From Thermomicrobiales bacterium (GTDB taxonomy: Bacteria > Chloroflexota > Chloroflexia > Thermomicrobiales > UBA6265): a DNA stretch of 64,000 bases. The stretch is from positions 62,001 to 126,000 of the forward strand of contig JAHBVL010000006.1 in assembly GCA_019637585.1 (NCBI GenBank). The letters are read 5' to 3'. Shown piece after piece: positions 1 to 64,000 of the stretch. The position numbers were made by a program, and so were the translations under genes. The notes under the pieces were generated by a model. It was not told where the DNA came from. It did not search any database and was given only the letters and a program-made list of their open reading frames with translations. Every line of letters starts with the position of its first letter. Position 1 is the stretch's first letter.

Positions 1-153
1 CTGACCTGGGATGAAGCGGCCCATCGGTGGTCGGCGGAGATTCGAAAGCTTCCCTATCCACTCGAGGAAACCGAGGCGCAGATACGGGCCAGCGGATTGC
101 CCAAGCCGGAAAAGACTATTCAGAAGCTCCGGGAAGCCGTATACGTCGACTAA
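1..153 (+). CDS. C-terminal end of an unidentified protein (partial)
   Basis: Frame 1 is open from the first base and ends with TAA at 151-153, giving 50 residues ending REAVYVD. The composition is charged and amphipathic, without membrane segments or cysteines, as expected for the tail of a soluble protein. The start lies outside the window, so length and family cannot be judged and I do not recognise it. It is followed by about 270 bases containing a promoter, so it is probably not in the same transcript as the sugar transporter. A competing ATG frame at 11 has a composition typical of an out-of-frame reading. Confidence 0.5.
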   Translation: MTWDEAAHRWSAEIRKLPYPLEETEAQIRASGLPKPEKTIQKLREAVYVD

Positions 154-273
154 GACGCTCCCCGGGGCTGAGCCCTGCCGTCGCATCCCTTGATCTGTTC
201 AGCAGCCACGAACACTCACCCGACTCCCTGGGTGTCGCGGACGGCGCATCTGCTTTCTCTGCGTATGTGATTG

Positions 274-311
274 GTCAACCGGTTGACAGGCTGCGCCGTC
301 CTGCGGATAAT
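274..311 (+). promoter_or_regulatory. Sigma70-like promoter overlapped by a 14-bp palindrome (LacI-type operator candidate)
   Basis: TTGACA at 283-288 and GATAAT at 306-311 are separated by exactly 17 bases, a near-consensus housekeeping promoter 113 bases before the binding-protein start at 424. The perfect palindrome GTCAACCGGTTGAC occupies 274-287 and covers most of the -35 box. The AACCGGTT centre resembles operators of LacI-family sugar regulators (family knowledge); repression by such a regulator is inferred. The rest of 154-423 shows nothing else that I can support. Confidence 0.6.
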
Positions 312-423
312 CGCCGCATCGTCGTCATTCGCATGTTTTCCGCCGCAAGCGGTGGGGCATCTGCATGAACGGCGTCAGTACGGATGGCGCTGGGGCGTTC
401 CCGGCCGAAAAGAGGAGGTTGGA

Positions 424-1572
424 ATGAGAGAGTCGCGGTCGATCAACCGACGTGAAGCAATGAAAATCTCTGTCCTTGGAGCTGGAGCGCTGACGGTCAC
501 CGCTGCGGGAGGTGGCAGATTCCTGGTCGACAAAGTCGGCGCGCAGGAACTCGATTCGCAGGAGTTCGATCGAGCTGCTTGCTACAACGCCTTCGAGGGC
601 GCCGAGCCGGTTTCCTACGAGCGGCTGGCTGATCCTCCTTACAAGCTCGCCCTCTCCAATTCCTACATCGGCAATGTCTGGCGAACCCAGATGATCAACA
701 TGGCTAACGTCTTCGTCACACGGCCCGACGTGGCCCCGCTGATCGCTGACTGGCAGGTGGCGTCGTCTGGCGAGGATGTGGCCGCGCAGATCTCCCAGAC
801 GGAGAACATGATCTCGGCCGGCGCGCAGGCGATCATCATCAACGCCATCTCGCCGACCGCGTTGACCCCGACGGTCGAACGAGCCCGGCAGGAAGGGATC
901 GTCGTCGTAGCGTTCGACGCGATCGTCGAAGCATCCGATATCGTCCAGGTCAATGAAGACCAGTTCGAGATGGGCAAGATCTGGGCGGAGTTCCTGATCG
1001 AAAAAGCTGGCGAGTCGGGCAAGATCCTGATGATCAATGGCGTGGCCGGCACCAGCGTCGATTCCGACCGGCAAGCCGGCGCTCGCTCGGTTTTCGACAA
1101 CTACCCCGACATCGAGCTTGTCGAAGTTGTCGGACAGTGGGATCCGGGCACGGCGCAGACCGTCACGGCCAACGCGCTTGCCGCACACGACGACTTCACC
1201 GGCGTCTGGTGTCAGGGCGGGACCGATGGCGCGGTTCGCGCCTTCCTGGCTGCAGAGCGGCCACTGGTGCCCTTCGCTGGCGAAGCGGAGAATGGCTTCC
1301 GCAAGCAGATGCTCGAATTCGCCGATGAGATGCCGGCGATCTCGATCGGACAGTCGCCGGGACTGGTCGCCGTTTCCATCCGCGTGGCGCTGGATCTCCT
1401 CCAGGGCTTCGAAACGCCGTCGCTGATCGCGGTGCCGCTGCCGATTGCCCGGACCGAGGATCTCGAGCCGGGAGTCAACGTCTTCCCGGATGCGCCGGAC
1501 AACTTCTTCACGCCGATCAATATCGACGCCTGCGGCGTCAACTTCACCTTCGAAGAGATCGCGCCAGAATAA
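424..1572 (+). CDS. Sugar ABC transporter substrate-binding protein (RbsB-like)
   Basis: A 382-residue exported binding protein of the periplasmic-binding-protein 4 class, which captures a sugar outside the cell for the transporter encoded by the next three genes. ATG at 424 is chosen because AGGAGG lies at 413-418, five bases upstream; an upstream in-frame start at 271 lacks this and would overlap the promoter. The N-terminus has SINRREAMK followed by a hydrophobic stretch (about residues 15-30), resembling a Tat signal. The mature part has the family's alternating alpha/beta pattern, with segments such as AQAIIINAISPTAL and GVWCQGGTDGAV. Context (RbsA-type ATPase plus two RbsC-type permeases) supports ribose/xylose-type sugar uptake; the actual substrate cannot be read. 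Confidence 0.88.
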   Translation: MRESRSINRREAMKISVLGAGALTVTAAGGGRFLVDKVGAQELDSQEFDRAACYNAFEGAEPVSYERLADPPYKLALSNSYIGNVWRTQMINMANVFVTRPDVAPLIADWQVASSGEDVAAQISQTENMISAGAQAIIINAISPTALTPTVERARQEGIVVVAFDAIVEASDIVQVNEDQFEMGKIWAEFLIEKAGESGKILMINGVAGTSVDSDRQAGARSVFDNYPDIELVEVVGQWDPGTAQTVTANALAAHDDFTGVWCQGGTDGAVRAFLAAERPLVPFAGEAENGFRKQMLEFADEMPAISIGQSPGLVAVSIRVALDLLQGFETPSLIAVPLPIARTEDLEPGVNVFPDAPDNFFTPINIDACGVNFTFEEIAPE

Positions 1573-1595
1573 ATTCGATACAGGTCGAAGCAGTT

Positions 1596-1626
1596 GGGGC
1601 GTTTGCCCGCCAGTGGCAAACGCCCC
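1596..1626 (+). terminator. Perfect 12-bp stem-loop after the binding-protein gene
   Basis: The arms at 1596-1607 (GGGGCGTTTGCC) and 1615-1626 pair perfectly around a 7-base loop, 24 bases after the stop of the binding-protein gene. Only a weak T-containing tail (ATTCTGTTG) follows. It probably acts as a partial terminator or 3' stabilising hairpin, giving more binding protein than transporter subunits. Confidence 0.7.
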
Positions 1627-1689
1627 ATTCTGTTGATCGGCGCATGCGTGGATTTCCGACTATGATTGGCGATCATCCCAGGTGATCTG

Positions 1690-3201
1690 ATGCCAGTGCT
1701 TTCTGCGGAGCGAATCAGCAAGCGGTTTGGCGGCGTCGTCGCGCTCGACGAGGCTTCGTTCTCATGCGAGCCGGGGGAGATTCATGCGCTGCTGGGCGGC
1801 AATGGCGCTGGAAAGAGCACCATGGTCAAAATCCTCTGCGGCGTGCAGCCGGCTGACTCCGGAACGATTACCCTGGCCGGAGAGCCCGTCACCTTCGCCT
1901 CGCCGCGAGCGGCGATCGCCCGTGGCGTGGTGCCGGTGTTCCAGGAACTCTCGCTCGTTCCTGATTTGACCGTGGCGGAGAATCTCTTTCTCAATCGTGA
2001 GCCACGCCGGTTGGGATTTGTCGATCGCGGCTCGATGCGTCGTGAGACGTCCGCATTGCTGGCTCGGTATGGATTTCCGGCGATCGACCCCAATGTCGTC
2101 GTACGGGATCTGCCGCTGGCCGATCGCCAGCTAGTCGAGATTGCCAAGGCGATGTCCCGCGATCCCAAGGTCCTGATTCTGGATGAGGCGACCTCGGCGC
2201 TGGGCGGCCGGGAAGTGCAGCACCTCTTCGATGTGCTGCGAGGTTACCGCGATCTGGGAAAATCGATCATCTTCATCTCTCATCGGATGGACGAGGTTCG
2301 CGATTTCTGCGATCGGGCCACGGTTTTCCGTGATGGCGTCGACGTCGGCACGATCGATGTCGACCGATCCGAATCGTCGGAAATCGTGCGCATGATGATC
2401 GGCCGTCAGTTGCAGGATGTCTTTCCGCCCCGTCCGGCGCGACCCGCCGCGGAGAAACCGCGACTCTCGGTCGAGAATCTGACCTGGGCTCCGGCGCTGC
2501 AGGATGTCTCCTTCCATCTCAATGAGGGAGAGATCCTCGGGCTTGCCGGGCTCGATGGTCAGGGACAGGGCGATCTGTTGCTCTCGCTGTTTGGGGTGTA
2601 TGCCGGAACTTCCGGTGTCGTGCGCATGGATGGGGAACAGCTGTCGCTCAATGGTCCGCGCGGTGTGATGGCCAGAAAAGCCGCGCTGATTCCCGAAGAC
2701 CGAAAGACACAGGGACTGATTCTTCCGCTATCGGTTCGCGAGAACATCGCGTTGCCGGTGCTGCCGGAACTCTCGACACTCAGCGTCGTGCGGCAGTCGG
2801 TGGAAAACAATGTGGCGGGAAACATCATCCGGCAGTTGTCGATCAAGACGCCATCGATGCATGCGGTGGTCGGGCGTCTGAGTGGCGGAAACCAGCAAAA
2901 GGTGGCCATCGGCAAGTGGCTGGTGACCAAGGCCAACGTCTACCTGATGTACGACCCGACCCGCGGTATCGACGTAGGCACCAAGCAGGAAATCTATCAA
3001 CTGATGCGGGAGCTGGCGACGAACGGCGCTTCGATTCTCTTCTTTTCGACCGACAGCGAAGAGATCATCGGTTTGTGCGACCGGGCGCTGGTGATGTTCG
3101 AGGGCCGAGTCGTGCAGGAGTTGGGGCCAGACCAGCTCGACAAGGAACACCTGATGGCGGCGTCGCTCGGTCTGGTTGCACCGGAAGCGATTCCCGCCTG
3201 A
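1690..3201 (+). CDS. Sugar ABC transporter, double ATP-binding protein (RbsA/MglA-like)
   Basis: This 503-residue protein carries two fused ABC ATPase domains, the standard arrangement and length for RbsA/MglA/XylG, and powers sugar import at the inner membrane face. Domain 1 has Walker A GGNGAGKST, a degenerate signature (LPLADRQLVEIAKAM) and Walker B LILDEATSAL. Domain 2 has a degenerate P-loop region (GLDGQGQGDLL) and a good signature, LSGGNQQK; unequal halves are normal in this family. ATG at 1690 follows AGGTGA at 1680-1685; an in-frame TTG at 1666 has no such site. It lies between the binding-protein gene and the permeases, separated from the former by a stem-loop. Confidence 0.93.
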   Translation: MPVLSAERISKRFGGVVALDEASFSCEPGEIHALLGGNGAGKSTMVKILCGVQPADSGTITLAGEPVTFASPRAAIARGVVPVFQELSLVPDLTVAENLFLNREPRRLGFVDRGSMRRETSALLARYGFPAIDPNVVVRDLPLADRQLVEIAKAMSRDPKVLILDEATSALGGREVQHLFDVLRGYRDLGKSIIFISHRMDEVRDFCDRATVFRDGVDVGTIDVDRSESSEIVRMMIGRQLQDVFPPRPARPAAEKPRLSVENLTWAPALQDVSFHLNEGEILGLAGLDGQGQGDLLLSLFGVYAGTSGVVRMDGEQLSLNGPRGVMARKAALIPEDRKTQGLILPLSVRENIALPVLPELSTLSVVRQSVENNVAGNIIRQLSIKTPSMHAVVGRLSGGNQQKVAIGKWLVTKANVYLMYDPTRGIDVGTKQEIYQLMRELATNGASILFFSTDSEEIIGLCDRALVMFEGRVVQELGPDQLDKEHLMAASLGLVAPEAIPA

Positions 3202-3227
3202 GCGGATGAAGGGGAGAGGGGGAGTGC

Positions 3228-4247
3228 GTGGCGGCGGCTGATGCGGCAGTCCAGTCAACCTATCGGGGCGCGTCGACTCGTCCATTTGTCGTGCGGAACG
3301 CACGGGTCATTCTCGCCTATGCCATTTTGATCGTCCTGCTGCTGGTGTACTGGCAGAAAGCGCCTCAATTCACCGCGCGCGAGTGGCGCTCGATCTCCAA
3401 TCAGGGCATGACCCTGACCATCGCCAGTCTGGGCCAGTTGCTGGCGGTGGCGACTGGCGGGATCGATCTCTCGGTTGGCTCGATGGTGGCCCTGTCGAAC
3501 TGCATCATCGCCTCGATGGGGGATCCGGAGAATCCTGACCGCTCGCTGGCGTTGGGTATTGTCGCGGCGCTGGCCGCCGGAGCATTCGGCGGTTTCTGCA
3601 ACGGCGTGCTGATCGCCTACGGGCGGCTCCAACCGATCATCGTGACGCTGGCCAGTGGCTACATCTTCGCCGGTATCGCCCTGCGGGTGCAGCCAAATCC
3701 GGGAGGATCTGTCCCTTTTCAGCGCGCGGACCTGCTGACCGGTTTGCAGTGGGACAAGGTGCCCCGGTCCCTTTTTGTCCTCATTGCGCTGCTGGTTTTC
3801 TGGGCACTCTTCAAGCGAACCGCGCTCTGCACGCGTATCTATGCGATCGGCAGCAACGAGGGCGCGGCTTACATGTCTGGCATCGACGTCGTCAGAACGA
3901 AGATCTGGACCTATACGCTGACTGGTTTTTTCGCGGCACTGGCTGGAGTGTTTCTGACCGCGCAGACCGCGTCGGGTGATGCCAATGCCGGTCTGGTTTA
4001 TTCGCTGAACTCCATCGCCGCAGTCGTGCTGGGCGGCGCCAGCCTGGCGGGTGGGGTTGGCACGTTTGTCGGCGCAATCGCCGGCGCCTATACATTGATG
4101 CTCATTCCGTCGGTTCTCTTTTTCTTCGACTTCTACAAGCAGCGACCACTTTCCCAGGAGCTCTACAAGGGATTGATTCTGCTGGCGGCTGTTTCCGCGG
4201 GCGCTCTTGGTGTCTGGCGCATCCGCAACCGGCTCGAGCGGCTGTAG
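3228..4247 (+). CDS. Sugar ABC transporter permease 1 (RbsC-like)
   Basis: A 339-residue inner-membrane permease of the BPD_transp_2 family with about eight to ten hydrophobic segments. The family motif region GGIDLSVGSMVAL is present, as is the cytoplasmic-loop segment YAIGSNEGAAYMSGI that contacts the ATPase. Translation starts at GTG 3228 after a purine-rich GGGGAGAGGGGGAG. It begins 26 bases after the ATPase stop and is followed 13 bases later by a second permease, so the membrane channel is probably a heterodimer rather than the RbsC homodimer. Confidence 0.9.
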   Translation: MAAADAAVQSTYRGASTRPFVVRNARVILAYAILIVLLLVYWQKAPQFTAREWRSISNQGMTLTIASLGQLLAVATGGIDLSVGSMVALSNCIIASMGDPENPDRSLALGIVAALAAGAFGGFCNGVLIAYGRLQPIIVTLASGYIFAGIALRVQPNPGGSVPFQRADLLTGLQWDKVPRSLFVLIALLVFWALFKRTALCTRIYAIGSNEGAAYMSGIDVVRTKIWTYTLTGFFAALAGVFLTAQTASGDANAGLVYSLNSIAAVVLGGASLAGGVGTFVGAIAGAYTLMLIPSVLFFFDFYKQRPLSQELYKGLILLAAVSAGALGVWRIRNRLERL

Positions 4248-4260
4248 CAAGGAGGGCAGG

Positions 4261-5259
4261 ATGCAGGCATCACCCGCCGGAACGGCGACTCCGTTCGACA
4301 CCCAGCGTCTAGTCGCCGTTTGGGAAAAGCACAAACCGATCATCATCGCCTATGGGTTGATCATCGTCGTGCTGATCGTCACCGGACTGCGGCATCCGGG
4401 GTTCATTTCCGCGAACAATCTTCGCAATCAACTGGTGCTGGCCTCCTTTCTGGGAATCGCGGCGGCCGGTCAGACGATTCTCATCCTGACCGGTGGCATC
4501 GATCTCTCCCTGGCCTGGAACCTGAACTTTTCCGCGATTTTGCTGACAAAGCTCGCCGCCAACGAAAACACGTTCGGAGCGGTGTCGTGGGCGCTGAGCG
4601 CGGCCATTCTCTCGTCGGTTCTCTTTGGCATTCTGAATGGCATGGGTGTGGCCTTCCTGCGCATTCCGCCTCTGGTCATGACCCTGGGGATGAATACGGT
4701 TCTCTTCGGTCTCACGACCTATTACACCAAGGGAACGCCGCAGGGGACGGCTCCGAACATCATTCTCGATCTGGCCACGGGGCGAGTTCTGGGGATTCCG
4801 TGGGCCGTTGTGCTCTGGATCGTTGTCAGCATCTTCGTCGTTTTTCTGCTCAGCCGGACGAACTTCGGTCGCGATCTCTATGCCATCGGCAATAACGTCC
4901 AGGCCGCCTATCTGTCGGGCGTTTCCGTTCGCAAGCGGCTCGTCGCCTCCTATGGACTGGCGGGTCTCTTTGCCGGTCTGACCGCGCTCCTGCTGGTCGG
5001 GTACTCCAATCAGAGCTATCTGCGGATGGGGGATGCGTATGTCCTGCCGTCGATCGCCGCGGTGGTGGTCGGGGGGACGTCCATTCTCGGCGGGTCGGGC
5101 GGCTATATGGGCACGATCGCCGGTGCGATCCTGATCACACTCGTCCAGAGTCTTCTCACCATCGAAAACCGGCCCCGCGCCGATCAGCAGATTCTCTTCG
5201 GCGTCATCGTGCTGAGCATGCTGCTGATCTATGGGCGGGAGAGCAAGGTGCGGGGGTAA
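4261..5259 (+). CDS. Sugar ABC transporter permease 2 (RbsC-like)
   Basis: A 332-residue paralogue of the preceding permease with the same family marks: GGIDLSLAWNLN, and YAIGNNVQAAYLSGV in the loop that contacts the ATPase. ATG at 4261 follows AAGGAGGG; an upstream in-frame start at 4207 would overlap permease 1 and lacks a site. The TAA stop at 5257-5259 is the first triplet of a heptanucleotide repeat array, so the extreme 3' end of the gene abuts repeat DNA. Last gene of the sugar-transport operon; no kinase or isomerase for the sugar follows. Confidence 0.9.
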   Translation: MQASPAGTATPFDTQRLVAVWEKHKPIIIAYGLIIVVLIVTGLRHPGFISANNLRNQLVLASFLGIAAAGQTILILTGGIDLSLAWNLNFSAILLTKLAANENTFGAVSWALSAAILSSVLFGILNGMGVAFLRIPPLVMTLGMNTVLFGLTTYYTKGTPQGTAPNIILDLATGRVLGIPWAVVLWIVVSIFVVFLLSRTNFGRDLYAIGNNVQAAYLSGVSVRKRLVASYGLAGLFAGLTALLLVGYSNQSYLRMGDAYVLPSIAAVVVGGTSILGGSGGYMGTIAGAILITLVQSLLTIENRPRADQQILFGVIVLSMLLIYGRESKVRG

Positions 5260-5298
5260 CTAGTAACTGGCAACTAGTAGCTGGTAACTGGTTCATGG
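5257..5298. repeat. Heptanucleotide array 1 (unit about TAACTGG)
   Basis: Six consecutive 7-base units occupy 5257-5298: TAACTAG, TAACTGG, CAACTAG, TAGCTGG, TAACTGG, TTCATGG. The array lies between convergent genes, supplies the stop codon of the permease and encodes the last residues (PVTSY) of the minus-strand gene. It resembles the short tandemly repeated repetitive (STRR) heptamers of cyanobacteria in design, not in sequence. Confidence 0.85.
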
Positions 5299-5630
5299 GG
5301 AATGTTGGCTTCGGTGGGGGGCTGGTGACAGGGCTCGATGTGCCAGATCATCTCGTCGCCGCCGGCCAGGACGAGCTCCGCGAGAAAGTCGGCGAGGCGG
5401 TCTGAGGGCACGTAGTAGCTGTTCTCATGCGGCGCGTGGAGCAGTGGCGTATCCAGACGAGTGACGATCCGGTAGAAGCGGGGACGCAGCGCCCGCGCTT
5501 CCGCATCCGTTTCGGCGTGGCGATAGGCGTAGCGGCTACCGCGCACCGCGCTGACCCAGTCGACATCGGCCCAGCCACTGCCGTCGTCGTGGTCAGGAAT
5601 CCAGAGTTCCGCCTGCGGCCTTTCACTCAC
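5274..5630 (-). CDS. Hypothetical protein, partner of the MerR gene
   Basis: A 118-residue soluble protein with no signal or membrane segment, acidic and rich in Trp, His and Tyr (for example LWIPDHDDGSGWADVDW and EMIWHIEPCHQ). GTG start at 5630 overlaps the end of the MerR gene by 8 bases, so the two are translated together. I do not recognise a family. The C-terminus runs into heptanucleotide repeat DNA, so the last five residues are probably not conserved. A role together with the regulator is inferred from coupling only. Confidence 0.65.
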   Translation of the reverse strand: MSERPQAELWIPDHDDGSGWADVDWVSAVRGSRYAYRHAETDAEARALRPRFYRIVTRLDTPLLHAPHENSYYVPSDRLADFLAELVLAGGDEMIWHIEPCHQPPTEANIPHEPVTSY

Positions 5631-6126
5631 CGGCTTCCATCCGCTCGATCACTGGTTGGGCCAGACCGACGATCAGGTCCGCCGCACGTTCGAGTGCGCG
5701 GCTGTTGGCCGACCGAACACGAACGTGGAGCTCGATGTCGGGATGGAGCTCGATCCGGCGCCAGGTGTCTTCCGCCGGCGATGCCTGGATATTGAGCAGC
5801 GCCAGAATTTCGCTGTTCGACAGATCGCTGAGGCGCTGGCGGATGTCGGCCAGGGGCAGGTGCTGATTTTTCAGCATCTGGATCATCTGCAATCTGGCCA
5901 GATGTCCGAGATCGTAGGTCGCGCCGGGACCTCGCCCATACGCGGGGGGAAGCAATCCCTCGCTGATGTAGTAGCGAATTGTCCGTCCCGGTACACCGGT
6001 TTCCCGCTCCAGGTCGCCGAGCGCATACCGGTTTGGTTCTGCGGCGATTGGCAGGGGCGGCAGTCTGCCGGGAGGCGGTTTGCGCGCTCCTTCCAGCTGG
6101 TTTCTGCCGCCGCCCGAACTAGTCAT
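5623..6126 (-). CDS. MerR-family transcriptional regulator
   Basis: A 167-residue protein with a winged-helix MerR domain at about residues 33-105: YALGDLERETGVPGRTIRYY, then EGLLPPAYGRGPGATYDLGH and MLKNQHLPLADIRQRL. The C-terminal part contains RIELHPDIELHVRVR and is predicted alpha/beta rather than a Cys-rich metal site, so a metal sensor is unlikely. Start 6126 is chosen because the longer frame to 6222 would read into the divergent gene at 6211; ATG at 6147 is an alternative. It is divergent from a 63-residue membrane protein, a possible target. Confidence 0.85.
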   Translation of the reverse strand: MTSSGGGRNQLEGARKPPPGRLPPLPIAAEPNRYALGDLERETGVPGRTIRYYISEGLLPPAYGRGPGATYDLGHLARLQMIQMLKNQHLPLADIRQRLSDLSNSEILALLNIQASPAEDTWRRIELHPDIELHVRVRSANSRALERAADLIVGLAQPVIERMEAGE

Positions 6127-6210
6127 GGGTTCGATACTCCGGAACATGAGCAAACGACACTGCAACCAGTATCCTAGTCTACTGATGCGCGGGCGCGTGA
6201 CGAGGAAGCT

Positions 6211-6402
6211 GTGGACGCACAATCGATCATCTGGTTTGTCATCAGCGTGGTGGCGCTCATTTCAGGTCTGCGGCTCCTGATCCGGCGCTACGTGCTGAAA
6301 TCACCACAGGCGGTGCAGTCCCGGGGCAGCTATACCCTCTTCGCTGTTTTCATGCTGATCTTTGCCTTCTTTGCCTTTGTAGCGGGAATGGTCTCCCTGT
6401 GA
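6211..6402 (+). CDS. Small two-TM membrane protein
   Basis: A 63-residue protein with two hydrophobic helices, about residues 5-24 and 43-62, separated by a basic loop (RRYVLKSPQAVQSRG). GTG start at 6211 follows CGAGGA. No family recognised. It stands alone, divergent from the MerR gene, and is followed by a GC-rich hairpin. Between 6430 and 6625 there is no convincing gene. Confidence 0.6.
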   Translation: MDAQSIIWFVISVVALISGLRLLIRRYVLKSPQAVQSRGSYTLFAVFMLIFAFFAFVAGMVSL

Positions 6403-6408
6403 CTTGAG

Positions 6409-6429
6409 GGGCGGTCGCGAGACCCGCCC
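6409..6429 (+). terminator. Stem-loop after the small membrane protein gene
   Basis: GGGCGGTC (6409-6416) pairs with GACCCGCCC (6421-6429) around a GCGA tetraloop, with one bulged base, seven bases after the stop. No T-run follows, so termination strength is uncertain. Confidence 0.45.
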
Positions 6430-6625
6430 GGCCGTAAACGGGCCGAGCTCACAGGGCAATGGTCCATCGGACCCAAGACGAACCGCCGCGTCCGTCGCAA
6501 TGCGATCGCTGCCTGCTTTTATCCAGTCGGCAGGGTGCCATCCCGGGCGACTCTTGTTCCCTGTGGACCAATTTCTGAACGACGAATGAGGAGTCTCAGC
6601 CGTTGGCTTCAGCCATCGGATCGGT

Positions 6626-8275
6626 TTAGAGCAGCATCGCCAGCAAAATCTGGGCCGCGATGATCTTGGCGATCATGGCCAGCGGAAAGATCATGGCGTA
6701 GCCGGTGGTGGGCAGGTCGTCGCCTGACTGTTCCAGGGCGAAGGAGAGGACGGCAGGTTGCGTCTGTATGCCGGCCAGCATGCCGATGGCGATACCCATT
6801 GGCATGCGCAGGAGCTTTCGCGCGGTCCAGAGGGCGATCAGGGTGACGGTCGCGACCAGCGCCACCGCGCCGGCGAGCATGGCCAGGCCATGCCGGCTGC
6901 CGATGACATCGCGGAAGGCATAACCGGCGAGCGTGCCGATCCCGGCGAGGAAGAGGGTCAGTCCAAACTGCCGCAGCGTGAGATTGGCGCTGTATGGGAG
7001 CGACCAGGTGAGGGGACCGGTCCGGTCGCGCGCTCCAAGGATCAGCGCCACGACCAGCGGTCCACCGGCGATGCCCAGTTTGAATTCGACGCCACCCGGC
7101 AGCGGAATGGGAATAGCGCCGAGACCGAGTCCGAGCGCGATCCCCAGGCTGAAGGTCAGAATGTCGATCTCGCTGAGCGCGCGATACGAATCGCCGAAGT
7201 AGGCGGTGATGGCGCCCATGTTGTCCCGGCTGGTGACGACCCGGACCCGGTCGCCTGGCTCCAGGATGGTGTTGCCGTTGGGCAGGAGCTCGACGTCGCC
7301 CCGCCGCACCCGGGTGATCACCGCACCAAAGTTCCGCGGCAAGTCGAGTTCCTTCAGGCGGCGGCCGGTGACCGCGGGATTGCTGACGAAGATGCGGCGA
7401 TAGTCGAGCGACTCGCGATTCAGCTCGAGGCTGAGACCGCTTCGTTCGAATCCGAGCAAGCTGGCCACCTCCTGAAGCCGGTCTTCTTCGCCGACAACCG
7501 TGACGAGGTCGCCAGGTCGCAGGGATGTGTCGCCCATGACGAGCGTCGTTTCCGAACCGCGCTGGAGACGACCGAAAATCGCGTCCCACTGATGCTGGGC
7601 GACGAGTTCGTCGATGGAGGCGTCGCCCAATGCGTTATTGGTCACTTCGATCGTCATCGACCGCAGCTGGGCGCCAACGCCAGCGAAGCCCTGGTCGCTG
7701 GCCAGCGCGGCTTCTGCCGCGAAGTCGATGCGCCAGAGGCGGCGGAAGAGAATGATTGCCAGAATCGAACCGGCCACCGCCACCGGATAGGCGATCGAAT
7801 AGGCCACCACCGGTTCGGTCAGTATCGATCGCTCCTGCGGTCCGGAAAAACGCTCGGCGATGTTGTCGAGCACGCCCGCCAGAGCGGGCGTGTTGGTCGT
7901 TCCGCCGGCGAAGAGGCCGGCCGCATCGGCGGCGGTGAGCTCGAGCCACCGGGCAATGGCGAATGTGGCGCCGAAGGCGATGAAGATCGCGCCGATGGTC
8001 CAGCTGACGATCGTCCTGCCTCGTTCGCGCAGCGAGCGAAGAAACTCCCGGCCGCTGCTTAACCCGATCGTGTAGACGAAGATGACCAGACCGAGTTCGA
8101 AGATGATCTCCGGCAGTCTGAGGCGCTCGTCGATTGCCCCGATGGCCAGCCCGGCGAAGAGCGTGGTGGCAACGCCAAAACGGACACCGCCAATGTCGAT
8201 CCGTCCAAATGGATAACCAATGGCGATGACCAGAAAGAGGAGAAAGAGCGGATTCTCCGCCAGAAAATCGATCAT
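6626..8275 (-). CDS. AspT/YidE/YbjL-family putative transporter with two RCK_C (TrkA-C) domains
   Basis: A 549-residue membrane protein with hydrophobic N-terminal (about residues 1-175) and C-terminal (about 370-549) halves flanking two soluble regulatory modules (about 205-280 and 290-365), seen as SLRPGDLVTVVGEEDRL and ILEPGDRVRVVTSRDNM. This is the architecture of the AspT/YidE/YbjL duplication family, which includes the aspartate:alanine exchanger AspT. The segment FELGLVIFVYTIGLSSG is typical. The substrate is unknown. It starts 21 bases after the stop of pckA on the same strand, so C4-acid or amino-acid exchange linked to PEP carboxykinase is a reasonable inference. Confidence 0.85.
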   Translation of the reverse strand: MIDFLAENPLFLLFLVIAIGYPFGRIDIGGVRFGVATTLFAGLAIGAIDERLRLPEIIFELGLVIFVYTIGLSSGREFLRSLRERGRTIVSWTIGAIFIAFGATFAIARWLELTAADAAGLFAGGTTNTPALAGVLDNIAERFSGPQERSILTEPVVAYSIAYPVAVAGSILAIILFRRLWRIDFAAEAALASDQGFAGVGAQLRSMTIEVTNNALGDASIDELVAQHQWDAIFGRLQRGSETTLVMGDTSLRPGDLVTVVGEEDRLQEVASLLGFERSGLSLELNRESLDYRRIFVSNPAVTGRRLKELDLPRNFGAVITRVRRGDVELLPNGNTILEPGDRVRVVTSRDNMGAITAYFGDSYRALSEIDILTFSLGIALGLGLGAIPIPLPGGVEFKLGIAGGPLVVALILGARDRTGPLTWSLPYSANLTLRQFGLTLFLAGIGTLAGYAFRDVIGSRHGLAMLAGAVALVATVTLIALWTARKLLRMPMGIAIGMLAGIQTQPAVLSFALEQSGDDLPTTGYAMIFPLAMIAKIIAAQILLAMLL

Positions 8276-8296
8276 CGCCTGCGTGCGCTTTCAGTC

Positions 8297-9904
8297 TCAG
8301 CCGATCGGACCAGCCTCCGCGATCTCCTGGGGAACCTCCGCGACGAACTGCTGGAAATTCTCCCGGAACATGCCGGCGAGCTTCGTCGCTTGAGCGTCGT
8401 ACCGGGCAGGATCGGCCCATGTGCTGCGAGGATCGAGGACCTCGTTCGGCACGTTGGGGCACGACTCCGGAATGGCCAGCCCGAAAACGGGATCGATGCG
8501 GGTCGGTACGTCGCGCAGCGTGCCATCGAGCGTGGCCGTGATCATGGCCCGGGTATGAGCGATCTTCATTCGCTCGCCTTCGCCATACGGTCCGCCGGTC
8601 CAGCCGGTGTTGACCAACCAGACATCCGACCCGTGCTGCTGGATTTTCTCACCGAGCAATCGAGCATAGACGATCGGCGAGAGGGCCATGAACGGCGCTC
8701 CAAAACAGGTGCTGAAGGTGGCGACCGGTTCGGTGACGCCTCGCTCCGTGCCGGCCACTTTCGCCGTGTACCCGGAGAGGAAGTGATACATCGCCTGCTG
8801 GGGGGTGAGCCGGGCCACAGGAGGCAGGACGCCAAACGCATCGGCCGTGAGCATGATGATGTTGGTTGGGTGGCCGCCCATACCGGTGTCTGTGGCGTTG
8901 GGAATGTGGCTGATGGGGTAGGCAGCCCGGGTGTTTTCCGTCAGCGACGCGTCGTTCAGGTCGATGCGTCCCTGCGCATCGATCATCACGTTTTCCAGAA
9001 CGGTGCCAAACCGGCGTGTCGTTTCGTAGATCTCCGGTTCGGCTTCCGGATTGAGCCTGATGACTTTGGCATAGCAGCCGCCCTCGAGGTTGAAGACGCC
9101 GTCGTCGCTCCAGCCATGCTCGTCATCGCCGATCAGGAGACGGTTCGGGTCGGCGGAGAGGGTGGTCTTTCCCGTTCCCGAGAGCCCGAAGAAGATGGCC
9201 ACATCGCCGTCGTGTCCCATATTGGCGGAGCAATGCATGGAGAGCACGTTCCGCTGGGGGAGGATGAAGTTCATCACCGTGAAGATCGATTTCTTGATCT
9301 CTCCGGCATACTCGGTGCCGCCGATGAGCACCGTCTTCTCGCCGAAATTGAGAACGATGAAGACTTCGGAGCGGGTGCCGTCACTCTCGGGATGAGCGTG
9401 GAATCCGGGAGCCTGGATGACCGTGAACTCCGGTTCGGGTCGCGCCGACGGATCCTCATTGGGACGAATGAACATGTTGTGGGCGAAGAGGTTGTGCCAG
9501 GCGGACTCGGTGATCGCGCGAATCGGCATGCGATACCGTTCGTCCGCTCCGACATAGCAGTCCTGCACGTAGAGATCCCGGCCCTGCAGGTAGGCGAGCA
9601 TCTGGCTGCGCAGCGACTCGTAGTGTTCCTGGGAGATGGGCCGGTTCACTTCTCCCCACCAGACCTTGTCCGAGCTCGATGGTTCGTCGACGAGGAACCG
9701 GTCCTGGGGAGAACGGCCGGTGTGATGACCAGTCCGAACGACAAATGGTCCGAGGTGAGCCAGACGTCCCTCTCGACGCTTGATTGCTTCCTCGTAGAGG
9801 CGTGGCGTTGAGAGATTCCAATGGACGCGGCCGGAATTGACGATTCCGTGCGATTCCAGCGCGGGCTGACCTATGTCCCGGGCAGTTGTCGCGGTGGATG
9901 TCAT
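8297..9904 (-). CDS. pckA: Phosphoenolpyruvate carboxykinase (ATP)
   Basis: A 535-residue enzyme, normal length for ATP-dependent PEPCK (EC 4.1.1.49), converting oxaloacetate and ATP to PEP, ADP and CO2 for gluconeogenesis. The kinase P-loop GLSGTGKTT lies at about residues 240-248, followed by LIGDDEHGW carrying the metal-binding aspartates. The conserved [14 protein letters not shown] near residue 57 and MHCSANMG at about 223-230 also fit. ATG at 9904 follows CAGGGGGAA. The gene is first in a pair with the AspT-like transporter, and its leader contains an 8-bp hairpin. Confidence 0.96.
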
Positions 9905-9941
9905 GAGCAGTTCCCCCTGATGTGTGCAAGATCGCGGGCGT

Positions 9942-9963
9942 GCGGCGCATGGCTTTGCGCCGC
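9942..9963 (-). terminator. Stem-loop between the RDD gene and pckA
   Basis: GCGGCGCA (9942-9949) and TGCGCCGC (9956-9963) pair perfectly around a 6-base loop, 37 bases upstream of pckA on the minus strand. It may terminate transcription from the RDD gene or form part of the pckA leader; no T-run is visible. Confidence 0.45.
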
Positions 9964-10085
9964 GCTACAAAGATAGCCGCCGTGGCAACCAGACAGCGCA
10001 TCACGAGCGAATCCGCCGTTTCAGCACCGCAACAAATCAAGGGAGGCGGCCGCGACGAGGTGAGGCGTTGCGTTCCGCGTGGGTT

Positions 10086-10784
10086 CTACGGCGCGGACCC
10101 GACCGGAGCGCCGCAATTGGGGCAGAGCCGAACGCTTTGGCCGTCGACCACCTTGATCTCGGCCAGATTCAGCGTAAAGCGGTCCCGGCAATAGGCACAC
10201 TGCACCATGGTGGCCAGGGAGGCCGGAGCCGAAGGGCTCGATGATGGCGCGGCGACGGAGAGGTGGCCCTGCGGACCGGTTTGGACAACCGGTTGGTCGC
10301 GGATCACCACCGTGTGGGCGACGCGGTCACCCAGGCGCTGGCGCAGCGGCGAAGCAGCAACCGAGATCAGTCCCGCGATGAGCCAAAGCGATCCGGCGAG
10401 CCCAAAGAATCCACCGATTGAAGAGAGGACAAATGGTATCTGCCACATGGCGGCGCGGGTCATGGCGGCGTCGGAATTGATCGGCAGGCCAGATCCCTCC
10501 TGCACCACGCGAATGCCGAGGGCCCGTTTGCCGATCGTTTGCCCACCGTATTTCGCTTCCTGGTACGCCTTGTATCCGAATCCGATCAACCCGGTCAATA
10601 TCGAGCTCATCCAGGTGTCGGTGGCTTCGAATCCCCAACCGTTGTCATTGGAGTAGGAGTCGAAATCCCACACATCGAGACCCAGCACCGACAGGAGACC
10701 CAGTACCACGGCTGAGACGACAAAAAGGATGAGGCCGTCGACGATGACGGCGCCGATTCGACGCATCACAACATCGGTGTTCAC
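10086..10784 (-). CDS. RDD-family membrane protein with C-terminal zinc ribbon
   Basis: A 232-residue protein. The RDD domain (about residues 5-150) begins MRRIGAVIVDGLILF and contains GQTIGKRALGIRVV, with three or four membrane helices. A linker rich in Ser/Pro/Ala follows, and the C-terminus has a four-cysteine ribbon, CAYCRDRF followed by CPNCGAPVG. GTG start at 10784 follows AAGGAGGTCACTC, a strong site. Function of RDD proteins is mostly unknown (some are linked to ion transport). The ribbon suggests a cytoplasmic metal-binding tail. No operon partner is evident. Confidence 0.82.
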   Translation of the reverse strand: MNTDVVMRRIGAVIVDGLILFVVSAVVLGLLSVLGLDVWDFDSYSNDNGWGFEATDTWMSSILTGLIGFGYKAYQEAKYGGQTIGKRALGIRVVQEGSGLPINSDAAMTRAAMWQIPFVLSSIGGFFGLAGSLWLIAGLISVAASPLRQRLGDRVAHTVVIRDQPVVQTGPQGHLSVAAPSSSPSAPASLATMVQCAYCRDRFTLNLAEIKVVDGQSVRLCPNCGAPVGSAP

Positions 10785-10849
10785 GAGTGACCTCCTTATG
10801 CCGCCAGAACCCTTGTCCCCTTCCCGGAGACGACAACAATGCCGCGCGT

Positions 10850-11881
10850 TCAGGCAGTGAGCAGGATCAGAGCATAGACTGCCAGCCAGTGTTCGACCAT
10901 GTAGTCGCTGCCAGTGACGGCCGGCAACGAGGCCAGCGCATGCTGGTGTGCCATTTCGAGCAGGTGTTTGCGGTCTCGATCAGGCAACTCGACGCCGTCC
11001 GCGAGCCTGATCAGAGCCCATGCCCGGCTCAGATTGAGACCATGCAGATGAGCGATCTGCCCATCGGTTGGGTCGGACACGATGACGGGCGTCAACGCCG
11101 GAGGTGAGGGCCGCATCAGATCGGGTAGGAAGCTCCGGAACCATCGCTGGAACGCTGCCGGTTCCATGCAGTCGAGCATCAGTACCGCTTCGCACAGTCC
11201 CGGCGAGAGGAAGTCGGCTCCCGATGGTTCGTAGTGGAGGGGATAGTCGACGTCGCCGGCGTAGAGGCGATGTGCGGCCTCGACGATCGCCTCTTCCCAG
11301 TCGCGCTCCGGATGAAGCCGCGCGTAGACCAATGCGTTGACCAGACTGAACGCCGTGTTGGCATGCATTCCCACTCGCTGGGGGTAGGTCAGTCTGGGCA
11401 ACCAGGCGGTGAGAGCGTCCATCAGCTGTGCGGCAAATGGCGCAACGGCTTCATGCCACCGGGCTGCGTCGGGGTCGGTCCAGGTTTCGAGCTCCGCGGC
11501 GAGCAGCGCCAGCCACCCCCAACCGTAGGGTCGTTCCAGCGATGTGTTCGCCGGTGTGGCGAAAAAGGCCATCTCGCGCTGGAGATTCGGCGCCGTCAGA
11601 AGAGCGTTCAGCGTGTCGCGGGCGGTGGTCGATCGGGTTTCGTCCGGGAAGAGACGGAGAAGTCGCACAGCAACCAGATGCATTTCGACGCAGGAATGCC
11701 AGTCGAAACTGCCATAGAAGGCGGGGTGATAGTCGCGATGGAGACGGTAGGTCTCTGGTCCGGTGGCGATGAAGTAGGGGAAATGAGGGTATTCGCGGGT
11801 CGCGCTCTCGATGGCGACGTCGACATAGGCTGCCGCCTGCGAACGGAGCAGATCGAAGCGGTCTTCGCGTTCAAATGACAT
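10850..11881 (-). CDS. DUF2891 family protein
   Basis: A 343-residue soluble protein matching the DUF2891 pattern: DWHSCVEMHLVAVRLLRLFPD near the N-terminus, ERPYGWGWLALLAAELE, HANTAFSLVNALVYA and HYEPSGADFLSPGLCEA. The helix-rich, His/Trp/Tyr-lined sequence looks like an alpha/alpha-barrel enzyme, but no activity is known for the family. ATG at 11881 is chosen; the longer frame to 12058 would run into the upstream zinc-ribbon gene. It starts 25 bases after that gene's stop, so the two probably form an operon. Confidence 0.82.
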   Translation of the reverse strand: MSFEREDRFDLLRSQAAAYVDVAIESATREYPHFPYFIATGPETYRLHRDYHPAFYGSFDWHSCVEMHLVAVRLLRLFPDETRSTTARDTLNALLTAPNLQREMAFFATPANTSLERPYGWGWLALLAAELETWTDPDAARWHEAVAPFAAQLMDALTAWLPRLTYPQRVGMHANTAFSLVNALVYARLHPERDWEEAIVEAAHRLYAGDVDYPLHYEPSGADFLSPGLCEAVLMLDCMEPAAFQRWFRSFLPDLMRPSPPALTPVIVSDPTDGQIAHLHGLNLSRAWALIRLADGVELPDRDRKHLLEMAHQHALASLPAVTGSDYMVEHWLAVYALILLTA

Positions 11882-11906
11882 CGTCGCGTCCTGGCATGGT
11901 GGACTG

Positions 11907-12341
11907 CTAGCCGGGAATGTCGCTCTTGACCAGTGAACGCCCGCAATGGGGGCAGAAACGAGTCGGCCGTTCCTCGCCGGTTCGGACATCTGTGACCAGA
12001 TACTGATAGGCGCCGCCGCAGTTCGGGCAGAAACGCTCCTGACCGAGTGTCGCGGCAATAGGGGCTTGCTCAGCAGCGATCGCTGCTTCCTGCGTCGCCA
12101 GATCGAGCCGGGAGCCGCAGTTGGGACAGGCCGGACCTGGGTTCCATTGCCAATCGCGCAGCATCAGATTCCGGTAGGGGATTGCGCTGTTGCACCGGGA
12201 GCAGTGCGCGACGCCGTCACCCTCGATGTGGTCGGTAACGGTTGCGCCGACTTCGGCCGAGATTCTGTCGAGTCGATTGATCACCAAACGCTCCTGGCAC
12301 TGCGGATTTGTGGTCCGTTCATCTGGCGACAATTCTGCCAT
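11907..12341 (-). CDS. Zinc-ribbon protein with three CxxC pairs
   Basis: A 144-residue protein with Cys pairs CSRC, CPNC, CPNC and CPHC, giving two to three zinc-ribbon modules: HCSRCNSAIPYRN paired with ACPNCGSRLD, and FCPNCGGAYQYL paired with FCPHCGRSL. No catalytic motif is visible. Such proteins usually act as metal-structured adaptor or nucleic-acid-binding modules. It lies upstream of the DUF2891 gene in the same direction. Its 5' side faces a block of REP-like repeats at 12387-12600, so its promoter must lie in or next to that block. Confidence 0.7.
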   Translation of the reverse strand: MAELSPDERTTNPQCQERLVINRLDRISAEVGATVTDHIEGDGVAHCSRCNSAIPYRNLMLRDWQWNPGPACPNCGSRLDLATQEAAIAAEQAPIAATLGQERFCPNCGGAYQYLVTDVRTGEERPTRFCPHCGRSLVKSDIPG

Positions 12342-12386
12342 GGCGGGGCGTACGAGCAGTGGTCGGCGGCATGGGGTCGTCCCGGG

Positions 12387-12600
12387 GGCCAGGCAGGCCT
12401 TGCCGCTACACCTGGGCCGGGCGGGTCCGCTGGCGCTCCGGGGGCAAGGCAGGCCTTGCCGCTACGCCTGGGTTGGGTGGGGCCGCTGATGCACCGAGGG
12501 CCAGGCGGGCCTTGGCGGTACGCCTGGGTTGGGTGGGTCCGCTGGCGCTCCGGGGCAAGGCAGGCCTTGCCGCTACACCTGGGTCGGGCGGACCAGCAGA
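12387..12600. repeat. Four tandem ~56-bp units each carrying a REP-like palindrome
   Basis: Units begin at 12387, 12443, 12499 and 12554 (spacing 56, 56, 55). Each starts with a palindromic core (GGCAAGGCAGGCCTTGCC or a variant) followed by GCTACACCTGGG-like sequence and a GC-rich spacer. The same core occurs at 18.8 and 36.9 kb. Open frames across the block on either strand have repeat-derived composition and are not supported as genes. The block fills most of the 348-base gap 12342-12689 between divergent genes. Confidence 0.88.
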
Positions 12601-12689
12601 ACGTCCTGACGTTGCTGCGGCGATTGCTGATGTATGATCGAATGGATCTCTCGGGAAATCGCAACTGAATTGTGAATGGAGGCAGATCG

Positions 12690-12989
12690 ATGATCGTGGC
12701 TCGTCAGGTGTTCCAGGCGAAGTATGGCCGTGGAGATGCGCTGGTTGCTCTGTTCAAGGGGTTCAATGAGCGTCTGGCAGAAGAGGAAGGCATATCACCG
12801 TTCCGCATTCTGACCGATGCATCCGGCCCATTTTTCACCGTCGTCACCGAAGTAGAGGTCGCCAGCTTCGCCGAATGGGAAGGGGAGTTCTCAAAACTGA
12901 TGGCCAGACCGTGGATGGGTGAGTTCTTCGGCAACATGGTCGAACTCGTCGAGTCGGGCAGACGGGACTTCTACACCGTCGTCGAATAG
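12690..12989 (+). CDS. Small conserved-looking protein, possible dimeric alpha/beta-barrel
   Basis: A 99-residue soluble protein beginning MIVARQVFQAKYGRGDALV. The pattern of beta strand, helix (LVALFKGFNERLAEE), strands (FRILTDASGPFFTVVTEVEV) and helix (FAEWEGEFSKLM) resembles NIPSNAP/ABM-like dimeric alpha/beta-barrel proteins; this is pattern-based only. ATG at 12690 is preceded by GGAGG; a GTG at 12672 in the same frame is less likely. It stands alone, convergent with groEL, and shares a terminator with it. Confidence 0.65.
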   Translation: MIVARQVFQAKYGRGDALVALFKGFNERLAEEEGISPFRILTDASGPFFTVVTEVEVASFAEWEGEFSKLMARPWMGEFFGNMVELVESGRRDFYTVVE

Positions 12990-13016
12990 CAGCAGTGTTC
13001 AGGTCCAGACAATGAA

Positions 13017-13046
13017 AGAACCCCGGACATTGCTGCCCGGGGTTCT
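13017..13046. terminator. Bidirectional terminator between the 99-residue gene and groEL
   Basis: AGAACCCCGG (13017-13026) and its exact complement at 13037-13046 form a 10-bp stem with a 10-base loop. On the minus strand, the groEL side, it is followed by TTTCATT; on the plus strand by CTCTATCTT. It lies between convergent genes and suits both. Confidence 0.8.
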
Positions 13047-13081
13047 CTCTATCTTCGGACTTCGGACCGAGGACTCCGGTC

Positions 13082-14716
13082 CTAGTAGTCCATGCCGCCC
13101 ATACCGCCCGGCGGCATCGCCGGAGCAGCCTTCTCGGGCTTGTCGGTCACCAGCGCTTCGGTGGTCAGGATCATGCTGCCGATGGAGGCGGCATTCTCGA
13201 CCGCGGAGCGGGTCACCTTGGCCGGGTCGATGACGCCAGCCTTGATCAGGTCGGTGTAGGTCTCGGAGATGACGTCGAAGCCGATCTTGTTCGACTTGCC
13301 ATCAGCCTGCGCCCGGCGAACCGACTCGACCACGACCGCTCCATCGTAACCGGCGTTCTCGGCGATGCCCCGCATCGGCTCTTCGAGCGCGCGGCGAAGG
13401 ATGTTGACACCAGTCTTGATGTCGCCCTCGGCCTTGACGTTCTCCAGCGCGGCGATCGCGTTGATCAGCGCCACACCACCACCCGGAACGATGCCTTCCT
13501 CGACCGCAGCGCGGGTCGCGGAGAGCGCGTCCTCGACGCGATGCTTCTTCTCTTTGAGCTCGGTCTCGGTGGCTGCGCCGACCTTGATCACGGCAACGCC
13601 GCCGGAGAGCTTCGCCAGCCGCTCCTGCAGCTTCTCGCGATCGAAGTCGGAGGTTGTGGTTTCGATCTGGGCGCGAATCTGCTCGCCGCGGCCCCTGATC
13701 GCGGCTTCGTCGCCGAAGCCCTCGATGATCGTGGTGTCATCCTTGGTGGAGACGACGCGGCGGGCCCGGCCGAGATCCTCGATGGTGACGCCGTCGAGCT
13801 TGCGGCCGACCTCTTCCGAGATCACCTGGCCGCCGGTCAGCACGGCGATGTCGCGGAGCATTTCCTTGCGGCGGTCGCCAAAGCCAGGAGCCTTGACCGC
13901 TTCGACATTCAGGGTGCCGCGCAGCTTGTTGACCACGAGGGTGGCCAGCGCTTCGCCGTCGACATCCTCAGCGACGATCACCAGACCGCGGCCGGCGCGA
14001 GCGACGAGCTCGAGAGTCGGCAGGATGTCGGCGATGGCCGAGATCTTCTTGTCATGGATGAGGATGAATGGCTCTTCGAAATCGGCCTCCATCCGCTCCG
14101 GGTTGGTCACGAAGTAAGGGGAGAGGTAACCGCGGTCGAACTGCATGCCCTCGGTGTACTCGACCTCGAACGCAAGCGCCTTCGACTCCTCGACGGTGAT
14201 GACACCGTCCTTGCCGACCTTCTCCATGACATCGGAGATCAGCGAACCGATTTCCTTGTCGGCGGCGGAGATGGAGGCAACCTGCGCGATCTCTTCCTTG
14301 CCAGAAACCTCGACTGCGGCATCCTGGATGGCCGAGACGACCGCATCGGACGCGAGCTCAATGCCCTGCTTGAGGAGCATGGCGTTGGCGCCGGCGGCGA
14401 TGTTGCGCATGCCCTCGTGGACGATGGCCTGCGCGAGAACGGTGGCGGTGGTGGTGCCGTCGCCGGCAACATCATTGGTCTTGCTGGAAGCTTCCTTGAC
14501 CAGCTGGGCGCCCATATCGGCGAAGGGATCATCGAGCTCGATGTCCTTGGCCACGGTCACGCCGTCGTGCGTGACGGTCGGGGCGCCATATTTCTTGTCG
14601 AGCGCAACATTGCGGCCCTTGGGGCCGAGCGTCACCTTGACGGCATTGGCAACCGCATCGACACCATCCTTGAGGGACTGCCGTGCGGCGGTATCGAACT
14701 GGAGCAGTTTAGACAT
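13082..14716 (-). CDS. groEL: Chaperonin GroEL
   Basis: A 544-residue 60-kDa chaperonin, full length, forming the double-ring ATPase that refolds proteins with GroES. It has [15 protein letters not shown] and the ATP-binding [12 protein letters not shown] near the N-terminus, GGGVALINA around residue 413, and the flexible C-terminal tail [11 protein letters not shown] at 14716 follows AAGGAG. It is second in a groES-groEL operon. The 125-base spacer from groES contains a heptamer array and an inverse copy, which is unusual for this operon. Expression is probably HrcA/CIRCE controlled. Confidence 0.98.
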
Positions 14717-14740
14717 TGTTTATGAGACTCCTTGTTACTA

Positions 14741-14789
14741 GGCAAAAGGCAATAGGCGAAGGGCAAAGGGCAAAAGGCAAAAGGCAAAG
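14741..14789. repeat. Heptanucleotide array 2 (unit GGCAAAA/G) inside the groES-groEL spacer
   Basis: Seven exact-length 7-base units run from 14741 to 14789: GGCAAAA, GGCAATA, GGCGAAG, GGCAAAG, GGCAAAA, GGCAAAA, GGCAAAG. A degenerate opposite-strand copy (CCGCCTTTTCGCCTCTTCG) lies at 14820-14838, so the groES-groEL mRNA could fold these against each other. The array is noncoding. Confidence 0.88.
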
Positions 14790-14841
14790 GTGTTGGGAGG
14801 TCACGTCCGTGAATCTCTTTCCGCCTTTTCGCCTCTTCGCC

Positions 14842-15165
14842 TTACTCCTGGACCACCGCCAGAATGTCCTTCTCGGCCAGAATGAGCAGATCCTCGTCAT
14901 CGAGCTTGAACTCGGTGCCGGCGTACTTGGCGAAGAGCACCTGATCGCCGACGGAGACGTCGAGAGCGATGCGGTTGCCGTCGTCATCGCGGCGGCCTTC
15001 ACCGGCGGCGATCACGGTGCCGCGCTGCGGCTTTTCCTTGGCGGTGTCGGGAAGCACGATGCCCGAACGCGTGGTCTCTTCGCGGCCCAGTGGTCGAATC
15101 ACGACCCGGTCAGCGAGAGGACGCAGCTTGAGACCGGTGGTTGCCGATCCATTCTCCTTGGCCAT
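14842..15165 (-). CDS. groES: Co-chaperonin GroES
   Basis: A 107-residue GroES, slightly longer than the usual 95-97 because of an N-terminal extension ([11 protein letters not shown]) before [12 protein letters not shown]. The mobile loop corresponds to [20 protein letters not shown], and the conserved [15 protein letters not shown] follows. It caps the GroEL cage. ATG at 15165 follows ACAGGAGG. First gene of the operon, with a CIRCE element about 85-110 bases upstream. Confidence 0.97.
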
Positions 15166-15231
15166 TGCTGGCTACCTCCTGTACAGACGGCAGCGCCGTC
15201 ACATGACAGCGCTGAACGAAACAACGGGGAT

Positions 15232-15273
15232 AGCCTACTGCATTGATTAGCACTCTGCAAGTGAGAGTGCCAG
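15232..15273 (-). promoter_or_regulatory. CIRCE element and groES promoter
   Basis: TTAGCACTC at 15247-15255, nine bases, then GAGTGCCAG at 15265-15273: the HrcA operator CIRCE (consensus arms TTAGCACTC and GAGTGCTAA) with two mismatches in the outer part of one arm. On the minus strand TTGCAG (15255-15260) and TAGGCT (15232-15237), 17 bases apart, are a plausible -35/-10 overlapping the operator. HrcA repression of groESL is established for this element; no hrcA gene is in the window. Confidence 0.9.
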
Positions 15274-15298
15274 ATTCAGCCCAGGGGGATCGAGCAGA

Positions 15299-16405
15299 TC
15301 AACTGGCGGTGCCGCAGACACCGTTGATGCACGCGCGTCGTGGGGTGTCGGTGGGTGAAGAGAAGCAGCAGTCGGCGTCCGACGAGCAGGGGCCGCCGGT
15401 ATGGAAGCAGCATACTTTGAAGCTGCTGTCACCGGGAAGACAGGTCACACCGTTTGCGTTGTCGCAACATTCACCGACCGCGCCGCACCATTCTCCAATG
15501 GAGGCGCAGCCACAGAGCCCGGTCACCGAAACAAAGGTCTTGCTGCAGCAGGTGCTGGAGGAATTGCCTTTTGGCTCGTCATCCGGAATGCAACTGCAGA
15601 CGCCCATCGTACACCAGGGCGTATCGCCGGTGCAGACATTACCGCAGCTTCCGCAATTGTTGGAGTCGGTGAAGGGGTCGACGCAGCCCATGTCGCCGCA
15701 GATCTTCCCCGGGCAGTCGGCGCAGACGCCATTGCCACAGAAACCGCCGCAACACTCGAAGTTGAAATCGCACTGGCTCTGATTGGCCTTGCAGTCAGAT
15801 TGCGCAGCCGTGCATGTGCAGCTTTGGAAATCGAGCGTCTGCCCGGCAGGGCACGAACCAACGCAGACATTGCCGCAGAGCACTTGTCCGGCCGGACATG
15901 ATGCAGGAGCAACGACACCTGTCGAGCCCGAGCCCGAGCCCAAGCCCGACGCGCTGCCCTGCCACCCGCCGATATCGCCCGGTTGGGGACCGCTGAAAAT
16001 GCCGGCGATGTCTCCCTGGCAAAGAGCGAGGGGGTGATCTCCCAACCCGGAGAAGGTGAGGATGCGATCCGGGGTGAGGGGGATGGTCACGTCGATCGAC
16101 CGGCCGCCGGCATGGCCGGTCGCATCGACAGCCGCGCCGCCACCCGGGGTGAATGTGATCTGGGAGAGGGAGCCGTCACTCGCCACCGAGAACTGCAGTT
16201 CACCGTCGTATGCGACCGGCGCGGACGGACCGGCGGCGGTCTCGGCATGGATGGCCAGACTACAGGGCGATTGCGCTTCCGCCACCGGAGCGACCCGAGC
16301 AAAGGCCGCGGCAGCGCCGCCGGCTCCAGCCGCTTTCAATGCGGCGCGGCGCGAGACCCGTTGACCGAGTCTGCGAGTCAAGTTGTCGAAACGGCGCTCA
16401 TCCAT
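15299..16405 (-). CDS. Tat-exported Cys-rich protein A with shared beta domain
   Basis: A 368-residue protein with three parts. Residues 1-45 are a Tat signal (QRVSRRAALKAAGAGG, ending AEAQ). About residues 46-155 form a beta-rich domain shared with the two upstream genes (ELQFSVASDGSL, AGGRSID, PDRILTFSG, GGW). About residues 165-368 are a Cys-rich stalk of short modules such as CPAGQVLCGNVC, NNCGSCGNVC and ECCGGFCGNGVC. The NCGxCGNxC module is seen in secreted proteins of Chloroflexota and myxobacteria; no function is established. Surface or matrix role is inferred. Last gene of a three-gene unit, 27 bases after protein B. Confidence 0.8.
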   Translation of the reverse strand: MDERRFDNLTRRLGQRVSRRAALKAAGAGGAAAAFARVAPVAEAQSPCSLAIHAETAAGPSAPVAYDGELQFSVASDGSLSQITFTPGGGAAVDATGHAGGRSIDVTIPLTPDRILTFSGLGDHPLALCQGDIAGIFSGPQPGDIGGWQGSASGLGSGSGSTGVVAPASCPAGQVLCGNVCVGSCPAGQTLDFQSCTCTAAQSDCKANQSQCDFNFECCGGFCGNGVCADCPGKICGDMGCVDPFTDSNNCGSCGNVCTGDTPWCTMGVCSCIPDDEPKGNSSSTCCSKTFVSVTGLCGCASIGEWCGAVGECCDNANGVTCLPGDSSFKVCCFHTGGPCSSDADCCFSSPTDTPRRACINGVCGTAS

Positions 16406-16432
16406 GCATGCACCACCCGAACGGAGCTTTCA

Positions 16433-17416
16433 TCATCCCTGACACGCTCCCGACGCGCAGAATTTCGGGGCAATGCAGATGTTGTTGCAGTTGCCGCAAT
16501 TGTTGTTGTCCGCCGAGGTATCGACGCAGACGTCATTGCAGACCCGGAACGAACAGCTGGCGCACGTGCCGGCGCTGCAGAAACCACTGCAGCACTGACC
16601 GCTGTTGGCGCATTGTCCGCCCAGGTCGGTACAGGCTGGTTCGGCATTCTCGACGCATGTGCACGTGTTGAAGTCGAGGAATTCGTCGCCAGAACAGTCG
16701 GGGATGCACGAAGTGCCGCACTGCACCGTTCCACCCGGACAGCCGCAGACGCCGCTCGACGCATCCAGGCAAGCCGAACCTGCCGGGCAGCAGTTCTGTC
16801 CGCAGGGCACCGTGCTGGATCGGCAAACGCACTGGCACGACTGCTGATCGAGCACGAATGCATCGCCGCAATTGGTTGGCGGACAGGTGGTTCCGGTCGA
16901 TTGCGACTGGTTCGATTGGGGAACCGGCGTCGGCGTTGGGGGCGGAGTCGCACCCGATGGCAACGCAATCCAGGTCCCCAGCTGTCCTGAATCGGCATTG
17001 CCCAGATGTCCCTGCAATCCACTGGCGCAGGTGATCTGACCAGATGTGGCCATGCCGGACAGGAAGAGAGATGTCCCATCCCCAAGCGATGCCAGGAGCG
17101 CCAGCGCAGGACCGGTTGCCTGACCGACGACAGGCGACGGCGCCTGCCCCGCCAGTGTCAGGGAGCCCGAGTCGATCGCGCCATCGGCGCCAATCGCGAA
17201 TTCGAGTGTGCCGTTGACGACCGCGCCAGCCGTGATCGTCGACGTCAAGGTGATCGAGAAGGAACAGGGACCATTGTCACCGAACTGCGCTTTGGCCGGG
17301 GAGACGCGGGAAAGTCCGGCGGCGAGGCCGCCAGCCAGCGACCACCCAAGAAATCCACGACGACCGGTCGAGCGCGCGCGCAAACGGGTCCAGGCGTCGA
17401 ATCGCGATTCTTCCAC
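16433..17416 (-). CDS. Tat-exported Cys-rich protein B with shared beta domain
   Basis: A 327-residue paralogue of protein A. The signal region has STGRRGFLGWSLAGGLAAG; the beta domain (about residues 50-150) reads TLEFAIGADGAID, VVGQATG and LGTWIALP; then a Pro/Thr/Ser-Gln linker and a Cys-rich region (CPPTNCGDAF, GQNCCPAGSACLD, NNCGNCNNIC). GTG at 17416 is chosen because it follows AGGGGG and sits just after the stop of the preceding gene at 17421; the open frame to 17539 would overlap that gene. Module order matches protein A, but the stalk is shorter. Confidence 0.75.
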   Translation of the reverse strand: MEESRFDAWTRLRARSTGRRGFLGWSLAGGLAAGLSRVSPAKAQFGDNGPCSFSITLTSTITAGAVVNGTLEFAIGADGAIDSGSLTLAGQAPSPVVGQATGPALALLASLGDGTSLFLSGMATSGQITCASGLQGHLGNADSGQLGTWIALPSGATPPPTPTPVPQSNQSQSTGTTCPPTNCGDAFVLDQQSCQCVCRSSTVPCGQNCCPAGSACLDASSGVCGCPGGTVQCGTSCIPDCSGDEFLDFNTCTCVENAEPACTDLGGQCANSGQCCSGFCSAGTCASCSFRVCNDVCVDTSADNNNCGNCNNICIAPKFCASGACQG

Positions 17417-17420
17417 CGGT

Positions 17421-17843
17421 TCATTCCCCCTGGCGCGCAACGGCAGTCCAAACGCCGATGTTCTGCAGACCGGGGCCGGTATACGAACCGGTGATCTCGC
17501 CTGTGCATGCGTCGATGGGGAACTCGCCGGCGCCGGCAAGGGTGATCACACGGTCGGGGTCGGACCCGATTCGGAAGCGGACCGATCGACCCGCAGCCTG
17601 GCCAACCACCGGCAATGTCGTGCCGTCTGCGAACGCAATCGACGCCGCGTCGATGGCGCCATCATCGTCGAGCGCGAATGAGAGCGTTCCCTGGAATGAC
17701 TCGCCGGCCAGCGAGCCGATCTGCGTCGCGCCGGTGAGGTCGTAGTGGCATTGTTCGAGTGAACCGAATTGGGTAGCAGTGAGCGGCGAAGATCCTGAGG
17801 AGATTTCTGGCTGTGGACCGAGGGCAGACGTCGAACGCTTCAT
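17421..17843 (-). CDS. Short paralogue C: shared beta domain without signal or Cys stalk
   Basis: A 140-residue protein that aligns with the beta domains of A and B: TLSFALDDDGAIDAASIAF, VVGQAAGRSVRF, PDRVITLAGAGEF and IGVWTAV, with a matching single Cys before the GxxxG segment. It starts MKRSTSALGP, without a recognisable signal, and ends before any Cys-rich region. ATG at 17843 has GGAGGG upstream. As first gene of the unit it may be a cytoplasmic member, a truncated copy, or exported by another route. Function unknown. Confidence 0.7.
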   Translation of the reverse strand: MKRSTSALGPQPEISSGSSPLTATQFGSLEQCHYDLTGATQIGSLAGESFQGTLSFALDDDGAIDAASIAFADGTTLPVVGQAAGRSVRFRIGSDPDRVITLAGAGEFPIDACTGEITGSYTGPGLQNIGVWTAVARQGE

Positions 17844-17955
17844 GCGACCCTCCAGATGTCTGCATGAATCGGCAACCCGACGTTTCAGATTGTCGGTGTC
17901 ACACTATCAGCCCGGCGAGCAGAAGTAAAGCGTTTTCCGTGCATTTGCCGAACGA

Positions 17956-18732
17956 CTACCTGCCCGTGAATTGCGGAGAGCGGCGCTCGGCAAACGCCCG
18001 CATCCCTTCGGTGTAATCGTCCGTGTCATCGAGCGGCACGCGAAGGCGGGAAACCACGCGGGCCGCGTCGGCGGGCGTCAGTCCTGCCGACTGATTGAGT
18101 GTCGCCTTCAACGCCCGGATGGCCAGCGGACCGCCTGAGGCGATCTCGTTGGCCAGTGCGATCGCGGTGGAGAGCACCTCGTGCGCAGGAACGACCCGGT
18201 TGGCCAGTCCCATTGATGCCGCTTCCTGCGCGGTGATGCGACGACCGGTGAAGAGGAGATCGCGGGCATGGCCCGCTCCCACGATTTCGGGCAGACGCAC
18301 CGTGGCGCCAGCCCCCGGGAAGACACCGATTTTCACCTCCGGCAGCCCGTACACGCTGTCATCGGCCATGACCCGAAGATCGCAGGCGACGGCCAGCTCG
18401 GCGCCACCTGCCAGGCAGAAACCGTGAATGGCGGCGATCACGGGCGTCGGGAATTCGGCGAGTGCATCGGAAATGGCGTTGATGCGGCGGGTGTGATCGG
18501 TTCGCTGATCCGGGGTGAGCTGCAGACGTTCCTTCAGGTCAGCGCCAGCACAGAATGCCTTGTCCCCTGCGCCGGCGAGCACCAGGCTGCGGATGGCCGG
18601 GTCGGTAGCCAGCCTGGAAAGCGCGGCGGTGAGCGCGTCGATCAGCTCGCTGTTGAGGGCATTCCGCGCCTCCGGCCGGTTGAGGGTCAGAATGGCCACG
18701 CCGTTGCGTTCGTCGAGCGTCAGGACACCCAT
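17956..18732 (-). CDS. Enoyl-CoA hydratase/isomerase family protein
   Basis: A 258-residue crotonase-fold enzyme. The CoA-binding and oxyanion-hole segments are present: AFCAGADLKER and HGFCLAGGAELAVACD. PEVKIGVFPGAGAT carries the Glu of the second conserved acidic region, as in hydratases. It would hydrate enoyl-CoA or act on a related acyl-CoA in fatty-acid or amino-acid breakdown. ATG at 18732 follows AAAGGAAAACGC; a longer frame to 18912 reads through a REP-like repeat and is rejected. It stands apart from the FAD gene by a REPIN-like repeat. Confidence 0.9.
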   Translation of the reverse strand: MGVLTLDERNGVAILTLNRPEARNALNSELIDALTAALSRLATDPAIRSLVLAGAGDKAFCAGADLKERLQLTPDQRTDHTRRINAISDALAEFPTPVIAAIHGFCLAGGAELAVACDLRVMADDSVYGLPEVKIGVFPGAGATVRLPEIVGAGHARDLLFTGRRITAQEAASMGLANRVVPAHEVLSTAIALANEIASGGPLAIRALKATLNQSAGLTPADAARVVSRLRVPLDDTDDYTEGMRAFAERRSPQFTGR

Positions 18733-18769
18733 GCGTTTTCCTTTCGGCCGGTGCGTGCGGCGATGGAGG

Positions 18770-18840
18770 GGCAAGGCAGGCCTTGCCGCTACAGATGGCG
18801 GCGCACCAACATCAGGTGTAGCGGCAAGGCCTGCCTTGCC
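18770..18840. repeat. REPIN-like exact inverted pair of the 24-bp REP-like element
   Basis: The 24-mer at 18770-18793 (starting GGCAAGGCAGG, ending GCTACA) recurs as its exact reverse complement at 18817-18840, with 23 bases between. Each 24-mer is itself palindromic in its first 18 bases. This is the inverted-doublet arrangement of REPINs. It lies between two minus-strand genes. Confidence 0.92.
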
Positions 18841-18912
18841 TTGAGAGTCTACAAACAAGAAGAACGGCGCGCCATTGGCCAGGGCGCGCCGTTTTCCGTG
18901 GATTCCCGGCAA

Positions 18913-20334
18913 CTAGGCCGGTTCGATGTTCTTGTTCATCCGGAAGATGTTGTCCGGATCGTATTGCCGCTTGATGATGCGTAGCCGGTCGGTGACGTCG
19001 TCTGTGTATGCCCGCCGCTGGACATCGGCCAGTTCGTCCTCTGTCATGAAGTTGACATACTGTCCCATCGAATTCGGTTTCATCGCATCGAAATTGGCGC
19101 GAGCCCAGGCGATGTGGGTTTCGTCCTCGGCGGGATCGGTCCAGGACGCCTGGAAGTTCACGATGTAGGAGGCATCCCGGAATCCGACCGCTGACACCGG
19201 CCCATCCGGCGCCTCGGGAATACCCCGCAGATTCGGCAGGAGCACCGACGAGAAGGGGGAGGTGAAGGTCGTGGCCGTTTGCAGCAAGGCGTCTTTGACG
19301 CCGAGGCTGAAGTCGCTCATGTAGTGCGATTTCCAGTAGTAACGACGTCCATACGGCTGACCCGAATCGAGAAATGCCTGATGCTCCTTGAATGGTTTCG
19401 GTTTGATGGTGTTGGCCAGCGGCTCTCCGAACTGTGCCACCGGCGCCAGCGCCGCCATTCCTTCATCGGCGGTTCCGGCGTAGAAACCGGCGATGCCGGC
19501 CACCGGTTTGCCATGGACTGATTCGGGCAGGAAGGGGGCCGGTGGCGCGACCCGAAGCACCAGCACATGCATCAATTCAGGGGGTGCGGTGGCGGTCAGT
19601 TCAGCGAAGTGATCCATCACTTCCGCCGCCCGCTCCATCGGCCAGAGAACCAATCCGCCTGCGATTTCCGGTCCCAGTTCCAGCGCTCTGAACTCGAACT
19701 CGGTGACGATGCCGAAGTTGCCGCCGCCTCCCCGGATCGCCCAGAAGAGATCTGGCTCGGAAACGAGACTCGCTTCTCTGATCTGCCCATCCGCCGTGAC
19801 AACGGTGGCGCGGAGCAACAGGTCGGAGGTGAAGCCAGACTGACGGCTGAGCCAGCCGAACCCACCACCGAGGGTGTAGCCGGCGACGCCGGTGGTCGAC
19901 ACGATGCCTCCCGGCACCACGAGACCGAATGGTTCGGTGGCGACGTCCACCTTGCTCCAATCGCAACCCGGTCCGATTTTGACGCGACGGGCTGGAGCGT
20001 CGACATGGATGGCATTCATGCGAGTCAGGTCGATCATCAATCCGCCATCGGTCAGCGCTGTTCCCGCGACGTTGTGCCCCGCGCCGCGCACGGAGAAGGG
20101 AATCTGCCGGTCACTGGCGAAGTCGACCGCTGCCGCCACATCTGCGGCGCTTTCGCATCGGGCGATCGCCGCAGGGCGGCGGTCGTAGTACATGCCATTC
20201 CAGATCATCCGGGATTCATCGTATCCATCATCCCCGGCGAAGAGCAGCCGGTCGCCCAGTGTCTGTCTCAGTCCTCCAAATACCTGCCGTGAAAGAACCA
20301 TCTCGCCTGTCACAGAACGCATTACCGTCGACAT
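18913..20334 (-). CDS. FAD-linked oxidoreductase, berberine-bridge/6-hydroxynicotine oxidase type
   Basis: A 473-residue flavoprotein of the PCMH/FAD_binding_4 plus BBE class. RGAGHNVAG carries the His (about residue 87) expected to bind FAD covalently. The later VVPGGIVSTTGVAGYTLGGG lacks the Cys that makes a second bond in bicovalent enzymes, so single covalent attachment, as in 6-hydroxy-D-nicotine oxidase, is likely. The C-terminal BBE segment includes IKRQYDPDNIFRMNKNI. Substrate unknown. It is divergent from an HxlR-type regulator, a common pairing for a redox-responsive oxidoreductase. Confidence 0.88.
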   Translation of the reverse strand: MSTVMRSVTGEMVLSRQVFGGLRQTLGDRLLFAGDDGYDESRMIWNGMYYDRRPAAIARCESAADVAAAVDFASDRQIPFSVRGAGHNVAGTALTDGGLMIDLTRMNAIHVDAPARRVKIGPGCDWSKVDVATEPFGLVVPGGIVSTTGVAGYTLGGGFGWLSRQSGFTSDLLLRATVVTADGQIREASLVSEPDLFWAIRGGGGNFGIVTEFEFRALELGPEIAGGLVLWPMERAAEVMDHFAELTATAPPELMHVLVLRVAPPAPFLPESVHGKPVAGIAGFYAGTADEGMAALAPVAQFGEPLANTIKPKPFKEHQAFLDSGQPYGRRYYWKSHYMSDFSLGVKDALLQTATTFTSPFSSVLLPNLRGIPEAPDGPVSAVGFRDASYIVNFQASWTDPAEDETHIAWARANFDAMKPNSMGQYVNFMTEDELADVQRRAYTDDVTDRLRIIKRQYDPDNIFRMNKNIEPA

Positions 20335-20555
20335 CCAACTACTCCTTAACCCTTGGAACCACTATCGGCGACCGTTCGCCGTTGCCCATGGTGCCCATCA
20401 GCGCGGGGGGGCCACAAGTACGGAATCTGGAGTTGCGGCCGTGATACCATCGCTGTGATTCCGCATCAGACATGGCGTTTCAGGCGTGCGACTCCTGGGG
20501 CGGCGTGCGGATTTGCCCGTTTTCTCCCGGCATTGCATCGTTGTCGAGGGCATCC

Positions 20556-21311
20556 ATGACAGATTCAGAAAATGAAGTGTTGACGCGAAAATCGGGGTAT
20601 GGGCAGTTTTGCCCGGTCTCCATTGCCGCCGAAGTTCTGGCCGAAAAATGGACATTGCTCGTGCTGCGGGAGCTTCTGGCGGGAAGCAGCAGATTCAACG
20701 ATATCCAACGGGGCGTGCCGCTCATGTCGGCGACGTTGTTGTCGCAGCGGTTGCGGACATTGGAGCACTGGGGATTGATCGAGCGAATTCAGGAGCCCGG
20801 CGCGCGCGGGCATTCCTACTGCCTCACCGAAGCAGGCATGGCGCTGGGACCGATCATCGACAACATCGGCGTCTGGGGTCTGAAGTACATGCGCCAGACC
20901 ACATTCGCCGACCAGAATCTCGATCCGTCCCTGCTGATGTGGGACATGCGCCGGTGGATTCGACCGGAGAGCTTCCCCTGCGACCGCGCGGTGATCATGA
21001 TCACGGTGATCGACGTACAAAAGCGGATGCGAAACTACTGGCTGGTCAAAGACACCGACGAAGCAGTGCTCGATCTCTGCCTGGAAGATCCGGGATTCGA
21101 TGTCGATCTGACCATCACGTCTGATATCGAAACACTGACCCGGGTCTGGATGGGCGACATGCCGCTCGATTCGGCGTTGCGCAACAGGACGATCCAGTGT
21201 GAGGGCTCGGCGGTGCTGCGGATGAGCGTCTACGACTGGATCGGGTTGAACCCGTTTGCCCATCCGTCGTCGGTGCGGCCAAAGATCACGCCGGGGAGGG
21301 TCCGCGTGTGA
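20556..21311 (+). CDS. HxlR-family transcriptional regulator with C-terminal SCP2-like domain
   Basis: A 251-residue regulator. The winged-helix HxlR domain (about residues 15-110) has CPVSIAAEVLAEKWTLLVLREL, FNDIQRGVPLMSATLLSQRL and LEHWGLIER. The remaining ~130 residues (about 125-235) resemble the sterol-carrier-like domain found in longer HxlR proteins. ATG at 20556 has GAGGG just upstream; a frame from 20472 has no such site. It is divergent from the FAD oxidoreductase (220 bases between), which it probably controls, and overlaps the next gene by GTGA. Confidence 0.88.
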   Translation: MTDSENEVLTRKSGYGQFCPVSIAAEVLAEKWTLLVLRELLAGSSRFNDIQRGVPLMSATLLSQRLRTLEHWGLIERIQEPGARGHSYCLTEAGMALGPIIDNIGVWGLKYMRQTTFADQNLDPSLLMWDMRRWIRPESFPCDRAVIMITVIDVQKRMRNYWLVKDTDEAVLDLCLEDPGFDVDLTITSDIETLTRVWMGDMPLDSALRNRTIQCEGSAVLRMSVYDWIGLNPFAHPSSVRPKITPGRVRV

Positions 21312-21955
21312 CCGGCGACATGAATCAGCCCACCATGGCCGACCGCTTGGCGCAGATGACAGTCGGCGAACTCCACCGGGTCAACGGCGCCATCGAAGTG
21401 GTCGACTATGACCCTGCCTGGCCGGCGATGTTCGGCTGGCACCGGGAGAGGATCGTCGATGCGCTGGGCGATCGCGTCGTGATGATCGAGCATGTAGGTT
21501 CGACGTCGGTACCTGGGCTGGCGGCCAAACCCAGAATCGACATCCTGCTGGTCGTTCCCGATTCCGGCAACGAGGAGGAGTACATCCCGGCGCTCGAATC
21601 CGCTGGCTACGTTCTGCGCATCCGGGAGCCGGAGTGGTACGAACACCGGGTGATGGTCAGGAACGACCAGCAGGTGAATGTCCACATCTTTTCGCCGGGA
21701 TGCGTCGAGATCGACCGGATGATCGGGTTCAGGGACTGGCTGCGAACCCATCCGGACGACCTCCAGCGATACCAGGATGCCAAACGGAGCCTGGCGGCGC
21801 GGAACTGGGAGTTCGTGCAGGAGTACGCCGACGCCAAAACCGAGGTCGTCGAAGCGATCATCGCCAGGGCGTTGGAGAACGCGGGGCGTGCATCTGGCCC
21901 GGATTCTGCGGGTGGCCGAGCTGACGACGAACCGAACCGGAGGACGGACCGATGA
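21308..21955 (+). CDS. GrpB family protein (UPF0157)
   Basis: A 215-residue protein with the GrpB signature HVGSTSVPGLAAKPRIDI and the opening VVDYDPAWPAMF, which put it in the nucleotidyltransferase-like UPF0157 family, of unsettled function. GTG at 21308 overlaps the HxlR stop and follows GGGGAGGG at 7 bases; ATG at 21320 is an alternative. The C-terminal ~25 residues are charged and probably disordered. It overlaps the next small gene by ATGA, forming a three-gene unit. Confidence 0.9.
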   Translation: MTGDMNQPTMADRLAQMTVGELHRVNGAIEVVDYDPAWPAMFGWHRERIVDALGDRVVMIEHVGSTSVPGLAAKPRIDILLVVPDSGNEEEYIPALESAGYVLRIREPEWYEHRVMVRNDQQVNVHIFSPGCVEIDRMIGFRDWLRTHPDDLQRYQDAKRSLAARNWEFVQEYADAKTEVVEAIIARALENAGRASGPDSAGGRADDEPNRRTDR

Positions 21956-22125
21956 AGAAACCGCAATCGATCGAACCATCCATGTGGATAGCGATCGGCG
22001 TGGCGCTTGGTGCAGGAATCGGCGTGATGATCGATCAACTGGCGATTGGCGCGGCCATTGGTGTCGCGATCGGTGCGGCATTGATGAGCATGGAATCGCG
22101 GAAACAGGGGGGCGACGAGTCGTAG
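21952..22125 (+). CDS. 57-residue glycine-zipper membrane peptide
   Basis: ATG at 21952 overlaps the GrpB stop (ATGA), and the frame ends with TAG at 22123. The peptide has a Lys/Glu start (MKKPQSIEPS), a central stretch of alternating Gly/Ala/Ile (IAIGVALGAGIGVMI and AIGAAIGVAIGAALM) and a charged tail (KQGGDES). This fits a glycine-zipper transmembrane hairpin. Translational coupling and composition support it; family unknown. Confidence 0.6.
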   Translation: MKKPQSIEPSMWIAIGVALGAGIGVMIDQLAIGAAIGVAIGAALMSMESRKQGGDES

Positions 22126-22133
22126 CCATCGCA

Positions 22134-23063
22134 TCAGACTGGATCGATCAACGTTGGTGATGGATCGGACCGGGCCGATGGCCGGCCGCGCGACAAGACC
22201 CAGATCGACCCCATCAGCATGGCGCCGCCGATCCAGCCGATCGAACTCAGGCGCTCCTCGAAGAAAATCCAGGCCAGCACTGCCGCGATAAACGGTTCCA
22301 GCATCGTGACGATGGTGGCGATCGATGCCGGCACCGACGCCAGCCCCTCCTGAAAGAGGAGGTAGGCGACCGAGGAGGGGACGATTCCCAGAAATGCCAC
22401 CCAGAACCATGCCTGCGCTGGTTGATCGAATGACACACCGCGACTGAGCGCGACCGGCGTGATGGCCAGCGCTCCGACCGGGAAACCGATTGCCAAAGGT
22501 TGCAGAGGATGGACGCGTCCGGCCAGTGAGCGCATGCCGAGTGCGTGGAGCGCCAGCAATGCCGCGCAGAGGAGAGCAAAACCCACTCCAGCCAGGGTGT
22601 CGTCGCCGGAATTCGGTTTGCCGATGAGGAGGGCCACGCCGACGATGGCGCCGATGAGGGCGCCGAGCAGGCGCCGGGTCATCGGTTCACGCAACACCAG
22701 GGTGGAGAGGAGCGCCACGATCACCGGCGAGCCGCAAAGGGAGACGAGGGTGGCGGTCGTCACGCCGACGCGATCGACCGCCGCCAGATAGAGCCACTGA
22801 TAGGAGATCAGAACCACGCCATAGACAACCATCATGGTCTGGTCGTGCCGGTGGGCCGTGAACAGCCTGCGGCCGAGCGCTATCCAGGCTGCCAGGATGC
22901 AGACCGGCGACGCGGCAATCGCCCGCAACCAGCTGATCGAAACAGCATCGAACTCACTGATGTCCGTGATGTGTTTGGAAACCGGTCCGATGGTGCCCCA
23001 GAGCACTCCAGTGAGCACCAGGAGAACCATCCCGTACGCCGCACTGCTTCGCCGTTCGCTCAT
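22134..23063 (-). CDS. EamA/DMT-superfamily transporter
   Basis: A 309-residue membrane protein with about ten helices in two EamA repeats: first LLVLTGVLWGTIGPVSKHI, second beginning near LAGVGFALLCAALLALHA, with the typical FQEGLASVPASIATIVTMLEP and the end of the last repeat IFFEERLSSIGWIGGAMLM. It probably exports a small metabolite; substrate unknown. ATG at 23063 is chosen; the longer frame to 23153 would overlap the divergent acyl-CoA dehydrogenase start at 23127. Confidence 0.9.
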   Translation of the reverse strand: MSERRSSAAYGMVLLVLTGVLWGTIGPVSKHITDISEFDAVSISWLRAIAASPVCILAAWIALGRRLFTAHRHDQTMMVVYGVVLISYQWLYLAAVDRVGVTTATLVSLCGSPVIVALLSTLVLREPMTRRLLGALIGAIVGVALLIGKPNSGDDTLAGVGFALLCAALLALHALGMRSLAGRVHPLQPLAIGFPVGALAITPVALSRGVSFDQPAQAWFWVAFLGIVPSSVAYLLFQEGLASVPASIATIVTMLEPFIAAVLAWIFFEERLSSIGWIGGAMLMGSIWVLSRGRPSARSDPSPTLIDPV

Positions 23064-23126
23064 CGACTCTGTCAGAATCCTCACCAGGGTGAATCGACCC
23101 ACAACGCCAGACGTGGAGGAGAGTCG

Positions 23127-24299
23127 ATGGATGACGTACTCACCGGGCCGCAATCGTATCCTGAGCTGAGGGCGAGTGTCCGGCGGCTGTGCGAGGACTT
23201 CCCGGACGACTACTGGCGAGCGTGCGACCGGGACCGGCGATACCCTGCCGAGTTCGTCGCAACGATGACCGAGTCACGACTGCTGGCGGCGCTGATCCCG
23301 GTTGAGTTTGGTGGACTGGGACTGTCCCTCCTCGAAGCCAGCATCATCCTGGAAGAAGTCAATCGATCGGGCGGCAACGCGGCCGCCTGCCATGCCCAGA
23401 TGTACATCATGGGCGCGCTCTTGCGCCATGGCAGCGCGGCACAGCATGCCCGCTGGCTTCCGGCGATCGCCAGAGGGGAGCTGCGGTTGCAGGCGTTTTC
23501 GGTGACCGAAGACGAAGCGGGATCGGATACGACGGCGATCAAAACCGAAGCGATACGAGATGGCGACGACTATGTCGTCAACGGCCACAAGAGCTGGACG
23601 AGCCGCGTCGAAGAATCGGATTTACTCCTGCTACTGGCCAGAACGCAACCTGAAACGGCGGCGAACCGGCGTGGGGAAGGACTCAGCCTCTTTCTCGTCG
23701 ACCTGGCGGACGCGCGCAAACAGGGCGCTATCGAGATCGCGCCAGTTCGGACGATGCTCAACTACGCCACCTATCAGATCACCTATCGGGATCTTCGCGT
23801 GCCTGCTGTGAATCTCATCGGCGCCGAAGGGCGGGGATTCAGGCATGCACTCGACGGAATGAATGCCGAACGGGTGCTCCTGGCGGCCGAAGCGATAGGG
23901 GACGGCTATTGGTTCGTGGAACGAGCCAGCCGCTACGCGACAAAGCGACAGGTGTTCGGCCGGCCGATTGGCGCCAATCAGGGTATTCAGTTCCCCATTG
24001 CGCGGGCGTACGCGGCGGTTCGGGCGGCCGACGAGATGCGAACCGTTGCGGCGCGTCTGGCCGCTGCGAATCAGCCATTCGGGGCCGAAGCGGGGATGGC
24101 CAAGCTGCTGGCGTCCGAAGCGAGCTGGCAGGCGGCCAATGCCTGTCTCGACACGCATGGCGGATATGGGTTCGTCGATGCCTATGACGTCGAGCGGAAG
24201 TTTCGGGAGACTCGCCTCTATCAGGTCGCGCCGGTGAGCAACAACCTGGTGCTCTCGCATCTCGCCCAGCACGTTCTGGGGTTGCCGAGGAGCTACTGA
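23127..24299 (+). CDS. Acyl-CoA dehydrogenase
   Basis: A 390-residue flavoenzyme that oxidises acyl-CoA to enoyl-CoA. Conserved segments are LQAFSVTEDEAGSDTTAI (FAD/substrate region), GHKSWTSRVEESD, RATKRQVFGRPI-like ATKRQVFGRPIGANQ and CLDTHGGYGFVDAYDVERKFRE. The last carries the acidic region near the active site. ATG at 23127 follows GGAGGAGAG; a much longer open frame back to 22545 is an antisense reading of the EamA gene. Together with the enoyl-CoA hydratase 4 kb away it fits acyl-CoA breakdown. Confidence 0.93.
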   Translation: MDDVLTGPQSYPELRASVRRLCEDFPDDYWRACDRDRRYPAEFVATMTESRLLAALIPVEFGGLGLSLLEASIILEEVNRSGGNAAACHAQMYIMGALLRHGSAAQHARWLPAIARGELRLQAFSVTEDEAGSDTTAIKTEAIRDGDDYVVNGHKSWTSRVEESDLLLLLARTQPETAANRRGEGLSLFLVDLADARKQGAIEIAPVRTMLNYATYQITYRDLRVPAVNLIGAEGRGFRHALDGMNAERVLLAAEAIGDGYWFVERASRYATKRQVFGRPIGANQGIQFPIARAYAAVRAADEMRTVAARLAAANQPFGAEAGMAKLLASEASWQAANACLDTHGGYGFVDAYDVERKFRETRLYQVAPVSNNLVLSHLAQHVLGLPRSY

Positions 24300-24309
24300 C
24301 CTGTCTGCC

Positions 24310-25614
24310 GTGACGCAGAGATCGGGCGCCTCTGGTGGCGTCTGGCGGATGTACGCCGGCGCTTCGGTGATTCTGTCGGTCGTGCTCGGGTTTGGGCTTG
24401 GCGCTGGTCTCTTTGTCGAACGGGGCCGAGGCGACCGCGTCGAGCTTGCCTGGATCGCCAGTGCGCAGGTTCATGGACACGCGCAGCTCTTCGGATTCGC
24501 GGTGCTGATGGTCATCGGTGTCGCGCTTCACTTCCTGCCCCGGCTGGCCGGTGGATCCTCCGTCAGCTCGCGAGCGGGGAGCGTGGCGCTGGGACTGTTG
24601 GCCGGCGGCATTCTTCTGCGAACTGCCGCCGCGCTCTTGCTGGCGAACAGCTCCATATCGAACCGGACCGAACGGCTGCAATGGCTGCTGTTGGCGGCCG
24701 TAGTGCTCGAGCTGGCCGGCGTCGTGACGGCGGGGATGGCGATCGGTCGCGCGCTCGATCTCGGCCGGTCCAGGCGTCGCGATGCGTTCGCCGCCATTCT
24801 TCCCCTTGCCTTCATTGCAATCGCGTCGCTCGTGCTGGCGTTGCTGATCGATGCGTATGCCGCCGGCCGCATGATCGGCACGCCATTCCGGGTCATGCCG
24901 GCTCGGGAGGTCGAGCTCTCCCAGTTCCTCATCCAGTATGGAACCCTCCTGGCCATCAGCGTCGCGATGTCGGCGCGACTCTTTCCCCTCTACATCCGCA
25001 CACCACTCATCAGCAAGAACGCGGTGACCATCGTCGCTGCGCTTCTGGCTGGGGGGCTTGTGGCGGGTGGAACCGGCATCTGGACCGCATCCGGCTGGGT
25101 GGAGGCGACCGGCCGGGGACTGCTCTGCGCTGCCGCCATGGTGGCGATCTGGAAACTGGGTTTGTTGCGCCGCCGCCGGCCTTTGCCTCGACAACAACGT
25201 CCCACCATTGCCGAACCATTGCAGTGGTTTGTCGCGACGGCATATGCCTGGTTGGTCGTTGCCCTGATCACTGGTTGGGTAGGCGCGCTGGGCGCCGCTG
25301 GCGTCGTCGACGTGACGGTTCCCTCGTCGATGTCACGCCACGCATTTGGCGCCGGATTCGTCACCCTCCTGATTCTGGGAGTCGGTCAGTCGCTCCTGCC
25401 GGGGTTCGCCAAAACGACTCTCCGGAGCACTTTTCTGGCGTGGATTTTGTTGGTTCTGGGCAATATTGGAGCGCTTTTCCGCTTCGTGGCCGCGTCGGGA
25501 TGGGTGTCTGAAGCACCGGCGGACTGGTTCGGCGGCGTCGCCGGCATCGCGGGTATTGCAGCACTGCTTCTCTTTGCCTGGAACTGCCGGATTTTTCACC
25601 GATTCTCATCGTGA
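24310..25614 (+). CDS. Polytopic membrane protein, NnrS-like/haem-copper-oxidase-like
   Basis: A 434-residue protein with about twelve transmembrane helices. AQVHGHAQLFGFAVLMVIGV and HFLPRL in the N-terminal third, and SRHAFGAGFVTLLILGVGQ with SLLPGF in the C-terminal third, hold intramembrane His residues in the spacing seen in NnrS proteins (linked to nitric oxide/nitrosative stress) and in subunit-I-like haem proteins. The NnrS assignment is tentative. GTG at 24310 begins 10 bases after the acyl-CoA dehydrogenase gene; ATG at 24349 is an alternative start. Confidence 0.6.
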   Translation: MTQRSGASGGVWRMYAGASVILSVVLGFGLGAGLFVERGRGDRVELAWIASAQVHGHAQLFGFAVLMVIGVALHFLPRLAGGSSVSSRAGSVALGLLAGGILLRTAAALLLANSSISNRTERLQWLLLAAVVLELAGVVTAGMAIGRALDLGRSRRRDAFAAILPLAFIAIASLVLALLIDAYAAGRMIGTPFRVMPAREVELSQFLIQYGTLLAISVAMSARLFPLYIRTPLISKNAVTIVAALLAGGLVAGGTGIWTASGWVEATGRGLLCAAAMVAIWKLGLLRRRRPLPRQQRPTIAEPLQWFVATAYAWLVVALITGWVGALGAAGVVDVTVPSSMSRHAFGAGFVTLLILGVGQSLLPGFAKTTLRSTFLAWILLVLGNIGALFRFVAASGWVSEAPADWFGGVAGIAGIAALLLFAWNCRIFHRFSS

Positions 25615-25736
25615 TTCTTCAGAAGCAAAGCGTACGTACGCATTGATGATCGCCACACCGGGATGTCGAAGACCGTTCTGTCGCTCGTTTCATCACGGCA
25701 CGGACGCGGCTCGGAGCGTCGTCTGAAGCGGCTCGC

Positions 25737-25765
25737 TTGACTCCTGTTTCGCCGCTCTCTACTGT
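25737..25765 (+). promoter_or_regulatory. Candidate sigma70-like promoter for the secreted repeat protein
   Basis: TTGACT (25737-25742) and TACTGT (25760-25765) are spaced by 17 bases, about 140 bases before the start at 25905. The rest of 25615-25904 shows no gene that I can support. Confidence 0.45.
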
Positions 25766-25904
25766 AGGGACAGTGGCATCCCTCGGACATACATTTGTCG
25801 GCCAGCGAATCATTGGCTGATAGCAAAACCCCTACATGCGAGGCAGTGCCACCGGTTCCGGTTCCGCTCAACCGGCGACGAGAATCGCTCGCATGGGAGG
25901 CTGC

Positions 25905-26771
25905 ATGAAACGCGCTTTTGGACTCCTCGTGACCCTCGTGTTTGGTCTCATTGGAACAGGTATGGCTGTGGCGCCTGCCGTGGCACAGGATGACGCCACG
26001 ACGGTGATGGTGGCCGAGTCGGACGATCTGGGTCAGCATCTGACCGACGCCAATGGCATGACGCTCTATCTCTTCGTCGTCGATGCAGAACCCGGAGTCA
26101 GCAATTGCTACGACGACTGCGCAGTCGCCTGGCCGATCTTCACCGCCGAAGAGCCCCTTACCCTGCCGGATGGGGTCGATGGTGAACTTACCCTCATCGA
26201 GCGAACCGATGGCACGACGCAGGTTGCCTACAACGGCATCCCCCTTTACTACTGGCAGGCGGATATGAATCCCGGCGACGCCACTGGCCAGGGTGTCGGC
26301 GATGTCTGGTTCGTTGTGGCCCCTGGCGAACAGCACGGTGACCGTGCGGCGGCGCTGGCGGCGGCAACGGCTTCGCCCGCGGCCTCGCCGGTCGCGATGG
26401 GGGAGACAACCCTCCTCGTCACCAGTCATCCCGATCTGGGCGACTTCTTCACCGATGCGGCTGGCAACACACTCTATCTCTTCACCAACGACACCGAGGC
26501 CGGCGTCAGCGCCTGTGAAGGTGATTGTGTGACGAACTGGCCCCTCTTCCAGGCGGAGGAACCGCTGACCCTGCCGGAGGGCGTCGATGGCGAACTGACC
26601 ATCATCGAGCGGGCCGACGGCGAAACACAGGTGGCATACAACGGCATGCCGCTCTACTACTTCGCTGGCGATCAGGCCCCCGGCGACACCAACGGCCAGG
26701 AACGGGGCGGACGATGGTTCGTCGTCGCACCGGGTCTTCAGCATGGGGAGACGGAGGCGATCCCACAGTAG
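25905..26771 (+). CDS. Secreted protein with two Lipoprotein_15 (COG4315) repeats
   Basis: A 288-residue exported protein. Residues 1-26 are a signal peptide ending AVAQ. Two homologous domains (about 30-140 and 165-285) each contain the family core GMTLYLFVVDAEPGVSNCYDDC/TLYLFTNDTEAGVSACEGDC-type Cys pair and AYNGxPLYY, joined by an Ala/Ser-rich linker. These secreted repeats of unknown function are often found with cytochromes or copper proteins. ATG at 25905 follows GGGAGG. It lies after the NnrS-like gene, from which it is separated by a promoter. No lipobox is seen, so it is likely soluble or loosely attached. Confidence 0.85.
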   Translation: MKRAFGLLVTLVFGLIGTGMAVAPAVAQDDATTVMVAESDDLGQHLTDANGMTLYLFVVDAEPGVSNCYDDCAVAWPIFTAEEPLTLPDGVDGELTLIERTDGTTQVAYNGIPLYYWQADMNPGDATGQGVGDVWFVVAPGEQHGDRAAALAAATASPAASPVAMGETTLLVTSHPDLGDFFTDAAGNTLYLFTNDTEAGVSACEGDCVTNWPLFQAEEPLTLPEGVDGELTIIERADGETQVAYNGMPLYYFAGDQAPGDTNGQERGGRWFVVAPGLQHGETEAIPQ

Positions 26772-26772
26772 C

Positions 26773-26881
26773 GCATAGTGCATGGTGCATAGTGAATAGT
26801 GCATAGGAATGTGGGGCGTCCGGGCGCCACGTGACGGGCACTATGAGCTATGCACCATCAACGATCAACTATCCACTATGC
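26773..26881. repeat. Heptanucleotide array 3: inverted pair (unit GCATAGT)
   Basis: Five 7-base units at 26773-26807 (GCATAGT, GCATGGT, GCATAGT, GAATAGT, GCATAGG) face six units on the other strand at 26840-26881 (from the minus side: GCATAGT, GGATAGT, TGATCGT, TGATGGT, GCATAGC, TCATAGT). The two arrays are complementary and could form a long imperfect hairpin exactly between convergent genes, acting as a terminator. Confidence 0.9.
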
Positions 26882-26882
26882 A

Positions 26883-28034
26883 CTACTCCCCAACCTGCAT
26901 CCCGAAGACCCGTTCCCCCAGATCGTCGAAAACCGACCAGTCGAGCTCGACGCAGGCTGATACGCCGCCGGGCAGGGTGTAGATGCCGTCCGGGGCGAGG
27001 AGGGGATCGGCGATGACATCCCGCTCGAAGTAGGCGCCGCCCGGCGAGAAGTGATCGCCCGGCAGATCGATGGCTTCGAGGGCGTTGAGTTGCAGGTTCA
27101 TCGCCTTCCCCCAGCCGGAGTCGAGCATCCCGCCGATCCAGGTTTTCACTCCATGATCGGAACAAGCGTCGATGATCTCAATGGCTTCGCTGAACCCGGA
27201 AACGCGAGGGGGTTTCACGTTGACGATCAACCGCTCGAGGATGCCGTTCGCCCGCCAGAGATGCATGGCGGCTTGCGCGTCCCGCAGCGAATGAATCGAC
27301 TCGTCCAGGCAGACGGGTGTTTTCAGCTCTTTCGAGATCTCGCTGTGCAGCACGATGTCATCATCGAAGAGAGGCTGCTCGATGAGCAGGAGATCGAGGC
27401 CATCCAGCCCCTTCAGCACCGGCCAGGTCGTCAGGTCATAGGCGGAATTGGCGTCGACCTGAAGCATGATGTCCGGGTAGGCGTTGCGCAGCGCGGTGGC
27501 GACCTCGACATCGAAGCCGGGCCAGATTTTCACCTTCAGGCGCGAATACCCGAGACCAACCGCTTTCTCCGCTCTGGCCAGAACGTCATCGACGGTCGTT
27601 CCGCCGATGCTCACTCCCACCGGGAAAGAGGTTCGGCCGCCACCCCAGAATGTCGCCAGCGGCTGTCCCGCGCGCTGGGCTTCGATGTCCCACAGCGCCG
27701 CTTCGACTGCGCTCTTGGCGAAGTTGGCGCCCTTGATCCAGGCGTATGAAGCGCGAAGGTCGTCGATGGTGCCGATCGACCCGATCTCTTTCTGCCGCCG
27801 CGCCACCGCCGGCAGCACGAACTCCTTCAGCGACGTGACGACCGACGGGGGATCGACCTCCGACTTGTAGGCGGGATCGCTCAGGGTCGGGACTTCGCCG
27901 ACGCCGGTCAGACCATCGGTCGTCCGGACCACCACGAAGGGGCGGGACAGTTCGCGATAGGTGCCGAACGAGGTCGTGAAAGGCGCCCGCAAGGTCAGTT
28001 TGATCAGATAGAGGTCGATGCTGGTCAGTCTCAC
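26883..28034 (-). CDS. N-acylamino-acid racemase / o-succinylbenzoate synthase (MenC-type enolase superfamily)
   Basis: A 383-residue enolase-superfamily enzyme with the complete catalytic set: Lys167 and Lys169 in LKVKIWPG, metal ligands Asp194 (QVDANSAY), Glu219 (LLIEQP) and Asp244 (CLDES), and Lys274 in VNVKPPRVSG. The family either makes o-succinylbenzoate for menaquinone or racemises N-succinylamino acids. No other men gene is nearby, and an overlapping GNAT-like gene precedes it, which favours the racemase role. Start ATG at 28034 overlaps the upstream stop by ATGA. Confidence 0.9.
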   Translation of the reverse strand: MRLTSIDLYLIKLTLRAPFTTSFGTYRELSRPFVVVRTTDGLTGVGEVPTLSDPAYKSEVDPPSVVTSLKEFVLPAVARRQKEIGSIGTIDDLRASYAWIKGANFAKSAVEAALWDIEAQRAGQPLATFWGGGRTSFPVGVSIGGTTVDDVLARAEKAVGLGYSRLKVKIWPGFDVEVATALRNAYPDIMLQVDANSAYDLTTWPVLKGLDGLDLLLIEQPLFDDDIVLHSEISKELKTPVCLDESIHSLRDAQAAMHLWRANGILERLIVNVKPPRVSGFSEAIEIIDACSDHGVKTWIGGMLDSGWGKAMNLQLNALEAIDLPGDHFSPGGAYFERDVIADPLLAPDGIYTLPGGVSACVELDWSVFDDLGERVFGMQVGE

Positions 28035-29113
28035 GGCTGGGACCCTTTCGTCAGGATGTAGTAGCTCTGGCGCTCATTCGTCTCGTCGTCGATTCGTGAT
28101 GCGAACCCGGTTGCCACATAGTTTCCCGCTTCGACATGCATGGAAACACCGATCGGCCCTTCCTGCATGGCATCGGGCGGCAGATTGGCCGTTCGGACGG
28201 TCATGAATTCCCCGAGAATCTGTCGCATTTCCTGCCGCCAGTGCACCGCGGCGGCGGGATCGTGACGCATCAGCTCGTCGATGTTCCCCGGAATCTGATA
28301 GCGAACCGCCGCCGGTTGCAGATCGACGAGCTCGCGAAGCGTTTCGGCGGTCGCTTCCGGGATTGCGTCGATCTCCTCCTCGGAGCGCTGCCGGTAGTGC
28401 CCATCGCGCACCAGGTGAAGCCGTTCGTGCATGGCAGGGTCGAGCAGTTTCCAGTAGGCGGTGAACCGGTCGGTCGGCACCTCGCCATAGAGCGAGCTGC
28501 GCATCACGCCATATTTGTCGATCGTCAGATTGACCATCGACGCCCCCAGTTTTTCGATGTTGAGCCGGGCGTTGGCTCCCCGCAGCGGATCGAAGGTCCA
28601 GGTCATGGCGTGATGACCAGATTCGACCGCCAGGTACGCCTGAAGCACTTTCAGGCACCACCCCAGACTACCGGCGCCTCGCACATCCTCCCGCACGCCG
28701 AGCATATGCGAGTAGAGCTCGCCCGATCGCGTTCCCATGCCGATGGCGAATCCAAGCCACCCATCGGCGTTGAAGCCCTTTTCCGGTTCGTAGGCCACGA
28801 TGATGCCGCCGCCCGTGTCCTCCAGGATCGAGAGGACATTGACCGGCACCGTCTCCTCAGGCGGAAACCCCCAGACCCGCTGTTGCAGTGTCACCAGCAG
28901 CGCCAGCGCGTTGGTGTTCACTAATTCAGAAGGACCGTGATCGTAGGAATGCACCTGGTTGTGGGGCCAGGCAAGCGTGGCGAACGCGACCTGGCCAAGA
29001 ACGGGGAAGTCGCGCTGCCAACCGTGCAGGTGGGCCCGGAAGCCGAACCGATCGGGCGACAGCGCCTCCCGGGCCGCGGCCAATGCTGTGTCGTGATCAC
29101 CACCACTCTTCAT
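28031..29113 (-). CDS. GNAT-superfamily-like protein (COG3375 type)
   Basis: A 360-residue protein with a GNAT-like core at about residues 85-190: VNVLSILEDTGGGIIVAYEP, GWLGFAIGMG, SHMLGVREDVRGAGSLGWCLK and MTWTFDPLRGANARLNIEKLG. The R-G-A-G-like segment fits acyl-CoA binding. Proteins of this type are often coded next to N-acylamino-acid racemase. N-succinyltransferase activity on D-amino acids is established for a GNAT partner of the racemase in Geobacillus; equivalence here is inferred. Translationally coupled to the racemase. Confidence 0.75.
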   Translation of the reverse strand: MKSGGDHDTALAAAREALSPDRFGFRAHLHGWQRDFPVLGQVAFATLAWPHNQVHSYDHGPSELVNTNALALLVTLQQRVWGFPPEETVPVNVLSILEDTGGGIIVAYEPEKGFNADGWLGFAIGMGTRSGELYSHMLGVREDVRGAGSLGWCLKVLQAYLAVESGHHAMTWTFDPLRGANARLNIEKLGASMVNLTIDKYGVMRSSLYGEVPTDRFTAYWKLLDPAMHERLHLVRDGHYRQRSEEEIDAIPEATAETLRELVDLQPAAVRYQIPGNIDELMRHDPAAAVHWRQEMRQILGEFMTVRTANLPPDAMQEGPIGVSMHVEAGNYVATGFASRIDDETNERQSYYILTKGSQP

Positions 29114-29310
29114 CGTCTGCTCCAGATCGCCCGTTTCATGCCGCGGTCATTCTACTCAGTGAATCCTGGCTCTGGCTTTTTCAGCGGGTTGGATGCCGGC
29201 TTTCCGGGAATTCTGAGGCTCGCTCCGTAAATTCCAGCAGAGACCCGCTGGCGGAGTCGTTCGAGTCGCGGATGCGCTCGGCCGTCAGGGGGCCGAACCT
29301 GGAGTGACCG

Positions 29311-29886
29311 ATGAAACGATGGATTGCGGCGATCGCCGCATCGGCTTTTGCCCTGACGATCGTGATTGGAGGCTTTTCTGGACTGGTCCGAGCGCAGGAT
29401 GAGAGCGCGACGCCACAGTCTGAACTGGAGACTGTCGATGAGCAGTCTGTTTCGTTCACCGAAGCGCTGGCCGCGGAACTCGGCATTTCGGTCGACGCTC
29501 TGGAAGTGGCAATCGACAATGCCCAAACCACCTCCGGAACGAATGGTTTTGGCGGGAAGCGTGGTTCGTCGGGAGGACCTGACGGCGATCACCGCTCCGG
29601 TGGCAATCCCGGCGATGGTGGCCGGAGCGGCAGCAGCTCGGACGGATTCTCAGGTGTGACCACCGCTGACCTGGCCACCTTTCTCGGTGTAACCGAAGAC
29701 GATATCCAGGCCGATCGGGAATCGGGACTGAATATCGTCGAAATCGCGGAGTCGCACGGCAAGACCGAGTCCGACCTGCGCGCATTCCTCATCGACCAGG
29801 CGACCGCCCGTATCGACGAGCGTCTCGCCGGACTCGCCGAAGAATCGGTCACCGAGGATGGAGGCACGCCGGCGGCGTCCGCCTGA
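29311..29886 (+). CDS. Small secreted protein with Gly/Ser-rich linker
   Basis: A 191-residue exported protein. Signal peptide about residues 1-28 (ending VRAQ). A short helical region (FTEALAAELGISVDALEVAI) is followed by a Gly/Ser/Asp linker (about 75-112) and a second helical region, DLATFLGVTEDDIQADRESG and ESHGKTESDLRAFLI. The two regions look like copies of a LysM-like or DUF2680-like helical unit. ATG at 29311 follows GGAG. A 12-bp terminator follows. Function unknown. Confidence 0.75.
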   Translation: MKRWIAAIAASAFALTIVIGGFSGLVRAQDESATPQSELETVDEQSVSFTEALAAELGISVDALEVAIDNAQTTSGTNGFGGKRGSSGGPDGDHRSGGNPGDGGRSGSSSDGFSGVTTADLATFLGVTEDDIQADRESGLNIVEIAESHGKTESDLRAFLIDQATARIDERLAGLAEESVTEDGGTPAASA

Positions 29887-29902
29887 TCGTCAATACCCGA
29901 TA

Positions 29903-29933
29903 CTCCCGCACCGGTGGATCGCCGGTGCGGGAG
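29903..29933 (+). terminator. Strong terminator after the small secreted protein
   Basis: CTCCCGCACCGG (29903-29914) pairs perfectly with 29922-29933 around a 7-base loop, then CTTCTTG follows. It is 16 bases after the stop. Confidence 0.85.
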
Positions 29934-30030
29934 CTTCTTGCGCTCGCTGTTTGCGTCTCGGGCTTGCCTCCATCATCATCTGCATACGTCGCGAGACGCT
30001 GGATGATCGTGGTGCACGAACGGGGAGTGC

Positions 30031-31209
30031 ATGACACCGTTGCAGGGAGTTCGCGTTCTCGCGTTGGAGCAGGCGGTCGCCGGACCGCTCTGCACGCGCC
30101 ATCTTGCCGATCTCGGCGCGGACGTCATCAAGATCGAACGTCCCGGCGGTGGTGACTTCGCCCGGACCTACGACCGTACCGTTCATGGACTTTCCTCGTA
30201 CTTCGTCTGGCTGAATCGGGGCAAGCGTTCCCTGTCGCTCGACCTCAAGCACCCCAGCGCGACCGGCATTCTCGACCGTCTGCTCGAGCGGTCGGATGTC
30301 GTCGTGCAGAATCTCGGACCGGGGGCCATCGACCGCCTCGGCTATCCACCCGCGGCGCTGCGGGAGCGGTTTCCGCGGCTGGTGGTCTGCGGTATCTCCG
30401 GATACGGATCGAGCGGACCGTATGTGAAGCGCAAAGCGTTCGATTTGCTTTTGCAGGGCGAAACCGGCGTCATCGCCACGACCGGTGATGGCGAAGCGAT
30501 GGCCAAGCTGGGCATTTCGGTCGGCGATATCGGCGCCGGCGTCTACGGGGCGATGGGTGTGCTGGCCGCGCTCTTCGAGCGGAATACTACCGGTCAGGGC
30601 AAGATCGTCGAGACGTCCCTCTTCGATGCTCTGGCCGAGTTCATGGGGTATCCCGCCTATTACACCCTCTACGGAGGAACGCCCCCGGCCCGGGCTGGGG
30701 TTCGTCACGCGACGGTGGTGCCTTACGGCGCCTATCGCTGCGGGGACGGGCAGCAGGTTCTCTTCGCCGTGCAGACCGATCAGCATTGGACGGCGTTCTG
30801 CACGATCGTCGCCGAACGTCCCGAGTGGCTGGACGATGCTCGCTTCGATTCGCCAACCAACCGCCGTCTCCATCGGGACATCCTGGAGCCGGCGATCGAA
30901 GTCGCGTTCGAATCGCTCGATCGCGCTGAAGTGAACCGGCGGCTCGAGGTGGCCGATATCCCCTATGGAGATCTCAACGAGATTTCCCAGTTCCTCGAGC
31001 ATCCTCAGCTGACCGAACGAAACCGCTGGCGAGAGGTTCAGTCGCCGGGTGGACCGGTGCGGTCGATTCTGCCGCCCTGGACGATGGAGGAAACCGAGCT
31101 TGTCATGGGCGACATTCCCGGACCGGGAGAGGATACCGACGCCGTGCTGGCCGAGCTGGGCTACACCCAAACCGACATCGACGGCTTGCGGGCCGATCGG
31201 GCCATCTAG
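30031..31209 (+). CDS. CoA-transferase family III (CaiB/BaiF)
   Basis: A 392-residue enzyme that moves CoA between organic acids. The N-terminus LEQAVAGPLCTRHLADLGAD and IERPGGGDFAR are characteristic, and SVGDIGAGVYGAMGVLAALF carries the catalytic Asp (about residue 169). The usual ending region with GxPxRSI is present as GGPVRSILPPW. Acids used cannot be told from sequence. ATG at 30031 follows GGGAG. It is 12 bases from the next gene, so may share a transcript with the flippase-like pair. Confidence 0.93.
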   Translation: MTPLQGVRVLALEQAVAGPLCTRHLADLGADVIKIERPGGGDFARTYDRTVHGLSSYFVWLNRGKRSLSLDLKHPSATGILDRLLERSDVVVQNLGPGAIDRLGYPPAALRERFPRLVVCGISGYGSSGPYVKRKAFDLLLQGETGVIATTGDGEAMAKLGISVGDIGAGVYGAMGVLAALFERNTTGQGKIVETSLFDALAEFMGYPAYYTLYGGTPPARAGVRHATVVPYGAYRCGDGQQVLFAVQTDQHWTAFCTIVAERPEWLDDARFDSPTNRRLHRDILEPAIEVAFESLDRAEVNRRLEVADIPYGDLNEISQFLEHPQLTERNRWREVQSPGGPVRSILPPWTMEETELVMGDIPGPGEDTDAVLAELGYTQTDIDGLRADRAI

Positions 31210-31221
31210 GATCAGCCGCCC

Positions 31222-32334
31222 ATGACCGAACCGGAAGACGATCTCCCGCTCCAGATTTCCAGTACGCCGATGAAACCGGCTTCCGGTTTGCGCGGCTACT
31301 ACGAGCAGATCAAATCCTCGGCGGAAATGCGGGGCAAGCTCAACCGGTACGGCACGATCCTCTGGCTGGTCATCATCGCCATCGCCGCCATCTGGGTGAT
31401 CTTCCAGGGCCGCCAGGAACTGATCAACACCTTTCACGAACTTCGCAACGCCGACCCGTTCTGGATCGCCGCGGCCATCCTGATCCAGGTTGTGTTGCTG
31501 ATCATCAGCAGCCTCACCTATTTTGTGGTGCTGCGCAGACTCGGCCACCGGTTGCCGCTGCACAACCTCCTTGACGCCCACCTGCAGCGCTCGGCGATCT
31601 CCGTGGTGACGCCCGCCGGAGGCCCGGCATCGGTGTTCATGTTCGTCCGCTATGTGGCCCACCGTGGCGTACCAGCCGAAGACGGGCTGCTGACGATCGG
31701 CGTTCGGTCGGCGGCGTCGACGGTGACATTCATCGCCGCGCTGATCCCGGCTGCGTTGATCGGCGACAGCCTGCCGGGCGCGGTGATCGCGGCGGCGCTA
31801 TTCGCCCTGATGGTCTTTTTCGGCATCGCGCTCGTCAAAGGCGAGCGAGACGAGTGGCAGACGCCGCTGGCATGGTCGAGCCGGCTGCCGTCGTGGGCGA
31901 GGGCGAGAGTCCAGCAGTTCATCGTGAACTTCCGGGACCATGGATTGCGGCCGGCCGACCTCCTGGCGCCGATGATCCTGGCGTTGCTCGTCCGTATTGC
32001 CGTGGTGGCTGTTCTCTGGGCGTCGCTGCGGGCGCTGGGAGTCGATCCGAGCATGCAAACGATGCTCAACACCTATTTCGCCACCTTGCTGGCATCGACG
32101 GTCATCCCGGTTTTTGGCGGCGCCGGCGCGGTCGAGGCGGTGTCGATTGTCACGTTGCGCCAGGCGGGCATATCGGCCGATATCGCCATCGGCGCCACCC
32201 TGCTCTGGCGGTTGATCGATCTCTGGATTCCGGTGGGTATCGGGCTCCTCCTGCACGCGCGATCGGAGCTGCCGGCCATCCTGCCCGACAGTGAGCAGAA
32301 AGCGGCCACGACCCGGCAGTCTCCCAGGCGATGA
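31222..32334 (+). CDS. UPF0104/lysylphosphatidylglycerol synthase TM-region protein (flippase-like) 1
   Basis: A 370-residue membrane protein with about eight helices, first at residues 47-66 (ILWLVIIAIAAIWVIFQG). The family motif region appears as SAISVVTPAGGPASVFMFVRY, and the end as FGGAGAVEAVSIVTLRQAG. This is the membrane part of MprF-like proteins without the synthase domain. Family members are thought to move lipids or glycolipids across the membrane. It overlaps a paralogue by ATGA. Confidence 0.85.
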   Translation: MTEPEDDLPLQISSTPMKPASGLRGYYEQIKSSAEMRGKLNRYGTILWLVIIAIAAIWVIFQGRQELINTFHELRNADPFWIAAAILIQVVLLIISSLTYFVVLRRLGHRLPLHNLLDAHLQRSAISVVTPAGGPASVFMFVRYVAHRGVPAEDGLLTIGVRSAASTVTFIAALIPAALIGDSLPGAVIAAALFALMVFFGIALVKGERDEWQTPLAWSSRLPSWARARVQQFIVNFRDHGLRPADLLAPMILALLVRIAVVAVLWASLRALGVDPSMQTMLNTYFATLLASTVIPVFGGAGAVEAVSIVTLRQAGISADIAIGATLLWRLIDLWIPVGIGLLLHARSELPAILPDSEQKAATTRQSPRR

Positions 32335-33359
32335 ACGGCTGGTTCCGTTCGATTCCGTCCCGGTACCAGGCGCTCTCCCCCGACGAGCGATTGCGCGTGC
32401 AGCGCATCATCATCGTTGGCTGGTTGCTCCTGCTGGCGATTCTGGCCGTTTGGCTCCTTCGCAATCAGCGCGAACAGCTCCGCGATATCTGGACGATCCT
32501 CCTCCGTGCCGACCGGACCTGGCTGGCGGTGGCGGCGATTGCCGAAATCGGGGCGATGGTTTCCGTGGCGTGGACGTTCAACATCACGCTCAAACGGCTC
32601 GGCCACAGGGTTAGCACGCTCTATCTGACCAATCTTCATCTGCAACGGGCGGGCGTCAATTTCGCGGCGCCCTTTGGCGGGCCGCTGACCGGCTACGTCT
32701 TCCTCGACCGGCTGGCCCGCCGGGACGTGCCGGCGGAGGATTCCTTTCTCACGTTGGCCATCAGAACGGCAAGTGTCTGGGGCGCCACGGTCGTTGTCCT
32801 GGTAATCACGGCCGGGTTGACGGGCCGTCCGCTGCTGATCGCCGGGTCGATCGCGCTCCTCATTGCGGCGATCGGCGCGACCTATGTCGTGGCGAAACAG
32901 GGACAGGGAGACTGGAAAACGATACTGCGGTGGTCGAGGCGACTCCCGGCCAAACACGCCGAGCGGGTCGAAGATGCGGTCGAGCGGTTCAAGAGCCACA
33001 ACCTGACCCCTACCGACCTGATCAGCACCATCGGCACCACCCTGATCACCCGGACTGGCACGATCGCCCTCATCTATGCCTGCGTGATGGCGCTGGGGTT
33101 CGAGCCGACGCTGTACACCGTGTTCATGGCCTATGTCGTGTCATTTGTGGCCGGGCGGCTGGTGCCATTCATGTATGGCATGGGAGCGGTGGAGGGTTCG
33201 TTGACCGTCGCTCTCACGCAGGGTGGCGTGCCAGGCGAGGTGGCCATTGGCGCGACCCTCCTCTTCCGTTTCTACGACTTTCTTCTTCCATCGATCATCG
33301 GGCTGATCATCTATACGTGGGACGAACGCCACCGGATCACCGGCGGCGAGCCCGGCTGA
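32331..33359 (+). CDS. UPF0104 flippase-like protein 2
   Basis: A 342-residue paralogue of the preceding gene with the same order of helices and motifs: [28 protein letters not shown]-like [15 protein letters not shown], and [17 protein letters not shown]. The two together may act as a heterodimer. ATG at 32331 lies in the stop of gene 1. Between it and tkt, a GAGGCC/GGCCTC hairpin lies at about 33408-33431. Confidence 0.85.
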
Positions 33360-33462
33360 CGCTCCTCTCCACTGGAAACGGCATAGCATAATGAGAGCAT
33401 CGGAGAAGAGGCCTGCCTGGGTGCGGCCTCCCGGTCCGCCACGCGATCAAAGGAGATCACTC

Positions 33463-35592
33463 TTGCCAGCGACAATCGATCGTTCCCTCGAGGAGCGCGC
33501 TATCAATACGATCCGCATGCTGTCAGTCGATGCGGTGCAGCAGGCGAACTCGGGACACCCCGGTTTGCCGATGGGCGCCGCCGGGATGGCGTATGTGCTC
33601 TGGACCGAATACCTGAAACACAACCCGCGCAACCCCTCCTGGCCCGACCACGACCGGTTTGTACTTTCGGCAGGGCATGGATCGGCGCTCATCTATTCCC
33701 TCCTGCACCTCACCGGGTACGACCTGTCGCTCGACGAAGTGAAGAATTTCCGGCAGCTCGGTTCGAAGACTCCCGGTCATCCCGAGAACTTCATGACGCC
33801 GGGCGTGGAGGTGACCACCGGGCCACTCGGTCAGGGCTTCGCCAATGGCGTCGGGATGGCCATCGCCGAAGCCTATCTGGCGGCGCGCTACAACCGGCCG
33901 GGTCACCACATCATCGACCACTACACCTATGGTCTGGTTTCCGATGGCGACATCGTGGAAGGCGTCGCCATGGAAGCGGCGTCGATCGCTGGACATCTGC
34001 AGCTGGGCAAATTGATCTATCTCTACGACGCCAATGACATCACGCTGGCCGGCACCGCCAACATCTCGATGACCGAGAACACGGCTGCTCGTTTCGAAGC
34101 GCAGGGCTGGCATGTGCAATCGATCGACGGTATGGACACCGATGCCGTCCGCGGAGCGCTCGACGCTGCGCGAGGGGAGACCAACCGTCCCTCGATCATC
34201 ATCGCCAGCACCGTCATCGGGTATGGATCGCCGGCCAAAGCCGGTACATCGGGCGTCCATGGGTCGCCCCTGGGACCGGATGAGGTGGCCGCGACGAAAG
34301 AGCGGCTCGGCTGGCCGCTGGAGCCGGCGTTCTATCTGCCGGAGGATGCGCTGGCGCTCTTCCGGTCGGCGGTCGACCGGGGAGCCGGGGACGAAGCGGC
34401 TTGGAATGCCGCGTTCGATGCGTATGCCGCCGACTATCCCGATCTGGCGGCAGAGCTGTGGCAGGCGCTGGCCGGCGACCTGCCGGAGGGTTGGGATGCC
34501 GGACTGCCCAGCTGGCAGACCGGCGACAAAGCCGTTTCGACCCGCAAAGCGTCCGAAGCGGTGATCCAGGCGTTTTTCGAGAACGTGCCCGGTTTCATCG
34601 GTGGATCGGCAGACCTGAATCCCTCGACGAATACCGGCATGAAGGGGGGCGGCGATTTTGGCCCGGCTCCCGCAGGTGGTATTCAGGGAGCGCTGGGCGG
34701 CGGTTGGTCGTACGCCGGTCGCAACATCCACTGGGGCATCCGCGAACACGCCATGGGATCGGCGGTCAACGGTATGGCCGCGCACGGTGGGGTATTGCCC
34801 TTTTCAGCAACCTTTCTGGTGTTCGCCGACTACATGCGGCCGCCGATCCGGTTGGCCGCGCTCTCGCACTACCGCTCGATCTTCGTCTTCACCCACGACA
34901 GCATTGCCGTCGGCGAGGATGGTCCGACGCATGAACCGGTCGAGCAGATCATGTCTCTTCGCCTGATTCCGAATTTGACGGTGATTCGCCCGGCGGATGC
35001 CAACGAGACCGCTGAAGCGTGGCAGGTGGCACTCGAACACCGGGATGGACCGGTGGTGCTCGTCTTCTCCCGCCAGGATCTGGCCATTCTCGATCGTTCC
35101 GGCGCTCGCGGTTCGCTGGATGAAGGCGCCTACATTCTGCAGGAACCCGACCGGCGGCCGGATGTCGTCTTGATCGGCACCGGTTCCGAGGTGGAGCTGG
35201 CGGTGAAAGCCGCCGCGCTTCTGCACGAGCACGATATCGCCGCGCGGGTGGTGAGCATGCCCAGCTGGGAGCTCTTCGAGCAGCAACCAGAGCAGTATCG
35301 GGAGTCGGTGCTCGGTCCGGACGGAACGCACCGCCTGTCGGTCGAAGCGGGAGTGACGACCGGATGGCAGCGGTACACTGGCAGCCACGGCGGTAGCGTG
35401 GGAATCGACCGGTTCGGCGCTTCCGGTCCGGGCGGCAAAGTGCTTCAGCATTTTGGTTTCACCAAGGAACATGTGGCGGCGGAAGCGCTCCGGTTGCTCA
35501 ACCGAAAGGCCGAAGCAGACGCCATCGATACTTGGACCGCCAGAGGCGAAACCGCCGGCAAGGAAGCAAAAGGGGATCAGGGGCACTCCTGA
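33463..35592 (+). CDS. tkt: Transketolase
   Basis: A 709-residue thiamine-diphosphate enzyme (EC 2.2.1.1) that transfers two-carbon units between sugar phosphates. [17 protein letters not shown] is typical of the N-terminal domain, [15 protein letters not shown] plus [10 protein letters not shown] form the TPP/metal site, and [12 protein letters not shown] marks the Pyr domain. TTG at 33463 is chosen because AAAGGAG lies at about 8 bases; the ATG at 33391 in the same frame lacks a site and encodes an Arg/Pro-rich extension over the hairpin. It opens the pentose phosphate operon. Confidence 0.96.
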
Positions 35593-35613
35593 TCATCCGT
35601 GGAGGAGAAGATC

Positions 35614-36756
35614 ATGAACGCACGTGTTGCCGCGCTCCTCGAACAGGGACAGAGTATCTGGCAGGACGATATCGCCCGGTCGATGCTGACCTCGGGCAGC
35701 CTGCAGTCGATGATCGACGATGTGGGTATCCGCGGAGTGACGTCGAACCCGTCGATCTTCGAAAAAGCGATCGCCGCTGGATCGGACTATGACGAGCAGA
35801 TCAGCCGGCTGGCCCGGGACGGCGCCGACGCCGCGACCATCTTCGAGAAGCTGGCCGTCGCCGATATCCGCGGCGCCTGCGATCTCTTCCGGCCGATCTA
35901 CGACGCGTCGGACGGCGCCGATGGGTTCGTGTCGATCGAGGTCAATCCCGATCTGGCGCGCGACTCGGATGGAACCCGCACGCAGGTGCGGCAGCTCTGG
36001 GAGGCGGTCAACCGGCCGAATCTCATGGTCAAGATCCCGGGAACCATCGAAGGAGCGCCGGTGATCGGCGAGATGCTCGCCGAGGGCATCAACATCAACG
36101 TCACTCTCCTTTTCTCCATCGAGGCGTATGAGCGGGTGGCCAATGCCTACATCGAGGCACTGGAGCGGCGCAACAACGCGTCCGGGCAGCCGATCGACCG
36201 CGTCGCGTCGGTGGCGTCGTTTTTTGTCAGCCGGGTCGATACGGCGGTCGACAAACTGCTGGACGACAAGATCGCGGCAGAATCTGACGCTTCACGGAAG
36301 GGGGCCCTGGAGGCTCTCAAGGGGAAAGCCGCCGTGGCCAACGCCAAACTGGCCTATGCCTCATTCAAAGAGCTCTTCAACAGCGAGCGGTTCGACAAGC
36401 TGAAAGCGCAGGGGGCTCGTCCGCAGCGTCCGCTTTGGGCCAGCACCGGCACGAAAAACCCGGCGTACAGTGACGTGCTCTACGTGACGACCCTGATCGG
36501 ACCACATACGGTCAACACCATGCCGGGCAAAACGATCCAGGCTTTCCTCGATCATGGCGATGTGCGTCGCACGGTGGACGAGGATATCGACAGCGCTCGC
36601 GCCGTGATGCAGGGTCTGGCCGATGCCGGAATCGACTTCGACGCGGTCACCGACAAGCTGGAAAACGACGGAATCGATCTGTTCATCACGTCATACAACA
36701 ACCTGCTCGCCGGCGTAGAGGAGAAGCGCGCGGCGTTGGTAGCAGCAGCCGTCTGA
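35614..36756 (+). CDS. tal: Transaldolase
   Basis: A 380-residue transaldolase (EC 2.2.1.2) of the longer type found in actinobacteria and relatives, moving a dihydroxyacetone unit between sugar phosphates. GVTSNPSIFEKAI is the N-terminal hallmark; NLMVKIPGT carries the Schiff-base Lys; ININVTLLFSIEAY and WASTGTKNPAYSD follow. ATG at 35614 is preceded by GGAGGAGA; GTG at 35599 would translate the ribosome-binding site. Gap to tkt is 21 bases. Confidence 0.96.
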   Translation: MNARVAALLEQGQSIWQDDIARSMLTSGSLQSMIDDVGIRGVTSNPSIFEKAIAAGSDYDEQISRLARDGADAATIFEKLAVADIRGACDLFRPIYDASDGADGFVSIEVNPDLARDSDGTRTQVRQLWEAVNRPNLMVKIPGTIEGAPVIGEMLAEGININVTLLFSIEAYERVANAYIEALERRNNASGQPIDRVASVASFFVSRVDTAVDKLLDDKIAAESDASRKGALEALKGKAAVANAKLAYASFKELFNSERFDKLKAQGARPQRPLWASTGTKNPAYSDVLYVTTLIGPHTVNTMPGKTIQAFLDHGDVRRTVDEDIDSARAVMQGLADAGIDFDAVTDKLENDGIDLFITSYNNLLAGVEEKRAALVAAAV

Positions 36757-36801
36757 CGCGAGCCTCTCCGCTACACGTGCGGCCGCTGCCTGACGCGACG
36801 A

Positions 36802-36981
36802 TGTAGCGGCAACGCCTGCGTTGCTCGTCTGTGGATGGTCGCTGCGACCGTGGGGCGAGGCAGGCCTCGCCGCTACATGGTGCGGGCATTGCCTGAGGCG
36901 ATGGTGTGGCGGCAACGGCTGCGTTGCTCTCGTCCATGGATGGGCGCTGCGGTTGCGGGGCGAGGCAGGCCTCGCCGCTAC
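36802..36981. repeat. Four alternating REP-like elements between tal and gnd
   Basis: Elements at 36802-36824 and 36905-36927 (starting TGTAGCGGCAACG and TGTGGCGGCAACG) alternate with oppositely oriented elements at 36854-36877 and 36959-36981 (GGCGAGGCAGGCC...). They are variants of the 18.8-kb 24-mer with arm changes kept compensatory (GCGAGG/CCTCGC instead of GCAAGG/CCTTGC). They fill the 380-base gap 36757-37136, which has no gene; transcripts of the operon would carry four hairpins here. Confidence 0.9.
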
Positions 36982-37136
36982 GGGGTGCGGTGCGTTGTTG
37001 CTGGGGCGGATTGCGTCTGTAAATCGATCGACATCGCCGTTTTCGCGACTGCAACTGGCCAACGACTACAATCTGGTCCCAGGTGGAACCAACATGGTGA
37101 CCGCCGGCAACATCAGCTTGGCAGGGGACAACGACA

Positions 37137-38582
37137 TTGGCCAACGAGGCACTCCGGCACACGGGTCTGATCGGACTCGCCGTCATGGGCGAGAATCTGG
37201 CGCTGAATATCGAGAGAAACGGGTTTCCGCTGGCGGTTTACAACCGGACCACGGCGCGGACTGAGGAGTTCCTGGCGGAACGGGCCGCCGGACGCAACAT
37301 CATCGGTGAGTCGACCATCGAGGCGTTCGTCAACGCCATCGAACGGCCGCGCCGCATCATCATCATGGTGAAAGCGGGTGCGCCGGTTGACGCCGTGCTC
37401 GCGGAGCTCCAGCCGTTTCTGGATCGGGATGACATCGTCATCGACGGCGGCAACTCACTCTTCAGCGATACGGCGCGCCGGTCGGCCGAGTATCAGGGCG
37501 CCTTCCGCTTTGTCGGCATGGGGATTTCCGGCGGGGAAGAGGGGGCGCTCAATGGTCCCAGCCTGATGCCGGGCGGTCCCAAAGAGGCATACGACATTCT
37601 CGAACCAATGCTCACCGCCATCGCCGCGAAAACCGAAGCCGGAGCGTGCGTCACCCATATCGGGCCAGGCGGAGCTGGGCACTACGTGAAGATGGTTCAC
37701 AACGGCATCGAGTATGCCGACATGCAGCTCATCGCCGAGACATACGATCTTCTGGGCCGGGCTCTGGGGCTCACCGCTCCGGAAATCGGCGAAGTCTTCG
37801 CCGGCTGGAATCAAGGACGGCTCTCATCCTATCTGGTCGAGATCACCGCCGAAGTGCTGGCCACGGTGGACAGGGAGACCGGCAATCCGCTGGTCGACAT
37901 GATCCTCGACACCGCCGAGCAGAAGGGAACCGGCCGCTGGACCAGCCAGAGCGCGCTCGATCTGGGATCACCGATTCCGGCGATCGATGCGGCGGTCTTC
38001 GCGAGGTCGATGTCATCGCGAAAAGCAGAGCGGGAAGTGGCCGCAGAGCACCTTTTCGGCCCGGGCGGCGCCATCCTGGCCACATCGGCCAACCGGCAAG
38101 CCACAATCGACGCATTGGAAAACGCCCTCTATTTCGCCAAGATCTCCGCGTACGCCCAGGGCATGGCGCTGCTGCAGGCGGCGTCCGCCGAATATGACTG
38201 GGAACTCGACCTGGCGGAGATCGCTCGTATCTGGAAAGGCGGTTGCATCATCCGGGCGGCGCTCCTCGACCCGATTCGCGAGGCATATGGCTCCGATCCG
38301 GGACTGGCAAACCTGATGCTCGCCCCCTTCTTCAGCGAAGCGATGAACGCGAACGCCCCCGCCATCCGGCAAGCGGTGGCGACGGCTGTGCAGATGGGCA
38401 TTCCCGTGCCGGCGCTGTCGGCGTCGCTGACCTATGTCGACACCTGGCGATCGCCGCGCCTGCCGGCCAATCTGCTGCAGGCGTTGCGGGACAACTTCGG
38501 CGCCCACACCTACCGGCGAATCGATCGAGAAGGCGTGTTCCACACCCACTGGGCAACCGGAGAAACGGAGCTGGTGGGATGA
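37137..38582 (+). CDS. gnd: 6-phosphogluconate dehydrogenase, decarboxylating
   Basis: A 481-residue enzyme (EC 1.1.1.44) producing ribulose 5-phosphate, CO2 and NADPH. The Rossmann start is GLIGLAVMGENLALNI, with NRT after beta-2 (YNRTTARTEEF) as in NADP-dependent forms. GMGISGGEEGALNGPSLMPGG and HNGIEYADMQLI carry the substrate-site residues, KGTGRWT follows. TTG at 37137 is the start with GGGGAC upstream; no ATG is closer. Overlaps zwf by ATGA. Confidence 0.96.
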   Translation: MANEALRHTGLIGLAVMGENLALNIERNGFPLAVYNRTTARTEEFLAERAAGRNIIGESTIEAFVNAIERPRRIIIMVKAGAPVDAVLAELQPFLDRDDIVIDGGNSLFSDTARRSAEYQGAFRFVGMGISGGEEGALNGPSLMPGGPKEAYDILEPMLTAIAAKTEAGACVTHIGPGGAGHYVKMVHNGIEYADMQLIAETYDLLGRALGLTAPEIGEVFAGWNQGRLSSYLVEITAEVLATVDRETGNPLVDMILDTAEQKGTGRWTSQSALDLGSPIPAIDAAVFARSMSSRKAEREVAAEHLFGPGGAILATSANRQATIDALENALYFAKISAYAQGMALLQAASAEYDWELDLAEIARIWKGGCIIRAALLDPIREAYGSDPGLANLMLAPFFSEAMNANAPAIRQAVATAVQMGIPVPALSASLTYVDTWRSPRLPANLLQALRDNFGAHTYRRIDREGVFHTHWATGETELVG

Positions 38583-40204
38583 TCCCTGCGGAGCTCATCG
38601 GCGATATCCCGGCCACATCAGACCACGATCTACACGATGAACCGCACGCCATGTTCGAGCAGATCGTCAATCCGCTCCGGGAGGGGATGACCCAGATCGC
38701 CACCGCGCCCCCTTGCGCGATGGTCATCTTCGGTGTTTCGGGCGATCTCACCTCGCGCAAGCTGATGCCCTCGCTCTATGACCTGGCCATGACGTCGCGG
38801 CTGGCCGAGGGGTTCAGCATCATCGGCGTGTCGCGGCGGGAGTGGACCGACGAGCAGTTTCGCGATGAGATGCGACGAGCTGTCGAAGCCCACGCCCGCA
38901 CACCGGTGACGCAGGATCGATGGGATTCGTTCGCCAGCGGATTGTTCTACGTTTCGGGCAATTTCGACGACGAGTCGATGTACGAGCGCCTCGGCGCCAG
39001 GCTCGACGAAGTCGACCGGGAGCGCCGCACGGAGGGAAACCGGCTCTTCTACCTGGCAACCCCTCCCAGTTTCTATATCACGATCATCAACAGTCTCGGC
39101 GAGCGCGACCTCGTCGAGCGGCAGGACTTCTACCGGGCGCCGAAGATCGGCTGGATGCGGCTGGTGGTCGAAAAACCGATCGGCAACGATCTGGCCAGCG
39201 CTCGCGAGCTCAATCACGCCATGAGCGAGGTCGTGTCGGAGAGCCAGATCTACCGGATCGACCATTACCTGGGCAAGGAAACGGTCCAGAACGCGATGGC
39301 CTTCCGGTTCGCCAATGTGTTGTTCGAACCGGTGTGGAATCGCCACTACGTCGATCACATGCAGATCACCGTGGCGGAATCGCTCGGTGTGGAAAACCGG
39401 GGCACCTACTACGAAGAAGCCGGCGCCGTGCGCGACATGCTGCAGAGTCACATGCTGCAGCTGCTGTCGATCGTGGCTATGGAACCACCCGCGGTTTTCC
39501 GGGGGAATGCGGTCCGCGATGAAAAGGTGAAGGTGTTGCGGTCGGTGATTCCGCCGCCGGGTGCAACCGTGAAGGACTTCACGGCGCGGGGCCAGTATGC
39601 GGCCGGATTCATCGAGGGAAAAACCGTCCCGGGTTACCGGCAGGAAGAAGACATCGCGCCGACTTCCACCACCGAGACGTTCGTGGCGATGAAGCTGAAT
39701 ATCGACAACTGGCGCTGGGCCGATGTGCCCTTCTATCTCAGGACCGGCAAGCGTATGCCTCGCCGGGTCACCGAGATCGCCATTCAGTTCCAGCGGGTTC
39801 CGCACCTGATGTTCCAGGCGGCGGGAACGACCGATGTCGAGCCGAATCTGCTGACGTTGCGCATTCAGCCGGATGAGGGGATCAGCTTGCGGTTCGCGGC
39901 CAAGATCCCCGGCACGACAATGGAGCTGCGCACGGTGCGGATGGACTTCGCATACGGCGCGTCGTTCGGGAGCGCCGGCGCCGATGCCTACGAGCGGTTG
40001 TTGATCGATGCCATGATGGGCGACCAGACCCTTTTCGCCCGGCGCGACGAAGTCGAAACGGCGTGGCACATCATCGATCCAGTGCTGGCCGCCTGGCAGG
40101 CGGAGGAAGTGACCGGATTGCCCCTCTACGAAGCGGGGACCTGGGGTCCGGAGAAGTCCGATGCGCTCATCGAGCGCGACGGACGCGTCTGGCGGCGGCC
40201 GTGA
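38579..40204 (+). CDS. zwf: Glucose-6-phosphate 1-dehydrogenase
   Basis: A 541-residue dehydrogenase (EC 1.1.1.49) starting the oxidative pentose phosphate pathway. The coenzyme motif is GVSGDLTSRKL, and the active-site peptide RIDHYLGKE with its base His is intact; EKPIGNDLASARELN is also typical. About 40 extra residues precede the NADP domain. ATG at 38579 overlaps gnd; the stop overlaps opcA. Coupling to opcA is as seen in cyanobacteria and actinobacteria. Confidence 0.96.
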   Translation: MIPAELIGDIPATSDHDLHDEPHAMFEQIVNPLREGMTQIATAPPCAMVIFGVSGDLTSRKLMPSLYDLAMTSRLAEGFSIIGVSRREWTDEQFRDEMRRAVEAHARTPVTQDRWDSFASGLFYVSGNFDDESMYERLGARLDEVDRERRTEGNRLFYLATPPSFYITIINSLGERDLVERQDFYRAPKIGWMRLVVEKPIGNDLASARELNHAMSEVVSESQIYRIDHYLGKETVQNAMAFRFANVLFEPVWNRHYVDHMQITVAESLGVENRGTYYEEAGAVRDMLQSHMLQLLSIVAMEPPAVFRGNAVRDEKVKVLRSVIPPPGATVKDFTARGQYAAGFIEGKTVPGYRQEEDIAPTSTTETFVAMKLNIDNWRWADVPFYLRTGKRMPRRVTEIAIQFQRVPHLMFQAAGTTDVEPNLLTLRIQPDEGISLRFAAKIPGTTMELRTVRMDFAYGASFGSAGADAYERLLIDAMMGDQTLFARRDEVETAWHIIDPVLAAWQAEEVTGLPLYEAGTWGPEKSDALIERDGRVWRRP

Positions 40205-41418
40205 TGATGACCGGGGTGGCCGCGATTGGTGGTGCGGACCAGAAGCTCTTTACTGGGTGGACGGCTGATTCGGTTGAAGTGACCCGAATTCGCGCCGAGC
40301 TGAGTGAGCTGTGGCGGAGCTGGGCGACGCTCCACGGCGCTCCCTCTGGAGACATCCTGCCCGGGGATCGCGAGCAGGTGTTCATGCGTCCCTCGACGGT
40401 CAATGTCATCGCGGTGACCGAAACGATCGAGGAGGCACAGCGGACCGCGGAGCTGCTTCTTTCGCTGCCCGACTACTCTCCTTCCCGCAGCATCGTCCTC
40501 GCCCGGCATGGAGCGGGAGGGGGCCAACCCTTTGCCGTGCAACTCTTTGTCGATGAACGGGTGCTGCATCGTTCGAGCTCGCCAACCCGGATCGAGGTGA
40601 TCGTCATCTCCGCTCCGCCGGGGCATGATGAAGCGCTGGCCTCGATCGCCACGACCCTTCTCGTGCCCGATCTGCCCGACGTGCTCTACGTGCCATTCGA
40701 ACCGGTGGCGCCGAATCCCCTTCTGCACAACCTGCGGGAGAGCTGCGACGGCATCCTGGTCGATACCGTTTCGGCCCGCGACGCGGGAGCGTCGCTCGAG
40801 TTCCTGAGAGCGTGTGCGTCGATTCGCAACACGCTCGGACTGGGCGATCTGGTCTGGACTCGATTGCGCACCTGGCGCGACCTCATTGCCCAGTTCTACG
40901 ATCAGCCGGCGGCGCTGGCCAGTCTGGAATTCATCACCGATGTGCAGATCGTGCATGCCGCGTCCGGGCCGGACGTTCGGTCGGGCCGCACTGCGGCACT
41001 GCTGATCGCCGGTTGGCTGGCGTCGCGCCTCGGATGGCGCACACCTGGCGAGCTGATCCCGACCGGCACCGGGTATCGCCTGACCCTTCGCTCGGGCGGA
41101 CGGGGCAAGAGCCGGGAAGTGCTGTTGCACATCTCGGAAGGGACGTCTGATTTCTCCTGCGCGTCGCTGGAACGGGTGACCCTCACCGCCACCGGCGACC
41201 AGGCCTCGACCTTCAGTGTGGAACGGGTTGGGGAGTCGGCGATCATGACCTCGAGCAGCACGCCGCACGTGCCCGACATGACCCGGCTCGTCCACTCCTC
41301 CTGTCCGCCCGACAATGTCATTCTGGCGGCCAAGCTCCGGCGGCTGCGGATCGACCCGGTGTATCGTGACGCTCTCGAGATTGCCGCGACTCTCTGGCCG
41401 GAAGGATTTGACCTGTGA
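40204..41418 (+). CDS. opcA: Glucose-6-phosphate dehydrogenase assembly protein OpcA
   Basis: A 404-residue protein of the OpcA family, which promotes assembly and redox-dependent activation of G6PD in cyanobacteria. The N-terminal part has RPSTVNVIAVTETIEEAQRT (typical R-x-CVxNLVV-like region in a diverged form), and the C-terminal part GRTAALLIAGWLASRLGW. ATG at 40204 shares a base with the zwf stop (TGATG). Diverged, so the assignment rests on length, these segments and position directly after zwf. Confidence 0.88.
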   Translation: MMTGVAAIGGADQKLFTGWTADSVEVTRIRAELSELWRSWATLHGAPSGDILPGDREQVFMRPSTVNVIAVTETIEEAQRTAELLLSLPDYSPSRSIVLARHGAGGGQPFAVQLFVDERVLHRSSSPTRIEVIVISAPPGHDEALASIATTLLVPDLPDVLYVPFEPVAPNPLLHNLRESCDGILVDTVSARDAGASLEFLRACASIRNTLGLGDLVWTRLRTWRDLIAQFYDQPAALASLEFITDVQIVHAASGPDVRSGRTAALLIAGWLASRLGWRTPGELIPTGTGYRLTLRSGGRGKSREVLLHISEGTSDFSCASLERVTLTATGDQASTFSVERVGESAIMTSSSTPHVPDMTRLVHSSCPPDNVILAAKLRRLRIDPVYRDALEIAATLWPEGFDL

Positions 41419-42116
41419 ACGATGCCGAGCGACTAGCAAAGCTGGCGACTGACGTCGCGGCCCGGGTCGAAGATGGCTCAGTGGTCGGTCTGGGATCGGG
41501 ATCGACGGCCGAGGCGTTCGTCGCCGCGCTGGGGGCCAGAGCGCGGGAGGGATTGCGGGTCCGCGGTGTCTCAACGTCTGAGCGAACCAGCGCCAAAGCG
41601 CGGGAAGCGGGAGTGGAGCTCGTGGAACTCGCCGACCACCCGGTGCTCGACATCGGCGTAGACGGCGCCGATGAGATCGACCCGTCGCTCGATCTGGTCA
41701 AGGGGCGTGGTGGCGCCTTGCTCTACGAGAAGATCGTGGCTGACGCCTGCCAGACCTGGATCATCGTGGCCTCGTCGGAGAAGCTCGTTTCCCGGCTGGG
41801 CACCCGCCTTCCTTTGCCAGTGGAGGTGATCCCCTTCGGCTGGGAGCAAACGGCGCGCGCCATTCGTACGACAGGTCTCGAGCCGAAGCTGCGCGTGACG
41901 GCTGCCGGCGAACCGTACACGACCGATGGTGGGCACTATGTGCTCGATTGCCAGACGATGCCGATCGACGACTCCCCAGCGCTGGCCGTGACGTTGAAGC
42001 AGATCACCGGTGTGGTCGACCACGGGTTGTTCATCGGGCAGGCGGAGATGGCGGTGACGATCGATCCGGAGGGTGAGATCAGCGTGCACCGGCGTGGCGA
42101 GCATCGCGCATCATGA
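41415..42116 (+). CDS. rpiA: Ribose-5-phosphate isomerase A
   Basis: A 233-residue isomerase (EC 5.3.1.6) converting ribulose and ribose 5-phosphates. GLGSGSTAEAFV, GVDGADEIDPSLDLVKGRGG and the catalytic Glu in LLYEKIVA are present. GTG at 41415 overlaps the opcA stop. The C-terminus overlaps the following small gene by ATGA. Completes the route from glucose 6-phosphate to ribose 5-phosphate in this operon. Confidence 0.96.
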   Translation: MNDAERLAKLATDVAARVEDGSVVGLGSGSTAEAFVAALGARAREGLRVRGVSTSERTSAKAREAGVELVELADHPVLDIGVDGADEIDPSLDLVKGRGGALLYEKIVADACQTWIIVASSEKLVSRLGTRLPLPVEVIPFGWEQTARAIRTTGLEPKLRVTAAGEPYTTDGGHYVLDCQTMPIDDSPALAVTLKQITGVVDHGLFIGQAEMAVTIDPEGEISVHRRGEHRAS

Positions 42117-42262
42117 ACGACGATCTGCCAGAGCTCGATTTCCGGGACGACCAGGCGAGTGATCCGGGATTCGACTTGCGACGCGGCTTGATCGTGCTGG
42201 TGACCGCCATCACCCTGATGGTGATCGTGACCTTGATCTGCGTCTGGCTCGCCGAGCCCTGA
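42113..42262 (+). CDS. 49-residue single-TM peptide at the end of the pentose phosphate operon
   Basis: ATG at 42113 overlaps the rpiA stop (ATGA), and the frame closes with TGA at 42260. The peptide has an acidic cytoplasmic part (MNDDLPELDFRDDQASD), Arg-Arg, then one helix (LIVLVTAITLMVIVTLICVW). Coupling, composition and a terminator 50 bases later support a real gene. No family recognised; a membrane anchor or small-subunit role would be speculation. Confidence 0.6.
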   Translation: MNDDLPELDFRDDQASDPGFDLRRGLIVLVTAITLMVIVTLICVWLAEP

Positions 42263-42312
42263 TCGGTCGGCTCGCGACCGTTCCTTCGCAGAGTGCATCT
42301 CCGGACGCAACA

Positions 42313-42341
42313 CAGGCCAGAGTTTGTGAGACTCCGGCCTG
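42313..42341 (+). terminator. Terminator of the pentose phosphate operon
   Basis: CAGGCCAGAGT (42313-42323) pairs with ACTCCGGCCTG (42331-42341) with one mismatch around a 7-base loop, 50 bases after the last small gene. Confidence 0.7.
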
Positions 42342-42446
42342 CGGCCATTCAGATTCAACAGTTTTGAACGTGAATGTGGTTGTCTTCGAGTCGACCTCAC
42401 GGCTTGCGTCACCCGCCGGGTGCGCCGATTTCCCTCCGCGGCGCCG

Positions 42447-42662
42447 TTATGCGCCAGATGAGGTCGCTCCTTCGCTTGCCCCGCCAACGAGGTCGACGGG
42501 GCCTGACCTGTCGACTTGCCACACTCCCCAGAGGACGCGATTGTTTCGCATGCTGTTGGCCTCCGAGCCTCGCTGATCTGTGATGGATGCCATCATCTGA
42601 CCGGCGTATTTCGTCTGCGCCGCCTCGGAGTTTGGCGTCTTCCACCAGCGGCGAGTGCTCAT
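42447..42662 (-). CDS. Possible small orphan gene (low support)
   Basis: A 71-residue frame from ATG 42662 (MSTRRWWKTPNSEAAQTKYAG...) with AAAGAG upstream and an AT-rich region (about 42690-42712) that could hold a promoter. No motif is recognised, and the C-terminus is Gly/Ser-rich. The region 42263-43112 is otherwise gene-free, holding a terminator and a tandem repeat. It may be a remnant. Confidence 0.22.
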   Translation of the reverse strand: MSTRRWWKTPNSEAAQTKYAGQMMASITDQRGSEANSMRNNRVLWGVWQVDRSGPVDLVGGASEGATSSGA

Positions 42663-42726
42663 CTCTTTGTTACCACCAAACGGGCCTGAAGTCAATAGAT
42701 ATTATCCTCGGCAATCTATCGGAGCC

Positions 42727-43112
42727 AGCCTTTCGCATCACCAGCATCCACCATCTGAAGCCAGGAGCGTGGTCGACCGCACCGGCTTCCGACCACCATC
42801 GCTGGGGCTGCGAGGGGCACCCACAGTGGGGTGCCCGTACGGGCTGGTCCCTGTGCCAGCCCTTCGCATCACCAGCGTCCACCATCTGAAGCCGAGAGCG
42901 TGGTCGACCGCACCGGCTTCCGACCATCATCGCTGGGGCTGCGAAGGGCACCCACAGTGGGGTGCCCGTACGGGCTGGTCCCTGTGCCAGGCCTTCGCAT
43001 CACCAGCGTCCACCATCTGAAGCCTTGGCGATGGGCCTCGGATCGCGGTCGCTGGGGAGGAGGTGGGCACCCACAGGGGGGGGCCGTACGGGCTGTGGGG
43101 CTGTGCCCGTCG
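42727..43112. repeat. 131-bp tandem repeat, about three copies
   Basis: The landmark TTCGCATCACCAGC appears at 42732, 42863 and 42994, exactly 131 bases apart. Copies 1 and 2 are nearly identical; the third diverges after about 35 bases. Each unit has a hairpin (GGGCACCC and GGGTGCCC around six bases; 42815-42836 in copy 1). 131 is not a multiple of three, so a repeated protein is not encoded. The array lies between the pentose phosphate operon and the convergent PH-domain gene. Confidence 0.92.
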
Positions 43113-44603
43113 CTATCGGGGTGACAGGTGATCGAGGAGGGCGTCGCCGTCTGAACGGTCGGCGTGGCGGACGGAAATGGCGGCGCGGTAGCCGCGGGCG
43201 GGTGTGGTGAGGGTGAATGTCGCCAGGCGGGCGCGGCGCTGGAGCCAGTCCTGGGAGAGCTCTCTGACCTGCACCCGTTTGCCGCTCATGTAGGTCGTGC
43301 GCCGGTCGATCGACCGGTTGCGGATGACCAGGCGGTTATCCGATTCCGACGCCCAACCCGCGTCGCGGTACTGCAACCAGGCATGAACGAGGAGGGGAGG
43401 GATCACCAGCAAGAGCGCGAATCCGAACCACCACTGGCCGAAGCTGGATCGCCACAGGATGGCCGATGTCAGTCCCGCCAGGATGATCCAGTCGCGGACG
43501 ACCGGAACGAGGTAGCGACGCAACGCCCGCCGCGGCAATCGGGTCAATGTCACCGGTTCGGTCACCCAGCGAAGCTCCGGCAATGCCGTCTCGATGAGTC
43601 GAGGCGCCTGATCCAGCGGCAGAAAGGGCATCAACCGGTACTGGGCTGAGTCCTCGTCCGATCCGCGTCTTGGTGCGGCGCTCTCGATGTCGATCGACGC
43701 ATACCCAAATGGCTGACGAAGGATCCCCTCGACGATCGTCAGTCCCTGAACCCGCTGAACGTGAATGGCGTTGCGCTGTCGTTCGAAGAGACCGCTGGTG
43801 ACGACGAGCAGATCGCCCGACCGTTCGAGCGTGAAGTTCCAGTTGGTAATCACCGAGCCGAGAATGGAAATCCCCCAGGCGACGACCGCGGCGACGCCGG
43901 CCAGCGCGACAATGGTCATCGGCGTCAGCTGGTCTGGATCGAAGGGGATCCGCTCGATCGTTCGTTGCGGCAGCACTTCGGTGACGACCCGCACGCCGAA
44001 GGCGGAGATCGCTAATGCCGGGGCGATGCGGCCAGAGGTCAGACCGGCGATCAGCACTTCCTTGAACGACAGCCGGCAGATCAGCTGGGGCGCCGGCGCG
44101 GCGACTTCGCCGGTGGCGGGCGATCCGGTTGCTGCCGTTCCCGCATGTTTCGTCGCGATCCATCGCCGGAGCTGGTCCGCATCGGCATTGCTCATCGCCG
44201 GGATGGTGATGGTTTCGCCCGATCCGGCAGTCGAAATCCGCAACTCGCTGATGCCCAGCAGGCGGCCGATAGGCGGTTCGACCGTGTCGACGGCGTGGAC
44301 GCGGTCGGGATGCACGGTCTTATGGGATTTTCCGAGCACACCGGTCGTCAGCGAGATCGTGTCGTTCTCCGCGGAGTAGGTGATGAAACGCCACTGAACG
44401 GCGCGCCAGATGACGATGGCCAACCCGAATGCGGCGGTCGTGGCGACGATGGCCAACCCACCCCGGTCCCGAACCGAAAAGAGAAGCGGAATCAATGCCC
44501 AGACCAACGACCGGAAACCCTCGATGGCGGCGGTGATGACCCAGCCCGGATGTGGATGGGATGGCGGGATGTCGATCGGTCCGGTTATCTGCGTCGATTC
44601 CAT
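43113..44603 (-). CDS. Bacterial PH-domain membrane protein (YdbT-like)
   Basis: A 496-residue protein with paired membrane helices alternating with three bPH_2 domains, as in YdbT: domain 1 SAENDTISLTTGVLGKSHKTV, domain 2 LVVTSGLFERQRNAIHVQRVQG, domain 3 LVIRNRSIDRRTTYM. Hydrophobic pairs lie near residues 25-65, 185-250 and 365-405. In Bacillus YdbS/YdbT are linked to bacteriocin resistance. Six bases separate it from the YdbS-like gene upstream. Confidence 0.88.
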   Translation of the reverse strand: MESTQITGPIDIPPSHPHPGWVITAAIEGFRSLVWALIPLLFSVRDRGGLAIVATTAAFGLAIVIWRAVQWRFITYSAENDTISLTTGVLGKSHKTVHPDRVHAVDTVEPPIGRLLGISELRISTAGSGETITIPAMSNADADQLRRWIATKHAGTAATGSPATGEVAAPAPQLICRLSFKEVLIAGLTSGRIAPALAISAFGVRVVTEVLPQRTIERIPFDPDQLTPMTIVALAGVAAVVAWGISILGSVITNWNFTLERSGDLLVVTSGLFERQRNAIHVQRVQGLTIVEGILRQPFGYASIDIESAAPRRGSDEDSAQYRLMPFLPLDQAPRLIETALPELRWVTEPVTLTRLPRRALRRYLVPVVRDWIILAGLTSAILWRSSFGQWWFGFALLLVIPPLLVHAWLQYRDAGWASESDNRLVIRNRSIDRRTTYMSGKRVQVRELSQDWLQRRARLATFTLTTPARGYRAAISVRHADRSDGDALLDHLSPR

Positions 44604-44609
44604 GCGCGC

Positions 44610-45137
44610 TTAGAGATCGTCGTGAATATTGGCCAGCGCGGCAATGCGGTTGCGCAGGGGTTCGGCGTCGGCAGCGGCGATACCTGGAATCTCCCGCGAC
44701 CCTCCCGCCGTGGCGATCATCACCGTGGCCAGTCCCAGCCGCCGGTCGATCAGGTCCTGGCGGACATCAACATACTGGACGCGGCTCATGGGAATGAGCG
44801 CTTTGGTTTGCTGCCAGATGCCGGAGCGGATTTCGACTTCATTCTCCCGGATGGCGTACCGCCAGAAGCGCCATTCCAGCAACGGCGCGTACCAGACGAT
44901 CGACGCCGCGATGAGGATGAGCACCAGCAGCGCCGCTCCGAGCCAGAGGAGGAGGTCCCGGTCGGCGACGGTGATGATGACGGCCGCGCCGCCGATCAGC
45001 ATCGCGAGTATCACGGCGGCAACAAGACCGAGCTCGATGCGCCAGGCGGTGATCTTGCGAGGGTCCAGCGTGCGGAGCTCTGATCCGGCGGCCGCTACTG
45101 GCTGGACCGGCTGATCATCCGGGTGGGACAAGTCCAT
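44610..45137 (-). CDS. Bacterial PH-domain membrane protein (YdbS-like)
   Basis: A 175-residue protein with two helices (about 35-80) followed by a bPH_2 domain: YAIRENEVEIRSGIWQQTKALI, SRVQYVDVRQDLIDRRLGLATV and the closing loop EIPGIAAADAEPLRNRI. ATG at 45137 is chosen; it overlaps the GH1 gene end by 23 bases. Partner of the YdbT-like protein, as in Firmicutes. The association with a glycosidase gene is unusual. Confidence 0.88.
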   Translation of the reverse strand: MDLSHPDDQPVQPVAAAGSELRTLDPRKITAWRIELGLVAAVILAMLIGGAAVIITVADRDLLLWLGAALLVLILIAASIVWYAPLLEWRFWRYAIRENEVEIRSGIWQQTKALIPMSRVQYVDVRQDLIDRRLGLATVMIATAGGSREIPGIAAADAEPLRNRIAALANIHDDL

Positions 45138-46464
45138 TCTCCTCGATGACCTTCGCGTACCAGCGGCCGCTCTGTTTGATCGTCCGCTCCTGGGTTTCGT
45201 AGTCGACGCCGACCAGACCAAAACGGGCGTTGTAGCCACTGGCCCATTCGAAATTGTCGAGGAGCGACCAGACGCAGTAGCCGTCGACCCTGACCCCTTG
45301 CTCGATCGCGTCGAGCACAGCTTCGAGATGGTCGTGCAGAAAGCGCGCTCTCTGCTGATCGTCGATCGTGCCGTTGACCACCGGTGGATCGTCGAACGCT
45401 GCGCCGTTTTCCGTCACGACGATCGAAGCGACGCCGTACTCGGTGTGGAGACGCGTCAAGGTTTCGGTCAGAGCCGAAGGCTGCATGGGCCAGCCTGTTC
45501 CGGTCACCGGCAGATTGGATGGCGGCGCTTCTCTGGTCATGGACACCGGAGCCACCGGATCGTCGACGACATAGGTCGGGAAGTAGTAGTTGACGCCGAG
45601 CCAGTCGACGGGCGACGCAATGGCGTCCAGATCGGCTTGGTCGATTTCCGGCCAGTCGTCGCCGAACAGCTCGACGACTTCTGCCGGATAGCCGCGACCA
45701 TAAAGGGGATCGAGCCACATCCGGTTGACGAGGCCGTCCTGCCGGATCGACGCTTCGAGGTCCCGTTCATGATCCGATCCGGGATAGACCGGACTCAGCG
45801 GCAGACCGATGGTGATTTTGGCGTCCGGAATGTTGGTGCGGATCGCCTGCATCGCCCAGGCGTGGGACAGGAGCATGTGATGCCCGACCAGGGGCACCTC
45901 GGCCCAGTTCTGGTGACCAGGTGGGAAGATACCGAGCGCATAGCCAAGATAGGTGAAGATCCACGGTTCGTTGACCGTCATCCACCGTTCGATTCGGTCT
46001 CCCAGACGCCGGGAGACGATGTCGGCATATTCGGCCATGGCTTTGGGAATGTCGCGCGACAAGAAGCCGCCCTTGTTCTCCAGCCGGGATGGCAGGTCGA
46101 AGTGAAAGAGGGTGGGAAGGGGCTGAATGCCCGCCGCCAGGAGCTCATCGACGAGCCGGTCGTAGAAATCGAGCCCGGCTTTGTTGACGGTTCCCCAGCC
46201 CTTGGGAAGAACGCGCGGCCAGGCAATGGAAAAGCGGTAGGCGTTCAGCCCCAGCTCGCGCATGATGGCGATGTCTTCAGGGTAGCGATGGTAGTGGTCG
46301 CAGGCGAACCGTCCGGACGATCCATCGGCGATACGCCCCGGCACGCGGCAGAACGTATCCCAGATCGAGTCGCTTCGCCCGTCCTCACGGACCGCTCCCT
46401 CGATCTGGTAGGCCGATGTCGATGCGCCCCAAATGAAATCACTCGGAAATGGTGTCGATGCCAT
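45115..46464 (-). CDS. Beta-glucosidase, glycoside hydrolase family 1
   Basis: A 449-residue cytoplasmic retaining glycosidase, full length for GH1. The acid/base Glu lies in WMTVNEPW and the nucleophile Glu in IVVTENGAAFDD. The N-terminal FIWGASTSAYQIEGA and DHYHRYPEDIA are hallmarks, and SLLDNFEWASGY near the end is also conserved. No signal peptide, so it acts on imported beta-glucosides. ATG at 46464 is chosen. First gene of a unit with the two PH-domain genes. Confidence 0.95.
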   Translation of the reverse strand: MASTPFPSDFIWGASTSAYQIEGAVREDGRSDSIWDTFCRVPGRIADGSSGRFACDHYHRYPEDIAIMRELGLNAYRFSIAWPRVLPKGWGTVNKAGLDFYDRLVDELLAAGIQPLPTLFHFDLPSRLENKGGFLSRDIPKAMAEYADIVSRRLGDRIERWMTVNEPWIFTYLGYALGIFPPGHQNWAEVPLVGHHMLLSHAWAMQAIRTNIPDAKITIGLPLSPVYPGSDHERDLEASIRQDGLVNRMWLDPLYGRGYPAEVVELFGDDWPEIDQADLDAIASPVDWLGVNYYFPTYVVDDPVAPVSMTREAPPSNLPVTGTGWPMQPSALTETLTRLHTEYGVASIVVTENGAAFDDPPVVNGTIDDQQRARFLHDHLEAVLDAIEQGVRVDGYCVWSLLDNFEWASGYNARFGLVGVDYETQERTIKQSGRWYAKVIEENGLVPPG

Positions 46465-46515
46465 GGGATGTCCCACTCCGTTTCGCGCACGCCAATGCGC
46501 CAATCATAGTTGCTG

Positions 46516-46557
46516 GGGAAATGGGAAATGGGAAATGGGAAATGGGAAGTGGTAGGT
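46516..46557. repeat. Heptanucleotide array 4 (unit GGGAAAT)
   Basis: Six consecutive 7-base units: four GGGAAAT, one GGGAAGT and a diverged GGTAGGT, running from 46516 to 46557, five bases before the stop codon of the binding-protein gene and 52 bases upstream of the GH1 start. It is the most regular of the four arrays. Confidence 0.9.
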
Positions 46558-46562
46558 GCGAA

Positions 46563-47876
46563 TCAGGATGACGAGCTTTGCAGCGCGGCTTCCGGGGTTG
46601 CCTCGTCCGTTTCCAGGAGCCAGGCTTCGAAACGCTCAGTGAGGGCATCGACGTTGTTGGCCCAGAACTCGAAGTCCTCGACAAACTGCACGGCTTTGTT
46701 GCCCGGTGCGCTGGGCAGGAGTTCGACGCGGTCGCGGCGAAGGTACTCGAACGAATCGATGTTGACCGGACCGAATGGCACCAGCCGCCCGAAGTTGGCC
46801 GACGGGATCGCCCGGGTGGCGAAGGCGATGAAATCCATGGCCACGTCTTCGTTCTGCGTGCCACGAGGTACAACCCAGGCGTCGGCGGAGAGCATCCCCT
46901 GGTACCAGAGGGTGCGAATTTCAGCGCCAAGGGCAAGTTGGTCGATCCGCGGATTGAAAGCCGACGCCATGCCCACGGCATCGGCGGCCACCAGCTCGAT
47001 CGGTTCCTTGCTCTCCTGCCACCAGACGAGCACGTTCTCCCGGATTCTGTCCAGCGAGGCGAATGCCCGTTCGATATCGAGCGGATAGAGCTCCTCGACG
47101 GTCAGGCCATCGGCCAGGAGGGCGAATTCGAGGGTACCGAGCGGACTGCGGCGCAGACTCCGATAGTGAACGACCGGATCGAACGTTTCCGCATCGGGCG
47201 GCACGGTCGACCAGAAGTCGGTCCAGCTGGTGGGGGCCGTCTGGCTCCCCGCCGGATAGGTGAGGATGGTGGAGAAGTAGGCCGCTCCGACTCCAAACTC
47301 CTGCACGATGTCCGGATAGAGCGATGTTGTGTCGATCACGTCATAGCGCAGCGGACTGAGATACCCGTCCCGGGCCAGTCTCACCTGGTCTTCCATGGGC
47401 ACCGTGAGCACGTCCCAGAGCACATTGCCGTCGTCGACCTGCGATCGGAGATCGGAGATGTCGGCGACCTTTTCCTGGACCGTTGCGCCGGTTGCTTCGG
47501 CGAAGGGCGCGAAAAATGCTTCCCGCTGGGCATCCTGATACTCGCCACCCCAGCTTGCCACGGTAATGACCCTGCCCATCCAGCGATCCGGGTCGCTGAA
47601 TCCGGGCACGGGAGAGCCGATGGCGATTTGCGTTGGGGTTGGCGAAACCTCCGGCGTCGCCGTTGGTTCAGGGGTATCGGTGGGGGCGCCCGGTCCATTG
47701 TCATCATCAGACAGAGGGGAGCAACCGGCAATCAGCGTAGTGGCCAGCGCACCCGCGCCGAGCGTCAACGCGCGGCGCGATATTCTCGATCTGGTGATGG
47801 CGTCATCCGACACGGCCAGAGCGTTGGCCCTTTCGATCTCCGCATGGACATGTCCCGGGACGTGCCGGTCTGCCAA
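46563..47876 (-). CDS. Lipoprotein substrate-binding protein, polyamine/iron-type (orphan)
   Basis: About 437 residues if the TTG at 47876 is used; GTG at 47813 is another candidate and neither has a clear ribosome-binding site. A Tat-like SRRALTLGAGALATT leads to the lipobox LIAGCS, then a Pro/Thr linker. The mature protein has VASWGGEYQDAQREAFFAPF and LWDVLTVPMEDQVRLARDG, characteristic of PotD-type proteins. No permease or ATPase gene is adjacent, so it must work with components elsewhere. It is divergent from the M81 peptidase. Confidence 0.8.
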   Translation of the reverse strand: MADRHVPGHVHAEIERANALAVSDDAITRSRISRRALTLGAGALATTLIAGCSPLSDDDNGPGAPTDTPEPTATPEVSPTPTQIAIGSPVPGFSDPDRWMGRVITVASWGGEYQDAQREAFFAPFAEATGATVQEKVADISDLRSQVDDGNVLWDVLTVPMEDQVRLARDGYLSPLRYDVIDTTSLYPDIVQEFGVGAAYFSTILTYPAGSQTAPTSWTDFWSTVPPDAETFDPVVHYRSLRRSPLGTLEFALLADGLTVEELYPLDIERAFASLDRIRENVLVWWQESKEPIELVAADAVGMASAFNPRIDQLALGAEIRTLWYQGMLSADAWVVPRGTQNEDVAMDFIAFATRAIPSANFGRLVPFGPVNIDSFEYLRRDRVELLPSAPGNKAVQFVEDFEFWANNVDALTERFEAWLLETDEATPEAALQSSSS

Positions 47877-47945
47877 GCGGGCGCAAGCGTTTGCCGGATC
47901 ATACCGGATTTAGGGGACGGAGGTGTCCGTACGATGACAGCGGGT

Positions 47946-48185
47946 CATGAAAACGGCGCGTGACCTCGCCATATGGCTCTTTCGCCCACTTCCGTGCGAG
48001 GTTCTTCACCACGCCCGACATGCGTGCCCCCCGGTGCCACCGGCGTGAAAACGACGCGTAGCCTCGCCATTTATGGCGCTTTTGCCTCCCTCCGTTCGAG
48101 GTTCCTGTGGCAGCGATGGTCTTCCATAGATGACCGGGCGGGTGATGAACGAGAGATCTCTCGGCAAGCTCGAGATGACGAGGTG
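47946..48185. repeat. ~60-bp direct repeats and a fragment of a dispersed repeat
   Basis: The sequence starting TGAAAACGGCGCGT at 47948 recurs at 48046 as TGAAAACGACGCGT, 98 bases later, with similarity over about 60 bases ending in CGAGGTTC. Further on, 48147-48175 (GAGATCTCTCGG, then GCTCGAGATGACG) resembles the element at 50.2 kb. They fill the 379-base gap 47877-48255 between divergent genes. A frame on the minus strand crossing them is not supported. Confidence 0.65.
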
Positions 48186-48255
48186 GGGGAAGCGAAGGCG
48201 GTGCGTTTGTTAGGATGCGCAGCACGATTTGCGGCCGCTCAACCAAGGAACTGAT

Positions 48256-49734
48256 ATGCGCGTGCTCTTCGGTGGATTCGCACACGAAACCAACACCTTC
48301 TCGCCATGGAAAACCGGCTCCGCCGAGTTCCGGGCGGATGGCTACTACGCCGGTGACGAGATCCGGAAGCTGGCGGGAACGAATACGGGTGCGGGTGGCG
48401 TGCTACGGGCCGCCGGATCGGAACCGGATGTCGAGCTGATCCTCACGGTGGATACGACGGCCATTCCGGGCGGCTATGTCACGGACGAGATCTTCGATGA
48501 GGTCGTTGGCACGTTCGAGCGCGCGATTCTTCGGGAGAAACCGGATGCTATCGTGCTCGACCTGCATGGCGCGATGGTGAGCGAATCCGAAATCGATGGC
48601 GATGGCGCCATCCTGCGCCGGGTGCGCCAGGCGGCCGGGCCTGGCGTCCCAATCGTCGCCGAGCTCGATCTGCACGCGAACGTTGGCGCCGAGATGCTCG
48701 AGCATGCCACCGTGCTGGTGCCGTACGACACCTACCCGCATATCGACAATGCCGAACGGGGAGAGGAGATCTTCCGGTTGGCCGTGGATGCTGCTCGCGG
48801 GAAGACGCAGCCACGCATGGCATCGCGCCGGTTGCCCATGTTCCTGGCCGGACCGAAGCAGTTCTCAGGTATCGAACCCACGAAATCGATCATGGATCTG
48901 GTCCACGAGGTGGAAACGCGACCCGGCGTGCTGACGGCGGGCGTCTGCTTTGCGTTTCCCTGGGCGGACTGTCCGTTCGCCGGAATGACGGTGACGGTTG
49001 CGACCGACGGCGACATCGACCTGGCGCAGCGCTACGCTGACGAGATCGGCGATGTGATCTGGAGCCGCAGGGAGGAGTTCCGTCCCGACACGATGACCGT
49101 CGAGGAGGCCGTGCATGCGGCGATGGAGCACGAGTCTGGCCCGGTAGTGCTCGCCGATCTGGGAGACAACCCGGGTGGAGGATCGGCGGCTGACGGGACC
49201 GCGCTTCTCTGGGGTTTGCTCGATCTCGGCGCCCGTGATGCGGCCTTTGCGTTGATCGCCGATCCGGAAGTGGTCGAAGAGGCGTTTGCCATCGGTCTGG
49301 AAGGACGCATCGAAACCAGACTCGGCGCCAAGGCGGACGATCTGCATGGCTATCCGGTCGACGTCGTGGCGACGGTGGTCAATCTGACCGATGGCACTTT
49401 CGTCTACGAGGGACCGATGCTGACCGGTGTCCACAGCTCATTGGGACGGACGGCGGTGCTGCGCTGCGAGGGACGCCATGGCAATACCGTCGACGTCATC
49501 GTGTGCGAGCGACGGGTGCAGCCCCTCGACACGGCGGTCTTTCGGTCGCAGGGGATCGATCCGGAGTCGAAGCAGATTCTCGTGGTCAAATCCGCCGTGC
49601 ACTTCCGCGGCGCATTCATGCCGATCGCCAGCCGGATCATCGAAGTCGACACACCCGGGTTGACCTCGGTTGATTTCAGCCGTTTTCCGTATACGCAGCT
49701 GTCGCGGCCGATCTGGCCGCTCGATGCGATCTAG
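48256..49734 (+). CDS. M81-family metallopeptidase (MlrC-like)
   Basis: A 492-residue zinc peptidase-like protein of the MlrC/DUF1485 family, the group including the enzyme that hydrolyses linearised microcystin products. FAHETNTFSP, LDLHGAMV and ELDLHANVG supply likely metal ligands, and DLGDNPGGGSAADGTALL is the C-terminal hallmark. ATG at 48256 follows AAGGA. Natural substrates in non-cyanotoxin degraders are unknown. Not part of an operon. Confidence 0.92.
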   Translation: MRVLFGGFAHETNTFSPWKTGSAEFRADGYYAGDEIRKLAGTNTGAGGVLRAAGSEPDVELILTVDTTAIPGGYVTDEIFDEVVGTFERAILREKPDAIVLDLHGAMVSESEIDGDGAILRRVRQAAGPGVPIVAELDLHANVGAEMLEHATVLVPYDTYPHIDNAERGEEIFRLAVDAARGKTQPRMASRRLPMFLAGPKQFSGIEPTKSIMDLVHEVETRPGVLTAGVCFAFPWADCPFAGMTVTVATDGDIDLAQRYADEIGDVIWSRREEFRPDTMTVEEAVHAAMEHESGPVVLADLGDNPGGGSAADGTALLWGLLDLGARDAAFALIADPEVVEEAFAIGLEGRIETRLGAKADDLHGYPVDVVATVVNLTDGTFVYEGPMLTGVHSSLGRTAVLRCEGRHGNTVDVIVCERRVQPLDTAVFRSQGIDPESKQILVVKSAVHFRGAFMPIASRIIEVDTPGLTSVDFSRFPYTQLSRPIWPLDAI

Positions 49735-49794
49735 CGCGGCGTGTGTCAGACTGCGGTGAGTCATCGAACGTCACGTAGCCTGGAGACAATGCCA

Positions 49795-50052
49795 ATGAAT
49801 ACCTTCAATCTGTACATGGATGAAGTGCCGCCCGATCTCGGGGAGGGGCAGGAGTCCTTTTCCGACGTCCTTTTCCGGTTGGTTCCCTCGTTCGAGGATG
49901 CCGCCGATCCGGACGACGCTGTTCTGGCCGGTCTCGATATCTACGATCTTCTCGATCTGCGCAACGCCATCCAGGAGGTCATCGACATCTTCGCCACCGC
50001 GTCGCTCGATCCGGCGTTCGTGGAGCAACTGGAAGAGGACGCGGCCGAGTAG
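49795..50052 (+). CDS. Small acidic hypothetical protein
   Basis: An 85-residue acidic protein (MNTFNLYMDEVPPDLGEG...) rich in Asp/Glu with helical segments AGLDIYDLLDLRNAIQEVI and SLDPAFVEQLEED. No family recognised. ATG at 49795 gives a GGAG spacing of 9; ATG at 49789 would leave only 3. It follows the M81 gene by 60 bases. Confidence 0.55.
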   Translation: MNTFNLYMDEVPPDLGEGQESFSDVLFRLVPSFEDAADPDDAVLAGLDIYDLLDLRNAIQEVIDIFATASLDPAFVEQLEEDAAE

Positions 50053-50105
50053 TCCGAGCCGATCGCCATTCCGACCGGAGTGAAGCTGAGAATCCGGCCA
50101 ACTTG

Positions 50106-50330
50106 CATCGTCATCCGGAGCGAAGCGGAGTGGAGGGATCTCTCGTTGGGCGCCGGGAGTCGCTGCGTATGAGCAGGCAGCCGGGCGCGAAGGAGAGATT
50201 CCTCGGCTTCGCTCGGAATGACAGTGGGCGTCGTCGCCCGGCATGATGATGGGACTTCGCTCGGAATGACAATGGCTTCGCTCGGAATGACAGTGGGCTT
50301 CGCCCAGAATAACAGTGGCTTCGCCCCGAG
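50106..50330. repeat. Dispersed repeat with CTTCGCTCGGAATGACA units
   Basis: CTTCGCTCGGAATGACA occurs near 50207, 50256 and 50276, followed by decayed copies (CTTCGCCCAGAATAACA). An opposite-strand partial copy (CATCCGGAGCGAAGCGGAG) lies at about 50115-50133. The pair with GGATCTCTC and GAGAGATTCCTC between forms an inverted structure. Related sequences occur widely in bacterial genomes. It sits between the acidic protein and ppk and may act as a ppk terminator. Confidence 0.75.
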
Positions 50331-52577
50331 CTAGGGAGCGTCCCCGAAGACGCTGCATTTCGCGTAGAGCTTGGCCAGTTCGCGATGGATGTCGCGGCGG
50401 AGTTTTCCTTTACCGCCAGTTTCGACTCTCGTCCAGCAGGCATCCCTGCCGAGGGTCCAGGAATTGACGTTGTCGGCCAGGTACCGGGGCAAGACCTCGG
50501 TACGAAGGTGGTCGCGAATCGCGGGGTCGCCAATCGGGAAAACGACTTCCACCCGGCGGTCGAGATTGCGCTCCATCAGATCGGCACTGCCGAGCAGGAA
50601 CTCAGCTTCGCCGCCATGGGCGAAATGGTAGAGGCGGCTGTGTTCGAGAAACTGGCCGATCAGCGACCGCACCCGGATGTTCTCACTCCAGCCCGGCACA
50701 CCCGGTCTCAGACAGCAGGCTCCCCGCACAACAAGATCGACCTTCACCCCGGCCTGCGAAGCGGCATAGAGCGCGCGGATGAGCTCCTTGTCCACGAGCG
50801 AGTTCATCTTGAAGAAGAGCCACCCGCCGCCCACTTTCTTGTGCGCTTCGATCTCCCGGGCGATCGCCTCGTGGAAGCGTTCGCGCAGGGAATGCGGCGC
50901 CACCCAGAGTGAGCGGAAATCCTCCTGGTCCGAATAACCGGTCAGGACGTTGAAGAGTTCGACGACGTCGTGCGTGATCTCCGGCCGTGAGGTGAAGAAT
51001 CCGATGTCTTCATAGACTTTTGCCGTGGTGGCGTTGTAATTGCCGGTCGATAGGTGAACGTAGCTGCGCAGTCCGTCTTCCTCCCGGCGGACCACCAGCG
51101 TGACCTTGCAATGCGTTTTGAGACCGGCCAGCCCATAGGTCACGTGGACCCCATGGTGCTCCAGCTCCTGTGCCCAGGTGATGTTGTTCTCTTCATCGAA
51201 TCGCGCTTTGAGCTCGAGGAGCACCGCAACCTGCGTGTCGTCATCGCGGGCTTCGATCAGCGACGGGATCAGCGGCGATTCCTGGCCGATCCGGTAGAGC
51301 GTTTGCTTGATGGCCACAACGTCGGCGTCTCGCGATGCGGCGGTGACGAAATCGGTGACGATGTTGAACGACTGGTAGGGATGATGGATCAGGATGTCGC
51401 GCTCACGGATCGTGGCGAAGATATCGCGAGATCCCCAGGCGGTCGTTTCATCGGGATCGGCCGGAGGCGCCGCATCGCCGCGTAGCAGCTTGGCCGGACT
51501 GAACGGCGCATCCTTGAGATCGGGGCGATCGAGACGGTGGAGCTCGCGCACGCCCTCGAGGGCGAGTGGGCCTGGCTGGACATAGAGCTCGCGGTCCGAG
51601 GCGCCGAGCTGGTGGAGGAGCCAGTTCCGGACATCCAGATTCATCGTGTCCGAGACGACCAACCGGACGACTGAGCCGAAGGTGCGCTCCGACAGCATCT
51701 CCCGCATGATCGAGAGAAGGTCATGCGCTTCTTCGTCGTCCTCGTCGATTTCGATGTCGGCGTCGCGCGTGACATGAAACGGATAGGACGCTACCGCTTC
51801 GTTGCCGGGGAAAAGCGCGCCAAGATTGGCTGCAACGAGATCCTCCAGCCAGACGAACGTGACTGTCCGGTCGCCGTGATCCTCAGGGTGATCGACGCGA
51901 ATCAATCGCGGCAGCACCGCCGGGATCTTGATGCGGGCGTAGCGGCTTCCGTCTTTCGATTGCAGCTCGACAAGGAGGTTGAGGCTGTCGTTCGAAATGT
52001 GGGGAAAGCGGCGGGCCCGGTCGATGGCCTGCGGGGTCAGAACGGGAAAGACCTCCCGCATGAAGTACTCAGCCATGACCTGCTGGGTGTCGGGGTCGAG
52101 TGCCGCCACTTCGGTCACCCGGATACCGCGCCGGCGCAGGCGAGGCACGAGCAGGCTGGCAAAGGTTCTAGCCTGTTCGTTGATCTGATGTTGAATCCCG
52201 TCATGAATGGCGGTGTATTGCTGCAGGGGCGTTCGGCCATCGGCGCCAGGATCGGTGATGCCCGCCACAATCTTGCGTTTGACCCCGGCGACGCGAATCA
52301 TCAGGAACTCGTCGAGATTGGAGGCGACGATCGACAGAAACCGGACTCGCTCCAGCAGCGGCACGCTCGACTGCTGCGCGACGGTGAGCACGCGGGCGTT
52401 GAAGTCGAGCCAGCTCAATTCGCGGTTGATGAACAGTTCGGGGAGAAGGGGAGGGAGATCCCGTTCGGGTCGAGCGCCTGAAGTGGCAGGAATGGGATCG
52501 GCGGGAGGAGCGACGACGATGTCGGGTTGGGCGCTTTTGACCTGTTTTTTCGCTTTGCGCTTGTTTCGGCTGACCAT
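50331..52577 (-). CDS. ppk1: Polyphosphate kinase 1
   Basis: A 748-residue PPK1 (EC 2.7.4.1), slightly longer than usual because of a basic N-terminal extension (KRKAKKQVK, then Pro-rich). The N-domain begins FINRELSWLDFNARVL; ILIHHPYQSF carries the phospho-accepting His; LKTHCKVTLVVRRE and STGNYNATTAK form the PLD-like active site; MNSLVDKELIRALYAAS follows. It makes polyphosphate from ATP reversibly. ATG at 52577 follows GGAGTCATCG. It lies 52 bases after a small gene on the same strand. Confidence 0.95.
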   Translation of the reverse strand: MVSRNKRKAKKQVKSAQPDIVVAPPADPIPATSGARPERDLPPLLPELFINRELSWLDFNARVLTVAQQSSVPLLERVRFLSIVASNLDEFLMIRVAGVKRKIVAGITDPGADGRTPLQQYTAIHDGIQHQINEQARTFASLLVPRLRRRGIRVTEVAALDPDTQQVMAEYFMREVFPVLTPQAIDRARRFPHISNDSLNLLVELQSKDGSRYARIKIPAVLPRLIRVDHPEDHGDRTVTFVWLEDLVAANLGALFPGNEAVASYPFHVTRDADIEIDEDDEEAHDLLSIMREMLSERTFGSVVRLVVSDTMNLDVRNWLLHQLGASDRELYVQPGPLALEGVRELHRLDRPDLKDAPFSPAKLLRGDAAPPADPDETTAWGSRDIFATIRERDILIHHPYQSFNIVTDFVTAASRDADVVAIKQTLYRIGQESPLIPSLIEARDDDTQVAVLLELKARFDEENNITWAQELEHHGVHVTYGLAGLKTHCKVTLVVRREEDGLRSYVHLSTGNYNATTAKVYEDIGFFTSRPEITHDVVELFNVLTGYSDQEDFRSLWVAPHSLRERFHEAIAREIEAHKKVGGGWLFFKMNSLVDKELIRALYAASQAGVKVDLVVRGACCLRPGVPGWSENIRVRSLIGQFLEHSRLYHFAHGGEAEFLLGSADLMERNLDRRVEVVFPIGDPAIRDHLRTEVLPRYLADNVNSWTLGRDACWTRVETGGKGKLRRDIHRELAKLYAKCSVFGDAP

Positions 52578-52629
52578 CGATGACTCCGAGCGACTCACGG
52601 TGGTGCGGAGACACTCGCAGAACGGCGGA

Positions 52630-52893
52630 TCAGCTCTCCGCGCCGCCGACAGGTCCCTGGAGGGATTCGGCCTGATTGCTCACCATGCGAAGCGCGAGAA
52701 CGGGAAGAAATGTCGTCACCTTGACGGAATCTCCCCAGAGCTCGGCAACTGCTGTCGATGCCCAGCCGGCCAATGTCTCTTCGGCAATTGTATCGCCGTA
52801 TTTTCGTGATGCATCACGGGCGACGCGAGCCGCGATTGCCTCCTGCGTCGGAGCAGGTGGAATGATTTGCGGTGAAGAAGTGATGGTGTCCAC
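52630..52893 (-). CDS. Small three-helix protein upstream of ppk
   Basis: An 87-residue protein with three predicted helices: EAIAARVARDASRKYG, ETLAGWASTAVAELWG and VTTFLPVLALRMVSNQ. The last resembles the three-helix dimerisation module seen at the N-terminus of some actinobacterial arsenate-reductase/phosphatase proteins. GTG at 52893 follows AAAGGACAAAGGC; longer frames to 53031 lack a site. Operon partner of ppk; role unknown. Nothing else is seen in 52894-53040. Confidence 0.55.
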   Translation of the reverse strand: MDTITSSPQIIPPAPTQEAIAARVARDASRKYGDTIAEETLAGWASTAVAELWGDSVKVTTFLPVLALRMVSNQAESLQGPVGGAES

Positions 52894-53040
52894 GCCTTTG
52901 TCCTTTCCGCATGGCCGCGACTGGTAGCGATGCAGAAATCGTTGATTGGCCGCGCATTCGAACAGGAGACGCCCTGTCCGCTGCGCGCCCTTTCCCATCA
53001 CGAATGGTGCGTGTTTGTGGCTGGCTGTCACAGCTCGCAG

Positions 53041-53070
53041 TGTTAACAGATCGTAAAAGGTATGGTGAAA
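53041..53070 (-). promoter_or_regulatory. Possible PHO-box-like repeats upstream of the ppk unit
   Basis: On the minus strand TTCACC, TTTACG and TTAACA occur 12 and 11 bases apart (plus-strand 53064-53069, 53052-53057, 53041-53046), resembling PhoP-type direct repeats with ~11-base spacing. Location 150 bases upstream of the ppk unit makes phosphate control plausible, but the repeats are imperfect. Confidence 0.3.
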
Positions 53071-53118
53071 AATGAGCGTCGACGACCAGCCGTTCGGGAG
53101 TTTTGCAGAGGTTTCACC

Positions 53119-53148
53119 TTGACAGGTGGCGGCCTCCTCCTTTAGGAA
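53119..53148 (+). promoter_or_regulatory. Candidate promoter of the branched-chain-type transporter operon
   Basis: A consensus -35 TTGACA lies at 53119-53124; TAGGAA (53143-53148) 18 bases later is a weak -10. It is about 55 bases before the binding-protein start. Confidence 0.5.
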
Positions 53149-53202
53149 TGCTCAGGACAAAACAAATCGGCATTTCCGGATCAGGAAACGGAGGACCAAT
53201 TG

Positions 53203-54399
53203 ATGAAGGCCCTATTCCGACCAGCCGTTGTTTCCCTCGTGCTGGCGCTGTTGCTTTCGGCGCCATTTGCCATGTCGCAATCGACCGTGGCGCAGGACGA
53301 GGGACCAATTTTGATTGGCGCGCCGGTCAACCTGACCGACTGGATGGCCGCCTACGACGTTCCGCCCCTGGAAGGGGCCAAGCTGGCCGTCAAGCAGATC
53401 AATGCGAATGGCGGAGTGCTTGGCCGTGAGCTGCAGATCATCGAGCTCGACGGCAAAACCGATCCCGCCACGGTCGGCAATGTCGCCCGCGAGCTGATCA
53501 GCCAGGGCGCGGAGATCATTCTGGCGCCGTGCGACTTCGACTACGGCGCGCCGGCCTCCCAGGCAGCGCAGGAAGCCGGATTGGTCGGTATCTCCTTCTG
53601 CGCATCGTCGCCCCTTTTCGGCTCCGCGACGCTGGGAGACAAGCAGTTCACCCTGTCGATGTGGAATCAGACGATGTCCGCCGCTGCTGCGCAGTTCGGT
53701 ATCCAGGAGCAGGGCTGGACCACAGCCGCCACGATCATCGATCAGGCCACTGAGTACACGCAATCGCTCGGCGACTACTTCGTCGAGACCTGGTCGCATC
53801 TCGGTGGTGAGGTTGTCAGCGAGGATACCTATCAGCAGGGCGACATGACCGCGTCTGCCCAGGCGCAGCGGATTCTCGGTCTGGACGAGCAGCCGGACGT
53901 CATTTTCGTTTCGTCCAACATGCCCGACTACGCCGCGATCATCGCGGACCTTCGGTCGGCGGGTATCGAGTCGGCGATCATGGGTGGCGACGCCATGGAC
54001 ACTGAAGAGTTCTATGAAGCGCTTGGCGCCGATCTCGGCAACAACATCTTCATTTCCACTCACTCGTTCATCGGCGCGGAGGCTGGACCCGAGATGGAGC
54101 AGTTCATCGCCGATTTCGAGGCTGAGTATGGGCGGCCACCAGGGGTCAGCTTCGCGGCCATGGGTTGGGACGTGATCCACGTCCTGGCGGCGGCGATCGA
54201 GGCGGCAGGCACCACTGAGGGCGCCGCACTGGCTGCCGCAATGGTCAACACCGAGTTCCCGGGGCTGAGCGGCAACCTGACCTGGTCGGACGCCGAAAGC
54301 GGGCATATTCCGCAGAAAGAGGCGTTCATTCTGGAGATCGTGGATGGCGCTCCCACGTTCGTGATGCGCCTGAAGCCGGAATGGCAGCCGGAAACCTAG
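53203..54399 (+). CDS. Branched-chain-amino-acid-type ABC transporter substrate-binding protein (LivJ/K-like)
   Basis: A 398-residue exported protein. The signal peptide covers about residues 1-30. The mature part opens ILIGAPVNLTD and has AVKQINANGGVLGRELQIIELD, followed by ISQGAEIILAPCDFDYGAPAS, as in peripla_BP_6 (Leu/Ile/Val and amide-binding) proteins. Family members bind diverse amino acids, amides and aromatic acids, so the substrate is open. ATG at 53203 follows GGAGG. First gene of a nine-gene unit; two hairpins follow it. Confidence 0.9.
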   Translation: MKALFRPAVVSLVLALLLSAPFAMSQSTVAQDEGPILIGAPVNLTDWMAAYDVPPLEGAKLAVKQINANGGVLGRELQIIELDGKTDPATVGNVARELISQGAEIILAPCDFDYGAPASQAAQEAGLVGISFCASSPLFGSATLGDKQFTLSMWNQTMSAAAAQFGIQEQGWTTAATIIDQATEYTQSLGDYFVETWSHLGGEVVSEDTYQQGDMTASAQAQRILGLDEQPDVIFVSSNMPDYAAIIADLRSAGIESAIMGGDAMDTEEFYEALGADLGNNIFISTHSFIGAEAGPEMEQFIADFEAEYGRPPGVSFAAMGWDVIHVLAAAIEAAGTTEGAALAAAMVNTEFPGLSGNLTWSDAESGHIPQKEAFILEIVDGAPTFVMRLKPEWQPET

Positions 54400-54407
54400 A
54401 ATCTCGA

Positions 54408-54485
54408 GGAGCGCCTGGCGTTGACCGGGCGCTCCAGCAGTGAATCGATCCCTGGCATCTGGGGCGCCCAGCCGGCGCCCCAGAT
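54408..54485 (+). terminator. Two stem-loops after the binding-protein gene
   Basis: Stem 1: GGAGCGCC (54408-54415) with GGCGCTCC (54428-54435), 12-base loop. Stem 2: ATCTGGGGCGCC (54457-54468) with its perfect 12-bp complement (54474-54485), loop CAGCC. No T-run follows, so partial termination or mRNA protection is likely. Confidence 0.75.
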
Positions 54486-54506
54486 GGTGGAAGCTCAGGT
54501 GCGTTT

Positions 54507-55238
54507 GTGTCGGATAGTCTTCGCGTCGAGTCGCTGACGAAAGATTTCGCCGGATTGCGGGCCGTCGATGGCGTTTCCCTCGGCGTGGAGCAGGGGGAGA
54601 TTCTCGGCTTGATCGGTCCCAACGGCTCGGGCAAGACCACCACAATCAATCTCATCACCGGACTCCTGAACATCACCTCGGGCCGAGTCATGGTTGGCGA
54701 TCAGGACATCACCGGATGGGCTCCACACCGGATCGCCCGGTCCGGGCTGGCCCGGACATTCCAGGTCGTGCGGTTGTTCGAGGAATTCACCGTCCGGGAG
54801 AACGTCGAAGTCGCGGCAATCGCCGCGACGGGCGCGAATCGCTCCGTGGCGCGAGAACAGGCCAACAGAGCGCTCGTCCAGATGAACATCGCGCATCTGG
54901 CCGAAACGCAGGCAAGCGTCTTGCCGCAGGGCGAGGAGCGGATCGTCGAGATCGCCCGGGCTCTGGCCACAAATCCGCGCTTCCTCCTTCTCGACGAACC
55001 GGGCGCCGGACTCAACGACGCCGAGATCGAGCAATTTCTGCCGATGCTTCACCGAATCCGTGAAGAAACAGGGTGCGGCATCCTGATCGTCGATCACGAT
55101 ATGCGTCTGATCATGAATCTCTGCGACCGGTTGCATGTGCTGAACTATGGGCAGACGATCGCAGAAGGGACGCCGGACGAGGTGCGTTCCGATCCTGACG
55201 TGATCGAGGCATACCTGGGCGCCGAGGTGGCCGCATGA
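54507..55238 (+). CDS. ABC transporter ATP-binding protein, LivG type
   Basis: A 243-residue ATPase. Walker A GPNGSGKTTT, signature in LPQGEERIVEIARAL (a degenerate form of LSYGxQR), Walker B FLLLDEPGAGL, and the H-loop VDHDMRLI. GLARTFQVVRLFEEFTV with the long insertion after the Q-loop is typical for LivG. GTG at 54507 is the start. Overlaps LivF by ATGA. Confidence 0.92.
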   Translation: MSDSLRVESLTKDFAGLRAVDGVSLGVEQGEILGLIGPNGSGKTTTINLITGLLNITSGRVMVGDQDITGWAPHRIARSGLARTFQVVRLFEEFTVRENVEVAAIAATGANRSVAREQANRALVQMNIAHLAETQASVLPQGEERIVEIARALATNPRFLLLDEPGAGLNDAEIEQFLPMLHRIREETGCGILIVDHDMRLIMNLCDRLHVLNYGQTIAEGTPDEVRSDPDVIEAYLGAEVAA

Positions 55239-55978
55239 GCCTCCTCGCCATCGACGATATCCACGTGAACTATGGCGCCATCTCGGCCGTGCGCGGCGTG
55301 TCGCTGACCGTCGATCAGGGGGAGGTCGTTGGGCTGATCGGCGTCAATGGCGCCGGAAAGAGCACCACGATGCTCAGCATTGTCGGTGTCGTCAAACCGC
55401 AGCGGGGCACGATCGTCTATTCCGGTCAATCGCTGATTGGCCAATCGCCGGAAACCATCCTCAGACTGGGTATAGCCCCGGTCATGGAGGGGCGCCGCAT
55501 CTTTCCGTCATTGACGGTCGAGGAGAATCTGCGGCTCGGCGCCGCCACGAAGAAAGACAAACAGCAGGTCGAACAGGATATCGATCGCTGGACCACCTTT
55601 TTTCCCATCCTGCGGGAGCGGTTTGGCAAACCGGCAGGAAACCTCTCCGGTGGACAGCAGCAGATGCTGGCGGTGGCCAGAGCGTTGATGTCGCGCCCGA
55701 CCATGCTCCTGATGGACGAACCCTCGCTCGGTCTCTCGCCAAAACTGGTGGGTGACGTGTTCGCACTGATCCGTGAGCTACGCGATATGGGTATGACGAT
55801 CCTGCTCGTCGAGCAGAATGTGCGGATGACGCTGGATATCGTCAACCGGGTCTATCTACTGAACACCGGGCGCGTGGAGTTCGCCGGAACGCCGGACGAG
55901 CTCCGGGCGCGAGGGGATGTCGAACGAGCCTACCTGCATGGTGGTGGTCTCGCTCAGAAATCGGCGTCGCCGGCATGA
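55235..55978 (+). CDS. ABC transporter ATP-binding protein, LivF type
   Basis: A 247-residue ATPase partner: Walker A GVNGAGKSTT, signature LSGGQQQMLAVARAL, Walker B MLLMDEPSLGL and the LivF-specific GIAPVMEGRRIFPSLTV. It acts with the LivG-type subunit to energise import. Its last bases overlap the LivH gene (ATGA). Confidence 0.93.
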   Translation: MSLLAIDDIHVNYGAISAVRGVSLTVDQGEVVGLIGVNGAGKSTTMLSIVGVVKPQRGTIVYSGQSLIGQSPETILRLGIAPVMEGRRIFPSLTVEENLRLGAATKKDKQQVEQDIDRWTTFFPILRERFGKPAGNLSGGQQQMLAVARALMSRPTMLLMDEPSLGLSPKLVGDVFALIRELRDMGMTILLVEQNVRMTLDIVNRVYLLNTGRVEFAGTPDELRARGDVERAYLHGGGLAQKSASPA

Positions 55979-56868
55979 TTACCGACCTGGCGCAATACCT
56001 CGTTTCAGCACTTTCACTGGGAGGGCTCTACGCGCTGATGGCGCTGGGGCTGGTGATCGTCTACGGCATCCTGCGACTGATCAACTTCGCCTATGGCGAG
56101 CTTGTCATGGTCGCCGGATACGGCATGCTGATCATCGGCAGATCCCCCTGGCCATGGATTTTCGTGGCGATCCTGAGCATTCTCTGTGCCGTCATCGCCG
56201 CGCTGGTCATGGAACGGGTGGCATTCCGGCCCGTCAGGAACAGCTCGCCGACGACGATGCTGATCACGTCGTTTGCGGTCAGCACGCTGCTGCAGAACCT
56301 GGCGTTGCTGATCATTTCGCCACGTCCCAAAGTGCCGCGTTTGCCGGCCGTGTTCACCAAGAATCTCCGGTTCGGCGGTGTCCGAATCGACGTGCTCGAC
56401 CTGAGCGGGCTCATTGTCTCCATCGTCGCGCTCCTGGCGTTGACCCTCTTCCTCCGGAAAACGGTGATCGGGCTGGCGTTGCGAGCGGCCGCGGACGACT
56501 TCACCATGACGCGGCTGATGGGTGTGCGAGCCAATATGGTGATCGCCGCGGCGTTTGCCATCAGCGGGTTGATGGCTGGCATCGTGGCTCTCTTCTGGAT
56601 CGGCAACACACGCAGCACGACTCCCACGATCGGCCTGGAGCCGGTCTTGATCGCCTTCATCGCGTCGGTCGTCGGGGGTATGTCCTCGCTGAAGGGGGCG
56701 GTGGTTGGCGGGTATGTGCTCGGATTCCTGACCATCGGACTGCAAACCTGGTTGCCCCGGGATGTGAACGCCTACCGGGACGCGGTGCTCTTCGGCATCG
56801 TGATTCTCGTCCTGCTGGTCCGGCCGGAAGGCATCGTGCGGCCGGTTTGGTCACGGGAGGCGCGCTGA
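55975..56868 (+). CDS. ABC transporter permease, LivH type
   Basis: A 297-residue membrane protein, normal length for LivH, with about eight helices. LGGLYALMALGLVIVYGILRLINFAYGE-like opening (LGGLYALMALGLVIVYG), and AAFAISGLMAGIVAL with the loop RAAADDFTMTRLMGVRANM. Starts at ATG 55975 in the LivF stop. Followed by LivM after three bases. Confidence 0.93.
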   Translation: MITDLAQYLVSALSLGGLYALMALGLVIVYGILRLINFAYGELVMVAGYGMLIIGRSPWPWIFVAILSILCAVIAALVMERVAFRPVRNSSPTTMLITSFAVSTLLQNLALLIISPRPKVPRLPAVFTKNLRFGGVRIDVLDLSGLIVSIVALLALTLFLRKTVIGLALRAAADDFTMTRLMGVRANMVIAAAFAISGLMAGIVALFWIGNTRSTTPTIGLEPVLIAFIASVVGGMSSLKGAVVGGYVLGFLTIGLQTWLPRDVNAYRDAVLFGIVILVLLVRPEGIVRPVWSREAR

Positions 56869-56871
56869 GCG

Positions 56872-57987
56872 GTGACAGACCTGAGATCGCTGGCCAGCCG
56901 GATATCGACCCCTCTCATTCTGAGCGGCATCGTGTCGCTCATCGCCATCATCGCCTGGTTGCGGGGGGATGTGGTGTTCGAGCGGGTGGTGACGGTGATG
57001 TTCATCAACGTCCTGCTCACCGTGGCGCTGCAGGTGTTCATGGGCAATTCGGGTCTCGGTTCGTTTGGCCAGTACGCTTTCGTTCTGATCGGCGCTTATT
57101 CCTCGATCTGGTTTTCGCTCACGCCGGAACAGAAGAACCTGGCGCTTCCGGATATGCCGGAAGAGTGGTGGTTGTACAGCCAGCACTACCCCTTCCAGGT
57201 GGCTGTTGTGCTGGGAGGTGTGACGGCGCTGATCGTCGGTGCGGTCATTGGGATTGCCTTTGTCCGCCTGCGAGGGGCCTCTTTCACCATCGCCACCTTC
57301 GCGTTTCTGATCGTGGTGCACTCGATCGCGCTGCAGTGGCGGGAAGTGACCCGCGGTTCGCGCACGGTGATCGGTATTCCCAAAGAGACGTCGCTCCTGA
57401 TCGCCGCGGTCTGGGCCATTCTGGCTATTCTCATCGGGTACGCCTTCAAGGAGTCGACGATCGGGCTCAAATTGCGCGCTTCGCGCGAGGATGAGGACGC
57501 GGCGTCGAGCATCGGGGTTAATGTCCGGCTGATGCGCTGGATTTCGTGGTGTCTCAGCGTCTTCATGTGTGGTGTGGGCGGAGCGCTCTGGGCTCATTTC
57601 ATCCAGCAGTTCTCCCCCCAGCAGTTCTACCTCTCCGAAACCTTCCTGATCGTGGCGATGCTGGTCATCGGTGGATCGGCAAGCGTCAGTGGCGCCGTGG
57701 TCGGCGCGGTTTCCGTGGCCATGGTGTCGGAAGGGATGCGGCAGTTCGAGAATTCGTGGAATCTGGCTCGCCAGAAAGGAACCAGTATTGGCGACATCCT
57801 GCCATTTCAGCTGGTCGGCTTTACCGAGATCGTGATCGCGCTGGCGATGATCCTGGTTCTGGTGCTGCGGCCGTCTGGCATCATGGGTGGGAGAGAGCTG
57901 GCCTGGCCGCTGCGGCGGCGAGGGTCGCCACCGGCGGCGTCATCCGAATCGGTGGGTATGACCGGAGCGACAGATACGGCTTCGTGA
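56872..57987 (+). CDS. ABC transporter permease, LivM type
   Basis: A 371-residue membrane protein with about ten helices. It has GNSGLGSFGQYAFVLIGAY, the family Gly-rich segment, the loop ASREDEDAASSIGVNVRLM that contacts the ATPase, and LVIGGSASVSGAVVGA. GTG at 56872 follows GGGAGG at longer spacing. With LivH it forms the channel. Last transporter gene before the enzymes, 12 bases from the aminotransferase. Confidence 0.92.
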   Translation: MTDLRSLASRISTPLILSGIVSLIAIIAWLRGDVVFERVVTVMFINVLLTVALQVFMGNSGLGSFGQYAFVLIGAYSSIWFSLTPEQKNLALPDMPEEWWLYSQHYPFQVAVVLGGVTALIVGAVIGIAFVRLRGASFTIATFAFLIVVHSIALQWREVTRGSRTVIGIPKETSLLIAAVWAILAILIGYAFKESTIGLKLRASREDEDAASSIGVNVRLMRWISWCLSVFMCGVGGALWAHFIQQFSPQQFYLSETFLIVAMLVIGGSASVSGAVVGAVSVAMVSEGMRQFENSWNLARQKGTSIGDILPFQLVGFTEIVIALAMILVLVLRPSGIMGGRELAWPLRRRGSPPAASSESVGMTGATDTAS

Positions 57988-57999
57988 AGGAGTCGAGCA

Positions 58000-59343
58000 A
58001 TGACGACATCCACTATGGCGGAATCGATTGCCCAGCGCGACCAGCAGCTGATCGCTGATGCGCTGAAGATCCGGTACACCCCGTTTGTCCATTCCCACGG
58101 CGACGGCGCAAACCTCTTCGACGTCGATGGCAAACGCTATATCGATTTCGGAGGCGCGTGGTCGGCTGCCGGGCTGGGATACAGCAACCAGCGGGTCAAG
58201 GACGCGATCAGCGCGCAACTCGACCGCACGACCTGCAACATCCTGATTTCCGGACTGCACGAACCAGCTGTCGATCTGGCCGAGCGGCTCATCGCGCTGG
58301 CGCCGGGAGACTTCGAGAAAAAGGTCTGGTTTGGTCTTGCCGGGTCGGATGCCAGTGAAGCTGCCCAGCGGATGATCTTGCGAGCTACCGGCAAGCCGCG
58401 CATCGTCTCATTCATCGGCAGCTGGCATGGCACGACGGACGCGGGTATGGCCCTTTCGGCGCACCCCTCACTGCTCAGCGGCGGCGGCGCCCACGTGACC
58501 AAGATCCCCTACCCGAATCCCTATCGCGACCCCTTTGGCGGCGATGGTGAAAACCTCACCGACCGCTGCCTCGACTATCTGGAGAAGTTTCTCTTCACCA
58601 CGATCTGCCCTCCCGATCAGGTGGCGGCGATCTTTGTCGAAGCCGTTCAGGCGGATGGGGGCGACATCGTTCCACCGGACGACTTCCTCCCAAAGCTCCG
58701 GGCGCTATGCGACCGGCACGACATCCTGCTGGTGCTCGACGAGATCAAGGTCGGATTGGGCCGGACCGGCGAGTGGTTCGCGTTTCAGCATGGCGGCATC
58801 GCTGCCGACATGATTCTGCTGGGCAAGTCGCTGGGGGGCGGTCTGCCGCTCAGCGCCATCATCGGCCGCCGGGAGATTCTCGATGTCGCTTCTGGTTTTG
58901 CATTGTTCACCATGGTTGGCAACGCCACGAGCTGTGCCGCGGGTCTGGCGGTGATCGAAGAGATCGAACGGCTCGAGCTCGTCGCGCGGGCAGGCGTCGC
59001 CGGGCAACGGATGCTGCAGGGTCTGACCGATGCGCTGGGCGAGTTCGATTTCGTTGGCGATGTGCGGGGCAAGGGGCTGATCCTGGGCGTCGAACTCGTC
59101 GAGGATCGCGTATCCAAAAAACCCGAGACGACGCTTCCGGCGAAGATCGTTTATCGTGCCTGGCAGAATGGTCTGATCGTGTACTACGCCGGAAACTGGG
59201 GCAACGCGCTCGAGTTCACACCGCCGCTGGTGATTGGCGATGAGCAGATCGATGACGGTATCGACATCCTGCGGCGCTCGTTCGATGATGTGCTGAACGG
59301 CGCTGTCTCGGATGAGGAGATCGCCGCGTTTGCCGGTTGGTAG
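58000..59343 (+). CDS. Class III aminotransferase (PLP)
   Basis: A 447-residue fold-type I PLP enzyme related to 4-aminobutyrate aminotransferase and dialkylglycine decarboxylase. Asp247 in LLVLDEIKVGLGRTGEW binds the pyridine N, and Lys276 in MILLGKSLGGGLPLSAIIG forms the Schiff base. GSDASEAAQRMI and SWHGTTDAGM hold the phosphate region. The usual DEVQTG reads DEIKVG. ATG at 58000 follows AAGGAG. It probably deaminates an omega-amine or amino acid, product of or substrate for the neighbouring enzymes. Confidence 0.92.
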   Translation: MTTSTMAESIAQRDQQLIADALKIRYTPFVHSHGDGANLFDVDGKRYIDFGGAWSAAGLGYSNQRVKDAISAQLDRTTCNILISGLHEPAVDLAERLIALAPGDFEKKVWFGLAGSDASEAAQRMILRATGKPRIVSFIGSWHGTTDAGMALSAHPSLLSGGGAHVTKIPYPNPYRDPFGGDGENLTDRCLDYLEKFLFTTICPPDQVAAIFVEAVQADGGDIVPPDDFLPKLRALCDRHDILLVLDEIKVGLGRTGEWFAFQHGGIAADMILLGKSLGGGLPLSAIIGRREILDVASGFALFTMVGNATSCAAGLAVIEEIERLELVARAGVAGQRMLQGLTDALGEFDFVGDVRGKGLILGVELVEDRVSKKPETTLPAKIVYRAWQNGLIVYYAGNWGNALEFTPPLVIGDEQIDDGIDILRRSFDDVLNGAVSDEEIAAFAGW

Positions 59344-59367
59344 TGAGACGAGGATAGAACGCGCCTG

Positions 59368-60555
59368 ATGACAGCAGACCCGATTGCCGCCTACCTCGAT
59401 TCCCATCTCGATGACTATCTCGATGACCTTCGCGTTCTCTGCGCCATCGATTCCGGCAGCGACGACAAAGCCGGTGTCGATCAGGTGCAGCAATGGCTGG
59501 CGCCGCGATTGACCGGCCTCGGTTTCGCGGTCACGCTGGAAGCGCAGGAGGAGTTCGGGGACGACCTGATCGCGGTGCGCAGTGGATCGGGAAGTCGCCG
59601 GGTCATGCTGCTGGGACACGCCGATACCGTCTATCCCCGCGGCACAGCAGCGCAGCGGCCGGTGACGATCACTGATGACATCGTGCTGGGTCCGGGCACC
59701 TGCGACATGAAAGCTGGTCTATTGGCTGGCATCTACGCGGTGCGTGCGCTCGATGCCGCCGGGTGGAACAACCTCGACCGGCTGACATTTGTCGTCGTTT
59801 CCGATGAGGAGATCAGCCAACGGCACTCGGTTGAGATGCTCAGAGCGCAGGGACCACAGCACGACGCCATTCTGACGCTGGAAGCAGCGCGAGAGAATGG
59901 CGACATCGTCACAGCCCGGAAAGCCGGGTGCTGGCTTTCGGTCAATGTGACCGGCAAAGCGGCTCATGCCGGCGTCGAACCGGAGAAGGGACGCAGCGCT
60001 ACTGTTGCCCTGGGGCACATACTTGCCGAGACATTCAAGCTCAATGGGCTGAAACCGGGAATGACCGTCAATCCGGGAGATATCGCGGGCGGGAGAGCGC
60101 CGAACATCGTTGCCGATTCGGCATTCGGTCACTTCGATCTCCGGGCCTGGACCAATGCCGACCTCGAGGAGTTGCGGCAGGCATTCATCGCGGTCGCGTC
60201 GCGAGAGTATGTGCCCGGTGTTGTTGTGGACATCAGTATGGATGGTGGTTCCGGCATGCCCGCCATGGAGCGAACCGCAGGGGTGGAGCGACTGGAAGCG
60301 GCGGCCATCGATATCGCGGCCGAAATCGGCTTTCCGCTCAAGGGTGCGAGCACCGGTGGCGGTTCGGATATCAGCTACGCCGGCTATTCCGGCACACCCG
60401 GTCTGGATGGTCTCGGGCCAGTCGGCGGTCTCGATCATGGCCCCGAAGAATATATTCTGAAGAGCAGTATTGTGCCGCGCATTGCATTGCTGTCACGTCT
60501 TATCCAGCGCATTGGGGATGATGAAAGGCTTTCCTATGACCAACGACGACCCTAA
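59368..60555 (+). CDS. M20-family metallopeptidase (carboxypeptidase G2-like)
   Basis: A 395-residue dizinc hydrolase. Metal ligands: His84 (LLGHADTVYP), Asp113 (GPGTCDMKAG), Glu147/148 (VVSDEEIS), a Glu in ILTLEAAR, and the final His in GGLDHGPEEY. The dimerisation domain (about 190-310) includes VTGKAAHAGVEPEKG. Members of this group remove glutamate or acyl groups from amide-linked compounds. The start of the ligase gene lies inside its end (20-base overlap). Confidence 0.92.
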   Translation: MTADPIAAYLDSHLDDYLDDLRVLCAIDSGSDDKAGVDQVQQWLAPRLTGLGFAVTLEAQEEFGDDLIAVRSGSGSRRVMLLGHADTVYPRGTAAQRPVTITDDIVLGPGTCDMKAGLLAGIYAVRALDAAGWNNLDRLTFVVVSDEEISQRHSVEMLRAQGPQHDAILTLEAARENGDIVTARKAGCWLSVNVTGKAAHAGVEPEKGRSATVALGHILAETFKLNGLKPGMTVNPGDIAGGRAPNIVADSAFGHFDLRAWTNADLEELRQAFIAVASREYVPGVVVDISMDGGSGMPAMERTAGVERLEAAAIDIAAEIGFPLKGASTGGGSDISYAGYSGTPGLDGLGPVGGLDHGPEEYILKSSIVPRIALLSRLIQRIGDDERLSYDQRRP

Positions 60556-61891
60556 CTCCGCAGATTTGCTCGCGCGATTGACGCGCGACGGCATCGAGCA
60601 CTTCTGGGTGACCTATTACGACTACAGCGGTCTCGGATGTTCCAAATCAGTCCCGCCAGAGGTGTTTCGCGGCACTGTCGAATCGGGTGTTGTGTTCACA
60701 CCGGCGAATCTCGATATGGACATCCTGGACCGTCAGCCCCCGACGGCAACCTGGCTGGCGAACAGCGGCGACTTTCTCGCGCTGCCCGATCCCGCCAGCT
60801 ATACCGTTCTCCCCCGTTTCCCAAGAACCGCAAAGGCCAATGTCTGGATGCGGGCGACCGATGGGGGACTCTGGCAAGGGTGTCCTCGCACCCGACTGCA
60901 GGCCGTGATCGACGATCTCGCATCAGAAGGCTTCGCCGCCAGTTGTGCGTTGGAGCCGGAGTTCTACCTGCTCAACAAGGTCGGAGAGAGCGAGTACGAG
61001 CCGGTGAACGCCGCACGAATGTTCACCCAGGCCGGGTTGCAGCAAGCCCAGCCTTTCGCAACCCGTGTCGTCGATGAGCTGCGCGCGATGGATGTCCCGG
61101 TCGATCAGCTGGGCAAGGAGTATGGTCAGGGTCAGTACGAAATGTCGGTGCACCACGGCACGCCATTGGAAGCGATCGACCGGTATTGGTCGCTCAAGGA
61201 TGCGGTCACCGACATCGCCCGCGAATGCGGCTACATCGCGACGTTCATGCCCAAGGTTTACGCCAATTGGGCCGGCAACAGCCTCCACGTGCACATGAGC
61301 CTGAGTGATCTGGAGGGCAAGGGCAACGTCATGGAGTCGGCCGAAGATGAGACGTCGCTTTCCCAGACGGGGCTCTGGTTCCTGGGCGGACTGCTGACGC
61401 ACGCACCCGCGCTGACCGGGCTTGGATCACCAACGGTGAATAGCTACAAACGGCTTCTGCCTGGTTCATGGGCGCCGGCCAACGTCTATTGGGGCTATGG
61501 CAATCGATCGGGCGTGGCTCGGGTGCCGGGTGTTGGCTCACGACGCCATATCGAGTACCGCTCCGGGGACAATAGTTGCCAACCAGCCCTTTTCCTGGCC
61601 GGGCTCCTGGCCGCCGGTCTCGATGGGATTCGACGGCAAATCGATCCCGGTCCGCCCTATCAGGGGGACGTCGGGCGCCTGACGGTTGACGAAATGGCGG
61701 AGCTGGGGCTGACATTTCTGCCGCGGACGCTTCGCGATGCTCTCGATGCGCTGGAATCGGATGAAGTGGTCGCGGCCGCAGTTGGTGACGAAATCCTGCC
61801 GCACCTGTTGTCGATCAAGAGAAGTGAGATGGAAGCGTACGAGCTCACCGTCCATCCCTGGGAACGCACAACCTATCTGGAGGTCATCTAA
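60536..61891 (+). CDS. Glutamine-synthetase-like ligase (gamma-glutamyl-amide synthetase type)
   Basis: A 451-residue GS-fold enzyme. Metal and substrate residues are seen in CALEPEFYLL (Glu140, Glu142), GQGQYEMSVHH (Glu202), NSLHVHMSLSD (His251, His253) and RRHIEYRSGDNS. The sequence is closer to PuuA/IpuC/GlnT-like enzymes that join glutamate to amines than to GlnA; no adenylylation Tyr motif is evident. ATG at 60536 follows AAAGG. Position between an M20 hydrolase and FluG-like amidohydrolase favours amine glutamylation. Confidence 0.9.
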   Translation: MTNDDPNSADLLARLTRDGIEHFWVTYYDYSGLGCSKSVPPEVFRGTVESGVVFTPANLDMDILDRQPPTATWLANSGDFLALPDPASYTVLPRFPRTAKANVWMRATDGGLWQGCPRTRLQAVIDDLASEGFAASCALEPEFYLLNKVGESEYEPVNAARMFTQAGLQQAQPFATRVVDELRAMDVPVDQLGKEYGQGQYEMSVHHGTPLEAIDRYWSLKDAVTDIARECGYIATFMPKVYANWAGNSLHVHMSLSDLEGKGNVMESAEDETSLSQTGLWFLGGLLTHAPALTGLGSPTVNSYKRLLPGSWAPANVYWGYGNRSGVARVPGVGSRRHIEYRSGDNSCQPALFLAGLLAAGLDGIRRQIDPGPPYQGDVGRLTVDEMAELGLTFLPRTLRDALDALESDEVVAAAVGDEILPHLLSIKRSEMEAYELTVHPWERTTYLEVI

Positions 61892-61893
61892 CC

Positions 61894-63072
61894 GTGGTCG
61901 ATGTCAGTCAGCTTCCCGTCGTCGACATCCATGCTCATCCGTTCCTCAATCCGGGTCCCCTGACACCCGAGCAGTTCGTGGACCTGACCGCCTTTGGCGG
62001 CGGTTCGCCCGAGTACATGGAACAGGGGGGTGTCGACGTCACCAGCGAGGTCGTGGAGGAGCTGCAGCGGGTCAAACGCGAAACGGTCTACTTCAAGCGG
62101 CTGGTGCTGGATCTGGCGGCGTTTTTCGACGTCGAACCGACGGTGGAAGCGGTGGTCGGCGCGCGCAACGCCGCGATCGAGTCTGGCTACACCGACTATG
62201 TCCGGCGGCTATACGCGGACGCGGGCATCACCTCGATTGTGTTCGATTTCGGCATTCCTCTGCCGATTCTCGATATCGGTGAAGTGAGCGGCCAGCTTCC
62301 GATCGACGTTGTGCCGATCTACCGGATCGAGCCGCTGATTGCCGATCTTCTCAAAACCGACCTGGGCTGGGACGAGTTCTCGCGGGCGTATGACGATGCC
62401 ATCAGCGACGCGTTGACCAACGACGGATACCGGGGGGTAAAGTCGATCATCGCGTACCGGACCGGGCTGGATGTGTCGCCACTCTCCCGCACGAAGGATC
62501 AGGGATTGCTGGCGCTCGATGCGATTCGTCGTGGCCTGGGTGGCGGCAGTATGAAGAAACTGCGGGATCACCTGATCTGCCGGGCGATGGAGCTCTGCAT
62601 GGATCACGATGTGCCCATGCAGATTCACACCGGCATGGGCGATTTCGAAGTCAATCTGGTGATGTGCCGGCCCTCGTACCTGATGGACCTGCTCCGTTTT
62701 CCGACCTTCCGCGGCTGCCGGGTCATTCTGGTGCACACCGGTTATCCCTACCACCGCGAGGCGGCCTACATCGCCAACGTGTTGCCGCGGGTCTATGTCG
62801 AAGTCAGCGAGGGCATCCCGTTTGCCAGTACCGCGGCATGGGACATCTACGATGGCGTTCTGGCCATGGCCCCGGTGAACAAGATCTGCTACGGCTCAGA
62901 CGGCTACAAAACGCCTGAGATCATCTACTCCAGCGCCAAGCTGGGCAAGCAGGCACTGGCCGACACGCTGAACCTGCACGTCGAACGCCGCATGATGACC
63001 GCACCCGACGCCCAGTCCGCCGCCGCCGCAATTCTCGCGGGTAATAGTTCGGAGCTTTACCGGATTGGGTGA
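61894..63072 (+). CDS. FluG-like amidohydrolase (amidohydrolase_2)
   Basis: A 392-residue TIM-barrel metal-dependent hydrolase with H13-A-H15 in VVDIHAHPFL, His in MQIHTGMGD and VILVHTGYPY, and Asp in ICYGSDGYKTPEI. It resembles the N-terminal half of fungal FluG, in which an amidohydrolase is fused to a GS-like domain; here the two are separate neighbours two bases apart. Likely releases glutamate or ammonia from an amide. GTG start at 61894. Last gene of the operon. Confidence 0.88.
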   Translation: MVDVSQLPVVDIHAHPFLNPGPLTPEQFVDLTAFGGGSPEYMEQGGVDVTSEVVEELQRVKRETVYFKRLVLDLAAFFDVEPTVEAVVGARNAAIESGYTDYVRRLYADAGITSIVFDFGIPLPILDIGEVSGQLPIDVVPIYRIEPLIADLLKTDLGWDEFSRAYDDAISDALTNDGYRGVKSIIAYRTGLDVSPLSRTKDQGLLALDAIRRGLGGGSMKKLRDHLICRAMELCMDHDVPMQIHTGMGDFEVNLVMCRPSYLMDLLRFPTFRGCRVILVHTGYPYHREAAYIANVLPRVYVEVSEGIPFASTAAWDIYDGVLAMAPVNKICYGSDGYKTPEIIYSSAKLGKQALADTLNLHVERRMMTAPDAQSAAAAILAGNSSELYRIG

Positions 63073-63082
63073 CAGAGGATGG

Positions 63083-63099
63083 CGCCCGCCTGGCGGGCG
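63083..63099. terminator. Short hairpin between convergent genes
   Basis: CGCCCGC (63083-63089) pairs with GCGGGCG (63093-63099) around a 3-base loop, just after the amidohydrolase stop and next to the convergent gene's stop. Confidence 0.6.
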
Positions 63100-63759
63100 T
63101 CAGTCCTCGCGCAGGTTCCGGGCGCTTTCGATCATGAGGTTCAGGGTGGCCAGCAGATCGCGGATGCTGCGGTCGTCGAGGACATAGAGCGCCAGGCCCG
63201 TTTCGGCTTCGTTGAACTCGACGAATTCCCCTGCCTGGGGATTCTTGCCCTGGGCGATGCTGTCGGCGCGCAGAGCCGCGAGCCACGCGCCCGCCAGTTT
63301 GTTGGCTTCGGCCAGCGCTTCGATGAGCTTCGATGCGGCTTCAGACCGTTCTGTACCATCCTCGTCAGCCAGAGGACGATACTCTCCCTCGCCGGTCAGA
63401 CTGCGATGCGCGGCGGGAGTGGTGGCCAAAATAAAGGCTTCGCCTTCGGCGACGGCGTGGGCCAGAATGCGGGGGCCGGGTGAGTCGATCATCGCCGACC
63501 GTTCCAGCGTTTTCAGATCGGCATCGAAAAGCGTCTTGCCGGTGCGACCGTCGGCGCCGGCGATTTCGAGGAGATAGTGGTAGATCATGAAGGGCGCGAC
63601 GCCAACGCTCGATTCCAGCTCGATCGTCCAGATCCCGGCATTGTCGTCCTGCTTGAACGGACTCAATTCTTCGGCCAGCTCGGTGGAGACGTCCTCCAGA
63701 GAGAGAGCCTGCCGGAGGAACTCGGAGAGACGCAACTTGACATCGACTTGTTCTGACAC
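63100..63759 (-). CDS. Hypothetical protein, alpha/beta
   Basis: A 219-residue soluble protein starting VSEQVDVKLRLSEFL (GTG at 63759). Sequence has helix LAEELSPFKQDD, strands GIWTIELESSVGVAPFMIYHY and IVxx-like EGEFVEFNEAETGLALYVLDD, and a Leu-rich helical end. No family is recognised. The longer frame to 63933 overlaps the divergent cytidine deaminase and is rejected. No operon partner. Confidence 0.6.
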   Translation of the reverse strand: MSEQVDVKLRLSEFLRQALSLEDVSTELAEELSPFKQDDNAGIWTIELESSVGVAPFMIYHYLLEIAGADGRTGKTLFDADLKTLERSAMIDSPGPRILAHAVAEGEAFILATTPAAHRSLTGEGEYRPLADEDGTERSEAASKLIEALAEANKLAGAWLAALRADSIAQGKNPQAGEFVEFNEAETGLALYVLDDRSIRDLLATLNLMIESARNLRED

Positions 63760-63843
63760 AGACTTCGCACTTCCCGATCGCGACCAAATGCCGGACGCCA
63801 ACCGTAACACTTGAGAATGGACCGCGCACAGGAGAATCGAGCA

Positions 63844-64000
63844 ATGGGCGACACGATCAGTATGGAACAGGCAGCACTCCTGATGGAGGCAGCGCGCGCG
63901 GCGGCGAATCACGCCTACGTGCCCTATTCCCATTTTCCAGTGGGAGCGGCGCTGCTCACGATGGATGACTCGATCATCACCGGCGCGAATGTCGAAAACG
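63844..64000 (+). CDS. cdd: Cytidine deaminase (partial, 5' end)
   Basis: The first 52 residues of a cytidine deaminase (EC 3.5.4.5): YVPYSHFPVGAALLT and GANVEN are hallmarks of the tetrameric form; the zinc-binding HAE/PCxxC parts lie outside the window. ATG at 63844 has GGAG ten bases upstream. It salvages cytidine to uridine. Confidence 0.92.
   Translation, partial: MGDTISMEQAALLMEAARAAANHAYVPYSHFPVGAALLTMDDSIITGANVEN

Follow-up and report, generated by a model that had tools for sequence, protein, structure and literature searches.

What compound would be taken up and dismantled by an operon in which a Liv-type importer is joined to a class-III PLP enzyme, an M20 hydrolase, a GS-like ligase and a FluG-type amidohydrolase? 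The question is raised by nine genes, all on the + strand, at positions 53203-63072 of the window, i.e. the whole stretch of 64,000 nt analysed here (Thermomicrobiales bacterium GCA_019637585.1, contig JAHBVL010000006.1, forward strand 62,001-126,000), to which all coordinates refer. An earlier note on this DNA had described them as one operon. The existence and placement of the genes were confirmed and the families are those it had stated. From LivG onward, neighbouring genes overlap by up to about 38 bp or are separated by at most about 24 bp; the sole larger gap (107 bp) follows the binding-protein gene. The features are:

53203-54399, + strand: periplasmic/extracellular binding protein of a Liv (HAAT) importer (PF13458, 157.9 bits; PDB matches)
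54400-54506, + strand: intergenic region between the binding-protein and LivG genes, with two strong stem-loops (fold -59.6 kcal/mol, z = -3.6)
54507-55238, + strand: LivG-type ATP-binding protein, GTG start (PRK11300, 229.6 bits, below the cut-off of 362; PF00005, PF12399)
55235-55978, + strand: LivF-type ATP-binding protein (PRK11614, 213.6 bits, below the cut-off of 441; PF00005)
55975-56868, + strand: LivH-type permease (PRK10740, 140.2 bits; PF02653)
56872-57987, + strand: LivM-type permease, GTG start (PF02653, 112.8 bits)
58000-59343, + strand: fold-type I PLP enzyme of the ACL racemase/amino-acid-amide racemase clade (annotated as class-III aminotransferase)
59368-60555, + strand: M20 metallo-amidase, carboxypeptidase G2 subfamily (PRK06133, 278.5 bits, cut-off 349; CPG2 alignment)
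60536-61891, + strand (alternative starts 60518/60521): GS-like ligase, predicted gamma-glutamyl ligase (PF00120, 315.7 bits)
61894-63072, + strand: FluG-N-type amidohydrolase, GTG start (PF04909; alignment; fold match 2qpx)

The nine-gene set is found in unchanged order in G114 (L039), G112/Sphaerobacter HOG56 (L040/L063) and B3_Chlor (L068), and two Ardenticatenia (L069, L070) keep eight genes in order, the M20 gene being missing. The operon copies share about 42-68% protein identity with the window proteins. This conservation in other Chloroflexota indicates that the arrangement is not due to chance. It also bears out the expectation that the four enzyme genes are conserved together, since Sphaerobacter-type genomes and B3_Chlor keep them all and the Ardenticatenia lack only the M20. 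Further genomes contain M20-ligase-amidohydrolase or ligase-amidohydrolase sets, and in six loci (L033, L034, L045-L048) these sets have no adjoining PLP gene. Together with the Ardenticatenia, they suggest that some steps are dispensable. Neither the window operon nor the full operons L039, L063 and L068-L070 contain an oxidase or aldehyde dehydrogenase gene.

The main revision of the earlier description concerns the PLP enzyme. Its best solved relative, by a wide margin, is alpha-amino-epsilon-caprolactam (ACL) racemase (ACLR; 386 bits, versus 243 for GabT and 222 for dialkylglycine decarboxylase). An Ala/Ser racemase (313 bits) and a broad amino-acid racemase (295 bits) are among its sister families in the PDB, and it is 45% identical over its full length to ACLR of Achromobacter obae. 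In an IQ-TREE phylogeny, it falls in a 25-member clade (100/100) with the A. obae and R. freirei ACLRs, with GabT, PuuE and seven nearby Chloroflexota class-III enzymes outside. Relative to GabT, clade members carry a Glu at R398, an Asp at E211 and a Lys at Q242, have a residue other than Arg at R141, and show a GW at the C-terminus. In the operon copies, T, A or S at R141 and E at R398 (the latter in every copy) mean that both substrate arginines of GABA aminotransferase are gone, while the PLP-lysine and the equivalent of Asp238 are conserved. In ACLR, Asp238 is the partner of the pyridine nitrogen and Tyr137 stacks on the pyridine ring (PMC6424897). The pocket pattern of the solved ACLRs (PDB 2zuk, 3dxv, 5m46), i.e. 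W, D, K, PLP-Lys, the Glu at the R398 site and the GW tail, is common to the operon enzyme, which differs by a Trp, also aromatic, at the Tyr137 position (window, L039, L063 and L072, covering the Thermomicrobia copies; all further clade members that were checked have Tyr). The protein is therefore predicted to be an ACL-racemase-type enzyme, "aminotransferase" being only its Pfam superfamily label. Clade membership and the missing arginines led us to reject a PuuE/GabT identity, and the transaminase step implied by the aminotransferase of the earlier note is not supported. There is then no reason to expect the oxidase and aldehyde dehydrogenase whose absence that note had remarked upon. As for the substrate, left by the note as an amine, amide or unusual amino acid, a simple amine is now disfavoured, and an alpha-amino compound with a masked carboxyl appears likely on account of the racemase clade. 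ACLR is active as a racemase on ACL as well as on amino acid amides (PMC7431475). In the Chloroflexota survey, a GS-like gene lies within 10 kb of all seven ACLR-clade genes versus none of the seven other class-III genes.

The ligase scores below the cut-offs of both GGputSyn (NF045547; 321 bits, cut-off 650) and GlnA (276 bits, cut-off 429), and shares 28% identity with PuuA. It keeps the glutamate- and metal-binding residues in the alignment. Its flap reads PGSWAP, so that the ammonium-binding Glu327 of GlnA (PGYEAP) is replaced by a Trp, and it is positioned outside true GlnA in the tree. The GS protein of L131 was left out of the analysis. Score, flap and tree position rule out a true GlnA, in agreement with the separation on which the earlier note had made its common pathway depend, and the protein is predicted to be a gamma-glutamyl ligase.

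Both hydrolases have intact metal sites. In the amidohydrolase, the HxH motif (13/15), K183, H245, H281 and D336 are invariant in 12 aligned orthologues. Among the 50 matches listed in a fold search, the best is 2qpx (LSEI_0440; TM 0.80), with 4i6v and uronate isomerases also present. An AibH-like monooxygenase was considered and rejected, no AibH-type entry occurring among these 50 matches. In Aspergillus, LSEI_0440 can take the place of FluG's N-terminal half (PMC6478659), and the analogy drawn earlier between the ligase and amidohydrolase genes and the two halves of FluG holds, the match being to 2qpx/LSEI_0440 only. A GSI-like ligase accompanied by a FluG-N/LSEI_0440-type amidohydrolase is shared with Aspergillus FluG and with S. 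coelicolor GlnA3-SCO6961, whereas here the two are separate genes (as in Streptomyces) and are joined by a racemase-type PLP enzyme, an M20 and a Liv importer. To our knowledge, no substrate has been assigned to the FluG-type amidohydrolase, which is half of a fungal developmental regulator. The M20 belongs to the PRK06133 subfamily and its metal ligands align with those of carboxypeptidase G2, although its score is below the curated cut-off and the position of Arg324 (the Arg before PAF in CPG2), which binds the carboxylate (PMC6271292), is not an Arg in any of nine operon copies. An invariant Arg directly after PAM could stand in for it. In the binding protein, an alignment of LivJ/LivK with five operon orthologues showed that the carboxylate-site segment LCSSS of LivJ is replaced by a CDFD-type segment (PCDFD) in all operon copies aligned. 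The lost carboxylate-binding residues in both proteins fit a substrate whose carboxyl is masked.

We infer that the operon serves to take up and break down an alpha-amino compound with its carboxyl masked in amide or lactam form, and give this reading a probability of about 0.4. The Liv importer would bring in the compound and the ACL-racemase-type enzyme would interconvert its D and L forms. The GS-like ligase would then join, at the expense of ATP, the gamma-carboxyl of glutamate to the substrate amine, the FluG-type amidohydrolase would open the amide or lactam, and the CPG2-like M20 would release glutamate and the amino acid from the gamma-glutamyl amino acid so formed. The order of these last three steps and the hydrolase assigned to each are our best guess. 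In S. coelicolor, a PF05013 protein (N-formylglutamate-amidohydrolase-type, hereafter FGase) is proposed as gamma-glutamylglycine hydrolase of the ethanolamine route (PMC9397018), which suggests FGase or M20 as the last step. This route (GlnA4, SCO1611-SCO1615) likewise starts by gamma-glutamylating its substrate and later hydrolyses a gamma-glutamyl amino acid, whereas our operon has no dehydrogenases, an M20 instead of PF05013, and a racemase. Candidate substrates that we weighed are lysine or ornithine lactam, amino acid amides, homoserine lactone and D-isoglutamine.

The same genes could be read as a classical amine pathway of the Puu or GlnA3/GlnA4 type: after glutamylation of the amine by the ligase, the PLP enzyme would transaminate its free end, the product would be oxidised by an aldehyde dehydrogenase encoded elsewhere, and glutamate would be freed by the amidohydrolase or M20. 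The best family-model match of the ligase is gamma-glutamylputrescine synthetase, its nearest tested relative by family model (a model that the Haladaptatus ligase passes), GlnA-2 of H. mediterranei, has glutamate-putrescine ligase activity (PMC8394153), and S. coelicolor GlnA3 and the adjoining SCO6961, proposed as a hydrolase, are induced by polyamines (PMC5403932). A PuuB-like gene is also present in the genome, but on another contig, and the conserved operon has no oxidase or aldehyde dehydrogenase. In comparison with E. coli PuuABCDE, a gamma-glutamyl-type GS-like ligase and a clustered class-III PLP gene are common to both, but PuuB, PuuC and PuuD are lacking, PuuP is replaced by a Liv rather than Pot-type importer, and the PLP enzyme is not of the PuuE type but of the racemase clade, devoid of the substrate arginines. 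We consider this pathway unlikely.

Alternatively, the same parts may work in another order, in which the M20 acts first, cleaving a conjugate (N-acyl or peptide-like) that has been imported, the freed amide goes to the racemase and the FluG-type enzyme serves as final gamma-glutamyl hydrolase. The proposal of SCO6961 as terminal hydrolase (PMC5403932), the dispensability of the M20 in the Ardenticatenia and an M20-ligase-amidohydrolase set adjoining a putative peptide-type binding protein (L057, read by eye) speak for this order, which we nevertheless find rather improbable: Meiothermus has both an FGase and a FluG-type enzyme with the ligase (no PLP gene being listed within about 8 kb), and they would be redundant if both removed gamma-glutamate. 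Finally, the PLP enzyme might racemise free amino acids, the operon scavenging D-amino acids through gamma-glutamyl derivatives. Its PDB sister families include the Ala/Ser and broad amino-acid racemases, with Leu/Met and Ile racemases as kin, Liv importers carry amino acids, and one cluster (L132) contains an Ala_racemase_N/D-Ser dehydratase-type gene. Yet the closest characterised enzymes are amide/lactam racemases and the binding protein has another residue for the canonical Ser of the LivJ carboxylate site, making such scavenging very unlikely.

ACL racemase is a long-established industrial enzyme, employed since the 1970s in processes for lysine and amino acid amides. In the literature that we searched, we found no description of its physiological role, no paper tying ACLR to such a cluster and nothing specific on this gene combination, in line with the earlier suggestion of an undescribed system. 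Outside the Chloroflexota, ACLR-clade genes also adjoin genes for an importer (Liv or other), two hydrolases and a GS-like ligase. One such gene in Shinella, next to GS-like, FGase, isochorismatase-type and Liv genes, encodes a protein with 84% identity to A. obae ACLR. The same parts list with Liv importers was found in Sinorhizobium, Rhizobium, Ensifer, Maritalea, Sulfitobacter and NT-25, and with an APC permease in Klebsiella. The idea that the Klebsiella block had passed to E. coli was rejected, since it had no match in 5,426 genomes. The hydrolase pair is FGase and isochorismatase-type in these Proteobacteria (rhizobia, Klebsiella) versus FluG-type and M20 in Chloroflexota, and the Thermomicrobiales genome itself has no FGase gene. 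As the closest ACLR relatives occur in the same kind of gene set in other phyla, the natural role of the enzyme is now testable. We tentatively propose, at somewhat less than even odds, a widespread new catabolic route for masked-carboxyl amino acids in Chloroflexota, Proteobacteria and haloarchaea, where ACL racemase would be a native step, gamma-glutamate would be attached as a handle that can be taken off again, and the same two cleavages would be carried out by either of two unrelated pairs of hydrolases. The operon gives ACL racemase both partners and a testable pathway, in which the cleavage target of FluG-type amidohydrolases may also be learned, and many "aspartate aminotransferase family" annotations are probably racemases. 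Shinella and Sinorhizobium are genetically accessible settings for studying the racemase and ligase. In the haloarchaeon Haladaptatus, the parts list is partly present.

Nine genes fill positions 53203-63072 of the window, all on the forward strand in its ORF list, and family-model searches returned the gene families listed in the earlier note: a binding protein, LivG, LivF, LivH and LivM, a class-III PLP enzyme, an M20 hydrolase, a glutamine synthetase (GS)-like ligase and an amidohydrolase (AH). The small or overlapping gaps described there hold from LivG onward, where neighbours overlap or lie at most 24 bp apart, but not for the 107 bp that follow the binding-protein gene. This gap contains two very stable stem-loops (none of the shuffles folded equally well), the usual arrangement where a binding protein outnumbers its transporter. 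The operon is well bounded, since both flanking genes lie on the other strand:

50331-52598, strand opposite to the operon, ppk1-like gene (by reading), upstream neighbour
54400-54506, stem-loop pair between the binding-protein and LivG genes, fold -59.6 kcal/mol, z -3.6
63100-63933, strand opposite to the operon, ORF, downstream neighbour

Beside the ppk1-like gene, at its 3' end, a 29-nt repeat (GGCTTCGCTCGGAATGACAGTGG...) occurs in four near-copies (50205-50324) with an inverted partner at 50110-50130; these are possibly an extragenic palindromic element.

The PLP enzyme had been taken for an aminotransferase, a designation that its relationships do not bear out. Its top solved relative is alpha-amino-epsilon-caprolactam (ACL) racemase (ACLR; 386 bits), followed by amino-acid-amide racemase (350), Ala/Ser racemase (313) and broad amino-acid racemase (295), with lower scores for GABA aminotransferase (GabT; 243) and dialkylglycine decarboxylase (222). 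In a maximum-likelihood tree of 37 sequences, the operon PLP enzymes form one clade with the ACLRs of A. obae and R. freirei (100/100 support), outside which fall GabT, PuuE and a further seven class-III enzymes from Chloroflexota. By alignment, every operon copy and both ACLRs carry Trp at GabT I50 (unreadable in the Sulfitobacter copy, annotated without its N-terminus), Asp at E211, Lys at Q242 and a C-terminal GW. All of them lack Arg at the R141 position and have Glu at that of R398, the two arginines that bind substrate carboxylates in GABA aminotransferase. These features place the window enzyme in the ACL racemase clade and predict racemase activity; ACLR itself acts as a racemase on both ACL and amino acid amides (PMC7431475). 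Unlike ACLR, in which Tyr137 stacks on the cofactor (PMC6424897), the window enzyme and three close relatives have Trp at this position.

Among 400 Chloroflexota genomes selected blind to gene neighbours, a GS-like gene lay within 10 kb of 7/7 ACLR-clade genes (one of them, on contig G328:C44, counted on a partial GS gene ~8 kb off) versus 0/7 other class-III genes examined (Fisher p = 0.0006, on small counts and ignoring relatedness). With AH as query, 158 genomes of the class yielded close orthologues in 12 genomes besides that of the window, at 62-71% identity. Their neighbourhoods were inspected along with 18 named loci that a GTDB-wide scan had brought up; the genomes compared are mostly MAGs, and many contigs stop within the cluster. 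The four enzyme genes are conserved together, as the common pathway of the earlier note requires, though not in every genome. All nine genes occur in unchanged order in G114, G112/Sphaerobacter sp. HOG56 and B3_Chlor, and in a Thermomicrobiales MAG (L041/L072) PLP-M20-GS-AH follow another Liv importer (33-52% identical), so that the four enzyme genes travel together. The operon of two Ardenticatenia lacks M20 and keeps the other eight genes, and several genomes keep M20-GS-AH or GS-AH alone. By name, the relatives belong to Thermomicrobiales, Sphaerobacter, Ardenticatenia and, in one case, Rubrobacteraceae.

A plasmid search with the window PLP enzyme as query led to ten opened neighbourhoods, with family assignments checked on examples. 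A GS-like ligase, a PF05013 protein annotated as N-formylglutamate amidohydrolase and one or two isochorismatase-family hydrolases are common to all ten. A MurR/RpiR regulator is found in 9/10, the tenth (L091) having an incomplete gene table, and nine of the ten have a Liv-type importer, Klebsiella having an APC permease instead. The Shinella zoogloeoides copy shares 84% identity with the ACLR of A. obae. The Klebsiella block has the parts of the other plasmid clusters minus Liv:

L094 (Klebsiella quasipneumoniae plasmid pTMSNI47-2), 2594-9296, 6.7 kb, GS-like, APC permease, ACLR-clade PLP, RpiR, PF05013 and isochorismatase genes

Of the 48 plasmids that match this block, 46 are in Klebsiella; none of 5,426 E. 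coli genomes matches it. In Haladaptatus halobius, an ACLR-clade gene lies near GS-like, FluG-type, M20 and DUF6885 genes. DUF6885 (PF21819) adjoins the GS-like gene in one Chloroflexota and one haloarchaeal ACLR-clade cluster (L131:8752-9720 and L056:13569-14504) and is possibly a third alternative hydrolase. Another ACLR-clade cluster contains an Ala_racemase_N / D-Ser dehydratase-type gene (L132:5135-6238), hinting at D-configured substrates.

The ligase scores 276 bits against the GlnA model (cut-off 429) and 321 against that of gamma-glutamylputrescine synthetase (cut-off 650). True GlnA genes are present separately in its own genome and the tree splits it from them (100/100), in line with the earlier expectation that it falls outside true GlnA. 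The flap Glu of GlnA (PGYEAP) is Trp in all operon copies, with the surrounding glutamate-site segments retained in the alignment; assignment as true GlnA was rejected on the tree, the flap and the score. The PLP clade is partnered by two GS-like subfamilies, the window type and a second one that includes rhizobial, Meiothermus and Haladaptatus proteins. Contig C23 of the same genome carries a further GS-family gene (L084) and a PuuB-like oxidase gene (L141), ~36 kb apart and unlinked to the operon.

The sole sequence match of AH among solved structures is 2qpx (LSEI_0440), which is also the best fold match of its AlphaFold2 model (mean pLDDT 82), ahead of 4i6v and uronate isomerases; in Aspergillus, LSEI_0440 can substitute for FluG's N-terminal half (PMC6478659). 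HxH, Lys183, His245, His281 and Asp336 are invariant across 12 orthologues, in what we read as a two-metal hydrolase pattern. When aligned with carboxypeptidase G2 (CPG2), the M20 protein matches it at the metal ligands too, but the Arg before PAF is missing in 9/9 operon copies. By our count along the chain, this is CPG2 Arg324, equated with the PepV residue that binds the substrate C-terminus (PMC6271292). In the binding protein, the LCSSS segment of LivJ is replaced by a CDFD motif, conserved in six aligned operon sequences. Together with the PLP enzyme, this makes three losses, in three proteins, of putative carboxylate-site residues; each is weak singly, and they point away from a free alpha-carboxylate on the substrate.

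Most clusters combine the ligase with a pair of hydrolases whose families differ between phyla: FluG-type and M20 in Chloroflexota, isochorismatase-type and PF05013 in Proteobacteria. Meiothermus has FluG-type and PF05013 enzymes with the ligase, and no PLP gene among the genes listed for the 17 kb there. The main rival explanation is amine catabolism as in Puu, for which speak the putrescine ligase activity measured for haloarchaeal GlnA-2 (PMC8394153) and the induction of GlnA3-SCO6961 by polyamines (PMC5403932). We favour uptake, racemisation and gamma-glutamylation of an alpha-amino compound with a masked carboxyl, a compound class rather than a single compound. Its gamma-glutamyl product would be cleaved last, more likely by the PF05013 or M20 enzyme because cleavage of gamma-glutamylglycine is the proposed reaction of SCO1615, a PF05013 protein (PMC9397018). 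With these taking the final step, amide or lactam opening would fall to the isochorismatase-type or FluG-type enzyme; we infer this order of the hydrolase steps. In Deinococcus aetherius (L075:5331-10113), the partners of the GS-like and FluG-type genes are an acetamidase/formamidase gene and one for an APC permease.
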